In this document: one piece after another, positions 1 to 64,000 of the stretch
Layout of the letters: each line of letters starts with the position of its first letter
Numbering within the stretch: position 1 is the stretch's first letter
Assembly (NCBI GenBank): GCA_003246625.1
Contig: QJZR01000012.1
Coordinates: 558,001-622,000, forward strand
Direction: 5' to 3'
Origin: Alphaproteobacteria bacterium
GTDB lineage: Bacteria; Pseudomonadota; Alphaproteobacteria; Rhodospirillales; Rhodospirillaceae
Length of the DNA: 64,000 bases
Position numbers and translations under genes: made by a program
Notes under the pieces: generated by a model
Seen by the model: only the letters and a program-made list of their open reading frames with translations
What the model was told of the DNA's origin: nothing
Databases searched by the model: none

Positions 1-1
1 C

Positions 2-1270
2 CAGCAGTTCGCGGTGAACCGCCTGGGCTATCCGGCCCTCGGTTTCGAGGACGGCGAGATGCGCGTCTATCCGCAAGGCGGCCTGTTCGCCCACGTCGTC
101 GGCAAGACCGACATCGACAACCACGGCATCAGCGGCGTCGAGCGCCGTTTCGACGCCGCCCTGAAAGACGGCCGCACGGTGCGCCTGTCGTTGGACATGC
201 GGGTGCAGACGGCGGTGGCGCGCATCCTGCGCGACGCGGTCGCCACCTACAAGGCCGAGGGCGCGGCGGCGGTGGTGCAGGACGTGCGCACCGGCGAAAT
301 CGTCTCGCTGGTTTCCCTGCCGGACTTCGACCCCAACCGCGGCAGCACCCTGACCGACGACGCGATGTTCAACCGCGCCACCCTGGGCGTGTACGAAATG
401 GGCTCGGTGTTCAAGGTGTTCAACACCGCCATCGCCCTGGAAAGCGGCAAGGTGCGGGTCACCGACCGCTACGACACCAGCCCGCTGAAGATCGCCAACT
501 ACACCATCCACGACCTGCACTCGCTGCGCGGTCCGGCCTCGGTACCGGAAATTCTCATTCAGTCGTCGAACATCGGTTCGGCGCGCATGGCGCTGGAATT
601 CGGCGGCGACACGCAGAAAAACTATCTGGCCCGTTTCGGCCTGCTCAAGCCCGCCGGTCTGGAACTGCCCGAGGTCGGCGGCCCGCAAGTGCCGCCCGGC
701 AACTGGCCGTCGATCACCGTCGCCACCGTCGCCTTCGGTCACGGCATTTCGGTGTCGCCGGTGCAGGTGACCACCGGCGTCTCGGCGGTGGTCAACGGCG
801 GCATCTTCCATCCCGCCACCCTGATCGCCCGCGCCGCCGACGAACCCGTCCCCGGCAGCCGCGCGGTCAGCGAACGCACCTCGCAATTGATGCGCCGCCT
901 GATGCGCCTGGTGGTCACCGAGGGCTCGGGCAAGAAGGCCGACGTCGCGGGCTATCGCGTCGCGGGCAAGACCGGCACCGCCGAAAAGGTGATCAACGGC
1001 CGCTACGCCAAGCACACGGTGCTGTCCAGCTTCGTCGCCGCGTTCCCCGCCGACGCGCCGCGCTATGCCGTTCTCGTCTCGCTGGACGCGCCGAAGGGCA
1101 TTCCCGCCACCGCCAATTTCGTCACCGCCGGATGGAACGCCGCGCCGACCGTCGGCAAGATCGTCGCCGCCATCGGCCCGATGCTGGCGGTGGAGCCCAC
1201 CGCCGACCCCTTCGCCGGGAACGACCCGGGTTACGGCCCCCTGATGGTGGCCGCGATGCGGAGGGATTGA
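2..1270 (+). CDS. ftsI: Peptidoglycan D,D-transpeptidase FtsI (PBP3), 5' truncated
   Basis: Septal penicillin-binding protein that cross-links peptidoglycan in the periplasm at the division site. The reading frame is open to the window edge, so the N-terminal membrane anchor and part of the dimerisation domain lie outside. The three transpeptidase motifs are present: SVFK (bases 404-415, nucleophilic Ser), SSN in the stretch QSSN, and KTG in AGKTGTAEK. The upstream part (GGLFAHVVGKTDIDNHGISG) is typical of the PBP dimerisation domain. It is the first gene of the dcw cluster seen here and ends 2 bases before murE. A GTG at base 14 is an internal codon, not the real start. Confidence 0.95.
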   Translation, partial: QQFAVNRLGYPALGFEDGEMRVYPQGGLFAHVVGKTDIDNHGISGVERRFDAALKDGRTVRLSLDMRVQTAVARILRDAVATYKAEGAAAVVQDVRTGEIVSLVSLPDFDPNRGSTLTDDAMFNRATLGVYEMGSVFKVFNTAIALESGKVRVTDRYDTSPLKIANYTIHDLHSLRGPASVPEILIQSSNIGSARMALEFGGDTQKNYLARFGLLKPAGLELPEVGGPQVPPGNWPSITVATVAFGHGISVSPVQVTTGVSAVVNGGIFHPATLIARAADEPVPGSRAVSERTSQLMRRLMRLVVTEGSGKKADVAGYRVAGKTGTAEKVINGRYAKHTVLSSFVAAFPADAPRYAVLVSLDAPKGIPATANFVTAGWNAAPTVGKIVAAIGPMLAVEPTADPFAGNDPGYGPLMVAAMRRD

Positions 1271-1272
1271 CC

Positions 1273-2745
1273 ATGCGCATTCTCGATCTTCTCTCCGCCG
1301 CCCGCGCCGCCGAACCCGGCCTTGCCGTGAGCGGCGATTGCGGCATCGCGATTTCCGCCGTCGTCCTCGACTCCCGCAAGGCGGCGCCGGGCGCCCTGTT
1401 CGCCGCGCTGCCGGGCAGCAAGACCGACGGCCGCGCCTTCATCCCGCAGGTCGCGGCGGCGGGCGCCGCCGCCCTGCTGGTCCCCGCCGACACCCCCGAC
1501 GCCGACCTGCCCGCGGGCCTGACGGTGGTGCGCAGCGCCGATCCGCGCCGCGCCCTCGCCCACGTCGCGGCGCGGTTCTTCGCGCCGTTGCCCGCGACGA
1601 CGGTGGCGGTCACCGGCACCAACGGCAAGACCTCGATCGCCGAATTCACCCGCCAGATCTGGACGGCGCAAGGCCACGCCGCCGCCAGCCTGGGTACGCT
1701 CGGCCTGATCTCCGCCGCCGGACGGATTCCCGGCAGCCTGACCACCCCGGACACCGTGTCGCTGGCCGCCGCCCTCGGCGACCTGGCGGCGCAGGGCATC
1801 GACCACGTCGCGCTGGAGGCCTCCAGCCACGGCCTCGACCAGCGCCGCCTGGACGGCCTGACCCTCGCCGCCGCCGCCTTCACCAACCTGACCCGCGACC
1901 ACCTGGACTATCACCGCACCGAGGACGCCTATTTCCGGGCCAAGACGCGGCTGTTCGACACCGTCCTGCCCGACGGCGCCGCGGCGGTGATCAACGCCGA
2001 CGTGCCGCAGGCGGAAGCCCTGTCCGCCATCGCCGCGCGGCGGAACCTGCGCCTGATCGACTATGGCAAGGGGGCGCAGGCACTGCGCCTGATCGCCCGC
2101 CGCGCCACCGCCGCCGGGCAGCATCTGGAACTCTCCCTGTTCGGACGTCCCGCCCGGCTGGAACTGCCGCTGGCCGGAACCTTCCAGGCAATGAACGCGC
2201 TGGCCGCCCTGGGGCTTGCCTTGTCCACCGGCATCGAGCAGGATGCCGCGCTCGCCGCGCTGGCAAGGATCGAGGGGGCCCCCGGCCGCTTGGAACTTTC
2301 CGCCGCGCGGCCGGACGGCGCCACCGTCTACGTCGATTACGCCCACACCCCGGACGCCCTGGAAACCGTGCTCGCCGCCCTGCGGCCGCACGCCGCGGGC
2401 CGCCTGATCGTGGTGTTCGGCTGCGGCGGCGACCGCGACCGCGGCAAACGCCCGGTGATGGGCGGCATCGCGATGCGTCTGGCCGACCGGGCGATCGTCA
2501 CCGACGACAACCCGCGCACCGAGGACGCCGCCGCGATCCGCGCCGAGGTGATGGCGGGCTGCCCGGAGGCCGAGGAAATCGGCGACCGCGCCGCCGCGAT
2601 CAAGACCGCGATGGCGGAAATGCGGGCGGGCGACCTGTTGCTGGTGGCGGGCAAGGGGCATGAAAGCGGGCAGATCGTCGGCGCGACGGTTCTGCCCTTC
2701 GATGACCGCGCCGTGGTCAAGGACTTCGCACGGGAGCTATGGTGA
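1273..2745 (+). CDS. murE: UDP-MurNAc-tripeptide synthetase MurE (meso-DAP adding)
   Basis: Cytoplasmic Mur ligase that adds meso-diaminopimelate to UDP-MurNAc-L-Ala-D-Glu using ATP. The protein has 490 residues. The P-loop GTNGKTS lies near residues 113-120, and DNPR near residue 412 is the signature for meso-DAP rather than lysine specificity. The start was chosen because ATG 1273 follows a strong GGAGG-type ribosome binding site (about 1258-1265) that overlaps the end of ftsI. Longer in-frame starts lie inside ftsI. It sits between ftsI and murF, with a single base separating it from murF, so it is surely cotranscribed. Confidence 0.97.
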   Translation: MRILDLLSAARAAEPGLAVSGDCGIAISAVVLDSRKAAPGALFAALPGSKTDGRAFIPQVAAAGAAALLVPADTPDADLPAGLTVVRSADPRRALAHVAARFFAPLPATTVAVTGTNGKTSIAEFTRQIWTAQGHAAASLGTLGLISAAGRIPGSLTTPDTVSLAAALGDLAAQGIDHVALEASSHGLDQRRLDGLTLAAAAFTNLTRDHLDYHRTEDAYFRAKTRLFDTVLPDGAAAVINADVPQAEALSAIAARRNLRLIDYGKGAQALRLIARRATAAGQHLELSLFGRPARLELPLAGTFQAMNALAALGLALSTGIEQDAALAALARIEGAPGRLELSAARPDGATVYVDYAHTPDALETVLAALRPHAAGRLIVVFGCGGDRDRGKRPVMGGIAMRLADRAIVTDDNPRTEDAAAIRAEVMAGCPEAEEIGDRAAAIKTAMAEMRAGDLLLVAGKGHESGQIVGATVLPFDDRAVVKDFARELW

Positions 2746-2746
2746 G

Positions 2747-4156
2747 ATGACGAAACCTCTGTGGACCTCCGCCGATCTGGAAAAGGCCCTCTCCGCCAAG
2801 GCCTCCGCCCCCTTCGCCGCGACCGGCGTATCCATCGACAGCCGCGCCGTCGCGCCGGGCGACCTGTTCGTCGCGCTGGCCGGTCCGGCCCACGACGGCC
2901 ATGCCTTCGTCGCCGACGCCTTCGCCAAGGGCGCGGCGGCCGCCATCGTTCACGCCGACGGCGACTTCCCCGGCCCGACGATCCGCGTCGCCGACACCCT
3001 GGCGGCGCTTTCCGCCCTGGGCGCGGCGGGACGCGCCCGGGCGAAGAAGACCGCCGTGATCGGCGTCACCGGCAGCGTCGGCAAGACCGGCACCAAGGAA
3101 ATGCTGGGCACCATCCTCGCCGCGCAGGGCGCCACCCACATCAGCCTGGGCAGCCACAACAACCACTGGGGGGTGCCGCTCACCCTCTCCCGCCTGCCTC
3201 AAGACGCCCGCTTCGCGGTGCAGGAAATGGGGATGAACCACGCGGGCGAGCTTGCCGCGCTGACCCGCATCGCCCGCCCCGACGTCGCGGTGATCACCAC
3301 CGTCGGCCCGGCGCATCTGGAATACTTCGGCACCCTGGAAGCCATCGTCGAGGCGAAGTGCGAGATCTTCGAGGGACTGAGCGAAAAGGGTACCGCCGTC
3401 CTCAACGCCGACCACCCCTTCTACGGCACCATGGAAACCGCGGCGATCCGCGCCGGAGCGGGCAACGTCATCACCTTCGGCAAGGCGGCGGACGCCGACC
3501 TGCGGCTGATCGAAGCCCGCGTCATCGCCATGCGCACCGAGGTCGAGGCGGCCATCGGCGGCCAGGAAATTTCCTATTCCCTGCCCTTCGTCGGCGGCCA
3601 CTGGGCGATGAACAGCCTGGCCGCCCTGGGCGCGGCGGCGGGGGCCGGGGCCGACCTGTTCCAGGCGGTGGAAGCCCTGGAGGCGCTGACGGTGCCGGAA
3701 GGACGCGGCGCGGTTTCCGAAATTCCGATGGACGGCGGCGAATTCGTCCTGATCGACGAAAGCTACAACGCCAATCCGCAGTCGATGACCGCGGCGATCG
3801 AGGCGCTGGCCGCGGTGGCGCGGGTGCGCCAGATCTACAACACCGGCCGCGCCATCGCCGTGCTGGGCGACATGCGCGAGCTTGGCCGCACCGAAAAGGC
3901 GCTGCACGCCGAAATCGCCAAAACCCTGAAAACCAACGAAATCGACCGCCTGTTCGCCTGCGGCCCGCTGATGGCGGAGGCCTTCGCCGCCGCGCCGATC
4001 AAAATGCAGGCGGCGAAGACCGAAACCTCGGACGCGGCGATCGCGGCGCTGATCGCGGAAATCCGCCCGGGCGACGTGGTCATGGTCAAGGGATCCCACG
4101 GCATGCGGATGGACCGCATCGTCGCAGCGTTGAAGTCAACCGTCAGCAAAGCTTGA
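2747..4156 (+). CDS. murF: UDP-MurNAc-pentapeptide synthetase MurF
   Basis: Adds D-Ala-D-Ala to UDP-MurNAc-tripeptide, the last cytoplasmic step of the peptide stem. It has 469 residues. The Mur ligase P-loop GVTGSVGKTGTKE is near residues 106-118, and the central-domain motif DESYNANPQSM is present. The start at 2747 has GGGAG ten bases upstream inside the end of murE. A longer frame open from 2660 would run through the murE C-terminus and is not credible. The D-Ala-D-Ala donor enzyme Ddl is encoded further along the same operon. Confidence 0.97.
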   Translation: MTKPLWTSADLEKALSAKASAPFAATGVSIDSRAVAPGDLFVALAGPAHDGHAFVADAFAKGAAAAIVHADGDFPGPTIRVADTLAALSALGAAGRARAKKTAVIGVTGSVGKTGTKEMLGTILAAQGATHISLGSHNNHWGVPLTLSRLPQDARFAVQEMGMNHAGELAALTRIARPDVAVITTVGPAHLEYFGTLEAIVEAKCEIFEGLSEKGTAVLNADHPFYGTMETAAIRAGAGNVITFGKAADADLRLIEARVIAMRTEVEAAIGGQEISYSLPFVGGHWAMNSLAALGAAAGAGADLFQAVEALEALTVPEGRGAVSEIPMDGGEFVLIDESYNANPQSMTAAIEALAAVARVRQIYNTGRAIAVLGDMRELGRTEKALHAEIAKTLKTNEIDRLFACGPLMAEAFAAAPIKMQAAKTETSDAAIAALIAEIRPGDVVMVKGSHGMRMDRIVAALKSTVSKA

Positions 4157-4172
4157 GTGAAAGCGGAACGCC

Positions 4173-5258
4173 ATGCTCTATCACCTGCTCTATCCCTTGG
4201 CCGACCAGTTCCAGGCGTTCAACCTGTTCCGCTACGTCACCTTCCGCACCGCCGGCGCGGTGCTGACCGCGCTGTTGTTCGCCTTCGTCTTCGGCCCGGC
4301 GATCATCCGCTATCTCCGCCGTAAGCAGGGGCGCGGCCAGCCGATCCGCACCGACGGACCGGAAAGCCACATCCTCACCAAGCAGGGCACGCCGACCATG
4401 GGCGGCATCATGATTCTGCTGGGGGTGGGAATTTCCACCCTGCTGTGGGCGAAGTGGGACAACGGCTACGTCTGGGCGGTGCTGCTGGTCACCCTGGGCT
4501 ACGGCGCGATCGGCTTCTACGACGACTTCACCAAGGTGACCAAGCGCAGCACCGCGGGCTTCGCGGGCAAGAAGAAGCTGGCCGCCGAACTGGGCATCGC
4601 CCTCCTCGCCACCGCGTGGATTTCCTGGGTCGGCGGCGCCGACCGCATGGCCCTGGCCATTCCCTTTCTCAAGGACGCGACGATCAACCTCGGCCTCTTC
4701 TACCTTCCCTTCGCCATGCTGGTGATCGCCGGGTCGGGCAACGCGGTCAACCTCACCGACGGCCTGGACGGCCTGGCCATCGTGCCGGTGATGATCGCCG
4801 CCGCCGTGTTCATGATCATCGCTTATCTCTCCGGCCACCTGGTCTTCGCCAACTACCTGCAAATCCACCACACCCCGGGTTCGGGCGAGCTGGCGGTGTT
4901 CTGCGGCGCGATGGTCGGCGCGGCGATGGGCTTCTTGTGGTTCAACGCACCGCCCGCGCAGATCTTCATGGGCGACACCGGTTCGCTGGCCCTGGGCGGA
5001 GCGCTGGGCGCGATTTCGGTGGTGACCAAGCACGAACTGGTGCTGGCCATCGTCGGCGGGCTGTTCGTTCTGGAAACCGTGTCGGTGATCGTGCAGGTGG
5101 CCAGCTTCAAACTGACCGGCAAGCGGGTGTTCCGCATGGCGCCCCTGCACCATCACTTCGAAAAGAAAGGCTGGGCCGAGCCCACCGTGGTGATCCGCTT
5201 CTGGATCATCGCGATGATCCTGGGCGTGATCGGCCTGACCACGCTGAAACTGCGCTAG
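4173..5258 (+). CDS. mraY: Phospho-MurNAc-pentapeptide transferase MraY
   Basis: Integral membrane enzyme that transfers phospho-MurNAc-pentapeptide from UDP to undecaprenyl phosphate, making lipid I. The length of 361 residues is normal for the family. Visible signatures are the paired aspartates in YDDFTK (D117, D118), the loop [10 protein letters not shown], and the cytoplasmic HHHFE near the C-terminus. About ten hydrophobic segments are spread over the protein. It lies 16 bases after murF and is followed by murD after a 19-base gap with a purine-rich ribosome binding site. Confidence 0.97.
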
Positions 5259-5277
5259 GGAATAGAGGGAACCGGGG

Positions 5278-6678
5278 ATGATCCCGCTGACCGCGTTCAA
5301 GGACGGACACTATCTGATCGTCGGCCTCGGCAAGTCCGGCAAGGGCGCCCTGCGCGCGCTTGCCGCCGCCGGGGCGACGGTGTCCGCCTGGGACGACAAG
5401 CCGGATACCCGCGCCGCGGCGGGCACCGCCGCCCTGTCCTCGCCCGGGGACATCGACTGGAGCCGCCTGGACGCGGTGATCTGGAGCCCCGGCATCCCCC
5501 ACACCCTGCCCCAGCCGCACCCGATCGCCGAGGCCGCGCGCGCCCACGGCGTGCCGCTGATCTGCGACGTCGACCTGCTCGCCCGCGCCAAGCCCGACTG
5601 CATCTTCATCGGCATCACCGGCACCAACGGCAAGTCCACCGCCACCAGCCTGGTCGCCCACATCGTCGAAAAGAGCGGCCGTCCCTGCGCGGCGGGCGGC
5701 AACCTGGGCACCCCGGCGCTCGACCTGGCCGACCTTCCCGCGGGCGGCATCTACGTGCTGGAACTGTCGTCGTACCAGTTGGAGCTGGTGCCCTCGCTGC
5801 GGCCGAACGTCGCGGTTCACCTCAACATCAGCCCCGACCACATCGAACGCCACGGCAACCTGGACGGCTACATCGCGGCGAAGAAGCGCCTGTTCGCCAA
5901 TCCCGCGCCGAACGCCACCGCCGTCGTCGTCACCGACGACGCGGACTCGCGCGGCATCGCGGCGTCGGTCGGCAAGCGCGGCGGCTGGCACCTGTTGCCG
6001 GTGTCCACCGAAGGCGCGGCGGCGAACGGCGTCTACACCCAGGGCGGCCATCTGTTCGACGCCACCGAGGGCGCGGCGGAACACATCCTCAACCTCGCCG
6101 AGGTGCCGGTGCTGACCGGGCGCCACAACCACCAGAACGCCGCCGCCGCCTATGCCGCGGTGCGCGCCGCCGGCATCCCGGTCAACGACGCGGTGGCCGG
6201 TCTGCGCACCTATCCCGGCCTCGCCCACCGCCAGGAACGGGTGGGCGAGTTCCGCGGCGTCCTCTACGTCAACGACAGCAAGGCGACCAACGCCGACGCC
6301 ACGGAAAAGGCCCTGATCGCCTACGACACCCTGTTCTGGGTTCTCGGCGGCCTGCCCAAGGCGGGCGGCATCGCGCCGCTGAAGAAGCTTTTCCCGCGCA
6401 TCGTCCGGGGCTACCTGATCGGCCAGGCGGCCGAAGCCTTCGCCCGGACCATCGGCGACGCCTTCCCCTTCGCGCAGTGCGGCACCCTCGACGTCGCGCT
6501 GGAACGGGCCGCCCAGGACGCCGAGGCCTTCGCCGCCGGGCACCCCGGCAGCCGCCCGGTGGTGATGCTCTCCCCCGCCTGCGCCAGTTGGGACCAGTTC
6601 GCCAGCTTCGAGGCGCGCGGCGACGCCTTCCGCGAAATGATCCGCCGCCGCATCGCGGCGGAAGGAGGCGCGTCATGA
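5278..6678 (+). CDS. murD: UDP-MurNAc-L-alanine:D-glutamate ligase MurD
   Basis: Cytoplasmic Mur ligase adding D-glutamate to UDP-MurNAc-L-Ala. It has 466 residues. The N-terminal dinucleotide-type fold carries GLGKSGKGAL, and the ATP loop GITGTNGKST starts at residue 112. A family-typical stretch (YVNDSKATNADATEKAL) appears in the C-terminal half. Its stop overlaps the ftsW start by four bases (ATGA at 6675-6678), suggesting translational coupling between precursor synthesis and lipid II polymerisation. Confidence 0.97.
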   Translation: MIPLTAFKDGHYLIVGLGKSGKGALRALAAAGATVSAWDDKPDTRAAAGTAALSSPGDIDWSRLDAVIWSPGIPHTLPQPHPIAEAARAHGVPLICDVDLLARAKPDCIFIGITGTNGKSTATSLVAHIVEKSGRPCAAGGNLGTPALDLADLPAGGIYVLELSSYQLELVPSLRPNVAVHLNISPDHIERHGNLDGYIAAKKRLFANPAPNATAVVVTDDADSRGIAASVGKRGGWHLLPVSTEGAAANGVYTQGGHLFDATEGAAEHILNLAEVPVLTGRHNHQNAAAAYAAVRAAGIPVNDAVAGLRTYPGLAHRQERVGEFRGVLYVNDSKATNADATEKALIAYDTLFWVLGGLPKAGGIAPLKKLFPRIVRGYLIGQAAEAFARTIGDAFPFAQCGTLDVALERAAQDAEAFAAGHPGSRPVVMLSPACASWDQFASFEARGDAFREMIRRRIAAEGGAS

Positions 6679-7790
6679 GCCGGGGCTTCACCCGCGCCGA
6701 TACCAGCGTCCTCGGCCGCTGGTGGTGGACGGTGGACCGCTGGACGCTGTCCGCGCTGGCCATTCTGATCACCGTCGGCATGATGCTGACCGTCGCCGCC
6801 GCGCCGATGAAGAAAGGCGCCGAGGCCCTGCACTTCGTCTGGCGGCAGGGGATGTTCGTGCCGATCGCGGTGGCGATCATCTTCGCCCTGTCGCTGCAAA
6901 CCCCGAAAACCGTGCGCCGCGTCGCGGTAATCGGCTACGGCGCGATGCTGTGCCTGATGGCCCTGACCCTGGTCGCCGGGGTCGAGGTCAAGGGCGCCAC
7001 CCGCTGGATCCGCTTCGCCGGGTTCTCGTTGCAGGCCTCGGAACTGATGAAGCCCTGCTTCGTCGTGGTCACCGCCTGGATGCTCTCCGCCCACCGCGAG
7101 GACCCCACCTTCCCCGGCCGGACCATCGCCATCGCCCTGCTCGGCGTCACCCTCGGCCTGTTGATCATGCAGCCCGACTTCGGGATGAGCGTGGTGGTCG
7201 CCGCCACCTGGAGCGGCCAAATCTTCCTCGCCGGGCTGCCGATCATCTGGATCGTCGGCCTTTTGGTCCTGGGCGTCGGCGGCGCGTTCGGCGCCTATGC
7301 CACGCTCAGCCACGTGCAAAGCCGCGTCGACCGCTTCCTCGACCCCGCCTCCGGCGACACCTATCAGATCACCAAGGCGTTGCAGGCCTTCCAGAACGGC
7401 GGCCTGTTCGGCCGCGGCCCCGGCGAGGGCCGGGTCAAGGAGGTCCTGCCCGACGCCCACACCGACTTCATCTTCGCCGTGGCGGGCGAGGAATTCGGCA
7501 TGATTCTCTGCCTGATCCTGATCGCCCTGTTCGGCTTCGTCGTGCTGCGCGGCTTCGTTCTCGCGATGAAGGACGAAAGCCTGTTCGTGCTGCTGGCGGT
7601 GTCGGGGCTTCTGGCCGAATTCGGCATGCAGGCGTTCATCAACATGGGCTCCAGCCTGCACCTGATCCCGACCAAGGGAATGACCCTGCCCTTCATTTCC
7701 TATGGCGGCTCGTCGATGGTCGGCCTGGCGATCGGCATGGGCGCGGTGCTGGCGCTGACCCGCAAGCGGACCGAACGGGGGGATGTGTGA
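6675..7790 (+). CDS. ftsW: Peptidoglycan glycosyltransferase FtsW (SEDS family)
   Basis: Polytopic membrane enzyme that polymerises lipid II at the septum together with FtsI. It has 371 residues. The SEDS family is recognisable by about ten hydrophobic helices, by [16 protein letters not shown] in the large periplasmic loop region, and by the C-terminal signature [12 protein letters not shown] 6675 lies six to ten bases after GGAGG (6663-6667). Earlier in-frame starts would sit inside murD. It overlaps murG by one base (TGATG). Confidence 0.96.
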
Positions 7791-8902
7791 TGGCGGCGCG
7801 CGAAACCAAACGGGTGATCCTGGCGGCCGGCGGCACCGGCGGACACGTCTTCCCGGCGGAGGCCCTGGCCGAGGCGCTGCTTTCCCGCGGCGTCGAGCTC
7901 GCCCTGCTCACCGACCGCCGCGGCCAAGCCTATGGCGGCACCCTGGGCAGCCTGCCCACCCACGCCCTGCGCGCCGGCGGCATCGCCGGGCGCGGCCTGG
8001 TTTCCCGCGCCCGCGCGGTGGTCGACCTCGGCATCGGCGTGCTGCAAGCGCGCCGCCTGCTGGCCGAACTGCGCCCCGACGTCGCGGTGGGCTTCGGCGG
8101 CTATGCCTCGATCCCCGGCATGGTGGCGGCGGTCTGGCGCGGCGTGCCGACGGTGCTGCACGAACAGAACGCGGTGCTGGGCCGCGCCAACCGCCTTTTG
8201 GCGTCGCGGGTGTCGTGCATCGCCACCGCCTTCGCCGAGGTCGCCTTCCTGCCCAAGAACGCACGCGTGGAAATGGTCGGCATGCCGGTGCGCCCGGCGG
8301 TCGCCGCCCTGGCCGACGCCCCCATGCCGGAAATCGCCGCCGAGGGCCCGATCGAGATTCTGGTGATCGGCGGCTCGCAGGGGGCGACGGTGCTTTCGCA
8401 GGTGGTGCCCGCCGCGTTCAAGGCCCTGCCCGAGGCGATCAAGGCACGCCTTTCGATCAGCCAGCAGTGCCGCCCCGCCGACATCGACCAGGCCCGCGCC
8501 GCCTATGCGGACAGCGGCATCAAGGTCGACCTCGCCACCTTCTTCGACGACGTGCCGGATCGTCTGCGCCGCGCCCATCTGGCGATCGCCCGCGCCGGGG
8601 CCTCCACCGTCGCCGAGTTCACCGCCGCCGGACGCCCCGCCATCCTGGTGCCCTATCCGCACGCCATCGACGACCACCAGACCGCCAACGCCCAGGCCAT
8701 CGCCGAAACCGGCGGCGCCTGGCTGATGCCGCAGGACGTCTTCACCGCCGAAAGTCTGGCCGCCCGCCTGGAAAGCCTGTTCGCACAGCCCCGCGCCCTG
8801 GCCCACGCCGCCGCCTGTGCCCGCGCCGCCGGACATCCCGACGCGGCGGCGAAGCTGGCCGACCTGGTGATCTCCCTGCTGCAACCGGAGGCCGGACGAT
8901 GA
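7790..8902 (+). CDS. murG: Lipid II synthase MurG (GlcNAc transferase)
   Basis: Peripheral inner-membrane GT28 glycosyltransferase adding GlcNAc to lipid I. It has 370 residues. The N-terminal glycine-rich loop GGTGGH is at residues 14-19. [11 protein letters not shown] and the C-terminal donor-binding stretch with GGSQGA are typical. The start overlaps the ftsW stop by one base and is preceded by a G-rich ribosome binding site. The end overlaps murC by four bases (ATGA). Confidence 0.97.
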
Positions 8903-10328
8903 GATCCCTTCCCCTCGATTTCGGCCTGCTCCACTTCGTCGGCATCGGCGGCATCGGCATGAGCGGCATCGCCGAAGTGCTGCACAACCTGGGCTACAAG
9001 GTCCAGGGCTCCGACCTCGCCGACAACGCCAACGCGCAGCGCCTGCGCAAGATGGGCATTCCGGTGTTCGTCGGCCACGCCGCCGAACACCTGGGCGACG
9101 CCCGCGCGGTGGTGATCTCCTCGGCGGTGAAGGCCGACAATCCCGAGGTCAAGGAAGCGCGCGGCCGCTCCATCCCGGTGGTCCGCCGCGCCGACATGCT
9201 GGCCGAGCTGATGCGCCTGAAATGGGCGGTGGCGGTGGGCGGCACCCACGGCAAGACCACCACCACCAGCATGATCGCCAGCCTGCTCGACACCGCCGGA
9301 CTGGACCCCACCATCGTCAACGGCGGCATCATCAACGCCCTCGGCACCAACGCGCGGGTCGGCGCGGGCGACTGGGCGGTGGTGGAAGCCGACGAAAGCG
9401 ACGGCACCTTCACCCGTCTGCCGGTCACCGTCGCGGTGGTCACCAACATCGACCCCGAGCACCTGGACTTCTATGGCGATTTCGAAACCGCCAAGGCCGC
9501 ATTCAAGACCTTCGTCGAGAACGTGCCCTTCTATGGCTTCGCCGTGCTGTGCGTCGACCATCCCGAGGTGCAGGCCCTGATCTCCAAGGTTTCCGACCGC
9601 CGCGTCGTTTCCTACGGCTTCTCGCCGCAGGCCGACGTGCGCGGCGTCAACCTGACCTTCGACGCGGCGGGGGCGCATTTCGACGCGGTGATCTCGGACC
9701 GCCGTTCGGGCGACACCGTCACCCTGACCGACCTGGCCATCGCCATGCACGGCGAGCACAACGTCCTCAACGCCCTGGCCGCCGTCGCGGTCGGCCATGA
9801 AATGAAGATCGCCGACGACCGCATCCGCGCCGCCCTGGCCGGGTTCAGCGGGGTGAAGCGCCGCTTCACCAAGACCGGCGAGGTGGACGGCGTCGCGGTG
9901 ATCGACGATTACGGCCATCACCCGGTGGAAATCGCCGCGGTGCTGAAGGCGGCGCGCCAGGTGGCGGGCGAGAATCAGGTGATCGCGGTGATGCAGCCGC
10001 ACCGCTATACCCGCCTGCACAACCTGTTCGACGACTTCTGCGCCTGCCTGGCCGCCGCCGACCGGGTGATCGTCGCCGACGTCTACGCGGCGGGGGAAGC
10101 CCCGATCGAAGGCGCCGACCGCGACTCCCTGGTCGAGGCGTTGCGCGCCCGCGGCCACCGCCATGCCGAACCGCTGACAAGCCCGGACGCCCTCGCGGCG
10201 ATGATCCGCGACGCGGCGCAGCCCGGCGACCTGGTGGTCTGCCTCGGCGCGGGCAGCATCAGCCAGTGGGCGAACGCCCTGCCCGCCCAGTTGGAGGCCC
10301 TGAAATCCGCCGCGAAGGGAGGTGCCGC

Positions 10329-10332
<4 letters not shown>
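8899..10332 (+). CDS. murC: UDP-MurNAc:L-alanine ligase MurC
   Basis: First Mur ligase, attaching L-alanine to UDP-MurNAc in the cytoplasm. It has 477 residues. The N-terminal nucleotide fold is [10 protein letters not shown] (about residues 14-23), and the ATP loop [10 protein letters not shown] is near residue 114. A late conserved stretch MQPHRYTR is present. The ribosome binding site GGAGG (8887-8891) lies inside the end of murG. The start overlaps the murG stop by four bases, and the end overlaps murB by four. Confidence 0.97.
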
Positions 10333-11260
<928 letters not shown>

Positions 11261-11264
<4 letters not shown>

Positions 11265-12184
11265 CCGCCAAGCACGTCACCGTCCTGATGGGCGGCTTCT
11301 CCACCGAGCGCGACGTCAGCCTGACCAGCGGCAAGGCCTGCGCCGAGGCCCTGGCGAAGGCGGGGTACCGGGTGTCCACCCTGGACGTGCCGCGCGACGT
11401 GCGCGCCATCGTCGCGGGAATCGCGCCGGACACCGACGTGGTGTTCAACGCCCTGCACGGCCGCTTCGGCGAGGACGGCTGCATCCAGGGCATCCTCGAC
11501 ATCATGGAAATCCCCTACACCCATTCCGGCCGCCTCGCCTCGGCCCTGGCCATGGACAAGCCGATGGCCAAACACGTCTTCGCCGCCGCGGGCATTCCGG
11601 TGGCGCGCGACCTGCTGGCCGACCGCGAGACCCTGAACGCGGGTGACCCGATGCCGCGCCCCTATGTGGTGAAGCCCTTCAACGAGGGTTCCAGCGTCGG
11701 CGTGCGCATCGTCAAGCCTGGCGACAACCTGCCGCCCTACTCCGCCGAAACCTGGCCCTATGGCGGGGCGGCGATGGTCGAGGAATACATTCCGGGGCGC
11801 GAGGTCACCGTCGCGGTGCTCGGCGACCGGGCCCTGGGCGTCACCGAAATCCGCCCGGCGGAAGGCTTCTACGACTACGCGGCGAAGTACACCGAGGGCA
11901 AGGCGACGCACATCTGCCCCGCCCCCCTGCCGCCGGAGACCACGGCCCTGGTCATGGACCTGGCGGTGCGGGCGCACGCGGCGCTGGGCTGCCGGGGCGC
12001 CAGCCGCGCCGATTTCCGCATCGACGATGCCGACCCGCGCCGTCCGCGGGCGGTGATCCTCGAAGTCAACACCCAGCCCGGCATGACGCCGTTGTCCCTG
12101 GTTCCCGAACTCGCCCGCCACGCCGGGATCGGCTTCGAGGAACTGGTCTCCTGGATGGTGGAGAACGCGCAATGCGACGCCTGA
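11261..12184 (+). CDS. ddl: D-alanine:D-alanine ligase
   Basis: ATP-grasp ligase making D-Ala-D-Ala for MurF. It has 307 residues, like DdlB proteins found in dcw clusters. Visible signatures are HGRFGEDGCIQG near the N-terminus, NEGSSVGV in the ATP-grasp centre, and EVNTQPGMTPLSLVPE, which carries the metal-binding and D-Ala-binding residues. It overlaps murB by four bases and ftsQ by 13 bases. Confidence 0.96.
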
Positions 12185-13068
12185 CCCCCAGCCTTTCCGA
12201 CGCGCCGAAGAAACGCGCCGCCCCGGCCAAGGGCGGCAACGCCCGGCGCCAGGCCCGCGCCTGGCGGCGGCGGCTGGCGATGGCGGGCATGGCGGCGGCG
12301 GTGTCGGCGGGACTGGGGCTGGCGACGGTCGCCGCGATGTCGGACAAGCCCGCGCAACTGTGGCGCATGGCGACGGCCGAGACCCTGACCCTCACCGCGC
12401 GGGCGGGCCTGACGGTTTCCGATATCCAGGCGGTCGGCCGCCAGCGCACCGGCACCCAGGACATCCTGAAGGCGCTGGGGGTTTCGGCGTCGACGCCGAT
12501 CCTCGGCCTCGACCTGATGGACGCCAAGCGGCGCGTCGAATCCCTGCCCTGGGTGGCCAACGCCGAAATCGAACGCCGCCTGCCGCACACCCTGCGCGTG
12601 GTGATCACCGAACGGGTGCCGATCGCGATTTCCCAGGCCGACGACCGCTCGGTGCTGATCGACGCCAAGGGCACCGAAATCGTCGCGGTGTCGCGCCACG
12701 TCGCCGACCTGCCGATCGTCACCGGACGCGGCGCGGCGGAAAACTTCGCGGCCCTGCGCGCCGAACTGGCCAGGGTTCCGGCGCTGGCGGCGCGGGTCAA
12801 GGCGGCGGTGCGGGTGGGCGACCGCCGCTGGAACCTGAAGCTCGATTCGGTCGAAAACGGCATCGAGATCCGCCTGCCGGAAACCGGCAGCGCCGCCGCC
12901 TGGACGCAACTGGCCGAAATGGACGCGAAGCACCGCCTGCTGGCGCGCGACATCGCCCTGATCGACCTGCGTCTGCCCGACCGCGTGGTGGTCCGTCTGT
13001 CCAACGGCCGGACGATGCCGCCGCCCAACCTGGGCCCGACGCGCAACAGGGGAGGACAAAGCGCATGA
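12172..13068 (+). CDS. ftsQ: Cell division protein FtsQ
   Basis: Bitopic membrane protein of the divisome. It has 298 residues: a basic cytoplasmic tail (about 1-38, rich in Arg and Lys), one hydrophobic segment (about 39-55), then a periplasmic POTRA domain followed by the FtsQ beta domain with [13 protein letters not shown] 12172 is 13 bases inside the end of ddl and has GGTGGAG upstream. It overlaps ftsA by four bases, so ddl, ftsQ and ftsA are probably translationally coupled. Confidence 0.93.
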
Positions 13069-14372
13069 CCGCCGCCGAACCCGCCCGCCGCGACATCGTC
13101 GCCGCGCTCGACATCGGCTCGACCAAGGTCACCTGCTTCATCGCCCAGGGCGAGGGAGCGGAAGGCATGCGCGTGCTGGGCATCGGCACCTATCGCTCCA
13201 CCGGTCTGAAGCACGGCGTGGTGGTCGACATGGACGCCACCGAAACCGCCGTCGGCAACGCGGTGGACGCCGCGGAACAGATGGCGGGCACCCGCATCGA
13301 ACGGGTGATCCTGGGGGTTTCCGGTTCGCAGATCCGCTCGCACCGGCTGAAGGCCGAGGTTTCGGTCGCCGGGCACGCCATCCAGGCGGCCGACGTCGCC
13401 GGAGTGATCGACAGCGCCTCGGCCGCGCTGCGCGCCGCCGAGGACAACGCCGGAACCGATTCGGTGCCGATCCACCGCATTCCGGTGGGCTTCGCGGTGG
13501 ACGGCGGCGCCGGGGTGAAGGACCCCACCGGCATGTTCGGCGAGACCCTGTCGGTGGACGTGCTGCTGGCCACCGCCGCGCCGGGACCGGTGCGCAACCT
13601 GGAAACCGCGATTTCCCGCTGCCACCTGGGCATCGAGTCCCTGGTGGTTTCGGCCTATGCCTCCGGCCTGTCCTGCCTGGTCGACGACGAACGCGACCTC
13701 GGCGTCACGGTGATCGACATGGGCGGCGGCACCACCTCGGTCGCGGTGTTCCTGGAAGGCTACGTGGTGCACGTGGGCGTGCTGCCGATCGGCGGCCAGC
13801 ACGTCACCAACGACATCGCGCGCGGACTTTCCACGCCGGTCGCCTCCGCCGAACGCCTGAAGACCCTGTACGGTCACGCCTTGCACGCCCCCACCGCCGA
13901 CCGCGAGCTTCTCGACGTGCCGCTGATCGGCGAGGACGAGGACGGCCAGGTCAACCAGGTGCCGCGCTCGATGCTGACCCAGATCATCCGGCCGCGCCTG
14001 GACGAGACCTTCGAACTGGTGCGCGCCCACCTGGAATCCGCCGGATTGTTCCACGCCGCCGGGCGCCGCGTCGTCTTGACCGGCGGCGCCAGCCAGATCA
14101 ACGGAGTGCGCGACGTCGCCACCGAAATCCTGCAACGCCAGGTGCGCCTGGGCCGTCCGCTCGGCCTGCGCGGCATGGCCGACGCCGCCGCCGGGCCGGG
14201 CTTCGCCGCCTGCGCCGGGCTGTTGCGCTACGGCATGATGAGCTTGCCGTTCGACCGCGGACTCGAACGGTACCGCAAATCGTCCGCATCCGGCGAGGCG
14301 GGGAAGCCCCGCGCCCCCCGCGCCGCCAGCCGTTTAGGGAGATTGGGACAATGGTTCAAACAGAACTTCTGA
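13065..14372 (+). CDS. ftsA: Cell division protein FtsA
   Basis: Actin-like ATPase that tethers FtsZ to the inner membrane. It has 435 residues. The phosphate-1 loop [12 protein letters not shown] is near the N-terminus. [14 protein letters not shown] is the phosphate-2 motif, and [13 protein letters not shown] is the adenosine motif. The protein ends in a short amphipathic segment ([12 protein letters not shown]), the expected membrane-targeting helix. The start follows AGGGGAGGA (13048-13056) and overlaps the ftsQ stop. Confidence 0.96.
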
Positions 14373-14500
14373 AGCCGCAGAACGCGCCTTCGGCCGATCC
14401 CGAAGGGCGGACGCGCGACGAACCGATCGACGGCGCGAAGCCGTTAGCTGACTTTTCACCTTCTGATTTGTATGCTTCGAACATTGCAGCGGAGACCACC
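14373..14500 (+). promoter_or_regulatory. ftsA-ftsZ intergenic leader, likely carrying an ftsZ promoter
   Basis: This is the only sizeable gap inside the dcw cluster. Its second half (about 14445-14490) turns A+T-rich in an otherwise very GC-rich region, and its codon pattern there (tta, ttt, tca, cct, tct, ttg, tat) is unlike coding DNA of this genome. That suggests a promoter. I could not pick a convincing -35/-10 pair. The reading frame of ftsZ happens to be open through it. Confidence 0.45.
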
Positions 14501-16024
14501 ATGGCGATCAACCTCGGACTGCCCCAACAGGGTGAAACCCCCTTGTTGAAACCCCGGATTCTCGTGATCGGCGTCGGCGGTGCCGGCGGCAACGCGGTCA
14601 ACAACATGATCCAGTCGGACCTGGAAGGCGTCGACTTCCTGGTCACCAACACCGACGCGCAGGCGCTCTCCTCGTCGAAGAGCCCGCGCACCATCCAGCT
14701 CGGCACCGCGGTGACGCAGGGCCTGGGCGCCGGAGCGCGTCCCGACGTCGGCCGCCGCGCCGCCGAGGAAAGCCTGGAAGAGATCATCAAGGAAATCCAG
14801 GGCACCAACATGGCCTTCATCACCGCGGGCATGGGCGGCGGCACCGGCACCGGCGCCGCGCCGGTGATCGCCTCGGCCGCGCGGGAACTGGGCATCCTGA
14901 CGGTGGGCGTGGTCACCAAGCCCTTCGACTTCGAAGGCATCCACCGCCGCCGCCTGGCGGAAAAGGGGATCGAGGAACTCTCGCAGTTCGTCGACACCCT
15001 GCTGGTCATCCCCAACCAGAACCTGTTCCGGGTAGCCACCGAAAAGACCACCTTCGCCGACGCCTTCAAGATGGCCGACGACGTGCTGCACTCGGGCGTG
15101 CGCAGCGTCACCGACCTGATGATCATGCCCGGCCTGATCAACCTGGACTTCGCCGACGTGCGCACCGTGATGAACGGCATGGGCAAGGCGATGATGGGTA
15201 CCGGCGAGGCCGAGGGCGACGACCGCGGCGTGCGCGCCGCCGAACTGGCGATCGCCAATCCGCTGCTCGACGACACCTCGATGGCGGGGGCGAAGGGCGT
15301 CCTGATCAACATCACCGGCGGCCCCGACCTCGGCCTCTACGAGGTGGACGAGGCGGCCAACCGCATCCGTTCGGAAGTCGACGAGGACGCCAACATCATC
15401 TTCGGTTCCTGCTTCGACGAACGCCTGACCGGCAAGATCCGCGTCTCGGTGGTGGCCACCGGCATCGGCGGCGCCGCCGCGATGCGTCCGGCCGAACCGG
15501 CGCAGATTGCCTCCACCCTGGCGGTGCCCGCCGCGCCCGCGCCGCTGCCGCCCACCCCGCCCTCCGGCGGGCCGAAGGGCCCGGCGCCGGAAAAGGCGGA
15601 AGCCGCCTTCGATCCGCTCGGCCTGTCGCTGTTCGACCGCCCGGCCCCCACCCCGGCGCCCGCCCCGGTCGAGCAACTGGACGCCTTCATCCCCACCGCG
15701 CCGGTGGCGCCCGAAGATGTCGCCCCGGTCGAGCCGCCGAAGGCCGCCGCGCCGGTCGAGGAAGAACCGCACCTTGAGGTCGAACCCAAGATCGATCCCG
15801 TGCCCGAGGCCGACAACGTAGTCCGTCCGGCCCGCCGCTGGGCCTTCTGGGGCAACGCCGAAAAGGCAGACGAGCCGCAGGCCGCCGCCGCGCCGAAGCA
15901 CGCCGACGCGGCGCCGGTGCAGGAGCGCCTGAACCTCGACGCGGGCGAACGCGCCACCCTGTCGGTGTCGCTCGATCCGCAGATCGACAACATCCCGGCC
16001 TTCCTGCGCCGCCAGGCCAACTGA
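14501..16024 (+). CDS. ftsZ: Cell division protein FtsZ
   Basis: Tubulin-like GTPase that forms the Z ring. It has 507 residues from ATG 14501. The GTPase domain starts with [15 protein letters not shown] and includes the tubulin signature [13 protein letters not shown]. It is followed by a long Pro/Ala-rich, presumably disordered linker (about residues 335-485), as is usual in alphaproteobacteria, and ends with the conserved tail [12 protein letters not shown] that binds FtsA and other partners. ATG 14501 has GGAG seven bases upstream and gives the canonical N-terminus. An alternative in-frame ATG at 14351 inside ftsA also has a good ribosome binding site and would add 50 residues. Confidence 0.96.
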
Positions 16025-16033
16025 CAGCCAGAC

Positions 16034-16064
16034 TCCGCCGCCGGTTCCGACGACCGGCGGCGGA
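16034..16064 (+). terminator. Hairpin after ftsZ
   Basis: A perfect 12-base-pair stem (tccgccgccggt / accggcggcgga) with a 7-base loop starts ten bases after the ftsZ stop. It is followed by atgttt, only a weak T run, so termination may be partial or Rho-assisted. Confidence 0.6.
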
Positions 16065-16106
16065 ATGTTTCAGCACACCGCATCTAGAACGCGACGCCGC
16101 ACAGAA

Positions 16107-16119
16107 CCACTATATGTGG
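16107..16119. promoter_or_regulatory. 13-base palindrome upstream of lpxC
   Basis: The sequence ccactatatgtgg is a 6+1+6 inverted repeat with an A+T core. Its outline resembles NrdR-type boxes, but it is not flanked by a ribonucleotide reductase gene and only one copy is seen. The role is unknown. Confidence 0.3.
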
Positions 16120-16209
16120 CGCCAAGCGTCCTCGGAGTCGCCCACCGAGCGACTGTGAACCTCTTCACATATCCCGATGATTCGACAGGGTTTTTCCCGG
16201 TTTCACGGT

Positions 16210-16228
16210 GTAACAATCGGTAACAATC
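16210..16228. repeat. Two direct repeats of gtaacaatc, 10-base period, upstream of lpxC
   Basis: The 9-mer gtaacaatc occurs at 16210 and again at 16220, one helical turn apart. Tandem half-sites with this spacing are typical of OmpR-family response-regulator sites. That assignment is inference; the sequence shows only the repeat. Confidence 0.4.
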
Positions 16229-16408
16229 ATTGATTTGAGGGCGTGACGCCATGGGGGTACAAACCTCATGGTTCCAAGAAAGGGCGCGAACGGCCCCTCG
16301 CCCAGGGTTTGGAACCCTCGCGGCCACATCGACGGCGCATTTTGTTTCAGTCGCGCCGGTGACCGCCCGGAAGGGCCGGTTGTCTCTTGCGATTTGTGGA
16401 ATAGCGCC

Positions 16409-17410
16409 ATGTTCGATGCCACGCACTCCTCCGAAGCTCCGGCCGGCAACCGCGAAACGGGCCGGGCCGTCGAGTTCAAACAAAAGACCCTGAAGTCCGC
16501 CATCGGCTGCTCCGGCATCGGCCTGCATTCCGGCAAGAAGATCACCATGACCCTGAAACCCGCGCCGATCGGCACCGGCGTGGTGTTCAACCGCATCGAC
16601 GCGGCCCCCGGCTGCGACCCCCTGATCCCGGCGCGTTTCGACGCGGTGGTCGACACCCGCCTGTGCACCTGCGTCGGCAACGCCGCGGGCCTGTCCGTCG
16701 GCACCATCGAGCACCTGATGTCGGCGATCGCCGGCATGGGCATCGACAACCTGACCGTCGACATCGACGGCCCGGAAGTGCCGGTGATGGACGGCTCCGC
16801 CGCGCCGTTCGTCTTCCTGATCGAATGCGCGGGCGTGGTCGAACAGGATGCGCCGCGCCGCGCCATCAAGATTCTGCAGCCGGTCAGCCTGGCCGAGGGC
16901 GGCATCATGGCCCGCCTCGACCCCGCCGACGACGATTTCTCGATCTCCTTCGAAATCGCCTTCGACAACCCGCTGATCGGCCGCCAGCGCCTGGACGTGA
17001 CCTTCCCGCTGACCGAATCCCCCGCCTCCGGCCCCTACCGCGCCGAGGTTTCCTCGGCCCGCACCTTCGGCCTCCTCGAAGACGTGGAGCGCCTGAACAA
17101 GATGGGCCTGGCCCTCGGCGGTTCGCTGGAGAACGCGGTGGTGATCAGCGGCAACAAGGTCCTGAACGAGGACGGCCTGCGTTTCGTCGACGAATGCGTC
17201 CGTCACAAGACCCTGGACGCCCTGGGCGACCTCTACCTCGCCGGGGCACCGATCATCGGCCGCTTCACCGGCGTGAAGTCGGGGCATGCCCATTCCAACC
17301 AGTTGCTGCGCGCCCTCTTCGCCAACCCCGCCGCCTGGTGCTGGGTGGAGCTGGACGACCACCGCGCGGCGGTCGCCGCCGATTGGCGCACGGAAGCGAT
17401 TTCCGCCTGA
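16409..17410 (+). CDS. lpxC: UDP-3-O-acyl-N-acetylglucosamine deacetylase LpxC
   Basis: Zinc hydrolase for the committed step of lipid A synthesis, in the cytoplasm. It has 333 residues from ATG 16409. Zinc-ligand and catalytic motifs are visible: [28 protein letters not shown] and GHAHSNQLL. The start was chosen because the family-typical region ([18 protein letters not shown]) begins about 27 residues later, while the upstream extension (from 16268) is basic and unconserved in appearance. A weak tgtgga lies upstream. It follows ftsZ, as in many proteobacteria, and is followed by a strong terminator. Confidence 0.95.
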
Positions 17411-17433
17411 TTTACCGGGCGTTGCGAACCACG

Positions 17434-17467
17434 AAGCGGGAGGCTGACAAAGCCTCCCGCTTTGCTT
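17434..17467 (+). terminator. Rho-independent terminator after lpxC
   Basis: A 12-base-pair perfect stem (aagcgggaggct / agcctcccgctt) with loop gacaa is followed by tttgcttta. It lies 23 bases after the lpxC stop and separates the dcw-lpxC transcript from bamD. Confidence 0.9.
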
Positions 17468-17513
17468 TATAGTCCACTGACTTCCCGCGCGTCCGCCAAA
17501 GGATATTTCCGCC

Positions 17514-18365
17514 GTGCTTCGCCCCTCGCCCCTGTTCCGCGCCGCCGCCCGGCGGCGCCTTCTGCCCGTCGCCCTGGCCGCGGCCTTCGTCCTGTCCGGC
17601 TGCGCCGGCGACGATAAGAAGGACGACTACGTGGAAAAGCCGATCGCCACGCTCTACGACAACGCGATGGGCATGATGGCGGAGAAGGAATACAAGTCCG
17701 CTGCCAAGGCCTTCGAGGAAGTGGAGCGGCAGCATCCCTACTCCACCTGGGCGGTGAAGGCGCAGTTGATGGCGGCCTACGCCTATTACCAGGCGGGCAA
17801 GTTCGACGACGCCATCGTCGCCGCCGACCGCTTCATCGAGCTCTATCCCGCCAACGCCGACGTTTCCTATGCCTATTACCTGCGCGCGCTTTGCTACTAC
17901 GAACAGATCAGCGACGTCGCCCGCGACCAGAAGATGACCCTGCTCGCCCGCGATTCGCTGGGGGAAGTGGTGAAACGCTTCCCGGAAAGCGAATACGCCC
18001 GCGACGCGCGCCTGAAGATCGACCTCACCAACGATCACCTGGCGGGCAAGGAAATGGAAATCGGGCGCTATTACCTGAAGCGCGGCTTCTGGCTGTCGGC
18101 GATCAACCGCTTCCAGAACGTCGCCGAGAAGTACCAGACCACCACCCACGCGCCCGAGGCCCTCTACCGCCTGACCGAAACCTACATCCGCATCGGCCTG
18201 ACCGAGGAAGCGAAGAAATCGGCGGCGGTGCTGGGGTACAACTATCCCGGCTCCGATTGGTACGTGATGGCCTATCGCCTGGTCGAGCCCAATTCCCCCG
18301 CCCCCGAGCCCAAGCCCGAAAAGAAGACCTGGACGCAGCGGGCGATGGATATTTCGCCGTTCTGA
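17514..18365 (+). CDS. bamD: Outer-membrane assembly lipoprotein BamD
   Basis: Periplasm-facing lipoprotein of the BAM complex, which inserts beta-barrel proteins into the outer membrane. It has 283 residues from a GTG start with aaagga upstream. A signal peptide ends in the lipobox LSGC (about residues 22-25). Five TPR-like repeats follow, for example YDNAMGMMAEKEYKSAAKAF and YYQAGKFDDAIVAADRFIEL. It sits between lpxC and recN, the usual alphaproteobacterial order. Confidence 0.94.
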   Translation: MLRPSPLFRAAARRRLLPVALAAAFVLSGCAGDDKKDDYVEKPIATLYDNAMGMMAEKEYKSAAKAFEEVERQHPYSTWAVKAQLMAAYAYYQAGKFDDAIVAADRFIELYPANADVSYAYYLRALCYYEQISDVARDQKMTLLARDSLGEVVKRFPESEYARDARLKIDLTNDHLAGKEMEIGRYYLKRGFWLSAINRFQNVAEKYQTTTHAPEALYRLTETYIRIGLTEEAKKSAAVLGYNYPGSDWYVMAYRLVEPNSPAPEPKPEKKTWTQRAMDISPF

Positions 18366-18399
18366 TCCGGTAACCGGCAATCCGGGGGAGAGGCCATCC

Positions 18400-22148
<3,749 letters not shown>

Positions 22149-22438
22149 GCCTTTTTCCCTTCCGCCGACGGTTTGCCGTCCAACCCCTATGGGTCGGACG
22201 AACGAACCGCCTTCACTTGCCTGTCAGCAATGGAAAACCATTTTCCCATGACAAAGACAACATAGAACGCGTCCAATTTTACCGGTATCGAAACAATTGA
22301 AATAATTCGTTATTGAAAGATTGAGAAACAAAACGTGAGAATCTTATCTGTTCCATAATCGTCCGCGTTCTGCAAATCTTCGTCGCTCGAAGTCACCGGC
22401 ATGACCGGGGAAGTCATGCCAGAGCGAGGGGAACGACG
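22149..22438 (+). promoter_or_regulatory. A+T-rich upstream region of the CoA-transferase gene
   Basis: 290 bases. The segment from about 22250 to 22370 is strikingly A+T-rich for this genome (runs such as aacaattgaaataattcg), consistent with a promoter and protein-binding region. Near its 3' end lies an inverted repeat ggcatgac / gtcatgcc with a 7-base spacer (22398-22420), about 20 bases before the start codon. No gene seen. Confidence 0.5.
22398..22420. promoter_or_regulatory. Inverted repeat upstream of the CoA-transferase start
   Basis: Two 8-base arms, ggcatgac and gtcatgcc, with spacer cggggaa. Its position 19 bases before the start codon would suit a repressor operator or an mRNA hairpin affecting translation. 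The binding factor is unknown. Confidence 0.4.
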
Positions 22439-24004
22439 ATGAAGAACAAGGTGATCACCGCGGCGCAAGCCGCCGCCCTGATCCAGGACGGACAAACCGT
22501 GGCCACCGGCGGGTTCGTGGGGATCGGCTTTGCCGAGAACCTGGCCGTGGCGCTGGAAAAGCGTTTTCTCGAAACCGGCGCGCCGCGCGACCTGACCCTG
22601 GTTTTCGCCGCGGGTCAGGGCGACGGCGCGGACCGCGGCCTCAACCACCTGGCGCACGAAGGTCTGCTCGACCGCGTCGTCGGCGGCCACTGGGGCCTGG
22701 AGCCGAAGCTCCAGCGGCTGGCGGTGGAGAACAAGATCGAGGCCTATAACCTGCCGCAGGGCGTCATCTCGCACATGTTCCGCGACATCGCGGCGAAGAA
22801 GCCGGGCACCCTGACCCACGTCGGCCTCGGCACCTTCGTCGATCCGCGCAACGGCGGCGGCCGGATCAACCCGCGCACCACCCAGGATCTGGTGCGGCTG
22901 ATGGAAATCGACGGCCAGGAATTCCTGTTCTACAAGGGCTTTCCGATCCACGTGGCGATCCTGCGCGGCACCACCGCCGACCCGGACGGCAACGTCAGCT
23001 TCGAAAAGGAAGCGCTGACCACCGAGACCCAGGCGATCGCCATGGCCGTCCACAATTCCGGCGGCATCGTCATCGTCCAGGTGGAACGCCTGGCCGAACG
23101 CGGCGCGCTGCACCCCAAGCTGGTCAAGCTGCCGAGCATCCTGGTCGACCACGTGGTGGTGGCGGAAAAGCCGGAATACCAGCAGCAGAGCTTCATCGAG
23201 CCCTACAACCCGGCGTTTTCGGGCGAGTTGCGGGTGCCGATGACGGCAATCGCGGCGATGCCCCTGACCGAACGCAAGGTAATCGCCCGGCGCGCCGCGC
23301 TGGAGCTGGTTCCCGGCGCGGTGGTCAACCTGGGCATCGGCATGCCCGAGGGCGTCGCCACGGTGGCGGCGGAGGAAGGCTGCGGCGACCTGATGACGCT
23401 GACCGCCGAGCCCGGCGTGATCGGCGGCATTCCGGCGGGCAGCCTGAACTTCGGTGCGGCGACCAACGCGCACGCGATCATCGACCAGCCCAGCCAGTTC
23501 GACTTCTACGACGGCGGCGGGCTGGACATCGCCTTCCTCGGCCTGGCGCAGGCCGACGCGCGGGGCAACGTCAACGTCAGCCGCTTCGGGCCGCGCCTGG
23601 CCGGCGCGGGCGGCTTCATCAACATCTCGCAGAACGCGAAGAAGGTGGTGTTCCTGGGCACCCTGGCGGCGGGCAAGCCGCGCTATGCCATCGGCGACGG
23701 CAAGATCGAAATCTCCGACGACGCGGGCGAGGCGAAGTTCCTGGAACGGGTGGAACAGACCACCTTCAGCGGCATTCACGCCGCGGCGGGCGGGCGAGCG
23801 GTGCTCTATATCACCGAACGCTGCGTCTTCGAACTGACCAAGGACGGACTGGTGCTGACCGAAATCGCGCCGGGGCTGGACCTGGAACGCGACATCCTGG
23901 CGAAGATGGCCTTCCGCCCCCTGATGCCGGAAGCGCCGAAGACCATGGATGCCCGCATCTTCACCGACCACAAGATGGGCCTGCGCCACGACATCCTGCG
24001 CTGA
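22439..24004 (+). CDS. Fused acyl-CoA:acetate/propionate CoA-transferase
   Basis: Family I CoA-transferase with alpha and beta halves fused in 521 residues, the arrangement of propionate CoA-transferase (Pct) and YdiF. The N-terminal half has the glycine-rich [12 protein letters not shown]. The catalytic glutamate is E324 in TAEPGVIGG, matching the position known for clostridial Pct. It moves CoA between short-chain acyl-CoA and acetate or similar acids. It is a stand-alone gene with its own A+T-rich upstream region and a terminator hairpin after it, so it is probably separately regulated. The exact substrate (acetate, propionate, butyrate, 3-hydroxybutyrate) cannot be told. Confidence 0.88.
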
Positions 24005-24067
24005 CCCCGGATTGCCCGACGCCGTTCCGTGGGGGAACTGTCTCGCCCCCCACGCACGGCGGCCCCT

Positions 24068-24098
24068 GGCGGCGCGACACCCCCCCTGTCGCGCCGCC
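24068..24098. terminator. Hairpin between convergent CoA-transferase and aminopeptidase genes
   Basis: Perfect 12-base-pair stem ggcggcgcgaca / tgtcgcgccgcc with a loop of seven C, followed on the plus strand by attcttcc. It serves the plus-strand gene and possibly the minus-strand gene pepP, which ends 20 bases downstream. Confidence 0.65.
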
Positions 24099-24117
24099 AT
24101 TCTTCCATGGGGCGGAA

Positions 24118-25908
24118 TCAGATCGGCCGGGTCGCGGCGTCCAGCCAGATCGCGGTCTTGGCGTCGAGCAGCGGGCTGACCACCTCGGCCACCCGCTCGT
24201 GATAGGCGTTGATCCAGTCGCGCTGTTCCGGCGTCAGCATGTCGGTTTCGATCAAACGGCGGTCGATCGGCACCAGGGTCAGGATCTCGAACCCCAGCAT
24301 CGGCCGCTCGCCGCCTTCCACCGCGCGCACCGCCTGCAGGTTCTCGATGCGGATGCCGTATTCCCCGGCCTTGTAATAGCCGGGCTCGTTGGACAGCACC
24401 ATGCCGGGCTTCAGCGGCACCGCGCTCGGCACCTTGCTGATCCGTTGCGGCCCTTCGTGCACGCTCAAATACGAGCCGACGCCGTGCCCGGTGCCGTGGT
24501 CGTAGTCCAGGCCTTCCGCCCACAGGGGGCGCCGCGCCAGGGCGTCCAACTGGCTGCCGGTGGTGCCCGGCGGGAACACCGCCATCGCCAGGTCGACGTG
24601 GCCTTGCAGAACGCGGGTGAAATGCTGGCGCTGCTCCGCCGACGCCTGGCCGAGGATCAGGGTGCGGGTGACGTCGGTGGTGCCGTCGCGGTAATGCGCG
24701 CCGGAATCCAACAGCAGCAGCTGCCCCTCTTCCAGGGTACGCGCGGTCTTCGCCCGCACGTGATAGTGCACGATGGCGCCGTTCGGCCCCGTCCCCGCGA
24801 TGGTGGGAAAGCTGGGACAGACGAACAGATCCTGTTCCTTGCGGAAATCGAGCAGGCGGTTGGACACCGTCTTCTCGTCGAGGCCCAGGGCCTCGCGGTC
24901 GAACCAGGCCAGGAACCGCGCCATCGCCACCGCGTCGCGCCGGTGGGCGCGGCGGAAACCGTCCAGCTCCACCGCGTTCTTGCAGGCCTTGGGCATCAGG
25001 CAGGGGTCGAGGCCGCGGCTGACCCGCGCCCCGGTCGCCTTCAACAGGGCGGTGACCGCCGCCGGAATGCTGGACGGATCGACGCGCACCGCCAGCCGCC
25101 GCGCCGCCAGGTCGCACAGGGCGGAACGGAACTCGCCGCGCGGGCGCAGGGCGACGCCCTCGCCCAGGTGGGCGCGCACCGCGTCGTCCACCTTCGCCGC
25201 GTCGACGAACCACTCGACGCGGGCGTCGCGGTGCACGATGGCGAACGACAGCACCACCGGCGTTCCCGGCAGGTCGCGCCCGCGGACGTTAAGAAGCCAG
25301 GCGATGGAATCCGGCAGGGTCAGCACCGCCGCGTCCTCGCCGTCGCGTTCCAACTGGGCGGCGACCTCGCGCCGTTTGTCCAGCGCGACGCGGCCGCTCA
25401 GTTCCACCGGATAGACCTCGGCGGGGGCGGACGGCGGCGCCGGACGGTCGGGCCACACCGCGTCCAGGGGGTTGTCGTCGCAGGCGACCAGCGACGCCCC
25501 GGCGGCGCGCGCCGCGTCTTCCAGCCGCTTCACGTCGTCGGGAATATGCAGCCAGGGGTCATAGCCGACGCGCTGCCCGGCCTTGACGTTGCGTTGCAGC
25601 CAATCGTGCGGCGGGTCCTCGGTGATGTGGCGGGTCTCGTAGCGGGCGGTGTCCACTTCCTTGCGGATCTGCAAGGTGTAGCGCCCGTCGGAAAAGACCG
25701 CCGCCACCTCGGGCAGCACCACCGCCACCCCCGCCGAGCCGGTGAACCCGGTCAGGAAGGCCAGCCGCTTCGCCGAGGCGGGAACGTACTCTCCCTGATG
25801 CTCGTCGGCGCGCGGCACGACGAAGCCGTCCAGGCCGCGCCGCCGCAATTCGGCGCGCAACAGATCGAGGGGGGAAAGGGTCGTGGGGGGAGAGGCAACA
25901 TCCATCAT
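24118..25908 (-). CDS. Xaa-Pro aminopeptidase (aminopeptidase P family, M24B)
   Basis: Metallopeptidase releasing N-terminal residues before proline; probably cytoplasmic, since no signal peptide is seen. It has about 596 residues, the long three-domain form: two creatinase-like N-terminal domains, then the pita-bread domain with metal ligands in LLDSGAHYRDGTTDVTRT (two Asp), GTGHGVGSYLSVHEGP (His), NEPGYY (Glu) and GIRIEN (Glu). The start is uncertain. Adjacent ATGs at 25908 and 25905 begin the conserved part, an ATG at 25920 is possible, and none has a strong ribosome binding site. The open frame extends to 26028 through a repeat element and is unlikely to be translated there. Confidence 0.9.
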   Translation of the reverse strand: MMDVASPPTTLSPLDLLRAELRRRGLDGFVVPRADEHQGEYVPASAKRLAFLTGFTGSAGVAVVLPEVAAVFSDGRYTLQIRKEVDTARYETRHITEDPPHDWLQRNVKAGQRVGYDPWLHIPDDVKRLEDAARAAGASLVACDDNPLDAVWPDRPAPPSAPAEVYPVELSGRVALDKRREVAAQLERDGEDAAVLTLPDSIAWLLNVRGRDLPGTPVVLSFAIVHRDARVEWFVDAAKVDDAVRAHLGEGVALRPRGEFRSALCDLAARRLAVRVDPSSIPAAVTALLKATGARVSRGLDPCLMPKACKNAVELDGFRRAHRRDAVAMARFLAWFDREALGLDEKTVSNRLLDFRKEQDLFVCPSFPTIAGTGPNGAIVHYHVRAKTARTLEEGQLLLLDSGAHYRDGTTDVTRTLILGQASAEQRQHFTRVLQGHVDLAMAVFPPGTTGSQLDALARRPLWAEGLDYDHGTGHGVGSYLSVHEGPQRISKVPSAVPLKPGMVLSNEPGYYKAGEYGIRIENLQAVRAVEGGERPMLGFEILTLVPIDRRLIETDMLTPEQRDWINAYHERVAEVVSPLLDAKTAIWLDAATRPI

Positions 25909-25950
25909 ACCCAACCACATAATACGACGAACGCCGGAAGGACAGGGGAA

Positions 25951-26008
25951 AAACCAGGCAGGGGCGCTGCCCCTGGACCCCGCCGGGGCCTGAAGGCCCC
26001 AGCCCCCC
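25951..26008 (+). repeat. GC-rich compound palindrome, copy A
   Basis: Begins aaccaggcaggggcgctgcc and contains two adjacent hairpins (aggggc-gct-gcccct and ggggcct-ga-aggcccc). It aligns with copies B, C and D in this window. Here it is oriented toward copy B, in the pepP-prmA intergenic region upstream of pepP. Confidence 0.7.
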
Positions 26009-26082
26009 ATTCCTTCTGTCGGCGACAATCGACCATCGCGCCACGTGACGGTTTTATCGCGCGGCGCGCAAAAACAACATTC

Positions 26083-26141
26083 ATGGGATCAAAGGGTCCG
26101 CGACCCTTTGCGGGGCCCGGGGCAGAGCCCCGGCCTGGTTT
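26083..26141 (-). repeat. GC-rich compound palindrome, copy B
   Basis: Read on the minus strand it begins aaaccaggccggggctctgc, about five bases after the prmA stop codon, followed by a hairpin aaagggtc-gcg-gaccctttg. It is the inverted partner of copy A. The position after a stop codon suggests a 3'-end mRNA structure or terminator. Confidence 0.7.
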
Positions 26142-26145
26142 CCCC

Positions 26146-27087
26146 CTAGATCGTCACCGGGCCGCGCGGGGTGAAGCGCGGCAGGCGGATGCGCCCGGGG
26201 GTGCCGGGGCCGGTCTTGCGCAGGACCAGGGTGCTCCAGCCGCGATGCCGGAACGAGGCGACCTTGACCAGGCCGCGCGCCCGGTGGGCGGACAGCACCA
26301 TCGCCTCCTGCTTGGTCAGCAGGCCGGACAGCACCGCGATGCCGTTCGACGCAAGCGCGCGGTCGAGCGCCGGGGCCATCTTCATCAGCGGCTTGGCCAG
26401 GATGTTGGACAGAATCAGGTCGTAGGGCGCGCCGTGGCGGACGATCGGGGCGCGATAGCCGTCCCCCGCCTGCGCCCGCAGGCTGGCTGCGACATGGTTG
26501 CGCGTCGCGTTGAAGCGGGTGACGCGCACCGATTCCGGATCGATGTCCACCGCGTCCACCGCGATCGGCCAAATCTTCGCCGCGCCGATGGAGAGAATGC
26601 CGGAACCGCACCCCATGTCGAGAACCCGCCCGGGCCGCCGATCCAGGCGCTTCAGCGCATGCAGGGCGAGCAGGCAGCCCATGGTGGTGGGGTGCTCGCC
26701 GGAGCCGAAGGCGGTGGCGGCGTCGACCAGGATGGCGACGTGACCGGAACGGTTGGGCGGCGCCAGATGGCAGCCATGCACGAAAAAGCGGCCGATCGGC
26801 AGCGGCGGGAAGCTGATCAGGTTCTCGCGCAGCCAGTCGCGCTGTTCCAGGGCCTCCAGCGTATAGTCGGGCACGGCGATGCCCAAACGCGCCGCGACCT
26901 CGGCCAGGGCGGCGGCGATGCCCGCGCGGTCGGGTTCGTCCTCGCCGATCGCTTCCAGCGACCAAAGGCCCTTTTCCTCGTCCGCCTCGAACGCCAGCAG
27001 GGCGGGGGCGAAGGGTTCCAGGGCTTCCTCGAAGGCCTCGACCTCGGCCTTGCCGCCGATCAGGGCCAGACGCCATTGCTCGCTCAT
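26146..27087 (-). CDS. prmA: Ribosomal protein L11 methyltransferase PrmA
   Basis: SAM-dependent methylation of ribosomal protein L11. It has 313 residues. Motif I LDMGCGSGILSI, the upstream stretch AFGSGEHPTT, and SNILAKPL in place of the NPPY motif are all typical of PrmA. The start at 27087 has AGGA seven bases upstream and lies just after the stop of the helicase gene, so the two form an operon (helicase first). It is followed closely by repeat copy B. Confidence 0.93.
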   Translation of the reverse strand: MSEQWRLALIGGKAEVEAFEEALEPFAPALLAFEADEEKGLWSLEAIGEDEPDRAGIAAALAEVAARLGIAVPDYTLEALEQRDWLRENLISFPPLPIGRFFVHGCHLAPPNRSGHVAILVDAATAFGSGEHPTTMGCLLALHALKRLDRRPGRVLDMGCGSGILSIGAAKIWPIAVDAVDIDPESVRVTRFNATRNHVAASLRAQAGDGYRAPIVRHGAPYDLILSNILAKPLMKMAPALDRALASNGIAVLSGLLTKQEAMVLSAHRARGLVKVASFRHRGWSTLVLRKTGPGTPGRIRLPRFTPRGPVTI

Positions 27088-27098
27088 CGCGTGTCCTT

Positions 27099-29309
27099 TC
27101 ATGCGGGGGCGACGAAGCCCGCCATCACCTTTTTCAATCCCGCCTTGTCGAAGGCGATTTCCAGCTTGTTGCCGTCCACCGCCCGCACCTCGCCATAGCC
27201 GAACTTGTCGTGGAAGACCCGTTGGCCGCGCGCATAGGCCCCTTCCTTCCCGGCGGCGCCGACGGACGGCGGCGCGGCGGCGAAAGCCGGAGCGGCGGAA
27301 CGGGCCAACGGCAGGGATCCCCCCATGCCGGATTCCGAGATGCGCTCGATATGGTCCTCGGGCAAGTCGTCGATGAAGCGGCTGGGCATGTTGTTCTGCC
27401 ACTGGCCATAGATACGCCGCGCCGCGGCGAAGGTCACCGTCACCCCCTTGCGGGCGCGGGTCAGGCCGACGTGGGCGAGGCGGCGTTCCTCCTCCAGGCC
27501 CTTGGCGCCGGTCTCGTCGAGGGCGCGCTGGTTGGGGAAGATGCCATCCTCCCACCCGGGCAGGAAGACGCGGTCGAATTCCAGACCCTTCGCCGCGTGC
27601 AGGGTCATCACCGACAGCCGGTCGGTTTCGTCGCCGCCCTGGTTTTCCATCACCAGGCTGACGTATTCCAGGAATTCGCCCAGGTCGGCGAATTCGTCGA
27701 GGGCGGCCAGCAGTTCCTTCAGGTTCTCGACGCGGCCCGGCGCGTCGGGGGATTTGTCCTGCCGCCACATGTCGAGATAGCCGGACCCTTCCAGCACTTC
27801 GGAAAGCAGGCCGCGCGCGTCCGCCGTGGCGGCGAAGGCGCGCCAGTCCCCGACGTCGGCGAGGAAACGGGACAGCGCGCCGCGCGCCCGCGCCGACAGG
27901 TCGTTCCGCGCGATCATCTCCTCGGCGGCGCGGGTCATCGGCGTCCCCGTGGCGCGGGCGCGTTCGCGCACCTGCTCCACCGTGGCGTCGCCGATGCCGC
28001 GGCGCGGCAGGTTGACGATGCGTTCGAAGGCGAGATCGTCGGCGGGCTGACGGATCAGCCGCAGATAGGCCACCGCGTCGCGGATTTCCTGCCGTTCATA
28101 GAATCGCGGGCCGCCGACCACGCGATAGGGCACGCCCTGGCTCATCAGCCGTTCTTCGAAGGCGCGGGTCTGGTATCCGGCGCGCACCAGCACGGCGATT
28201 TCCGACAGCGGCGTTCCCCGGCGTTGCAGGGCCTCCGCCTCCTCGACCACGACGCGGGCCTCGTCCTCGCCGGTCCAGACGCCGCGCACCTTGACCTTCT
28301 CCCCCCAGTCGCCCGAGGCGGGACGCAAGGTCTTGCCCATGCGGTCGGCGTTGTGCGCGATCAGGGCCGAGGCGGCGGCCAGGATGTGGCCGGTGGAGCG
28401 GTAATTGGTTTCCAGGCGGATCACCCGCGCGCCGGGGAAATCGTGGGTGAAGCGCAGGATGTTGCCGACCTCCGCCCCGCGCCAGGAATAGATCGACTGG
28501 TCGTCGTCGCCGACGCAGCAAAGGTTGCGGTGCCCCATCGACAGCGCCTTCAGCCACAAGCCCTGGGCGACGTTGGTGTCCTGGTACTCGTCGACCAGGA
28601 TATAGCGGAACCGCCGCTGGTAACGCGCCAGCACGTCGGGGGCGGCGCGGAACAGCTCCAGGCACTTCAGCAACAGGTCGCCGAAATCGCAGGCGGACAG
28701 ACGGGCGAGTTCGTCCTGATAGGCGCGATAGACCGCCACCGCGCGGCCGCCCGCGTATTCCGCGCCGGGGTCGGCGCCCACCTGGTCGGGACCGACGCCG
28801 CGGTCCTTCCAGCGCTGGATCACCGAGGACAACGCCTGCGGCGGCCAGCGTTTGGGGTCGAGCCCCATGCCCACCGCCACCTGCTTGATCAGACGCAACT
28901 GGTCGTCGGCGTCGAGGATGGTGAAATCGCGGGGCAGGCCGATGCGTTCGCCGTCGCGGCGCAACATCCGCGCGCCGAGGGAATGGAAGGTGCCGAGAGC
29001 CACCGAGGCGGCGTCGGCGCCGACGATCTCGGTCACCCGTTCGCGCATCTCGCGCGCGGCACGGTTGGTGAAGGTCACCGCCAGGCACTGCCACGGCTGG
29101 ACGAAACCGCCCGCCAGCAGATAGGCCAGCCGCGTGGTCAGCACGCGGGTCTTGCCGGTGCCCGCGCCGGACAGCACCAGCACCGCCCCCTCGGTGGTGC
29201 GCACCGCCTCCGTCTGTTCGGGGTTGAGCCCGGCCAGCAGGTCTTCCGGCGCGGGGCCGGACGGCGGCGGAACCTCGGTTCCGTCCTCGATGGCGAAGGG
29301 ATCGATCAT
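27099..29309 (-). CDS. UvrD/PcrA/Rep-type superfamily 1 DNA helicase
   Basis: 3'-5' DNA helicase for repair and fork maintenance. It has 736 residues from ATG 29309, which has AAGGA six bases upstream; an ATG two codons earlier is too close to that site. Walker A GAGTGKTRVL, motif II DEYQDT, GDDDQSIYSWRGA (motif III), and TLHAAKGLEFDRVFLPG (motif V region) are visible. The C-terminal tail from about residue 690 has a Tudor-like segment (FHDKFGYGEVRAVDGNKLEIAF) as in PcrA/UvrD. It is cotranscribed with prmA. Confidence 0.93.
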   Translation of the reverse strand: MIDPFAIEDGTEVPPPSGPAPEDLLAGLNPEQTEAVRTTEGAVLVLSGAGTGKTRVLTTRLAYLLAGGFVQPWQCLAVTFTNRAAREMRERVTEIVGADAASVALGTFHSLGARMLRRDGERIGLPRDFTILDADDQLRLIKQVAVGMGLDPKRWPPQALSSVIQRWKDRGVGPDQVGADPGAEYAGGRAVAVYRAYQDELARLSACDFGDLLLKCLELFRAAPDVLARYQRRFRYILVDEYQDTNVAQGLWLKALSMGHRNLCCVGDDDQSIYSWRGAEVGNILRFTHDFPGARVIRLETNYRSTGHILAAASALIAHNADRMGKTLRPASGDWGEKVKVRGVWTGEDEARVVVEEAEALQRRGTPLSEIAVLVRAGYQTRAFEERLMSQGVPYRVVGGPRFYERQEIRDAVAYLRLIRQPADDLAFERIVNLPRRGIGDATVEQVRERARATGTPMTRAAEEMIARNDLSARARGALSRFLADVGDWRAFAATADARGLLSEVLEGSGYLDMWRQDKSPDAPGRVENLKELLAALDEFADLGEFLEYVSLVMENQGGDETDRLSVMTLHAAKGLEFDRVFLPGWEDGIFPNQRALDETGAKGLEEERRLAHVGLTRARKGVTVTFAAARRIYGQWQNNMPSRFIDDLPEDHIERISESGMGGSLPLARSAAPAFAAAPPSVGAAGKEGAYARGQRVFHDKFGYGEVRAVDGNKLEIAFDKAGLKKVMAGFVAPA

Positions 29310-29635
29310 CGGCATTCCTTACAACGGCAGGGGGTTGTTGTGCCCCAATCCCGGCCCGCCTGGCAAGGCCTTGTCTCCGGCGGCGGGAGGTTTCGTGGAA
29401 CGCGGAAAATTTTCCGGCGAAACCCCTGGACGGGAACGACCCCGACCGACTAAGAATACCAAGCATTGGCAGGCTCCACAGACCGGAAACTCTCCACCTC
29501 CGCGCGAGGCTTCCAGGATGCGCCCGACCGGACCTCCGGCCTGGGCCACGGCATCCGGGAAAAGCGGCGTTCTTCGTCCGCTCACGGTTCCCGGTTCAGC
29601 CGCAAACCCCGGACCGGAACGCTTTTGAAGACCCG
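29310..29635. promoter_or_regulatory. Divergent intergenic region between helicase and CLC transporter genes
   Basis: 326 bases carrying the promoters of both divergent genes. The clearest element is a 14-base perfect palindrome cggaaaattttccg at 29403-29416. No gene, no alphaproteobacterial LexA box and no convincing -35/-10 pair were seen. Confidence 0.5.
29403..29416. promoter_or_regulatory. 14-base perfect palindrome in divergent promoter region
   Basis: The sequence cggaaaattttccg is fully self-complementary with an A+T core, lying near the middle of the divergent region. It may be an operator; the factor is unknown. Confidence 0.35.
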
Positions 29636-31060
29636 ATGACCATTTCTCTCTCCCGCCGACGGATCGCCGCCCGTCTGAAGAAAGCCAAGAACGCCGCGCC
29701 CTGGCGCATCATCGAACGCTGGCCGCAACGCCTGTCGATCTGGCTGGGCGGCATCGTCGTCGCCCTGTGCGCCATCCTGTTCGCCTGGTCGACGGAATAC
29801 GCCTTCTCGCTGTTCGAACGGGCCATCGCCTGGCACCCCGCCGCCGCCTTCGCGATTACCCCGGTGGGGTTGGTCCTCGTCGCCTGGCTGACCCTGCGCT
29901 TCGTGCCCGGCGCCCAGGGCAGCGGCATTCCGCAGACCATCGCCGCGCTGTCCCTGTCGCCGACCCAGCGCAAAAGCGTGCTGTCCCTGCGCATCGCCTT
30001 CGCCAAGATTCTGCTGACCTCGATCGGCCTGGCCTCCGGCGCGTCGATGGGGCGCGAGGGACCGTCGGTGCAGGTCGGCGCCTCGCTGATGCTGCGCATC
30101 GGCAAGCTGTTCCGCATGGAAGGCACCCTCAACGAACGCAGCATCACCCTGGCGGGCGGCGCCGCCGGCATCGCGGCGGCCTTCAACACGCCGCTGGCCG
30201 GCGTGGTCTTCGCCATCGAGGAACTTTCCCGTTCCTACGAGGCGCGGACCAGCGGCACGGTGCTGACCGCGGTGATCCTGGCGGGCGTCACCTCGCTGTC
30301 CCTGGTCGGCAACTCTCCCTATTTCGGGCACGCCGAAATGGTGCTGGAACTCGGCAAGGGCTGGTTCGCCGTCGGCCTGATCGGCCTGAGCGGCGGCATC
30401 CTGGGGGGATTGTTCTCGCAGATGCTGATCGTCGCCAGCCAGCACGGGCTTCCCGGGCGGATCGGCCGTCTGGCGCGGCAGCAACCGATTCTCTTCGCCG
30501 CGATCTGCGGCCTGATCCTGGCGGCGATCGGCTTGGCCTCCGGCCACACCACCTACGGCACCGGCTATCAGGAAGGCCGCGCCCTGCTGGAAGGCGAGGC
30601 CCTGCCCTGGACCTTCTTCCCGCTGAAAATTCTGGCCACCCTGTTCTCGTATTTGAGCGGCATTCCGGGCGGCCTGTTCTCGCCCTCGCTGTCCGCCGGG
30701 GCGGGCATGGGCTCGGCGATGGCGCACCTGCTGCCCGACACCCCGGCCAAGGCCTGCATCCTTCTCGGCATGGCGGCCTATTTCACCGGCGTCGTGCAAT
30801 CGCCGATCACCGCGGCGGTGATCGTCATGGAGATGACCGACAACCGGGAGCTGATGGTTCCCCTGATGGCGACGTCGTTCGTCGCCTTCGGCGTGTCGCG
30901 CCTGGTTTGCCCGCACCCGCTGTACAAGGCCCTGGCGATGAAGTTCCTGGCGCACAAAAGCAGCGGCAGCACCCAGCCGGTGCGCACCGACCTCAGCGAC
31001 GAGGTCGCCCCTCCGGCGGCGCAGGACCAGGAGCCTCGCCTACCCTCGACCAAGGAATGA
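29636..31060 (+). CDS. CLC-family chloride transporter, probable Cl-/H+ antiporter
   Basis: Inner-membrane CLC protein of 474 residues with about 16 hydrophobic helices. All three selectivity signatures are present: GSGIPQ, GREGPSVQVG (gating glutamate E141) and GGLFSPSLSAGA. A glutamate pair in AIEELSRS (E195-E196) aligns with the E. coli ClcA proton glutamate, and HPLYKAL holds the expected tyrosine, so an antiporter is more likely than a channel. There are no C-terminal CBS domains, only a short hydrophilic tail. It ends four bases from the convergent downstream gene with no terminator visible. Confidence 0.92.
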   Translation: MTISLSRRRIAARLKKAKNAAPWRIIERWPQRLSIWLGGIVVALCAILFAWSTEYAFSLFERAIAWHPAAAFAITPVGLVLVAWLTLRFVPGAQGSGIPQTIAALSLSPTQRKSVLSLRIAFAKILLTSIGLASGASMGREGPSVQVGASLMLRIGKLFRMEGTLNERSITLAGGAAGIAAAFNTPLAGVVFAIEELSRSYEARTSGTVLTAVILAGVTSLSLVGNSPYFGHAEMVLELGKGWFAVGLIGLSGGILGGLFSQMLIVASQHGLPGRIGRLARQQPILFAAICGLILAAIGLASGHTTYGTGYQEGRALLEGEALPWTFFPLKILATLFSYLSGIPGGLFSPSLSAGAGMGSAMAHLLPDTPAKACILLGMAAYFTGVVQSPITAAVIVMEMTDNRELMVPLMATSFVAFGVSRLVCPHPLYKALAMKFLAHKSSGSTQPVRTDLSDEVAPPAAQDQEPRLPSTKE

Positions 31061-31064
31061 CGCG

Positions 31065-32090
31065 TTAGGGGGCGGTCACCGCGCGGTTGCGCCCGCCCGC
31101 CTTGGCGGCGTGCAGGGCCTCGCCCGCGCGACGAATCAGCTCGACCGGCGTCTCCCCGGTGCGCCATTCCGCGATGCCCAGCGACAAGGTCACCTGCCCC
31201 AGGGTGGTGCGGGTACGACGGTTGACCACGCTGCGCGCGGCGATGCCGGTGCGGATGCTTTCCGCCGACCGCTCGGCCTGTTTCTCCCGGGTGTCGGGCA
31301 GGATTACCGCGAAAGTCTGGTCGGCATAGCGCGACACCGTGTCCTGTCCCTTGACGTTCTCGGTAATCGAACGGCCGATCAGGCGCAGCACCTGGTCCCC
31401 CACCCGTTCGCCGAAATTGCCGAGAAAGCTTTGGAAATTGTCGATGTCCATGATGATCACCGACAGGGGCAGGCGGTCGTGCTCGGCCAGCAGCACGGAT
31501 TCCTTCAGCGCAATATCGAAGACGCGGCGGCTGGCCAGACCGGTCACCGCATCGGCGCGTCCCTCGCGGCGCAAGGCGGCCAAGTGCTCGCGCACCTGCT
31601 CGATCTCGCGCGAGGACTGCGCCAGGTCTTCCTCCAGCGAACGGTTGAAGTCGACGAAGCGGCGCGTTTCTTCCGCCGCCTGGGTCAGGACCAGGGCCAG
31701 GTCCTCGCCCTCCGCCGCCTGGTCGAGGCGACCGGAAACCGCCTCGATGGCGCGGCCGTAACCGCTGGCGCCGCGATGCGCCGCGCCAACGCATTCCATG
31801 GCGCGCAGCACGCTTTGGCGAACGCTTTCGCTGGCCGCCTCCCACGAGGTGTCGGCTTCCGGCTCGGCCAGGAAGCGGGCGTAGAGACTGGCGCAACGGG
31901 CCTCGGTGAAGGGATGCCCGGCGTCGATCGCCGCCTCGATGGCGCGGCGGAGATCGGGGATCGCCCCCAGGACATAGGCATACCACAGGGCATAGTTGCG
32001 CGGATGCGGCACCACGCCGTGCCGCGCCATCGCCTCGTTGGCATGCCGTGCCGCCGCCAAAGCCTTTTCCGGTGTTTCGGAGAAGTCCAT
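31065..32090 (-). CDS. GGDEF-domain protein with degenerate active site (ADQTF)
   Basis: 341 residues. The N-terminal half (about 1-170) is helical and holds RNYALWYAYVLGA, a stretch I associate with alphaproteobacterial diguanylate cyclases. The C-terminal half is a GGDEF domain (about 185-335, with DAVTGLASRRVFD and MDIDNFQSFLGNFGERVGDQ). The catalytic GGDEF motif is replaced by ADQTF at residues 256-260 (bases 31311-31325), and the usual RxxD inhibitory site reads KGQD. It is therefore probably not a cyclase; it may be a c-di-GMP or GTP receptor or a partner protein. The start has GGAAGGA upstream. It is a single gene, convergent with the CLC gene. Confidence 0.85.
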   Translation of the reverse strand: MDFSETPEKALAAARHANEAMARHGVVPHPRNYALWYAYVLGAIPDLRRAIEAAIDAGHPFTEARCASLYARFLAEPEADTSWEAASESVRQSVLRAMECVGAAHRGASGYGRAIEAVSGRLDQAAEGEDLALVLTQAAEETRRFVDFNRSLEEDLAQSSREIEQVREHLAALRREGRADAVTGLASRRVFDIALKESVLLAEHDRLPLSVIIMDIDNFQSFLGNFGERVGDQVLRLIGRSITENVKGQDTVSRYADQTFAVILPDTREKQAERSAESIRTGIAARSVVNRRTRTTLGQVTLSLGIAEWRTGETPVELIRRAGEALHAAKAGGRNRAVTAP

Positions 32091-32164
32091 CGCTTCCTTC
32101 CGTGCCCCACCCAACCGGGCGTGTCCCATGGTGGGGCCAGTCGCGGCGCAGGACAAGCCCCGAT

Positions 32165-35100
32165 TCAAACGCCGAAGTACTTCGCCTGCGGATGATGCAG
32201 GACGATCGCCGAGGTGGACTGTTCCGGCTCCAGCTGGAACTCGTCGGACAGGACGATGCCGATGCGCTCCGCCTTGAGCAGGGACAGAATCTGCGCCTGA
32301 TCCTCCAGGTTCGGACAGGCCGGATAGCCGAAGGAATAGCGCGATCCGCGATACCCCTGGTTCAGCATCCGTTCGATGTCGCGATCGTCCTCCGCCGCGA
32401 AACCCAGCTCGGCGCGGATGCGCTTGTGGGTATGCTCGGCCAGGGCCTCGGCCAGTTCCACCGACGCGCCGTGCAGGTACAGATAGTCCTGGTAGCGGTC
32501 GGCGGCGAACCAGTCGCGCGCCACCGCCGAGGCCCGCGCCCCCATGGTCACCGCCTGCAGGCCGATGACGTCGCGTTCGCCGCTGGCCGCGTCGCGGAAG
32601 AAGTCGGCGATGCACAGGCCGCCCTCGCCGCTCTGCCGCGGAAAGGCGAAGCGCGCCACCTCCTTTTCGCCGTCGTCGGGATCGAACAGGACCACCGCGT
32701 CGCCCTCCGCCGCGCACGGCCAATAGCCATAGACCGCCTGCGGTTTCAGGATGTCCTCCGCCTCGCAGCGGGCGAGAAGGTCATGGAAGACCGGGCGGAT
32801 TTCCTTCGCCGCGAAGGCCTTCCATTCGTCCAGGCTGCGCCCCTGCTTCTTGTAACCCCACTGGAACTGATAGAGCATGCGTTCGTTGACGAAGGGAATC
32901 AGCGCCTTCACCGCCACGTCCTCGACCAGACGCGGCCCCCAGAACGGCGGGGTCGGCACCGGCGCGTCCTTGGCCAGTTCGGCGCGGCGCAGGGCCAGCG
33001 CGGCATAGTCGACGGGGCGTTCCGCCGGGCGCTTGGCGCGGCCGAGTTCGCGTCCCTGGTGGCTGGGCTTGCCGGCGCGCTTTTCCTGTTGCGCGGCAAG
33101 GTAGGCGTCGAAGCTGCCGTCCGCCACCTTGGCCATCAGGTCCAGGCCGTCGAAGGCGTCGCGCGCATAGGCGACGCGGCCGCAGGTTTCGTAGGCGGCG
33201 ACGCAATCCTCCTCGACGAACTTGCGGGTCAGGGCCGCGCCGCCCAGGATCACCGGCGTGGTCAGGCCACGGCGCGCCATCTCCACCAGGTTGTCGCGCA
33301 TGATCACCGTCGACTTCACCAGCAGGCCGGACAGGCCGATGACGTCGGCCCGGTGTTCCTCCGCCGCCTTCAGGATGTCCTCGACCGGCTGCTTGATCCC
33401 CAGGTTGACCACCTTGTAGCCGTTGTTGGTGAGGATGATGTCCACCAGGTTCTTGCCGATGTCGTGGACGTCGCCCTTCACCGTGGCCAGCACCATCACG
33501 CCCTTGTGCGTGCCCCCGGCCTTTTCCATGAAGGGCTCCAGAAAGGCGACCGCCGCCTTCATCGTCTCCGCCGATTGCAGGACGAAGGGCAACTGCATCC
33601 GGCCCGAGCCGAACAGTTCGCCCACCGTCTTCATCCCGTCGAGCAGCAGGGTGTTGATGATTTCCAGCGGCGAATGGCTTTGCATCGCCGTCTCCAGGTC
33701 CGCGTCCAGGCCGACGCGGTTGCCGTCGACGATGCGGCGCTTCAGCCGTTCCTCCACCGTCGCCGGTTCGGCCTGGACCTCGGCAACGGCATCGCCCTTG
33801 CCCTCGAACAGGGAGATCAGCGCCTGCAAGGGATCGTAGCCCTCGCTCCGCCGGTCGAGAATCAGGTCCTCCGCCGCCTTCGCCTCCGCCTCCGGAATGG
33901 CGTGCAACGGCATGATCTTCGACACGTGCAGGATCGCGCCGGTCATCCCCGCCTTCGCCGCAAGGTCGAGGAACACCGAATTCAGCACATGGCGCGCGGC
34001 GGGTTTCAGACCGAAGGAGACGTTGGACAGCCCCAGCACCACCTGGCAGTCCGGCATTTCGGCGCGGATCCGGCGGATCGCCTCCAGGGTCTCCAGCGCC
34101 AGGCGCCGGTCGTCCGGATTGCCGGTGCAGACGGTGAAGGTCAGGGGATCGAACATCAAATCCGACGGCGGCAGACCGTGACGCACGCAGGCGAACTCGT
34201 AAAGCCGCTTGGCGATCGCCAGCTTGCCGTCGGCATCCTTGGCCATGCCGACCTCGTCGATGGTCAGCGCCACCACCGCCGCGCCGTACTTGCGGGCGAG
34301 AGCCAGACGCTGGGCGGCTTCTTCCTCGCCGTCCTCGAAGTTGATCGAGTTGATGATCGCCTTGCCGCCGTAAAGCTTCAGCGCCGCCTCGATCACCTTG
34401 GTGTCGGTGGAATCGACGACCAGCGGCGCGTCGACGGAACCGCGCAGGCGGGTCATCACCTCGGTCATGTCGGACATCTCGTCGCGGCCGACGAACGCGG
34501 CGCAGACGTCGAGCGCGTGCGAGCCCTCGCGCATCTGTTCGCGCGCCATGCCGACGATGCCGTCCCAGTTCTCGGTTTCCTGGAACTCGCGGAACTTCTT
34601 CGAGCCGTTGGCGTTGCAGCGTTCGCCGATGGAGAACACCGCGTTCTCCTGGCGCAACGGCACCTGGCCGTACAGCGAGGCGACGGCGGGCACCCAGTGC
34701 ACCGACCGCTTCACCGGCAGGGGACGGTCCTTGCCGCCGCCCAGACGGCGCAGCATGGCGTCCACCGCCTGGGTATGCTCGGGCCGCGTGCCGCAGCAGC
34801 CGCCGACCATGTTCACCCCGTCCTCAAGGACGAAGCGTTCGTGCCAGGAGGCCAGCTCCGCCGGGGTCAGCGGATAATGGGTCTTGCCGTCGACCAGTTC
34901 GGGCAGTCCGGCGTTGGGCTGCACCGAGATCAGCCCCGGCCAGTTCTCGGCCAGCCATTCGATGTGCTTCGCCATTTCCGCCGGACCGGTGGCGCAGTTC
35001 ATCCCGAACGAATCCACCCCCAAGGCATGGATGGCGGTGGCGGCGGCGGCCAGGTCGGAGCCGACCAGCAGGGTGCCGGTGGTCTCCACCGTCACCTGCA

Positions 35101-35659
35101 CCAGGATCGGCAAGGTCTTGCCCGCGGCGGCCATCGCCGCCTTGGCGCCGTTCACCGCGGCCTTGATCTGCAAGGGGTCCTGACAGGTTTCGACCAGGAA
35201 GGCGTCGGCGCCGCCCGCAATCAGACCGGCGCACTGCACCGTGTAGGATTCCTCCAGCGCATCGTAGGAGACATGCCCCAGGCTGGGCAGCTTGGTCCCC
35301 GGCCCCACCCCGCCCAGGACGAAACGCTGCCGCGAATCGGCAAAGCCCTCGGCCGCCTCGCGGGCGATTTCCACGGCGCGCCGGTTGATCTCGAAGGCGC
35401 GGTCGGCCAGGTCGAATTCCGCCAGGGTGATCGGCGAACCGCCGAAGGTGTTGCTCTCGACGCAGTCCGCCCCCGCCGCGAAATAGCGTTCGTGGATGCC
35501 GCGAACGATGTCCGGGCGGGCCAGCACCAGCGCCTCGGTACAATTCTCCCGTCCCAGGAAGTCGCGTTCCACGGACAGGTCGAGGGCCTGCACCAGGCTG
35601 CCCATGCCGCCGTCGCACAGCAGCACACGGTCGGAAATGGCGGTCAGAAAATCACGCAT
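32165..35659 (-). CDS. metH: Cobalamin-dependent methionine synthase MetH
   Basis: Transfers a methyl group from methyltetrahydrofolate to homocysteine through cobalamin. It has 1164 residues, full length with all four modules: homocysteine domain with zinc ligands (NCATGP and GGCCGTRPEH), pterin domain (about 350-620, FSIGERCNANGSKKF), cobalamin cap and domain with DVHDIGKN (H732 is the lower cobalt ligand), and a C-terminal SAM reactivation domain (SFGYPACPNLEDQ). The start at 35659 was chosen as the family N-terminus; the frame is open further upstream. It follows metF in the operon after a 79-base gap with a hairpin. Confidence 0.97.
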   Translation of the reverse strand: MRDFLTAISDRVLLCDGGMGSLVQALDLSVERDFLGRENCTEALVLARPDIVRGIHERYFAAGADCVESNTFGGSPITLAEFDLADRAFEINRRAVEIAREAAEGFADSRQRFVLGGVGPGTKLPSLGHVSYDALEESYTVQCAGLIAGGADAFLVETCQDPLQIKAAVNGAKAAMAAAGKTLPILVQVTVETTGTLLVGSDLAAAATAIHALGVDSFGMNCATGPAEMAKHIEWLAENWPGLISVQPNAGLPELVDGKTHYPLTPAELASWHERFVLEDGVNMVGGCCGTRPEHTQAVDAMLRRLGGGKDRPLPVKRSVHWVPAVASLYGQVPLRQENAVFSIGERCNANGSKKFREFQETENWDGIVGMAREQMREGSHALDVCAAFVGRDEMSDMTEVMTRLRGSVDAPLVVDSTDTKVIEAALKLYGGKAIINSINFEDGEEEAAQRLALARKYGAAVVALTIDEVGMAKDADGKLAIAKRLYEFACVRHGLPPSDLMFDPLTFTVCTGNPDDRRLALETLEAIRRIRAEMPDCQVVLGLSNVSFGLKPAARHVLNSVFLDLAAKAGMTGAILHVSKIMPLHAIPEAEAKAAEDLILDRRSEGYDPLQALISLFEGKGDAVAEVQAEPATVEERLKRRIVDGNRVGLDADLETAMQSHSPLEIINTLLLDGMKTVGELFGSGRMQLPFVLQSAETMKAAVAFLEPFMEKAGGTHKGVMVLATVKGDVHDIGKNLVDIILTNNGYKVVNLGIKQPVEDILKAAEEHRADVIGLSGLLVKSTVIMRDNLVEMARRGLTTPVILGGAALTRKFVEEDCVAAYETCGRVAYARDAFDGLDLMAKVADGSFDAYLAAQQEKRAGKPSHQGRELGRAKRPAERPVDYAALALRRAELAKDAPVPTPPFWGPRLVEDVAVKALIPFVNERMLYQFQWGYKKQGRSLDEWKAFAAKEIRPVFHDLLARCEAEDILKPQAVYGYWPCAAEGDAVVLFDPDDGEKEVARFAFPRQSGEGGLCIADFFRDAASGERDVIGLQAVTMGARASAVARDWFAADRYQDYLYLHGASVELAEALAEHTHKRIRAELGFAAEDDRDIERMLNQGYRGSRYSFGYPACPNLEDQAQILSLLKAERIGIVLSDEFQLEPEQSTSAIVLHHPQAKYFGV

Positions 35660-35694
35660 CGGCCTACTTTCAAGCAGTGTTCGAGCAAAAGCGG

Positions 35695-35727
35695 CGCCGT
35701 CCCGCCTCTTGCCGGGCGGGATCGGCG
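35695..35727 (-). terminator. Hairpin between metF and metH (attenuator-like)
   Basis: On the minus strand the stem cgccg-a-tcccgcc pairs with ggcgggacggcg, with a 1-base bulge and an 8-base loop, followed by cgcttttgc. It lies in the 79-base gap before metH. It could be a weak terminator or RNA-stability element that lowers metH relative to metF. Confidence 0.45.
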
Positions 35728-35738
35728 CGAACCTCACG

Positions 35739-36659
35739 TCACGCGCGCGGGCGCACCCCCAGCAGATGACAGATGGCGAAGGTCAGATCGGCGCGGTTGA
35801 GGGTATAGAAATGGAAGTCCCGGATACCGTCCTCGGTCAGCGCCTGAACCATTTCATAGGCCGTGGTGGCGGCGACCATGCGGCGGGTTTCCGGGTCGTC
35901 GTCCAACCCGTCGAAGGCACGGTGCATCCACGCGGGCACGGTGGCGCCGCAAGCGGCGGAGAACTTCACCACCTGGGCGAAGTTGGTCACCGGCAGGATG
36001 CCCGGCACCACCGGAATGAAGATGCCCGCCGCGGCGATGTCGTCGCGGAAACGGCGAAACAGGTCGACGTCGAAGAAATACTGGGAAATCGCCCGCGTCG
36101 CCCCGGCGTCGATCTTGCGCTTCAGGTTGTCGATGTCGGCGGCGCGCGACGGCGACTGCGGATGCCCCTCGGGATAGGCGGCGACGGAAACCTCGAAATC
36201 GGCGATGCGCTTCAGCCCCGCCACCAGGTCCGAGGCATAGGCATAGCCGCCGGGATGCGGCACATAGGTCCCCTGCCCGTCCGGCGGATCGCCGCGCAGG
36301 GCGACGACGTGGCGGATGCCCGCGTCCCAATAGGCGCGGGCCACCGCGTCGATCTCGTCCGTCGTCGCGGCGACGCAGGTCAGGTGGGCGGCGGGCCGCA
36401 TCGCGGTTTCGCGGGCGATGCGCACCACGGTTTCGTGGGTGCGTTCGCGGGTCGAGCCGCCCGCGCCGTAGGTGACGGAAACGAACTCGGGGGCCAACGG
36501 CTCCAGACGCTTCACCGCCTCCCACAGGGATTCGGCCATCTTTTCCGTCTTCGGCGGAAAGAATTCGAAGGAAACCCGCACCGGATGCAGCGCCGCGCTG
36601 GCGATCGGCAACCCGCGCGCGGGCAGGTCGCCCCGATTTTCCGTATCCTTGCCGTTCAT
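35739..36659 (-). CDS. metF: 5,10-methylenetetrahydrofolate reductase MetF
   Basis: FAD enzyme producing 5-methyltetrahydrofolate, the methyl donor for MetH. It has 306 residues. Typical stretches are SFEFFPPKTEKM near the N-terminus, VTYGAGGSTR, LRGDPP and AISQYFFD. The start overlaps the stop of the ArsR-methyltransferase gene by four bases (36656-36659), and GGAAGGA is upstream, so the regulator, metF and metH form one operon. Confidence 0.96.
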   Translation of the reverse strand: MNGKDTENRGDLPARGLPIASAALHPVRVSFEFFPPKTEKMAESLWEAVKRLEPLAPEFVSVTYGAGGSTRERTHETVVRIARETAMRPAAHLTCVAATTDEIDAVARAYWDAGIRHVVALRGDPPDGQGTYVPHPGGYAYASDLVAGLKRIADFEVSVAAYPEGHPQSPSRAADIDNLKRKIDAGATRAISQYFFDVDLFRRFRDDIAAAGIFIPVVPGILPVTNFAQVVKFSAACGATVPAWMHRAFDGLDDDPETRRMVAATTAYEMVQALTEDGIRDFHFYTLNRADLTFAICHLLGVRPRA

Positions 36660-37603
36660 TCCTTGCTTCCTTCCGTTGCAGGTTTCCGCGCCACCCAGAT
36701 ACCGACGCTCAGCGGGTCCCCCGGCAGATGCTGTTCCGCGACGGGCGTCAGACCCGCCCCGGCGAACCAACGCGCGACCTCGGCCGGGGGGAAACCGAGA
36801 CGCAGATGATTGTGCCGATCGCGCAGTTCGTCCAGCGCGTGCGGCAGATAGTCGACGATCACCACCCGGCCGCCGGGACCCGCGGCGCGCGCCGCCTCGC
36901 GCACCGCCTGGGCGGGACGCGCGGCATAATGCAGGACCTGATGGAACATCACCACGTCGAAGCCCGCGGCGTCGCCCGGCAGATGCTCCATGTCGCCGTG
37001 CCGTACCCGGCAATGACGCAGCCCGGCGCGCGCCAGGTTTTCCCGCGCCACCGCCAGCATTTCCAGCGACAGATCGATGCCCTCGGCACGGGAAACCGAA
37101 CCGCCCAGCACGTTCAGCATGTGGCCGGTGCCGGTGCCGACGTCAAGCAGACTGTCCACCCGCCGGTCCAGCACCAGGTCGCGAATCGCCGCGTCCACCA
37201 CCGACTCGTCGGCCTGCAACCCGCGCAGCCGGTCCCAGTCCGCCGCCACCGTGGCGAAATAGGCATGCGCCCGCGCCGATTTCTCGGCGGCCAGGCGGCG
37301 CAGGCGTTCGCGGTCGGCGGCCAGCGCCGGATCGCTGTCGGCAAGGGCGGCCAGCGCCGCCTCGATCAGGCCGATCGTCGGACTCTGCCGCGCCAGACGG
37401 TAGAAAACGAAGCTGCCTTCGCGGAAGCGTTCCAGCACCCCGCCCTCGACCAAAAGCTTAAGGTGGCGGGACACCCCGGGCTGGCTGACCCCCAAAAGCT
37501 CGGTCAGTTCGCCGACGCTGAGGTCGCCCTCGGCGCACAGACGCGCCAAACGCAGGCGAGTCGGTTCGGCCAGGGCTCTCAGACAGGTCAGGGCGGCGTG
37601 CAC
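36656..37603 (-). CDS. ArsR-family regulator fused to a SAM-dependent methyltransferase
   Basis: 315 residues from a GTG start. Residues about 1-80 form an ArsR-type winged helix (LRALAEPTRLRLARLC ... LGVSQPGVSRHLKLLVEGG). Residues about 100-300 are a class I methyltransferase with motif I DVGTGTGHMLNVL and the later DVVMFHQVLHYAA. No arsenic or metal-binding cysteine pair is seen. Being first gene of the metF-metH operon, with a palindrome just upstream, it is probably an autoregulator that senses SAM or SAH through the methyltransferase-like domain (inference). Whether it still methylates anything is open. Confidence 0.88.
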   Translation of the reverse strand: MHAALTCLRALAEPTRLRLARLCAEGDLSVGELTELLGVSQPGVSRHLKLLVEGGVLERFREGSFVFYRLARQSPTIGLIEAALAALADSDPALAADRERLRRLAAEKSARAHAYFATVAADWDRLRGLQADESVVDAAIRDLVLDRRVDSLLDVGTGTGHMLNVLGGSVSRAEGIDLSLEMLAVARENLARAGLRHCRVRHGDMEHLPGDAAGFDVVMFHQVLHYAARPAQAVREAARAAGPGGRVVIVDYLPHALDELRDRHNHLRLGFPPAEVARWFAGAGLTPVAEQHLPGDPLSVGIWVARKPATEGSKE

Positions 37604-37860
37604 GAAGGAACCTCTTCGATGTTTCCTCTCGAATATATAAACGGATGTTTATATGTCAATACGAGATAATGTGATGGCCGTCACAGCCCTGCCCGCGACT
37701 GTTCGATTTTTGCCACAGGGAACGGGAAACCGCTGACCCGACAGGAGAATATTTCTGGAAAAGAACCCCGGGCAATGGTATCTCAAAAATGCATCCGGAC
37801 GGCTCGCCCGGGTGTCTTCGTCGTTTGCCGCAGGCTCCGCTGAAATCAAGAGAGACCGCC
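37604..37860. promoter_or_regulatory. Divergent intergenic region between ArsR-metF-metH operon and mlaA
   Basis: 257 bases. The region near the regulator gene (37625-37680) is A+T-rich and holds the 20-base inverted repeat. The mlaA side ends with an aagagaga ribosome binding site. I saw no SAM-I, SAM-II or SAH riboswitch features. Confidence 0.5.
37635..37654. promoter_or_regulatory. Perfect inverted repeat, likely ArsR-type operator
   Basis: ATATAAACGGATGTTTATAT: two perfect 8-base arms with a 4-base spacer, 31 bases upstream of the GTG start of the ArsR-methyltransferase gene. Size, A+T-rich arms and position fit a dimeric winged-helix repressor controlling its own operon. Confidence 0.75.
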
Positions 37861-38655
37861 ATGCCCGGGATAATTCCCTCGTCGATCCGCAGTGTTCTCC
37901 GCCGCACCGCTCTGTGCGCGTTCTGCGCCCTGTCGCTGGCGGCAACCCCCGCCCTAGCCGACGTCGACGAAGCCAACGATCCGGCCGAGCCCTTCAACCG
38001 GGCGATGTTCGATTTCAACATGGCGCTGGACCGGGCGCTCCTGGCGCCGGTGTCGCGCGGTTATCGCGACTACACCCCCGACCCGCTGCAGACCGGCATC
38101 CATAACGCCCTGGTCAACCTGCGTTCGCCGATCGACCTGTTGAACACCCTGCTGCAGGGCGACTTCGCCCGCGCCGGCATCGTGATCAAGCGGTTCGTCG
38201 TCAACTCCACCGCGGGTATCGGCGGGTTGATCGACGTCGCCGCCGAAACCGGCGACGAGCGTCAGAAGGAAGATTTCGGCCAGACCCTGGCGGTGTGGGG
38301 CGTGGACGGCAACCCCTATGTGGTGTGGCCGCTGCTGGGCCCCTCCAACCCGCGCGACAGCATCGGCGCGGTCGCCGATCTGGTCAGCGACCCCCTGTTC
38401 TGGCTGGGCATGAACTCGGATTGGGACGCCGCCGAGCCCCTGATGTGGACCCGTTTCGGCATGACCGTGATCGACAACCGCGTGCCGCTTCTCGACCCGC
38501 TGGAAGAGCTGGAACGTACCTCGGTCGATTTCTACGTCGCGGTGCGCGATTTCGTCCGCCAGCAGCGGATGCTCGAGATCATGAACCGCAAGTCCTCCGA
38601 CCGCCCGAGCGAAGGCGAAGGCTACCGCTTCAGCTTCTCGCCGCAGCAGTCGTAG
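37861..38655 (+). CDS. mlaA: Phospholipid-transport protein MlaA (VacJ), apparently non-lipidated
   Basis: Outer-membrane component that removes misplaced phospholipids from the outer leaflet. It has 264 residues. Family stretches DPAEPFNRAMFDFN, SRGYRDYTPD and GQTLAVWGVDGNPYVVWPLLGPSN are clear. The N-terminus is a signal peptide ending ATPALA/D with no lipobox cysteine, unlike E. coli MlaA, which is a lipoprotein. ATG 37861 was chosen for the signal peptide and nearby ribosome binding site; the frame is open from 37789. mlaC follows after 31 bases; mlaDEF are not in the window. Confidence 0.92.
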   Translation: MPGIIPSSIRSVLRRTALCAFCALSLAATPALADVDEANDPAEPFNRAMFDFNMALDRALLAPVSRGYRDYTPDPLQTGIHNALVNLRSPIDLLNTLLQGDFARAGIVIKRFVVNSTAGIGGLIDVAAETGDERQKEDFGQTLAVWGVDGNPYVVWPLLGPSNPRDSIGAVADLVSDPLFWLGMNSDWDAAEPLMWTRFGMTVIDNRVPLLDPLEELERTSVDFYVAVRDFVRQQRMLEIMNRKSSDRPSEGEGYRFSFSPQQS

Positions 38656-38686
38656 GCCCCACGTGTCGTTCTGCGGAGCCTTCCCG

Positions 38687-39346
38687 ATGTTTAATCCGAT
38701 CCACCGCGCCGCGAATGCGGCGCGGGGCCTTTTCTGCGCCGTCGTCCTGCTGTTCGCCGCCACCGGCAACGCCCTTGCGGCCGACACCGCCAACGCGACG
38801 CGGTTCATTACCGACCTGGTCGACCGGGCGGTCAACGACGTGATCGGCGCCGACCTCTCCAACGCGGAAAAGGAAGAAAGCTTCCGCCGCATGTTCGTCG
38901 AGGCCGCCGACATTCCCGGCATCGCCGGTTTCGTCATCGGCCGCGAATGGCGGACCGCCTCGCCGGAAAAGAAGGCCGCCTTCATCGACCTGTTCGAGGA
39001 CGTCTCCATCCTCACCTGGATTTCCCACCTGGACGAATACCGGGGGATCAAGATCGAGGTCACCGGCGCCTACGCCGACAAGAACGACGTCTTCGTGGAA
39101 AGCCGGGTCGGCCCCAAGGACGGCCAGCCGGTGGCGATCGTCTGGCGGGTGCAGGAACGCGACGGCGGCGTCCTCAAGCTGATCGACGTGGTGATCGAGG
39201 CCAACTCGATGCTGATCAACACCCGCAAGCAGTATGCCTCGGTGATGAAACGCGACGGCGGCCTGGACGGCCTGATGGCCAGCCTGTCCAAGATGCGCGA
39301 CGACCTGCGCGCCGGCAAGAAACCCACCGCCCAGGCGCAGCAGTAG
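38687..39346 (+). CDS. mlaC: Periplasmic phospholipid carrier MlaC
   Basis: Soluble lipid shuttle between MlaA at the outer membrane and the inner-membrane Mla ABC complex. It has 219 residues. A signal peptide ends NALA/ADT (about residues 1-32). The MlaC/Ttg2D fold is suggested by RRMFVEAADIPGIAGFVIGR and WRVQERDGGVLKLIDVVIE. The start has GGAG about nine bases upstream; a GTG at 38663 is less likely. It probably forms an operon with mlaA. A repeat element and strong terminator follow. Confidence 0.9.
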   Translation: MFNPIHRAANAARGLFCAVVLLFAATGNALAADTANATRFITDLVDRAVNDVIGADLSNAEKEESFRRMFVEAADIPGIAGFVIGREWRTASPEKKAAFIDLFEDVSILTWISHLDEYRGIKIEVTGAYADKNDVFVESRVGPKDGQPVAIVWRVQERDGGVLKLIDVVIEANSMLINTRKQYASVMKRDGGLDGLMASLSKMRDDLRAGKKPTAQAQQ

Positions 39347-39397
39347 AACCAGGCCGGGCGCTGCCCGGACCCGCTGGGACCCTGGGTCCCAGACCCC
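39347..39397 (+). repeat. GC-rich compound palindrome, copy C
   Basis: Starts directly after the mlaC stop codon with aaccaggccgggcgctgccc, then a second palindrome tgggaccc-tgggtccca. It aligns with copies A, B and D. It faces copy D across the terminator. Confidence 0.7.
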
Positions 39398-39404
39398 ATG
39401 CGTA

Positions 39405-39449
39405 TTCGAAGAAAAAGGGCCTCCCTTGCGGGGGCCCTTTTTCTTCGAA
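39405..39449. terminator. Bidirectional terminator between convergent mlaC and ettA
   Basis: A 17-base-pair perfect stem (39405-39421 with 39433-39449) with an A run on one arm and a T run on the other, so both strands show a GC hairpin followed by tttttctt. This fits termination of both convergent genes. Confidence 0.9.
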
Positions 39450-39453
39450 CATG

Positions 39454-39519
39454 TCCGGGAGGTCCGGAGGGCCGATGGTCCTCCGGCGGGGTCCAGGGGC
39501 GGGAGCCCCTGCCCTGTTT
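39454..39519 (-). repeat. GC-rich compound palindrome, copy D
   Basis: On the minus strand it begins directly after the ettA stop codon (aaacagggcaggggctcccg), continuing with ggaccccgccggaggacc. It is the inverted counterpart of copy C on the other side of the terminator. Confidence 0.65.
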
Positions 39520-41202
39520 CTACCCCCGCGTCAGGGGCTTGAACTTCAGCCGGTGCGGCTGGTCGGCGTCGGCGCCCAGGCGGCGGTGCTTGTCTTCCTC
39601 GTAGTCCTGGAAGTTGCCCTCGAACCACTCGACGTGGCTGTCGCCCTCGAAGGCGAGGATGTGGGTGGCCAGACGGTCGAGGAACCAGCGGTCGTGGCTG
39701 ATCACCACGGCGCAGCCGGGGAAGTCGGCCAGCGAGTTTTCCAGGGCGCGCAGGGTTTCCACGTCGAGGTCGTTGGTCGGTTCGTCGAGCAGCAGCACGT
39801 TGACGCCGGACTTCAGCATCTTCGCCAGATGGACGCGGTTGCGTTCGCCGCCGGAAAGCTGGCCGACCTTCTTCTGCTGGTCGGGGCCCTTGAAGTTGAA
39901 CTGGCCGACATAGGCGCGGGACGGCATCTTGCGGCTGCCCAGGTTGACCTCCGCCTCGCCGTCGGAGATTTCCTCCCACACCGTCTTGTCGGCGCGCAAC
40001 GCGTCGCGCGACTGGTCGACATAGCCCAGCTTCACCGTGTCGCCGACGCGGAAGGTTCCGGCATCCGGCGTTTCCTGGCCGGTGATCAGACGGAACAGGG
40101 TGGATTTGCCCGCGCCGTTGGCGCCGATCACCCCGACGATGCCGCCGGGCGGCAGCTTGAAGGACAGGTTGTCGAAGAGCAGGCGATCGCCATAGCCCTT
40201 GGCCAGGTTTTCCGCCTCGATCACCAGGCCGCCCAGGCGGGGACCCGGCGGGATGACGATCTGCGCTTCGTCCGGTCCGCGTTTCGCGGCGCGTTCGACC
40301 AGTTCGTCGAAGGCGGCGATACGCGCCTTGGACTTCGCCTGACGCGCCTTCGGCGACTGGCGGATCCACTCCAGTTCCTCGCGGATGCTGCGCTGACGGG
40401 CGCTTTCCTCGCGCGCTTCCTGTTCCAGGCGTTTCTGCTTCTGCTCCAACCACGAGGAATAGTTGCCCTCGTAGGGGATGCCCTGGCCACGGTCGAGTTC
40501 GAGAATCCAGCCGGTGACGTTGTCGAGGAAATAGCGGTCGTGGGTGACCACCACCACGGTGCCCGCGTACTCGCGCAGGTGCTGTTCCAGCCACTGCACC
40601 GATTCCGCGTCCAGATGGTTGGTCGGTTCGTCGAGCAGCAGCAGGTCGGGCTTGGACAGCAGCAGGCGGCACAGCGCGACGCGGCGGCGTTCGCCGCCGG
40701 AGAGGACGGAGACCTCGGCGTCGCCGGGCGGGCAGCGCAGGGCATCCATGGCGATTTCCACGGTGCGTTGCAGATCCCAGCCGTTGGCGGCGTCGATCTT
40801 TTCCTGCAGTTCCCCCTGTTCGGCGATCAGGTCGTTCATCTCGTCGTCGGAAAGTTCCTCGGCGAAACGGGCGGAAACCGCCTCGAAGCGGTCCAGAAGG
40901 CTCTTCACCTCGCCGACGCCGTCCATCACGTTGCCCAGCACGTCCTTCTTCGGGTCGAGATGCGGCTCCTGCTCCAGATAGCCGATTTTGGCGCCCTCGG
41001 CGGCCCAGGCCTCGCCGTTGAACTCGGTATCCAGCCCGGCCATGATCTTCAACAGGGTCGACTTGCCCGCGCCGTTCGGGCCCAAAACGCCGATCTTGGC
41101 GCCGGGCAGGAAAGACAGCCACAGCCCCTTCAGGATCTCCTTCCCGCCGGGATAGATCTTGGAAAGCTGCTTCATCACGTAGATGTACTGATAGGCGGCC
41201 AT
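39520..41202 (-). CDS. ettA: Energy-dependent translational throttle protein EttA (ABC-F)
   Basis: Ribosome-associated ABC-F ATPase that gates entry into elongation according to the energy state. It has 560 residues and starts [15 protein letters not shown], typical for EttA. Two nucleotide-binding domains are seen: Walker [10 protein letters not shown] and GANGAGKST, signatures [11 protein letters not shown] and [12 protein letters not shown], Walker [12 protein letters not shown] and [12 protein letters not shown] charged helical linker lies between them (about 245-320). There are no membrane segments. The start has CGGAG eight bases upstream; the frame is open beyond it to 41298. Confidence 0.96.
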
Positions 41203-41284
41203 TGACGACTCCGCTGGATGTTCCGGTGGCGCAGACTCTACGGACCCGCGCGGCGAAAGCAACCCCCTATTCGCCGGGGGCGCC

Positions 41285-41313
41285 TTGTCGCGCGGCAAGT
41301 TCCGGCCTACCCT
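41285..41313 (+). promoter_or_regulatory. Possible promoter for cbbM
   Basis: ttgtcg, 17-base spacer, taccct. The -35 is good and the -10 is poor (three of six consensus bases), as is common in GC-rich alphaproteobacteria. It lies 39 bases before the cbbM start, in the 149-base divergent region with ettA. Confidence 0.35.
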
Positions 41314-41351
41314 CTTACCTTAACCCACCCCAAGGCCGGAGACGCGCGCCC

Positions 41352-42722
41352 ATGGACCAGTCGAACCGCTACGCCGACCTGACGCTTGCCGAGGACCGCC
41401 TGATCGCGGGCGGGCGCCATGTCCTGTGCGCCTATGCGATGCGACCGAAGGAGGGGGACTACCTGGCGGCGGCGGCGCATTTCGCCGCCGAGTCCTCCAC
41501 CGGCACCAATGTCGAGGTCTGCACCACCGACGACTTCACCCGGGGCGTCGACGCCCTGGTTTACGAGATCGACCCGGCGCGCGAACTGACGAAGATCGCC
41601 TTCCCGGTGGAGCTGTTCGACCGCAACCTGATCGACGGCAAGGCGATGGCCGCCTCGTTCCTCACCCTCACCGTGGGCAACAACCAGGGAATGGGCGACA
41701 TCGCGTACGCCAAGTTGCTGGATTTCCACGTGCCGCCGGATTTCCTGAGGCTGTTCGACGGCCCGGCGGCGAACATCGCCGACTTCTGGCGGGTGCTGGG
41801 CCGCCCGCGAGCCAACGGCGGCATGGTGGTCGGCACCATCGTCAAGCCGAAGCTGGGGTTGCGGCCACGCCCCTTCGCCGACGCCTGCCACGACTTCTGG
41901 CTGGGCGGCGACTTCGTCAAGAACGACGAACCGCAGGGCAACCAGGTCTTCGCCCCGCTGAAGGAAACCATGCGCGCGGTGGCCGACGCGATGGCCCGCG
42001 CCCAGGACGAAACCGGCGAGGCGAAGCTGTTCTCGGCCAACGTCACCGCCGACGACCCGGCGGAGATCATGGCGCGCGCCGACGCGATTCTCGAGATTTT
42101 CGGCGCGAACGCCTCTCACGTCGCCTTCCTGGTCGACGGCTACGTCGCCGGGCCGACGGCGGTGGCCTGCGTGCGCCGCAACTATCCGGGACAGTTCCTG
42201 CATTATCACCGCGCCGGACACGGGGCGGTGACCTCGCCGCAGTCGAAGCGCGGCTACACCGCGCTGGTGCTGGCGAAACTGGCGCGCCTGCTGGGCGCCT
42301 CGGGCCTGCACGTCGGCGCCATGGGCTACGGCAAGATGGAGGGCTACCCCGCCGACCGCGCCATCGCCGACATGCTGACCGCCGACGATGCCCAAGGAAG
42401 CCACTTCCGTCAGCCCTGGTGTGGCATGAAATCCACCACGCCCATCATTTCGGGTGGCATGAACGCCTTGCGTTTGCCCGGACTTTTCGCCAACTTGGGG
42501 CACGCGGACGTGATCCAGACCTGCGGCGGCGGCGTGTTCGGCCACCTCGACGGTCCGGCGGCGGGGGCCCGCTCGATCCGTCAGGCGGTGGACGCCTGGC
42601 GCGCGGGCGCCGACCTGCCGTCCTACGCCAGGGATCATGCCGAACTGGCCCGCGCCTTCGCGTCCTTTCCGCAGGACGCGGACGCGCTCTATCCCGGCTG
42701 GCGCGCCATTCTCGGCGGCTGA
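41352..42722 (+). CDS. cbbM: Form II ribulose-bisphosphate carboxylase CbbM
   Basis: Fixes CO2 onto ribulose 1,5-bisphosphate. It has 456 residues and is very like the Rhodospirillum rubrum form II enzyme from the first residues ([10 protein letters not shown]) on. Active-site residues are intact: K165 in [10 protein letters not shown]190 (carbamylated) with D and E in [16 protein letters not shown], loop-6 K328 in GYGKMEG, and [16 protein letters not shown]. It is thus a true carboxylase, not a RuBisCO-like protein. ATG 41352 has GGAG ten bases upstream; upstream in-frame codons are not conserved. It is followed after 29 bases by phosphoribulokinase. Confidence 0.97.
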
Positions 42723-42751
42723 CCGGACGAACCCGCAAGGGGGGAGTCACC

Positions 42752-43642
42752 ATGTCGCGCAGATTTCCCATCGTCGTCGTCACCGGATCGTCCGGTGCGG
42801 GAACCACCACGGTGCGCGAATCCTTCGAACACATGTTCCGGCGCGAAGGCATCGCCGCGACGATCATCGAGGGCGACGGCTTCCACCGCTATACCCGCGC
42901 CGAGATGCAGGGCAAGATCCGCGAGGCCGAGGCGCAGGGAAAAAGGATCAGCCACTTCGGACCCGAGGGCAACCTGTGGCCGGAACTCGACCAGCTGTTC
43001 CGCGACTTCTCCAAGGAAGGCGGCGGCCGCTATCGCCGCTATCTGCACAACGACCAGGAAGCCCGCCCCCATGCCGACGCCGGGCTGAAGGCGGGCGACT
43101 TCACCCCCTGGACCGAGGTCAAGCCGGGCACCGAGTTCCTCTTCTACGAGGGGCTGCACGGCTGCCTGCGCGCCGGGGAGATCGACCTGGCCCAGTACGT
43201 CGACCTCAAGGTCGGCGTCTCGCCGGTGGTCAACCTGGAATGGATTCAGAAAATCCACCGCGACACCCACGTCCGCGGCTATTCCGAGGAAGCGGTGGTC
43301 GACACCATCCTGCGCCGCATGGACGACTACGTGCGCTACGTCATCCCGCAGTTCGAGGCCACCGACATCAACTTCCAGCGGGTGCCGATCGTCGACACCT
43401 CGAACCCGCTGATCGCGCGCGACATTCCCACCGCCGACGAAAGCCTGACCATCATCCGCTTCCGCCAGCCGGAACTGTTCCGCATCAACTTCCCCTACCT
43501 GTTGCAGATGTTGCAGGGGTCGTGGATGACGCGGCGCAACACCATCGCGGTGCCCGGCGGCAAGACCGGCCTGGCGATGGAAATCATCGTCACGCCGATT
43601 CTGCGCCGCATCGCCGAGGACCGGCGCTGCCTGATCCGCTAG
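42752..43642 (+). CDS. Phosphoribulokinase
   Basis: Phosphorylates ribulose 5-phosphate to supply RuBisCO (the cbbP/prk product). It has 296 residues, the bacterial class. The P-loop GSSGAGTTTV is at residues 12-21. EGDGFHRYTRAEM and YEGLHGCLRAGEIDLAQYVDLK carry substrate and catalytic carboxylates. The start has aaggggggag upstream. Together with cbbM it gives the two enzymes unique to the Calvin cycle. No other cbb genes and no cbbR are adjacent. Confidence 0.96.
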   Translation: MSRRFPIVVVTGSSGAGTTTVRESFEHMFRREGIAATIIEGDGFHRYTRAEMQGKIREAEAQGKRISHFGPEGNLWPELDQLFRDFSKEGGGRYRRYLHNDQEARPHADAGLKAGDFTPWTEVKPGTEFLFYEGLHGCLRAGEIDLAQYVDLKVGVSPVVNLEWIQKIHRDTHVRGYSEEAVVDTILRRMDDYVRYVIPQFEATDINFQRVPIVDTSNPLIARDIPTADESLTIIRFRQPELFRINFPYLLQMLQGSWMTRRNTIAVPGGKTGLAMEIIVTPILRRIAEDRRCLIR

Positions 43643-43652
43643 GAGACACGCC

Positions 43653-44063
43653 ATGCACACCGGCGGCTGCCTGTGCGGCGCGATCCGTTTCGAGATCGCC
43701 GCCGATCCCCTGACCGGGGTTTCCTGTCACTGCCGCGACTGCCAGTACGTTTCCGGCGGCGCGGAAGCGAACATCGCGGTCTTCCCCCGCGCCGCCTTCA
43801 CCCTGCGGCAAGGAACGGAGCGGGTCTACCGCTCCACCGCGGACTCCGGCCGGGAAATCTGGCGGTCGTTCTGCCCGGTCTGCGGCACGCCGCTGTTCTC
43901 GGGCGGCGAGGCCCATCCCGACCTGCTGTTCGTCCGCGCGGGCTGCCTGGACGACCCGTCGGCCTTCCAGCGGCGGCTCCACATCTGGACGGATTCGGCG
44001 CCCTCCTGGCACCGGATGGACGACGACCTGCCGAAATTCCCCAAGAACCCGCCGGAACGGTAA
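43653..44063 (+). CDS. GFA-family zinc protein
   Basis: 136 residues of the family named after glutathione-dependent formaldehyde-activating enzyme. Cysteines for two zinc sites are present: C6 and C8 (GGCLCG), C25, C27 and C30 (CHCRDC), C74 and C77 (CPVCG). Most members have unproved function, and the formaldehyde role is doubtful for many. It begins ten bases after the kinase gene with taggaga as ribosome binding site, so it probably belongs to the cbbM-prk transcript. A link to carbon metabolism is inferred only from position. Confidence 0.85.
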   Translation: MHTGGCLCGAIRFEIAADPLTGVSCHCRDCQYVSGGAEANIAVFPRAAFTLRQGTERVYRSTADSGREIWRSFCPVCGTPLFSGGEAHPDLLFVRAGCLDDPSAFQRRLHIWTDSAPSWHRMDDDLPKFPKNPPER

Positions 44064-44065
44064 GC

Positions 44066-44968
44066 CTATCCGGTCGTCGGCAGCCAGTCGCGCCAGCCGC
44101 GCAGGACCTCGGCCAGGGCCAGGGCGGCGCGCGATGGCGGATAGTCGCGCGCCCAGGCCAGCACCGCCTGGCGGCGGATCACCGCGTCGGAAAACGGCAA
44201 CACCCGCAACACCCCCGCCGCCGCGCCCAGACGGCAGGCGGCGCGGGGGAACACCGAACACCCCATGCCGCGCGCCACCAGGTCGAGTTGCAGGTTCATC
44301 GAGGCGATTTCCACCGGCACGGTGACGGTGCACCCGCGGGCGCGCGCCTCGCGCTCCACCGCGTCGCGCAGGCCGTGCTCGGCGGAAGGCAGGATCAGGG
44401 GCTCGTCCATCGCCTCGGCGAAGGAGATGTCCATCCGTCCCCGCCAGGGATCGCGGTTGGGGGCGACGAAGGCCAGGGAATCGCTCCACAAGGGCTCGAC
44501 CCGCAGGCTGGGTTCGGCGACTTCGGGGAAAATCACCGCGAGGTCCAGACGCCCGCGCAAAAGCGCGTCGCGCGCCACCGCCGACAGCACCGTCACCGCC
44601 TCCACCCGCACCGCCGGATGCACCGCCAGGAAACGTTCCAGCACCGCGCCGCCCAACGCCGCGCCGATGCTGGGGGCAAAGGCCATGCGCACCGTGCCGG
44701 AAATCTCGGCGACACGGGCGCGCATGTCGGCGTTCAGGGCCTCGAATTCGCCGAGCAGGCGGCGGGCGCGCCGTTCCAACTCCAGCCCGGCGTCGGTGGG
44801 ACGCATGCCACGGCCGGTGCGCACCAAAAGCGGCAGGCCCATTTCCTCCTCCAGCAGGCGCATCTGACGGGTCAGCGCGGGCTGGCTCAGCCGCAGGCGC
44901 TGCGCGGCGCGGGAAAGGCTGCCGGTCTCGACGACGTGGACGAAACTGCGAAGCTGGCGAAGGTCCAT
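44066..44968 (-). CDS. LysR-family transcriptional regulator
   Basis: 300 residues from ATG 44968. The N-terminal helix-turn-helix (MDLRQLRSFVHVVETGSLSR ... LSQPALTRQMRLLEEEMG) and the effector-binding domain are clear. In my reading the overall type is nearer to Nac-like LysR proteins than to CbbR. An alternative ATG at 44977 adds MAG; neither start has a strong ribosome binding site. It is divergent from an EamA transporter gene, with an LTTR-type palindrome between, so that gene is the likely target. It ends two bases from the convergent GFA gene. Confidence 0.9.
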   Translation of the reverse strand: MDLRQLRSFVHVVETGSLSRAAQRLRLSQPALTRQMRLLEEEMGLPLLVRTGRGMRPTDAGLELERRARRLLGEFEALNADMRARVAEISGTVRMAFAPSIGAALGGAVLERFLAVHPAVRVEAVTVLSAVARDALLRGRLDLAVIFPEVAEPSLRVEPLWSDSLAFVAPNRDPWRGRMDISFAEAMDEPLILPSAEHGLRDAVEREARARGCTVTVPVEIASMNLQLDLVARGMGCSVFPRAACRLGAAAGVLRVLPFSDAVIRRQAVLAWARDYPPSRAALALAEVLRGWRDWLPTTG

Positions 44969-44977
44969 GCCGGCCAT

Positions 44978-44998
44978 GATATCAGTTATGCTGATATC
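44978..44998. promoter_or_regulatory. LysR-type operator between lysR and EamA genes
   Basis: Inverted repeat gatatcag-ttatg-ctgatatc containing a T-N11-A core (44982 to 44994), the classical LysR box. It abuts the regulator start codon, so binding would also repress the regulator. Confidence 0.7.
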
Positions 44999-45060
44999 TG
45001 ATAGAAGCAAATAGCGTCTCGATGAATATCCGGGAATTCGCTACATCGAAGGAAGCGTTC

Positions 45061-46038
45061 ATGCCAAGGGAGTTCGCGTCCGTGTCCATCGCTTCCGCCC
45101 CCGCCGTCCCCGCCCCCGGCGACGATCCGGCCTCCGGCGCCACCGCCGCGGTCCTGGCCGCCACCGTCGCCCTGGCCTTCAAGGGGGTGGTCGCCAAGCT
45201 GGCCTACGCCACGGGGATGAGCGTCGCCGCCTTCCTGGTGCTGCGCTTCGCGGTGGCGGTGCCGCTGTTCTGGCTGGGGGCGCGCTGGCTGGTCCGGGGC
45301 GGCCTGGGCCTCACCCGCGCCCAATGGATCAAAAGCAGCGCCACCGGCTTCGCCTTCTTCCTGGCCGCCTATACCGACTTGACCGCGATCTCGCTGATCG
45401 AGGCGGGAACCTCGCGCCTGATCCTCTTCACCTTCCCGGTGATCGTCATCCTGCTCAACGCGGTGCTGGAGCGCCGCCCCCCCGGCCTGCGCGACGTCCT
45501 GACCTTCGCCGTCACCTACGCCGGGGTGGCGATGGTGGCCCTACCCAAGGGATTCTCCGCCCTCTCCCCGACCCAGATCGAGGGGATGTGCTGGGCCGTC
45601 GCCTCCGCCGTCACCTATGCGATCTACCTGACCGCCAGCCAGCCGGTGATGAAGGAAATCGGTTCCGCCCGCTTCACCGCCTCGTCCAACACCATCACCC
45701 TGGCGGCGATGCTGGTCGCGGTGGGGATCACCCCCGGCTTCTCCGAACTCACCTATCCGGCGGAGGGAGTGACCTGGGGCGTGGTCAACGCCATCGCCTG
45801 CACGGTGATTCCCTTCTTCCTGCTGTTCGAGGGCATCCGCCGCTGCGGCGCGGTACGCGCCTCGCTGCTGACCCTGTCCGGCCCGGTGGTCACCGCCATC
45901 GCCGCCTGGGCGATTCTGGGCGAGACCCTGTCGCCGTTGCAGATCGGCGGCTTCGCGGTGACCATCGCCGGGGTGGCCTCGCTGTCGCTGCCCAAAAGCC
46001 TGTTCTCCCGCCTGTTTTCCCGGAAAACCGCCGCCTGA
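45061..46038 (+). CDS. EamA-family (DMT superfamily) membrane transporter
   Basis: 325 residues with ten predicted hydrophobic helices in two EamA halves (about 20-160 and 175-310). It probably exports or imports a small metabolite such as an amino acid; the substrate is unknown. The start at 45061 was chosen because GAAGGA lies seven bases upstream; ATG 45022 has none. It is divergent from the LysR regulator and preceded by its palindrome. The stop codon sits in the loop of the downstream terminator. Confidence 0.88.
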   Translation: MPREFASVSIASAPAVPAPGDDPASGATAAVLAATVALAFKGVVAKLAYATGMSVAAFLVLRFAVAVPLFWLGARWLVRGGLGLTRAQWIKSSATGFAFFLAAYTDLTAISLIEAGTSRLILFTFPVIVILLNAVLERRPPGLRDVLTFAVTYAGVAMVALPKGFSALSPTQIEGMCWAVASAVTYAIYLTASQPVMKEIGSARFTASSNTITLAAMLVAVGITPGFSELTYPAEGVTWGVVNAIACTVIPFFLLFEGIRRCGAVRASLLTLSGPVVTAIAAWAILGETLSPLQIGGFAVTIAGVASLSLPKSLFSRLFSRKTAA

Positions 46039-46052
46039 CGCGGCGGTTTTTT
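46024..46052 (+). terminator. Rho-independent terminator overlapping the EamA gene stop
   Basis: An 11-base-pair stem aaaaccgccgc / gcggcggtttt with loop ctgac, followed by further T (six in a row in total). The loop and right arm contain the TGA stop of the EamA gene. Confidence 0.9.
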
Positions 46053-46146
46053 CTGGCCCGCGGCTTCCCCTTTCCCATATACGGGATGGGCGACGCCATG
46101 CCACAGCGTTCGTGACGTGCCCTCCTCCAACAAAGGACCGCCGCCC

Positions 46147-47323
46147 ATGCTGTCTCTCCGCCGCTTTTTCTCCGCCAATCCCGACGCCGTCGGCGGCGTC
46201 CTGCTGCTTGCCGCCGCCGCGCTGGCCATCGTCCTCGACAACTCCGCCCTGTCCGGGGTCTACGATTCCCTGCTCGCCACCCATTTCTCGGTGCGCCTGG
46301 GCGCCGCGGGGCTGGACAAGCCGGTGCTGCTGTGGATCAACGACGGCCTGATGGCGCTGTTCTTCGTCCTGGTCGGGCTGGAGATCAAACGCGAGTTCCT
46401 GTCTGGCAGCCTGTCCACGCCGCGCCGCGCCGCCCTGCCCCTGATCGCCGCGGTCGGCGGCATGGCCGCCCCCGCCCTGGTCTATCTGCTGTTCAACGCG
46501 GGCAGCCCGGAAAACCTGCGCGGCTGGGCCATCCCCACCGCCACCGACATCGCCTTCGCGGTCGGCATCCTGGCGCTGCTCGGCAGCCGGGTGGCGCCGG
46601 GGCTGAAGATTTTCCTGCTGGCGCTGGCGGTGATCGACGACCTGGGCGCGATCGTCATCATCGCCCTGTTCTATACCGCCGACCTGTCGCTGACCGCCCT
46701 GTCGGTCGCCGGGGTCTGCCTCGTCCTGTTGACCGGCATGAACCTGGCGCGGGTAACCCGCCTGACCCCCTATGCCCTGGTCGGCGCGGTGCTGTGGGTG
46801 GCGGTGTTGAAATCCGGGGTGCACGCGACGCTGGCGGGGGTGGCGGTCGCCCTGGCGATTCCGGCGCGCGGCCGGGACGACGCCGACCATTCCCCCCTCG
46901 AACGGCTGGAGCACCGCCTGCACGGCTGGGTGACCTTCCTGATCATGCCGCTGTTCGCCTTCGCCAACGCCGGGGTTTCCCTGAACGGGCTGAACTGGGG
47001 CGACCTGCTGGCGCCGCTGCCCCTGGGGATCGGCTTCGGCCTCTTCCTCGGCAAGCAGGGCGGGGTGATGGCCGCCTCGTGGCTGGCGGTGCGCACCGGC
47101 CTGGCCGGGCTGCCGCCGGGGGTCGGCTGGCGCGCCATGTACGGCGTGGCGCTGCTGACCGGCATCGGCTTCACCATGAGCCTGTTCATCGGTATGCTGG
47201 CCTTCGCCGATCCGGCGCATGCCAACGCGGTGCGCCTGGGGGTGCTGAGCGGCACCCTGGCCTCGGCGGTTCTGGGATTCCTGTGGCTGCGCCTGCTGCC
47301 ACGGCGGCAAGCGGACGCGACAC

Positions 47324-47331
<8 letters not shown>
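46147..47331 (+). CDS. nhaA: Na+/H+ antiporter NhaA
   Basis: Inner-membrane sodium/proton antiporter for pH and sodium homeostasis. It has 394 residues and about 12 hydrophobic helices. The ion-binding aspartate pair is in AVIDDLGAI. LEIKREFLSGSL, IPTATDIAFAVG and GIGFTMSLFIG are family hallmarks. ATG 46147 has aaagga ten bases upstream; a GTG at 46117 is less likely. It overlaps the next gene by eight bases. Confidence 0.96.
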
Positions 47332-50258
<2,927 letters not shown>

Positions 50259-50442
50259 AGCGGCGCGGGTTTCCGGCAACGACAAGGAACGGCTGGATTT
50301 TTTCGCCCATCCGACGGATGATTGCTGCGCGGGACGTGAAATACGTCGCGCGGGGGGCGTTCCGCCTTCGCGGTCAGCCCAGGCGCAGTCCCCGGCGTAT
50401 CGTGTGTTGTGGTTCTCCAACTGGAACAAGGATCAGCCCGCC

Positions 50443-50691
50443 ATGACCGAACACACCGAATTGAAAATCCGTACCCGGGCCTACGCCTTGTGGCAGGAAC
50501 ACGGCTGCAAGGAAGGCCAGGACATGGATTTCTGGCTGCTCGCCGAACGCGAGATCCTGGGCGCCGCCGCAACGCCCGAGACCCTGCCGAAGGCTCCGGC
50601 CAAGGCCGCAGCGAAACCCAAGGCGGTGGCCAAGCCGAAAGCCGCGGCGAAACCCAAGGCTCCGGCCAAGCCGAAACCCGCGGCCAAGTGA
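50443..50691 (+). CDS. Small DUF2934-like protein with Lys-Pro-Ala repeat tail
   Basis: 82 residues. The first half ([29 protein letters not shown]) matches what I know of the short DUF2934 family. The second half is a low-complexity basic tail of AKPKA-type repeats (about residues 48-82). Such tails resemble histone H1-like proteins, but nucleic acid binding is only a guess. ATG 50443 has AAGGA about 12 bases upstream. It lies between pgm and glgB; DUF2934 genes are often found near glg genes. Confidence 0.75.
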
Positions 50692-50768
50692 ACCGGTCGC
50701 GCCGCCCCGCCGCCAAGACGGGGCGGCGCGCGGCCGGAACCTGGCCCGTCCACGCACAAGGGATGGAG

Positions 50769-52994
50769 ATGGGAAACCCCCAGAAAAAGTTCGGCGACGA
50801 CGCCGGATTTAGCCGGATTTTTCACGCCACCCACAACGATCCCTTCGGTTTCCTGGGGCCGCACCCGGACGCCGGGGAAACGGTGATCCGCGCCTTCCTG
50901 CCCGAGGCCGAGCGCGCCGAAATCGTCGCCCCCGACGGCCGCCTGCTGGCGCCGATGCAGGCCGGACCGTATCCGGGATGCTTCGCCGCCCGCCTGTCCG
51001 GCTTCGACGTCGCCGCCCCCTATCGCCTGCGCCTGCGGCACGGCGAGCACGCGTGGGAAATCGACGACCCCTACCGCTTCCCCTCCTGCCTGGGCGAACT
51101 CGACCGGCACCTGATGGCCGAGGGCCACCACCGCCGCATCTTCGACAAGCTGGGGGCGCACCCCGCCGCGTTCGGCGGAATTTCCGGCGTCGATTTCGCG
51201 GTCTGGGCGCCCAACGCGCGCCGCGTCAGCGTGGTCGGCGACTTCAACGGCTGGGACGGACGCCGCCACCCGATGCGCCTGCACCCGGGCTGCGGCGTGT
51301 GGGAGGTGTTCATCCCCGGCCTCGGCGAAGGCGCCGTCTACAAGTACGAACTGCTTGGCCCCAAGGGCGAACTGCTGCCTCTCAAGGCCGACCCCTACGC
51401 GTTTTCCTGCGAAACCCCGCCCCGCACCGCCAGCCGGGTGGCGCGGCGCGGCACCTATGCCTGGAACGACGGCGATTGGATGACCGGACGCCAGGCGGCC
51501 AACGCCTGGAACGCGCCGATGTCGATCTACGAGGTGCACCTGGGCTCGTGGCGCCGCAAGCCGGAGGACGGCAACCGCTATCTCAGCTATCGCGAACTCG
51601 CCGAGCAACTGGTGCCCTATGTGAAGTATCTGGGCTTCACCCACATCGAGCTTCTGCCGGTGTCCGAGTATCCCTTCGACGGGTCCTGGGGCTATCAGCC
51701 GATCGGCCTGTTCGCGCCGACCAGCCGCTTCGGCTCCCCCGACGATTTCCGCTTTCTGGTGGACGCCTGCCACCGGGAAGACATCGGCGTCATCCTCGAC
51801 TGGGTGCCCGGTCACTTCCCCGAGGACGCGCACGGTCTCGGCTGGTTCGACGGCACCCATCTTTACGAACACGCCGACCCGCGCCAGGGCCGCCACATGG
51901 ACTGGGGCACCCTGATCTACAACTTCGGCCGCGCCGAGGTGCGCAACTTCCTGATCGCCAACGCCTTGTTCTGGCTGGAGGACTATCACATCGACGGGCT
52001 GCGGGTGGACGCGGTGGCCTCGATGCTCTACCTCGACTACAGCCGCAAGGACGGGGAATGGATTCCCAACGCCTTCGGCGGCCACGAGAACCTGGAAGCG
52101 ATTTCCTTCCTCAAGCGGCTGAACGAAATCCTTTACGAGGAGCACCCCGGCGCCTTCACCGTCGCCGAGGAATCCACTGCCTGGCCGATGGTGTCGCGCC
52201 CCACCCACCTCGGCGGCCTGGGCTTCGGCTTCAAGTGGAACATGGGCTGGATGCACGACACCCTGCGCTACATGGGCAAGAACCCGGTGCACCGCGCCTA
52301 TCACCACAACGACCTGACCTTCGGCCTGCTTTACGCCTTCCAGGAGAACTTCGTCCTGCCGCTGTCCCACGACGAGGTGGTGCACGGCAAGGGCTCGCTG
52401 ATCGGCCGCATGCCGGGCGACCGCTGGCAGAAGTTCGCTAACCTGCGCGCCTATTTCGCCTTCATGTGGACCCACCCGGGCAAGAAGCTGCTGTTCATGG
52501 GCGGCGAGTTCGCGCAAGAGGCGGAATGGAACCACGACGCCAGCCTGGACTGGCACCTCAACGACGACCCCCTGCATGCCGGCATGCAGGCGACGATCCG
52601 CGACCTCAACGCCCTTTACCGCCGTTCGTCCGCGCTCTACCGCTCCGACTTCGACCCGGCGGGCTTCGCCTGGATCGACTGCTGCAACCCGGAACAGAGC
52701 GTTCTGGCCTATCTGCGGCGCGACCCGGCGGCCCCGGGCGGCGAAGTGGTGACGATCGCCAACTTCACCCCGGTGCCGCGCGAAACCTATCGCCTGGGGG
52801 TGCCGCGCGCGGGATTCTACGTCGAGGAAATCAACACCGACTCCCACATCTACGGCGGCGGCAACGTCGGCAACGGCGGCGGCGTCACGGCCGAGGCGGT
52901 GCCCGCGCACGGCCAGCCCTTCTCCATCGTCATCACCCTGCCCCCGCTCGCCACCCTGGTCCTGAAGGCGGCGGACGCCCCCGGCGGAGGCTGA
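50769..52994 (+). CDS. glgB: 1,4-alpha-glucan branching enzyme GlgB
   Basis: Introduces alpha-1,6 branches in glycogen. It has 741 residues: N-terminal N1 and CBM48 domains (about 20-215), the GH13 catalytic barrel, and a C-terminal beta domain. Catalytic motifs: [15 protein letters not shown] (nucleophile Asp), AEES (acid Glu) and LSHDEV (Asp). ATG 50769 has AAGGG six bases upstream; an ATG two codons earlier is too close to it. It is one base from glgX. Confidence 0.96.
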
Positions 52995-52995
52995 A

Positions 52996-55152
<2,157 letters not shown>

Positions 55153-55156
55153 TCCG

Positions 55157-57322
55157 GTGACTCCCCGCCCCGAAGACGAATCCCCCGACCGCGCCCTCGA
55201 CCTTCTGTCCGAGGCGGCGGGAATTCACGCCTCGTTCTGGGACATCGGCGGCACCCTGCACGTCACCACGTCCGACGCCAAGCGCGCCATCCTGACCGCC
55301 ATGGGCATCGACGCGGACACCGACGCGCAGGCGGCGCGCAGCCTGCGCGACTGGCGGGAACGCCCCTGGCGGGAACCCCTGGCCCCGGTCACCGTGATCC
55401 GCCGCGCCTGCCCCGCCGACGCGGTGGCGGTGGAAATTTCGGTCCCCGACGAGCTGTCCTTTTCGCGCCTGGAATGGCACCTTTCGGTCGAAAACGGCGA
55501 CCGGCACGAAGACGCCGTCGCCGCCTGCGCCCTGCCGGTGGTGGCGATGGCCGACGTCGGCGGACGCACCCTTTGCCGCCGCCGCCTCGACCTGCCCACC
55601 CCCCTGCCCGACGGCTATCACGAATTGTCGGTGACCCTGGCCGGGGCCCAGGCGCACGGGCTTCTGGTACTGGCGCCGGACCGCGCCTTCGTGCCCGAGT
55701 GGATGGAGCGGGGCGAACGCCGCTGGGGCCTGTCCTGCCAGGTCTATGGACTTCGCCACGCCAAGGACTGGGGGATCGGCGACTTCGCCTCCCTCGCCGC
55801 CTATGCGAAAAGCGCGGGCAAGCTGGGCGCGGCGATGGTCGGCATCAACCCGCTGCATGCGTTGTTCCCGGTCTGGCCGGATGCGTGCAGTCCCTATTCT
55901 CCCTCCAGCCGGGTCTTCCTCAACCCGCTGATGATCTCCATCCCCGCCATTCCCTGCGCCGCCACCAGCCCCGGCCTCAAGCGTCTGACCTCCTCCCCCG
56001 CGGTCAAGGCGGCGCTGCGCGCGGCGCGGCGGAGGGACCTGGTCGATTATCCGACGGTCGCCGACCTCAAGGACAAGGCGCTGGCCGAACTCTACGAGGA
56101 CTTCCTGCAACTGCCGCCGGAAAGCCTGACCGACTTCGAGGAATTCTGCGCCGTCGGCGGCGACGCCCTGCGCCGCTTCGCCGAGTTTTCCGCCCTGCAC
56201 GAAACCATGGGCGGCCTGCCCTGGGACACCTGGCCCGCGCCCTTCCAGGACCCGGAAAGCCCCGAGGTCGCCGCCTATGCCCTGGCCAACGCCGAACGCG
56301 TCACCTTTCACGCCTTCCAGCAATGGCTGGCGGAAGCCCAACTGGCCGCCGCCGCCAAGGCCGCGCCGGGCGTCGGCCTCTACCGCGACCTCGCGGTGGG
56401 GGCCAGCGGCGACGGCGCCGACGCCTGGGCCAACCAGGGGGAACTGGTCAAGGGCGCCTCGTTCGGCGCGCCGCCCGACGCCTTCAGCGCGGTCGGCCAG
56501 GACTGGGGCCTGCCGCCGCCCCACCCGCACCGCATGCGCAACACCGCCTATGCCGGGTTGATCGCCGTCTTGCGCGCCAACATGCGCCACGCGGCGGCCC
56601 TGCGCCTGGACCACGTGATGGGCCTGATGCGCCTGTTCTGGATTCCCCGGGGCGCGCCGATCGGCAACGGCGCCTACGTTTCCTATCCCTTCGACGACAT
56701 CCTCGGCATCGTCGCCCTGGAAAGCGTGCGCAACCGTTGCGCGGTGATCGGCGAGGACCTGGGCACCGTGCCCGACGAATTCCGCGACCGCATGGCCCGC
56801 GAACGCCTGCTCTCCTACCGCGTCGTCTATTTCGAAAAATGGCCGACCGGCCTATTCAAGCGTCCCGACACCTATCCGCCGCTGGCGCTGGTCACCGCCA
56901 CCACCCACGACATGCCGACCGTCGCCGGGCACTGGCTGGGGCTGGACGTCGAGGCGCGGGCGCGGGCCGGGGTGTTCGGCGACGGCGCGGAGGCCGAACG
57001 CCAGGGCCGCGCCGAGGAACGCCGCATGCTGGCGGGGGCGCTGGCCGACCAGAACCTGCCCGCCATCGCCGCCGACGCACCGGCCTGCGGGGAAAGCCTG
57101 GAAACCCTGACCGACGCGGTGCACCGCTTCGCCGCGCGCACGCCGTCGCAACTGCTGATGATCAACCCCGGCGACCTGACCGGCGAGACCTCGCAGATCA
57201 ACCTGCCCGGCACGGTGAACGAACACCCCAACTGGTGCCGCCGCATGGCCACCGACGCGGCCAAGATCGCAGACTGCCCCAAGGTCAAGCGCGGGGTCGA
57301 CGCGATCAAACGGGAACGCTAG
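55157..57322 (+). CDS. malQ: 4-alpha-glucanotransferase MalQ (amylomaltase)
   Basis: Transfers maltodextrin segments, recycling the short chains left by GlgX. It has 721 residues from a GTG start with AAGGAGG nine bases upstream. The first 170 residues or so are an extra N-terminal domain, as in the long proteobacterial type. The GH77 domain follows with RLDHVMGL (nucleophile Asp), GEDLGTVP (Glu) and THDMPTVAG (Asp). The last 17 bases overlap the convergent amidase gene. Confidence 0.94.
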   Translation: MTPRPEDESPDRALDLLSEAAGIHASFWDIGGTLHVTTSDAKRAILTAMGIDADTDAQAARSLRDWRERPWREPLAPVTVIRRACPADAVAVEISVPDELSFSRLEWHLSVENGDRHEDAVAACALPVVAMADVGGRTLCRRRLDLPTPLPDGYHELSVTLAGAQAHGLLVLAPDRAFVPEWMERGERRWGLSCQVYGLRHAKDWGIGDFASLAAYAKSAGKLGAAMVGINPLHALFPVWPDACSPYSPSSRVFLNPLMISIPAIPCAATSPGLKRLTSSPAVKAALRAARRRDLVDYPTVADLKDKALAELYEDFLQLPPESLTDFEEFCAVGGDALRRFAEFSALHETMGGLPWDTWPAPFQDPESPEVAAYALANAERVTFHAFQQWLAEAQLAAAAKAAPGVGLYRDLAVGASGDGADAWANQGELVKGASFGAPPDAFSAVGQDWGLPPPHPHRMRNTAYAGLIAVLRANMRHAAALRLDHVMGLMRLFWIPRGAPIGNGAYVSYPFDDILGIVALESVRNRCAVIGEDLGTVPDEFRDRMARERLLSYRVVYFEKWPTGLFKRPDTYPPLALVTATTHDMPTVAGHWLGLDVEARARAGVFGDGAEAERQGRAEERRMLAGALADQNLPAIAADAPACGESLETLTDAVHRFAARTPSQLLMINPGDLTGETSQINLPGTVNEHPNWCRRMATDAAKIADCPKVKRGVDAIKRER

Positions 57323-58052
57323 ACGCGGGGACGGCGGATTCCACCGGCACCTCGGCGACCAACAGGACCTCGGCCTCGCTTCCGGCGCGGGCGATGTCGT
57401 TGCCGTCCGGCCCGGCGATGGCGCTGAGGCCGGTATAGGTCAGCGCCCCCTCGACCCCGACATAATTGGCATAGACGACGGGGACCGCGTTTTCCAGGGC
57501 GCGGGCGCGCACCGCGACGGAAGCCGCGGCGGTGTACGGCATCATGTTCGCGGTCGGCGCCAGGATCAGGCCGCATCCGGCGGCGGCAAGGCGGCGGGCC
57601 GGGTCGGGGAACTCCACGTCGTAACAGATCAGAAGCCCCGCCGACACCGCCCCCAAGGCGGCGGTGCGCAGCGCCTCGCCGGGGGTGAAGACGCGGCGTT
57701 CCTCGTCCCCGAACAGATGGATTTTCGCATAGTCGGCAACGGGATTTCCCGCCGCGTCCCACAGGGTGGCCATGTTGTAGACCGCGTCCCCGTCACGCCC
57801 CGGATAGCCGAGGACAAGGGCGATGCGATGGCCGCGGGCCAGGGCGGCGACCTCGGCCAGCGCCGCGTCGCCGGGACGCATCGCCAGTTCGGCGGTTCGG
57901 GCGCCCAGGGCATAGCCGGTCAGATACATTTCCGGCAGGACCAGGATTTCGGCGCCGCACGCGGCGGCGCCGCGCGCGGTGGCGGCCAGGCGGTTCAGAT
58001 TGGCGCGGATGTCCCCGGTCAGGGCCCGGCACTGGTAAACGGCGACGCGCAT
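57306..58052 (-). CDS. Nitrilase-superfamily amidase (carbon-nitrogen hydrolase)
   Basis: 248 residues. The catalytic triad is E41 (PEMYLTGY), K110 (YAKIHLFGDEE) and C143 (LICYDVEFPDPARR). The overall pattern resembles aliphatic or R-stereoselective amidases more than nitrilases; N-carbamoylputrescine amidase is a more distant option. No signal peptide, so it should act in the cytoplasm. It is last in the polyamine-type transporter operon, 66 bases after the binding-protein gene, which suggests it processes the imported compound. The 3' ends of this gene and malQ overlap by 17 bases. Confidence 0.87.
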   Translation of the reverse strand: MRVAVYQCRALTGDIRANLNRLAATARGAAACGAEILVLPEMYLTGYALGARTAELAMRPGDAALAEVAALARGHRIALVLGYPGRDGDAVYNMATLWDAAGNPVADYAKIHLFGDEERRVFTPGEALRTAALGAVSAGLLICYDVEFPDPARRLAAAGCGLILAPTANMMPYTAAASVAVRARALENAVPVVYANYVGVEGALTYTGLSAIAGPDGNDIARAGSEAEVLLVAEVPVESAVPASSVPV

Positions 58053-58076
58053 GGCTTTCCCCTTCCGCGAACGGCA

Positions 58077-58106
58077 CGGGGGCGACGGAGGTTTCCGCCG
58101 CCCCCG
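58077..58106 (-). other. Hairpin between binding-protein and amidase genes
   Basis: Outer stem cgggggcg / cgcccccg and inner stem cgga / tccg in the 66-base gap. No T run follows, so it is more likely an mRNA-stability structure for the 3' end of the abundant binding-protein message than a terminator. Confidence 0.5.
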
Positions 58107-58118
58107 CAGGAGCCGGAC

Positions 58119-59159
58119 TCAGTCGGCCTTCGCCTTGGTCCACACCGCGTCGTAGAGGCGGATCTTGTCGCCCAGGTCCTTGACCAGGGACAGCTTCTTC
58201 CGCACCTCGTCGGAGGGATAGAGGAAGGGATCGTCGCGCAGGCCCTTGTCGATCATCGGCAGGGCGGCCTTGTTGGGGGTGCCGCCGTGCAGCCAGTTGG
58301 CGTTCTGCGCCGCCACCTCCGGGCGCATCATGTAGGCGAAGAACTTCTTCGCCGCCGCGACGTTCTTGGACTTGGCCAACAGGCACATGTCTTCCTGGAA
58401 GCCGTTGGCGCCTTCCTTCGGGATGACGTAACCCACCGCATCGGGCTTGGAGGAGACGGTCTGCGCCGCCGAACCCGACCACCAATGCGCCACCGCGAAA
58501 TCGCCGTTGATCACCTTGTCGCCGATGCCGTCGGTCAGCAGGGCCGCCCAATAGGGCTTCGCCTTCTTGATGGTGTCGCGCGCCTTGGCCAATTCCTTCG
58601 GATCGGTGGAGTTGAAGGGGAAGCCGTTGTAGACCAGCGCCGCGCCGATGGTTTCGCGGATGTCGTCGAGCATGGCGATCTTGCCGCGCAGGGCCTCCGG
58701 CGGATCGAACACGATCTTCCAGCTGTTGACGTCGTAGCCCTTGGTCAGGGCCTTGTTGTAGATCAGGCCGGTGGTGCCCCAGTTGTAGGGCATGCAGACG
58801 TCATGCGCCTTGTCGGTCTCGGCCAGGAAATACTTCTGGTCGAGGTTCTCGTAGCCCTTGATCGCCTTCAGCCCGGCGGAGGTGACCAGCCCCAGCTGGG
58901 TCATGATGTCCTGCATGAACACCGAGGGGAACACGATGTCGTAGCCTTCGGCACCCGCCTGAATCTTGGCGAGCATTTCCTCGTTGGTGCCGTAGTTGTC
59001 GAGGGTGACCTTGACGCCGCTTTCCTTCTGGAAATCGGCGACCACCGCCGGGTCGATATAGATCGTCCAGTTGTACAGGTGCAGTTCCTCCGCATGGGCC
59101 TGGGAGCCCAGGGCCGCGGCAAGGAGCGCGGCGGCGGTCAGGTGACGTGTGATACGCAT
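58119..59159 (-). CDS. Polyamine-type ABC transporter substrate-binding protein (PotD/PotF family)
   Basis: 346 residues. A signal peptide ends SQAHA/EE (about residues 1-23). The mature start LHLYNWTIYIDPAVVADFQK is typical of spermidine/putrescine-binding proteins, as are CMPYNWGTTGLIYN and AVAHWWSGSA. The ligand cannot be fixed from sequence; related proteins bind amino acids, opines or other cations. ATG 59159 was chosen for GGAG about ten bases upstream. It follows the permease genes in one operon. Confidence 0.9.
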   Translation of the reverse strand: MRITRHLTAAALLAAALGSQAHAEELHLYNWTIYIDPAVVADFQKESGVKVTLDNYGTNEEMLAKIQAGAEGYDIVFPSVFMQDIMTQLGLVTSAGLKAIKGYENLDQKYFLAETDKAHDVCMPYNWGTTGLIYNKALTKGYDVNSWKIVFDPPEALRGKIAMLDDIRETIGAALVYNGFPFNSTDPKELAKARDTIKKAKPYWAALLTDGIGDKVINGDFAVAHWWSGSAAQTVSSKPDAVGYVIPKEGANGFQEDMCLLAKSKNVAAAKKFFAYMMRPEVAAQNANWLHGGTPNKAALPMIDKGLRDDPFLYPSDEVRKKLSLVKDLGDKIRLYDAVWTKAKAD

Positions 59160-59189
59160 GAGCAAACTCCATCGCATGAGAGGGGACAT

Positions 59190-60059
59190 CTACGCTTCGG
59201 TCTTGTGCTGGCGCGGCCGACGCAGCCACAGGGCGGCGCCGACCACCAGCATCGAGGTCAGAATCATCAGCACCGAGACCGCGTTGATCTCGGGGGAAAC
59301 ATTGCGTTTGATCGCACCGAACAGATAAACCGGCAGGGTGGTGGCGCCGACGCCGCAGGTGAAATAGGCGATCACCAGATCGTCGAAGGAAATCACCACC
59401 GACAACAGAAAGCCGCCGACGATGCCGGGCATGAGCTGCGGCAGGGTAACGCGGCGGAAGGTGGTCCACGGCCCGGCGCCGAGATCGGCGGAAGCCTCTT
59501 CCAACTGCGTGTTCATCCCCGCCAGACGCGCGCCGACCACCACCGCGACGTAAGAGGCCAAAAACACCGTGTGCGACAGGATCACCGAAACCCGCCCCAA
59601 CGGGAAACCCAGGGTGGCCAGGAACACCAGCAACGCGATGCCGAGGACGATGTCGGGGATGACGATCGGCAGGAACAGCGCGACGCGATAGGCGACGCGT
59701 CCGGGAAACCGGCAACGGGCCAGCCCCAGGGCGGTCATCGTGCCGACCACGGTGGCCAACCCGGCGGACGACAGCGCGATGATCAGGCTGTTGACCGCCG
59801 CGGGGCCGAGGTTGGGGTCGGAATACAGTTGCAGATTGTCCGACCCGGCCAGGTCGCGGGCGCGGTCGATCAGCCCCAGATTGGCCAGCACCCGCAGGTA
59901 CCAATCGAAGGTGAAGCCGTTCCAGGTCATCATGCTGACCGCGTTGTCGTTGAAGGAATAGACCACCAACATGACGATCGGCAGATAGAGGAACAGGAAG
60001 AAACCCCAAACGTGGGCGCCGAGGGCGACGGACGGCAGGGAAGCGCGGCGGCGAGACAT
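59190..60059 (-). CDS. Polyamine-type ABC transporter permease (PotC-like)
   Basis: 289 residues with six hydrophobic helices. The permease EAA loop (EEASADLGAGPWTTFRRVTLPQLMPG) and FDDLVIAYFTCG are typical of PotC/PotI proteins. The start overlaps the stop of the other permease gene by one base (TGATG), so the two subunits are coupled. One feature is a roughly 40-residue periplasmic stretch after the first helices (FDWYLRVLANLGLIDRARDL), somewhat longer than in E. coli PotC. Confidence 0.91.
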   Translation of the reverse strand: MSRRRASLPSVALGAHVWGFFLFLYLPIVMLVVYSFNDNAVSMMTWNGFTFDWYLRVLANLGLIDRARDLAGSDNLQLYSDPNLGPAAVNSLIIALSSAGLATVVGTMTALGLARCRFPGRVAYRVALFLPIVIPDIVLGIALLVFLATLGFPLGRVSVILSHTVFLASYVAVVVGARLAGMNTQLEEASADLGAGPWTTFRRVTLPQLMPGIVGGFLLSVVISFDDLVIAYFTCGVGATTLPVYLFGAIKRNVSPEINAVSVLMILTSMLVVGAALWLRRPRQHKTEA

Positions 60060-60970
60060 CAGGCGGTCTCCTTCCCTCGGGTTTCGCTGCGCGCCATGGC
60101 GAACAGGCACAGCAGGACAAGGGAGCTCAGCACCGTGGCGACGGCGGAACCGAAGGGCCAGTCCCGCGCCGAAAGGAACGCCTGGGCGAGCAGCGGCCCG
60201 ACCTGCAGGTCCTTGGACCCGCCGATCAGGGTCGGCGCGATGAAGTTGCCGAAGGACGGCACGAACACCAGCACCAGACCGGCGACCACCCCCGGCATGG
60301 CCAGCGGCAGAACGACGCGGCGGAAGGTCACCGCGCCGCCCGCGCCAAGATCGCGCGACGCCTCGATCAGGCGCAGGTCCATCTTCTCGATGGAGGCGAA
60401 CAGCGGCAGCACCATGAACGGCAGGTACTGATAGACCATCGAGATCACCACCGCGCCGGGGGTGTAGATCATCTGCAAGGGGGCGTCGATCAGCCCCAGG
60501 CCGCTCAGGATGTTGTTGACCAAGCCGTCGGCGCGCAGGATCAGCATCCAGGCGTAGACCCGCACCAGGGCGTTGGCGAAGAACGGCAGGGTGACCAGGG
60601 TCAGCAGCAGGAACTTGCGCCGGTCCGGTTGGCGGGCGATGTACCAGGCGGCGGGAAATCCGGCCAGCAGGGTGGCGAACGCGGTCGCCGCGGCGATGCC
60701 CGCCGACTTGGCGAAGATGCCCAGATAGACGAAGTCCCACTCGCGCAGCATGTCCTCGTTCGGCAAGCCGAAGATGCGGGCGTAGGAATCCAGATCGACC
60801 CGCCAGACCACCCCGCCATAGGTGCCGCGGGTCAGCAGGCTGTAGACCACGACGATGCCCACCGGCGCCAGGAACAGCAGCACGAACAGAACGAAGCCGG
60901 GGAACAGCTTGCCCATGCCGGGGCGCAGGAACGGCCGGTGCGGGCGGGCGAGAACGCGAACCAGATCCAT
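60059..60970 (-). CDS. Polyamine-type ABC transporter permease (PotB-like)
   Basis: 303 residues with six hydrophobic helices. The N-terminus is basic, followed by helix FVLFVLLFLAPVGIVVVYSL. The EAA loop is IEASRDLGAGGAVTFRRVVLPLAMPG, and PSFGNFIAPTLIGG is a PotB/PotH hallmark. It starts ten bases after the ATPase gene and overlaps the next permease gene by one base. Confidence 0.91.
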   Translation of the reverse strand: MDLVRVLARPHRPFLRPGMGKLFPGFVLFVLLFLAPVGIVVVYSLLTRGTYGGVVWRVDLDSYARIFGLPNEDMLREWDFVYLGIFAKSAGIAAATAFATLLAGFPAAWYIARQPDRRKFLLLTLVTLPFFANALVRVYAWMLILRADGLVNNILSGLGLIDAPLQMIYTPGAVVISMVYQYLPFMVLPLFASIEKMDLRLIEASRDLGAGGAVTFRRVVLPLAMPGVVAGLVLVFVPSFGNFIAPTLIGGSKDLQVGPLLAQAFLSARDWPFGSAVATVLSSLVLLCLFAMARSETRGKETA

Positions 60971-60980
60971 GCCGCCCCCC

Positions 60981-62060
60981 TCAGCGTTTCAAGACGCGCA
61001 GGTCGGCGGGGTCGTAGCAGAGGGAAATGTCTTCCCCCTCCACCGGGAACACCCCCGCCAGGGTGGTGAGGACACGGTCGCCATCCGCCAGTTCGACCGA
61101 CAGCCGGGTGGTGGTGCCAAGATAGATCGATTCCCGCACCCACCCCGTCAGGCGCGGCAGGGACGGGGCCGCCGAGGCCAAGCGCAGTTTTTCCGGCCGC
61201 AGGCAGACGGCGGTCGGCCCGTCGGCAAGGGCGACGGGCAGTTCCAGCAGGGTGCCCGCGTCGGTCCGCAGGCGCGTATCCCCGTTACGGGCGGACACGC
61301 TGCCACGGAAGATATTGATCTCGCCGACGAAGCCCGCGACGAACTCCGTCTCCGGCGCGTCGTAGATCTCGCGCGGGGACCCCACCTGTTCGACCCGGCC
61401 CTGGTTCATCACCACCACCAGGTCCGACATCGACAACGCTTCCTCCTGGTCGTGGGTGACGCAAAGAAAGGCGATGCCAAGGTCGTGCTGCAAACGCTTC
61501 AGCTCCACCTGCATGTCCTTGCGCAGCTTGCGGTCCAGGGCCGCCATCGGTTCGTCGAGCAACAGCACCCGGGGCCGCAGGACAAGGGCACGGGCCAGCG
61601 CGACGCGCTGCTGCTGGCCGCCGGAAAGCTGGGCCGTCTTGCGGGCGTCCATGCCGGTCAGGCGCACCAGTTCCAGCGCCTCGGCGACGCGGGAGGCGAT
61701 CTCCGGCTTCGGCACCTTGGCCACTTCCAGGCCATAGGCGACGTTCTGCGCCACCGTCATGTGCGGGAACAGGCCGTATTGCTGGAACACCGTGTTGGTC
61801 GGGCGCTTGTGGGCGGGCACCCCCTCCATCAGCACGCCGTCGATGAAGATCCCCCCCGCGTCCGGTTCCTCGAAGCCGCCGATCAGGCGCAGCAAGGTCG
61901 TCTTGCCGCAGCCGGACGGCCCCAGCAACGTGGTGAAGCGCCCGGCCGGAATGTCCAGCAGGACCTCTTTCAGGGCGTCGACGGTTCGCCCGTCCGGCGT
62001 CTGGAAGCTTTTGGAGACCGAGGAAACTTTGACGATAGGCGGCATCGGGGCGGCTTCCAT
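60981..62060 (-). CDS. Polyamine-type ABC transporter ATP-binding protein (PotA-like)
   Basis: 359 residues. Walker A GPSGCGKTT, signature LSGGQQQRVALARAL, Walker B LLLDEPMAALD and the switch histidine in VTHDQEEAL are intact. The C-terminal third is a TOBE domain (from about 270). The first gene of the operon, divergent from the peptidase gene. A second in-frame ATG at 62045 has a better ribosome binding site (GGAAG) and may be the true start. Confidence 0.92.
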   Translation of the reverse strand: MEAAPMPPIVKVSSVSKSFQTPDGRTVDALKEVLLDIPAGRFTTLLGPSGCGKTTLLRLIGGFEEPDAGGIFIDGVLMEGVPAHKRPTNTVFQQYGLFPHMTVAQNVAYGLEVAKVPKPEIASRVAEALELVRLTGMDARKTAQLSGGQQQRVALARALVLRPRVLLLDEPMAALDRKLRKDMQVELKRLQHDLGIAFLCVTHDQEEALSMSDLVVVMNQGRVEQVGSPREIYDAPETEFVAGFVGEINIFRGSVSARNGDTRLRTDAGTLLELPVALADGPTAVCLRPEKLRLASAAPSLPRLTGWVRESIYLGTTTRLSVELADGDRVLTTLAGVFPVEGEDISLCYDPADLRVLKR

Positions 62061-62235
62061 CCGTCGGAACGTCTGGTTAAAATCAGTGCAACGAAAATCG
62101 ATGCATATTGTTTATGCAATCTGCGGCACGCCGTGATGTTCGTCAAGAACAATTTTGCTTCGATGTTTGTTGACTAACATTTTTGCCTCCGCCATCCTGG
62201 GAACGCCGCCTTCACAATCCCGCGAGGACACGCCC
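62061..62235. promoter_or_regulatory. Divergent control region of transporter operon and peptidase gene
   Basis: 175 bases, A+T-rich from about 62085 to 62190. It contains tgcata-ttgtt-tatgca (62102-62118) and atgtt-tgttgact-aacat (62162-62179). Either could be the operator for the RpiR regulator encoded downstream. Confidence 0.5.
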
Positions 62236-63330
62236 ATGCCGGTTTCCGCCCCTTCGACCCATTCGCCTTCCGGCAGGCCGCGCGCCCGCGGGCTTGGGTT
62301 GCCCTTGCCCGGAACGCCCGGCCCGTTGAACGCGATCACCGACGTTCCCGGGGTCACGGTGGGGACGACCACGCTGTCCGACGACGCCGTGCCGTCCATC
62401 CGCACCGGCGTCACCGCGATCCTGCCGCGCCCGGCGGCGGATCTGCTGTCCCCGGTGTGGGCGGGGCGCTTCACGATGAACGGCAACGGCGAGATGACCG
62501 GTACCCACTGGATCGACGAATCCGGCTGGTTCACCGGACCGGTGACCTTGACCAACACCCTGTCCCTGGGCGTGGCGCACCACGCGACGAACCGCTGGAT
62601 GATCGACCGTTTCCGCCCCCGCCTGGAGGAAAAGGGCCTGTGGCTGCTGCCGGTGGCGGCGGAGACCTATGACGGCTGGCTCAACGACATCTACGGCCAG
62701 CACGTGACCGAGGCGCATGTGCTGTCCGCCATCGACGGCGCCGCCGGCGGCCCGGTGCCGGAGGGCTCGGTCGGCGGCGGCACCGGCATGATCTGCTACG
62801 AGTTCAAGGGCGGCACCGGCACCGCGTCGCGCCGCCTGACCGCCGCCGGGCAGGAGATCACCGTCGGCGCGCTGGTGCAGGCCAACCACGGCCTGCGCCC
62901 ATGGTTGACGGTGTGCGGCAGGCCGGTCGGCGCCGAGATGCCGGGGGCGACGGTGTGGACGCGGGAGAAGGGTTCGATCATCGCGGTAATCGCCACCGAC
63001 GCGCCGCTGCTGCCGATCCAGTTGCAGCGCCTGGCGCGCCGCGCCGCCATCGGCATCGGCCGCGGCGGCACGCCCTCGGGCAACAATTCCGGCGACATCT
63101 TTCTGGCCTTCTCCACCGCCAACGACCCCGGCCCCCTGCCCGAGCCGCGCCGCCTGAGCCTGGAGGCGATCGGCAACGACCGTCTGGATGCGATTTTCAT
63201 GGCGGTGGTGGAAGCCGTCGAGGAAGCCGTGCTCAACGCGATGCTGGCGGCGGATCCCTGCACCGGACACATGGGCCGCCATGTCGCGGCGATCGACGGC
63301 GCCCGGCTGGCCGAACTGGTGCGACGGTGA
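62236..63330 (+). CDS. P1-family self-processing aminopeptidase (DmpA/BapA type)
   Basis: 364 residues. N-terminal-nucleophile hydrolase related to L-aminopeptidase/D-esterase DmpA and beta-peptidyl aminopeptidase BapA. The expected autocleavage and catalytic serine is S285 in SGNNSGDIFLAF, which would give a large alpha chain and a small beta chain beginning at Ser. NGNGEMTGTHWIDESGWFTGP and SVGGGTGMICYEFKGG are typical. No clear signal peptide, so probably cytoplasmic. ATG 62236 has GAGG nine bases upstream; the frame is open from 62155. It overlaps the regulator gene by one base. The nylon-oligomer hydrolase NylC is in the same broader family. Confidence 0.9.
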   Translation: MPVSAPSTHSPSGRPRARGLGLPLPGTPGPLNAITDVPGVTVGTTTLSDDAVPSIRTGVTAILPRPAADLLSPVWAGRFTMNGNGEMTGTHWIDESGWFTGPVTLTNTLSLGVAHHATNRWMIDRFRPRLEEKGLWLLPVAAETYDGWLNDIYGQHVTEAHVLSAIDGAAGGPVPEGSVGGGTGMICYEFKGGTGTASRRLTAAGQEITVGALVQANHGLRPWLTVCGRPVGAEMPGATVWTREKGSIIAVIATDAPLLPIQLQRLARRAAIGIGRGGTPSGNNSGDIFLAFSTANDPGPLPEPRRLSLEAIGNDRLDAIFMAVVEAVEEAVLNAMLAADPCTGHMGRHVAAIDGARLAELVRR

Positions 63331-64000
63331 TGGAACGCATCCTCGCGCAGTTTCGCTCCCCGCCCGCGCGGCGCACCAAGGCGGGACGGCGGCTGTCCGA
63401 CTATTTCGCCAAGAACCTGCACGCCGTGCCGTTCGAAACCGCCGCCTCGATCGCCGCGCAGCTGGACCTGAGCCCGATGACGGTGACCCGCTACCTGCGG
63501 GAACTGGGCTATTCCGGCCTGGACGCACTGAAGACCGAACTGCGCCACGGCCCCATCAGTTCCGCCTGGGACATCACCGAAAGCGTCGAGGACCTGCGCC
63601 GCGACCAGGGTAACGGACGGGTGCTTTCGGACCTGGTGGTGCAGCAGATCGAGGTCTTGCAGAACCTCAACAAGCTGTCGCGCACGCCCGCCTGGGACAC
63701 GGCGGTGGAAGCGCTGACGACGGCGTCCTCGGTGTTCATCGCCTCGTATCAGAACATCGGCGGCATCGTCCGCTATTTCAGCGAACAGGTTTCCTATGTC
63801 CGCCCCGACGTACGCTACATGGACGGCCTGAACGGCACCTACCTGGAGCTGTTCGAGAAGACGCCGGAGGACCGCCTGCTGGTGCTGGTGGACTGCCGCC
63901 GCTTCGCCACCAAGTCGCGGATGCTTTACGAAACCGCGCTGGAGGCCGGGGTGCGCGTGCTGCTGATCACCGACGCCCATTGCGACTGGGCGCAGGACGA
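63330..64000 (+). CDS. RpiR/MurR-family transcriptional regulator, 3' truncated
   Basis: About 223 residues are visible before the window ends. The N-terminal RpiR helix-turn-helix (about 10-75: ETAASIAAQLDLSPMTVTRYL ... GLDALKTEL) and the beginning of a SIS-like effector domain (from about 125: SVFIASYQNIGGIVRYF) are seen. The start overlaps the peptidase stop by one base (TGATG). RpiR proteins usually sense phosphosugars, but several control amino acid or amide catabolism. Here it most likely controls the peptidase and the divergent transporter. Confidence 0.87.
   Translation, partial: MERILAQFRSPPARRTKAGRRLSDYFAKNLHAVPFETAASIAAQLDLSPMTVTRYLRELGYSGLDALKTELRHGPISSAWDITESVEDLRRDQGNGRVLSDLVVQQIEVLQNLNKLSRTPAWDTAVEALTTASSVFIASYQNIGGIVRYFSEQVSYVRPDVRYMDGLNGTYLELFEKTPEDRLLVLVDCRRFATKSRMLYETALEAGVRVLLITDAHCDWAQD

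Follow-up and report, generated by a model that had tools for sequence, protein, structure and literature searches.

Which protein reads the inverted repeat that precedes the methionine genes at this locus, and to which metabolite does it answer? The window, by which we mean the whole 64-kb stretch of DNA that was analyzed, carries a gene for an ArsR-type protein with a methyltransferase domain, followed by metF and metH. We consider it highly probable, largely by analogy, that this protein is a SahR orthologue that would bind the repeat, repress its own sahR-metF-metH operon and be released by SAH. The features on which the argument draws are as follows.

32165..35737, minus strand: metH, B12-dependent methionine synthase, start approximate (TIGR02082, 1255.6 bits vs a cut-off of 1010.85)
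35739..36659, minus strand: metF, methylenetetrahydrofolate reductase (MTHFR), from a domain search; 4-base overlap with sahR
36656..37603, minus strand: sahR, ArsR HTH plus class I SAM-dependent methyltransferase, 315 aa, GTG start (ORF, domain searches and model)
36857..37147, minus strand: methyltransferase domain, residues 153-249, with the putative SAH/SAM pocket (Pfam Methyltransf_11, 3e-21)
37475..37477, minus strand: codon for Gly43, close to the N-terminal end of the presumed recognition helix (model helix 41-53)
37632..37637, minus strand: -10 hexamer TATATT, 5/6 consensus, sharing 3 bases with the operator
37635..37654, no strand assigned: putative SahR-type operator ATATAAACGGATGTTTATAT, from its sequence and the motif shared by orthologues
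37654..37659, minus strand: -35 hexamer TTGACA, 6/6 consensus, abutting the operator
37861-38655, plus strand: mlaA, divergent from sahR
38663-39346, plus strand: mlaC, divergent from sahR
39520-41298: ABC-F-like ATPase, just beyond mlaA and mlaC
41352-42722, plus strand: RuBisCO large subunit, both Pfam domains

The operator stretch also lies upstream of mlaA and mlaC, an outer-membrane lipid-transport pair. Farther along, what looks by eye like a phosphoribulokinase-like gene begins on the plus strand at about 42752, after the RuBisCO gene, so that Calvin-cycle genes stand near the met operon.

The regulator and its relatives

Domain searches confirm what the sequence-only reading had recognized, namely an ArsR DNA-binding domain (HTH_5, 38.4 bits vs 22; HTH_20, 43.2 vs 27; NF033788, 74.2 vs 55) joined to a SAM-dependent methyltransferase fold. 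The MTHFR and methionine synthase domains of the two genes placed in an operon with the regulator are likewise confirmed, the gene order is sahR-metF-metH, and sahR (36656-37603) and metF (35739-36659) overlap by four bases as had been stated. The three genes are presumably co-transcribed.

A structure model of the regulator (pLDDT 91.8) contains a helix at residues 41-53, which, from homologous ArsR proteins, we take to be the recognition helix. The methyltransferase domain of the model resembles 1vl5 (Z 24.1 over 174 residues, 1.6 Å) and 5gm1, a structure with SAH (Z 22.2 over 184 residues, 3.2 Å), in a list that covers mainly residues 113-309 and so barely probes the HTH part. A search by sequence found no solved structure of the full fusion, each listed match spanning one domain only. 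The top-ranked full-length Foldseek matches to the model are methyltransferases, at an rmsd of about 15-20, and these presumably carry an N-terminal winged-helix domain.

Full-length orthologues are present in 117 of the 150 genomes of the order, our own included; the other 33 gave only weak matches. Outside its own genome the protein is 40-66% identical to its full-length relatives, and a class-wide draw yielded a match at E 1e-40 in 119 of 240 genomes. From 313 orthologue loci we obtained 289 distinct proteins, two loci being unparsed (L324, L345) and 22 repeat proteins being removed; L085, with only 46 bp upstream, was dropped from the residue, operator-position and shuffle tests. Among 80 named sahR loci, the best 80 of 586, metF lies downstream on the same strand in 77, at an estimated gap of -72 to 206 bases. 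Two of the remaining three have metH, and one is too short to tell. The scan that produced these 80 used SQP[RG]VSRHL as one of its two patterns, and the set is therefore unfair to other residues at position 43.

All 289 distinct orthologues share D154, G156, T157, D177 and M182. We take these to be the SAM/SAH motif residues of class I methyltransferases. The earlier proposal that SAM or SAH acts through the methyltransferase domain thus gains a putative pocket that is kept throughout the family, and the protein is probably a SAM/SAH-sensing methionine regulator.

Such a regulator has been described. SahR is an SAH-responsive protein of α- and δ-proteobacteria with a 20-bp palindrome, whose core targets (targets regulated in over 70% of the SahR-bearing genomes) include sahR, ahcY, metH, metF and metK; in 2014 its regulon was assigned to seven of nine Rhodospirillales genomes (excerpts of PMC4239095). 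The regulator in the window resembles SahR in its ArsR HTH, its place in its own operon with metF and metH, its 20-bp AT-rich inverted-repeat operator, and its orthologues across Rhodospirillales and in Rhizobiales, the fused, metF-adjacent rhizobial genes among them. As to the core targets metF, metH and sahR, the likeness consists in the gene order here and in the metF genes downstream of 77 of the 80 named loci. Motif, targets and protein sequence together make the regulator a probable SahR orthologue.

The sequence-only reading had treated the fused architecture as a departure from SahR. This is not supported, as fused, metF-adjacent orthologues occur in both rhizobia examined. In Sinorhizobium meliloti the orthologous gene spans 1023 bp, encodes an ArsR-methyltransferase fusion with both domains and stands directly before metF; the protein is 47% identical to that of the window over 311 aligned positions, and the motif lies 16 bp before the ATG. 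The sahR gene of Ensifer aridi is listed with the same length, 1023 bp (PMC8877191, in part). Because the S. meliloti orthologue is fused and adjoins metF, the fusion is an ordinary form in rhizobia. The ArsR-methyltransferase fusion is therefore not new, its supposed novelty is removed, and a sensing mode differing from that of SahR is unsupported. This sequence comparison is with the S. meliloti protein; SahR of Desulfovibrio is likened by description only.

Both rhizobial regions have the order ettA-sahR-metF, which recalls the ABC-F-like ATPase beyond mlaA and mlaC in the window. One of them, L397 (CP090106.1, S. meliloti, 3.72 Mb), is labelled "plasmid pSymB", and the label may be wrong; a size of 3.72 Mb would, we assume, fit a chromosome.

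Another precedent suggests a different function. ArsR-M of Brevundimonas sp. M20 is likewise an ArsR-methyltransferase fusion heading a metF/metH operon, with the similar gene order arsRM-metF-HMT-metH; it binds its own promoter in EMSA, and the palindrome there contains the half-site CTTTATAT (PMC10190100, in part). In contrast to SahR, it is described as an arsenite methyltransferase, a bifunctional regulator that methylates As(III) and links arsenic to methionine metabolism. The reported support is an in vitro methyltransferase assay with As(III) and an As(III) MIC that was raised by expression in E. coli (PMC10190100, in part). By this analogy, which rests on the published description, the methyltransferase domain would be enzymatic, either in addition to sensing or in its place. 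However, the conserved set of cysteines expected for As(III) is lacking. C7, C23 and C198 are the only cysteines of the window protein, and no column is a universal cysteine across the 289 orthologues, the best being C198 (226/289), then C23 (206/289). As(III) methylation is thus unlikely as a function shared by the family. Arsenite methyltransferase models listed for the regulator score far below cut-off (for example, PRK11873, 51.8 bits vs 263). No ars gene is found among the identified window neighbours (metF, metH, mlaA, mlaC, the ABC-F-like ATPase and RuBisCO) or among the annotated neighbours in the two rhizobial regions. We regard an arsenic-methylating role for the window protein as very improbable and retain its assignment to SahR.

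The ArsR-M/met operon of Brevundimonas sp. M20 itself looks like a SahR operon, and the case for arsenite there merits re-examination with SAH; SahR goes unmentioned in the main text of that paper (PMC10190100). Three names, SahR, the annotation "metalloregulator ArsR/SmtB" and the arsenite-linked ArsR-M, are thereby tied to what is apparently one family.

The putative operator and its promoter

The putative operator consists of 8-base arms, ATATAAAC and GTTTATAT, around a central GGAT (an 8-4-8 inverted repeat), and exactly 31 bases separate it, as first described, from the GTG start at 37603 that follows it. The description as a perfect 20-base palindrome must be rejected: the reverse complement of ATATAAACGGATGTTTATAT is ATATAAACATCCGTTTATAT, which agrees in the arms and differs at the GGAT center, so that 8 of 10 dyad pairs match.

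Within the window, the only match to the operator with three or fewer mismatches is the operator itself, and 0 of 100 shuffles yielded any. The exact core, ATAAACNNNNGTTTAT, is found once in the 2.69-Mb genome (reversed-pattern control, 0). An 8+4+8 pattern with three or fewer mismatches also has a single match in the whole genome, a count that proves little alone because the reversed-pattern control gave one too. No further operator site was found in this genome by scans with the exact core, the 8+4+8 pattern, and the canonical and genus patterns; apart from the 8+4+8 scan, the reversed controls of these scans were all empty. The window contains eight perfect 8+4+8 inverted repeats, of which the other seven are G+C-rich. 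As a bare structure the putative operator is unremarkable; judged from sequence, its significance comes from the 20-bp motif upstream of orthologues.

That motif is found upstream of 276 of the 289 distinct orthologues. The prediction that the repeat is an operator for the regulator's own metF/metH operon is therefore upheld as far as conservation goes, and the palindrome is present, not absent, upstream of orthologous operons. The motif was accepted with three or fewer mismatches over two 7-base arms at the best place in about 345 bp, and by the same criterion a recognizable site is absent upstream of 13 orthologues. Among dinucleotide-shuffled upstream regions, drawn from the 288 regions that were long enough, 49 of 1440 pass, so a few of the 276 sites may be due to chance. 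The distance from motif to start codon varies across the class.

On the gene's strand, the operator fills the spacer of a promoter, TTGACA-16-TATATT, that agrees with the sigma-70 consensus at 11 of 12 positions (shuffled regions have a mean of 0.1 such promoters). The 61-base AT-rich stretch that holds it has a G+C content of 31% vs 69% across the window. This setting would suit a site that does no more than contribute to the promoter, as an AT-rich UP or spacer element to which no regulator binds. However, the motif is found throughout the class, at differing distances from start codons and upstream of ahcY too, and the ahcY site is absent in the four genomes without sahR. Moreover, TTGAC abuts the operator in seven of seven genus members with the gene but, beyond the genus, in just 3 of 273 operators. 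A pure promoter element leaves the conservation of the motif unexplained; we give it the least probability of any reading considered here, close to none. Abutment by TTGAC as a general feature of these operators is rejected on the same 3 of 273.

Ligand and reach of the regulon

In the mechanism that we propose, the regulator presumably acts as a homodimer, whose ArsR winged helices would bind the 20-bp operator in the spacer between the -35 and -10 hexamers. The bound dimer would keep RNA polymerase off and repress sahR-metF-metH. On build-up, SAH would bind the methyltransferase-fold domain, which as a sensor could do without enzymatic activity, and the SAH-bound dimer would leave the DNA, allowing MetF and MetH to be made. 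These enzymes would turn homocysteine into methionine and so pull SAH hydrolysis forward. For the ligand, we infer SAH by analogy from the accounts of SahR in excerpts of PMC4239095 and PMC8877191. In E. aridi, expression of sahR is highest in a sahR deletion, from which its authors infer autoregulation (PMC8877191, in part).

The effector could instead be SAM, by a MetJ-like corepressor logic working through the same fold, as was proposed for SamR of Xanthomonadales. SamR, likened here by description, is a distant SahR homologue beside metH genes; it differs in having about 30% identity to SahR and a 24-bp motif (PMC4239095, in part). The pocket residues would presumably serve either ligand. 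In addition, ahcY appears to lie outside the regulon in the window's genus, which leaves methionine-synthesis genes as targets and comes near the argument made for SamR (PMC4239095, in part). However, that case rested on metK in the regulon, and orthologous SahR proteins are described as SAH-responsive (PMC4239095 and PMC8877191, in part). The sequence-only reading had looked to metK as a place where the palindrome might recur; no site was found within 400 bp at 12 metK loci from 11 genomes (12 of 14 copies, one of two being left out in both G039 and G024). A SAM-responsive regulator is thus unlikely in our estimate, and SAH is preferred.

The same expectation for ahcY held in part: many relatives have a site there, and in the three genus members G000, G115 and G143 none was found within 400 bp. 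In a non-random sample of 62 genomes (50 + 12), made up of best-scoring loci and chosen families, a site stands at ahcY in 36 of 58 sahR-bearing genomes vs 0 of 4 without full-length sahR. Three genomes (G017, G038 and G116) entered the sample because of their sahR, and one of the 36 sites is doubtful (G003, with 3 mismatches and weak symmetry). Genome-wide scans of five relatives with the canonical motif (three or fewer mismatches; reversed control, 0) found hardly anything beyond the sites at sahR and ahcY, with two sites per genome in G058, G149 and G039, and three in G016 and G120. The third SahR-like site, away from sahR and ahcY, is at G016:C1:2704891-2704910 and G120:C2:2629869-2629888. 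A riboswitch replacing the operator at ahcY or metK was also considered, and none scored at the gathering threshold in eight loci (L034, L036-L038, L050, L051, L053 and L002).

In contrast to SahR elsewhere, no site was found for the regulator of this genus at ahcY or at any place other than its own operon: the core target ahcY has none in the three members examined, and scans with the genus motif give one site per genome. As ahcY belongs to the regulon and is no feature of the protein, and as a core target is defined by regulation in more than 70% of genomes (PMC4239095, in part), loss of ahcY from the regulon in one lineage is compatible with membership in the SahR family.

Within the ahcY sample, absence of the ahcY site coincides with changes in both operator and protein. 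Operators lacking G at position 8 occur only where ahcY has no site (9/22 vs 0/36; Fisher 4.7e-5), and so do proteins with a residue other than Arg43 (7/22 vs 0/36; Fisher 5.7e-4); both tests ignore relatedness, and the window genus supplies three of the nine operators and three of the seven proteins.

Residue 43 and the operator of the genus

A match to sahR at E 1e-40 is present in seven of eight genus genomes; none was found in G388, which is 84% complete. Four further genus members lie outside the 289-orthologue set. The match in one genus member, L394 (G387), is listed with one in-frame TGA.

The genus departs from SahR in its Gly43, in an operator core of AT(C/T)C for ATAT, and in an operator that abuts the -35 box. 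Residue 43 is Gly in seven of seven genus members with the gene, and Arg in 276 of the 289 orthologues. The genus operator has the form TTGACATATNNACATYCGTKTATAT in seven of seven, with one departing copy (G143, where position 8 is T in place of C and the last base is C). Its core is ATYC vs a near-invariant ATAT elsewhere: of the 273 non-genus operators, 266 have A at position 11 and 271 have T at position 12, where the genus has C/T and C. A search of the seven genomes with the genus motif finds one site each, whereas the canonical pattern finds zero sites in G115 and G143, both of which have the diverged form as their single site. As read from sequence, then, the genus has one recognizable site per genome, with a changed operator and recognition helix. 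This operator deviates from the consensus of the family where the latter is near-invariant, and so canonical SahR behaviour is an assumption here.

Across the family, residue and operator vary together to some extent. At least one half of the operator has G at position 8 in 3 of 9 non-Arg43 orthologues with a site vs 243 of 267 with Arg43 (Fisher 6.8e-5, plain counts), and column 43 ranks first of 282 columns for association with a missing position-8 G. Without the window genus, its rank is 6 (p 0.014). Among orthologues with at least 200 bp upstream, the site is unrecognizable in 4 of 13 non-Arg vs 8 of 275 Arg proteins. Six loci outside this pattern of Arg43, namely L130 (G011), L283 (G252), L285 (G272), L323 (G177), L343 (G378) and L380 (G185), have A, S, Q, G, L or S in place of that arginine, and their operators lack the position-8 G or are hard to recognize. 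There are counterexamples: 24 Arg43 operators have no G, and three Gly43 operators keep it (L120, L123 and L293). The tree has only about 9 changes at residue 43, and independent pairs on supported branches number only two or three, mostly in the expected direction and too few for significance. Residue 39 is Gln in 276 of 289 orthologues and L or I in several members of the window's family f1 (for example, L108, L105, L113 and L030); these keep canonical operators, so residue 39 alone cannot explain the operator change.

It is conceivable, though we hold it somewhat doubtful, that SahR of this genus has a private DNA code in which R43G (with Q39 to V, S or G) and the operator changed together after contraction of the regulon. 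On the operator side, the AAAG half-site would be gone, the core would have passed from ATAT to AT(C/T)C, the right half would be mostly GTGTATAT, and the operator would have come to abut the -35 box; this part is offered just as tentatively. Since phylogeny-aware counts lack significance and the rank of column 43 falls, coevolution after regulon contraction is only a lead, and the link that we infer between repressor-operator change and regulon shrinkage lacks significance when relatedness is taken into account. Earlier work had already recorded taxon-specific substitutions within the motifs of SahR (PMC5343134, in part). No link of such substitutions to a helix residue or to regulon loss was found in the excerpts of the SahR literature consulted (PMC4239095, PMC8877191, PMC10190100, PMC5343134 and PMC7950407).

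If this possibility is true, Arg43 would read the G of the canonical half-site ATATAAAG. The repressor and operator of the genus would then be orthogonal to canonical SahR/operator pairs, a case of natural repressor-operator coevolution released by regulon contraction. The helix residue and the operator core separate the genus from nearly all of the 286 other orthologues, and the genus may thus offer a natural test of joint change in a repressor and its operator.
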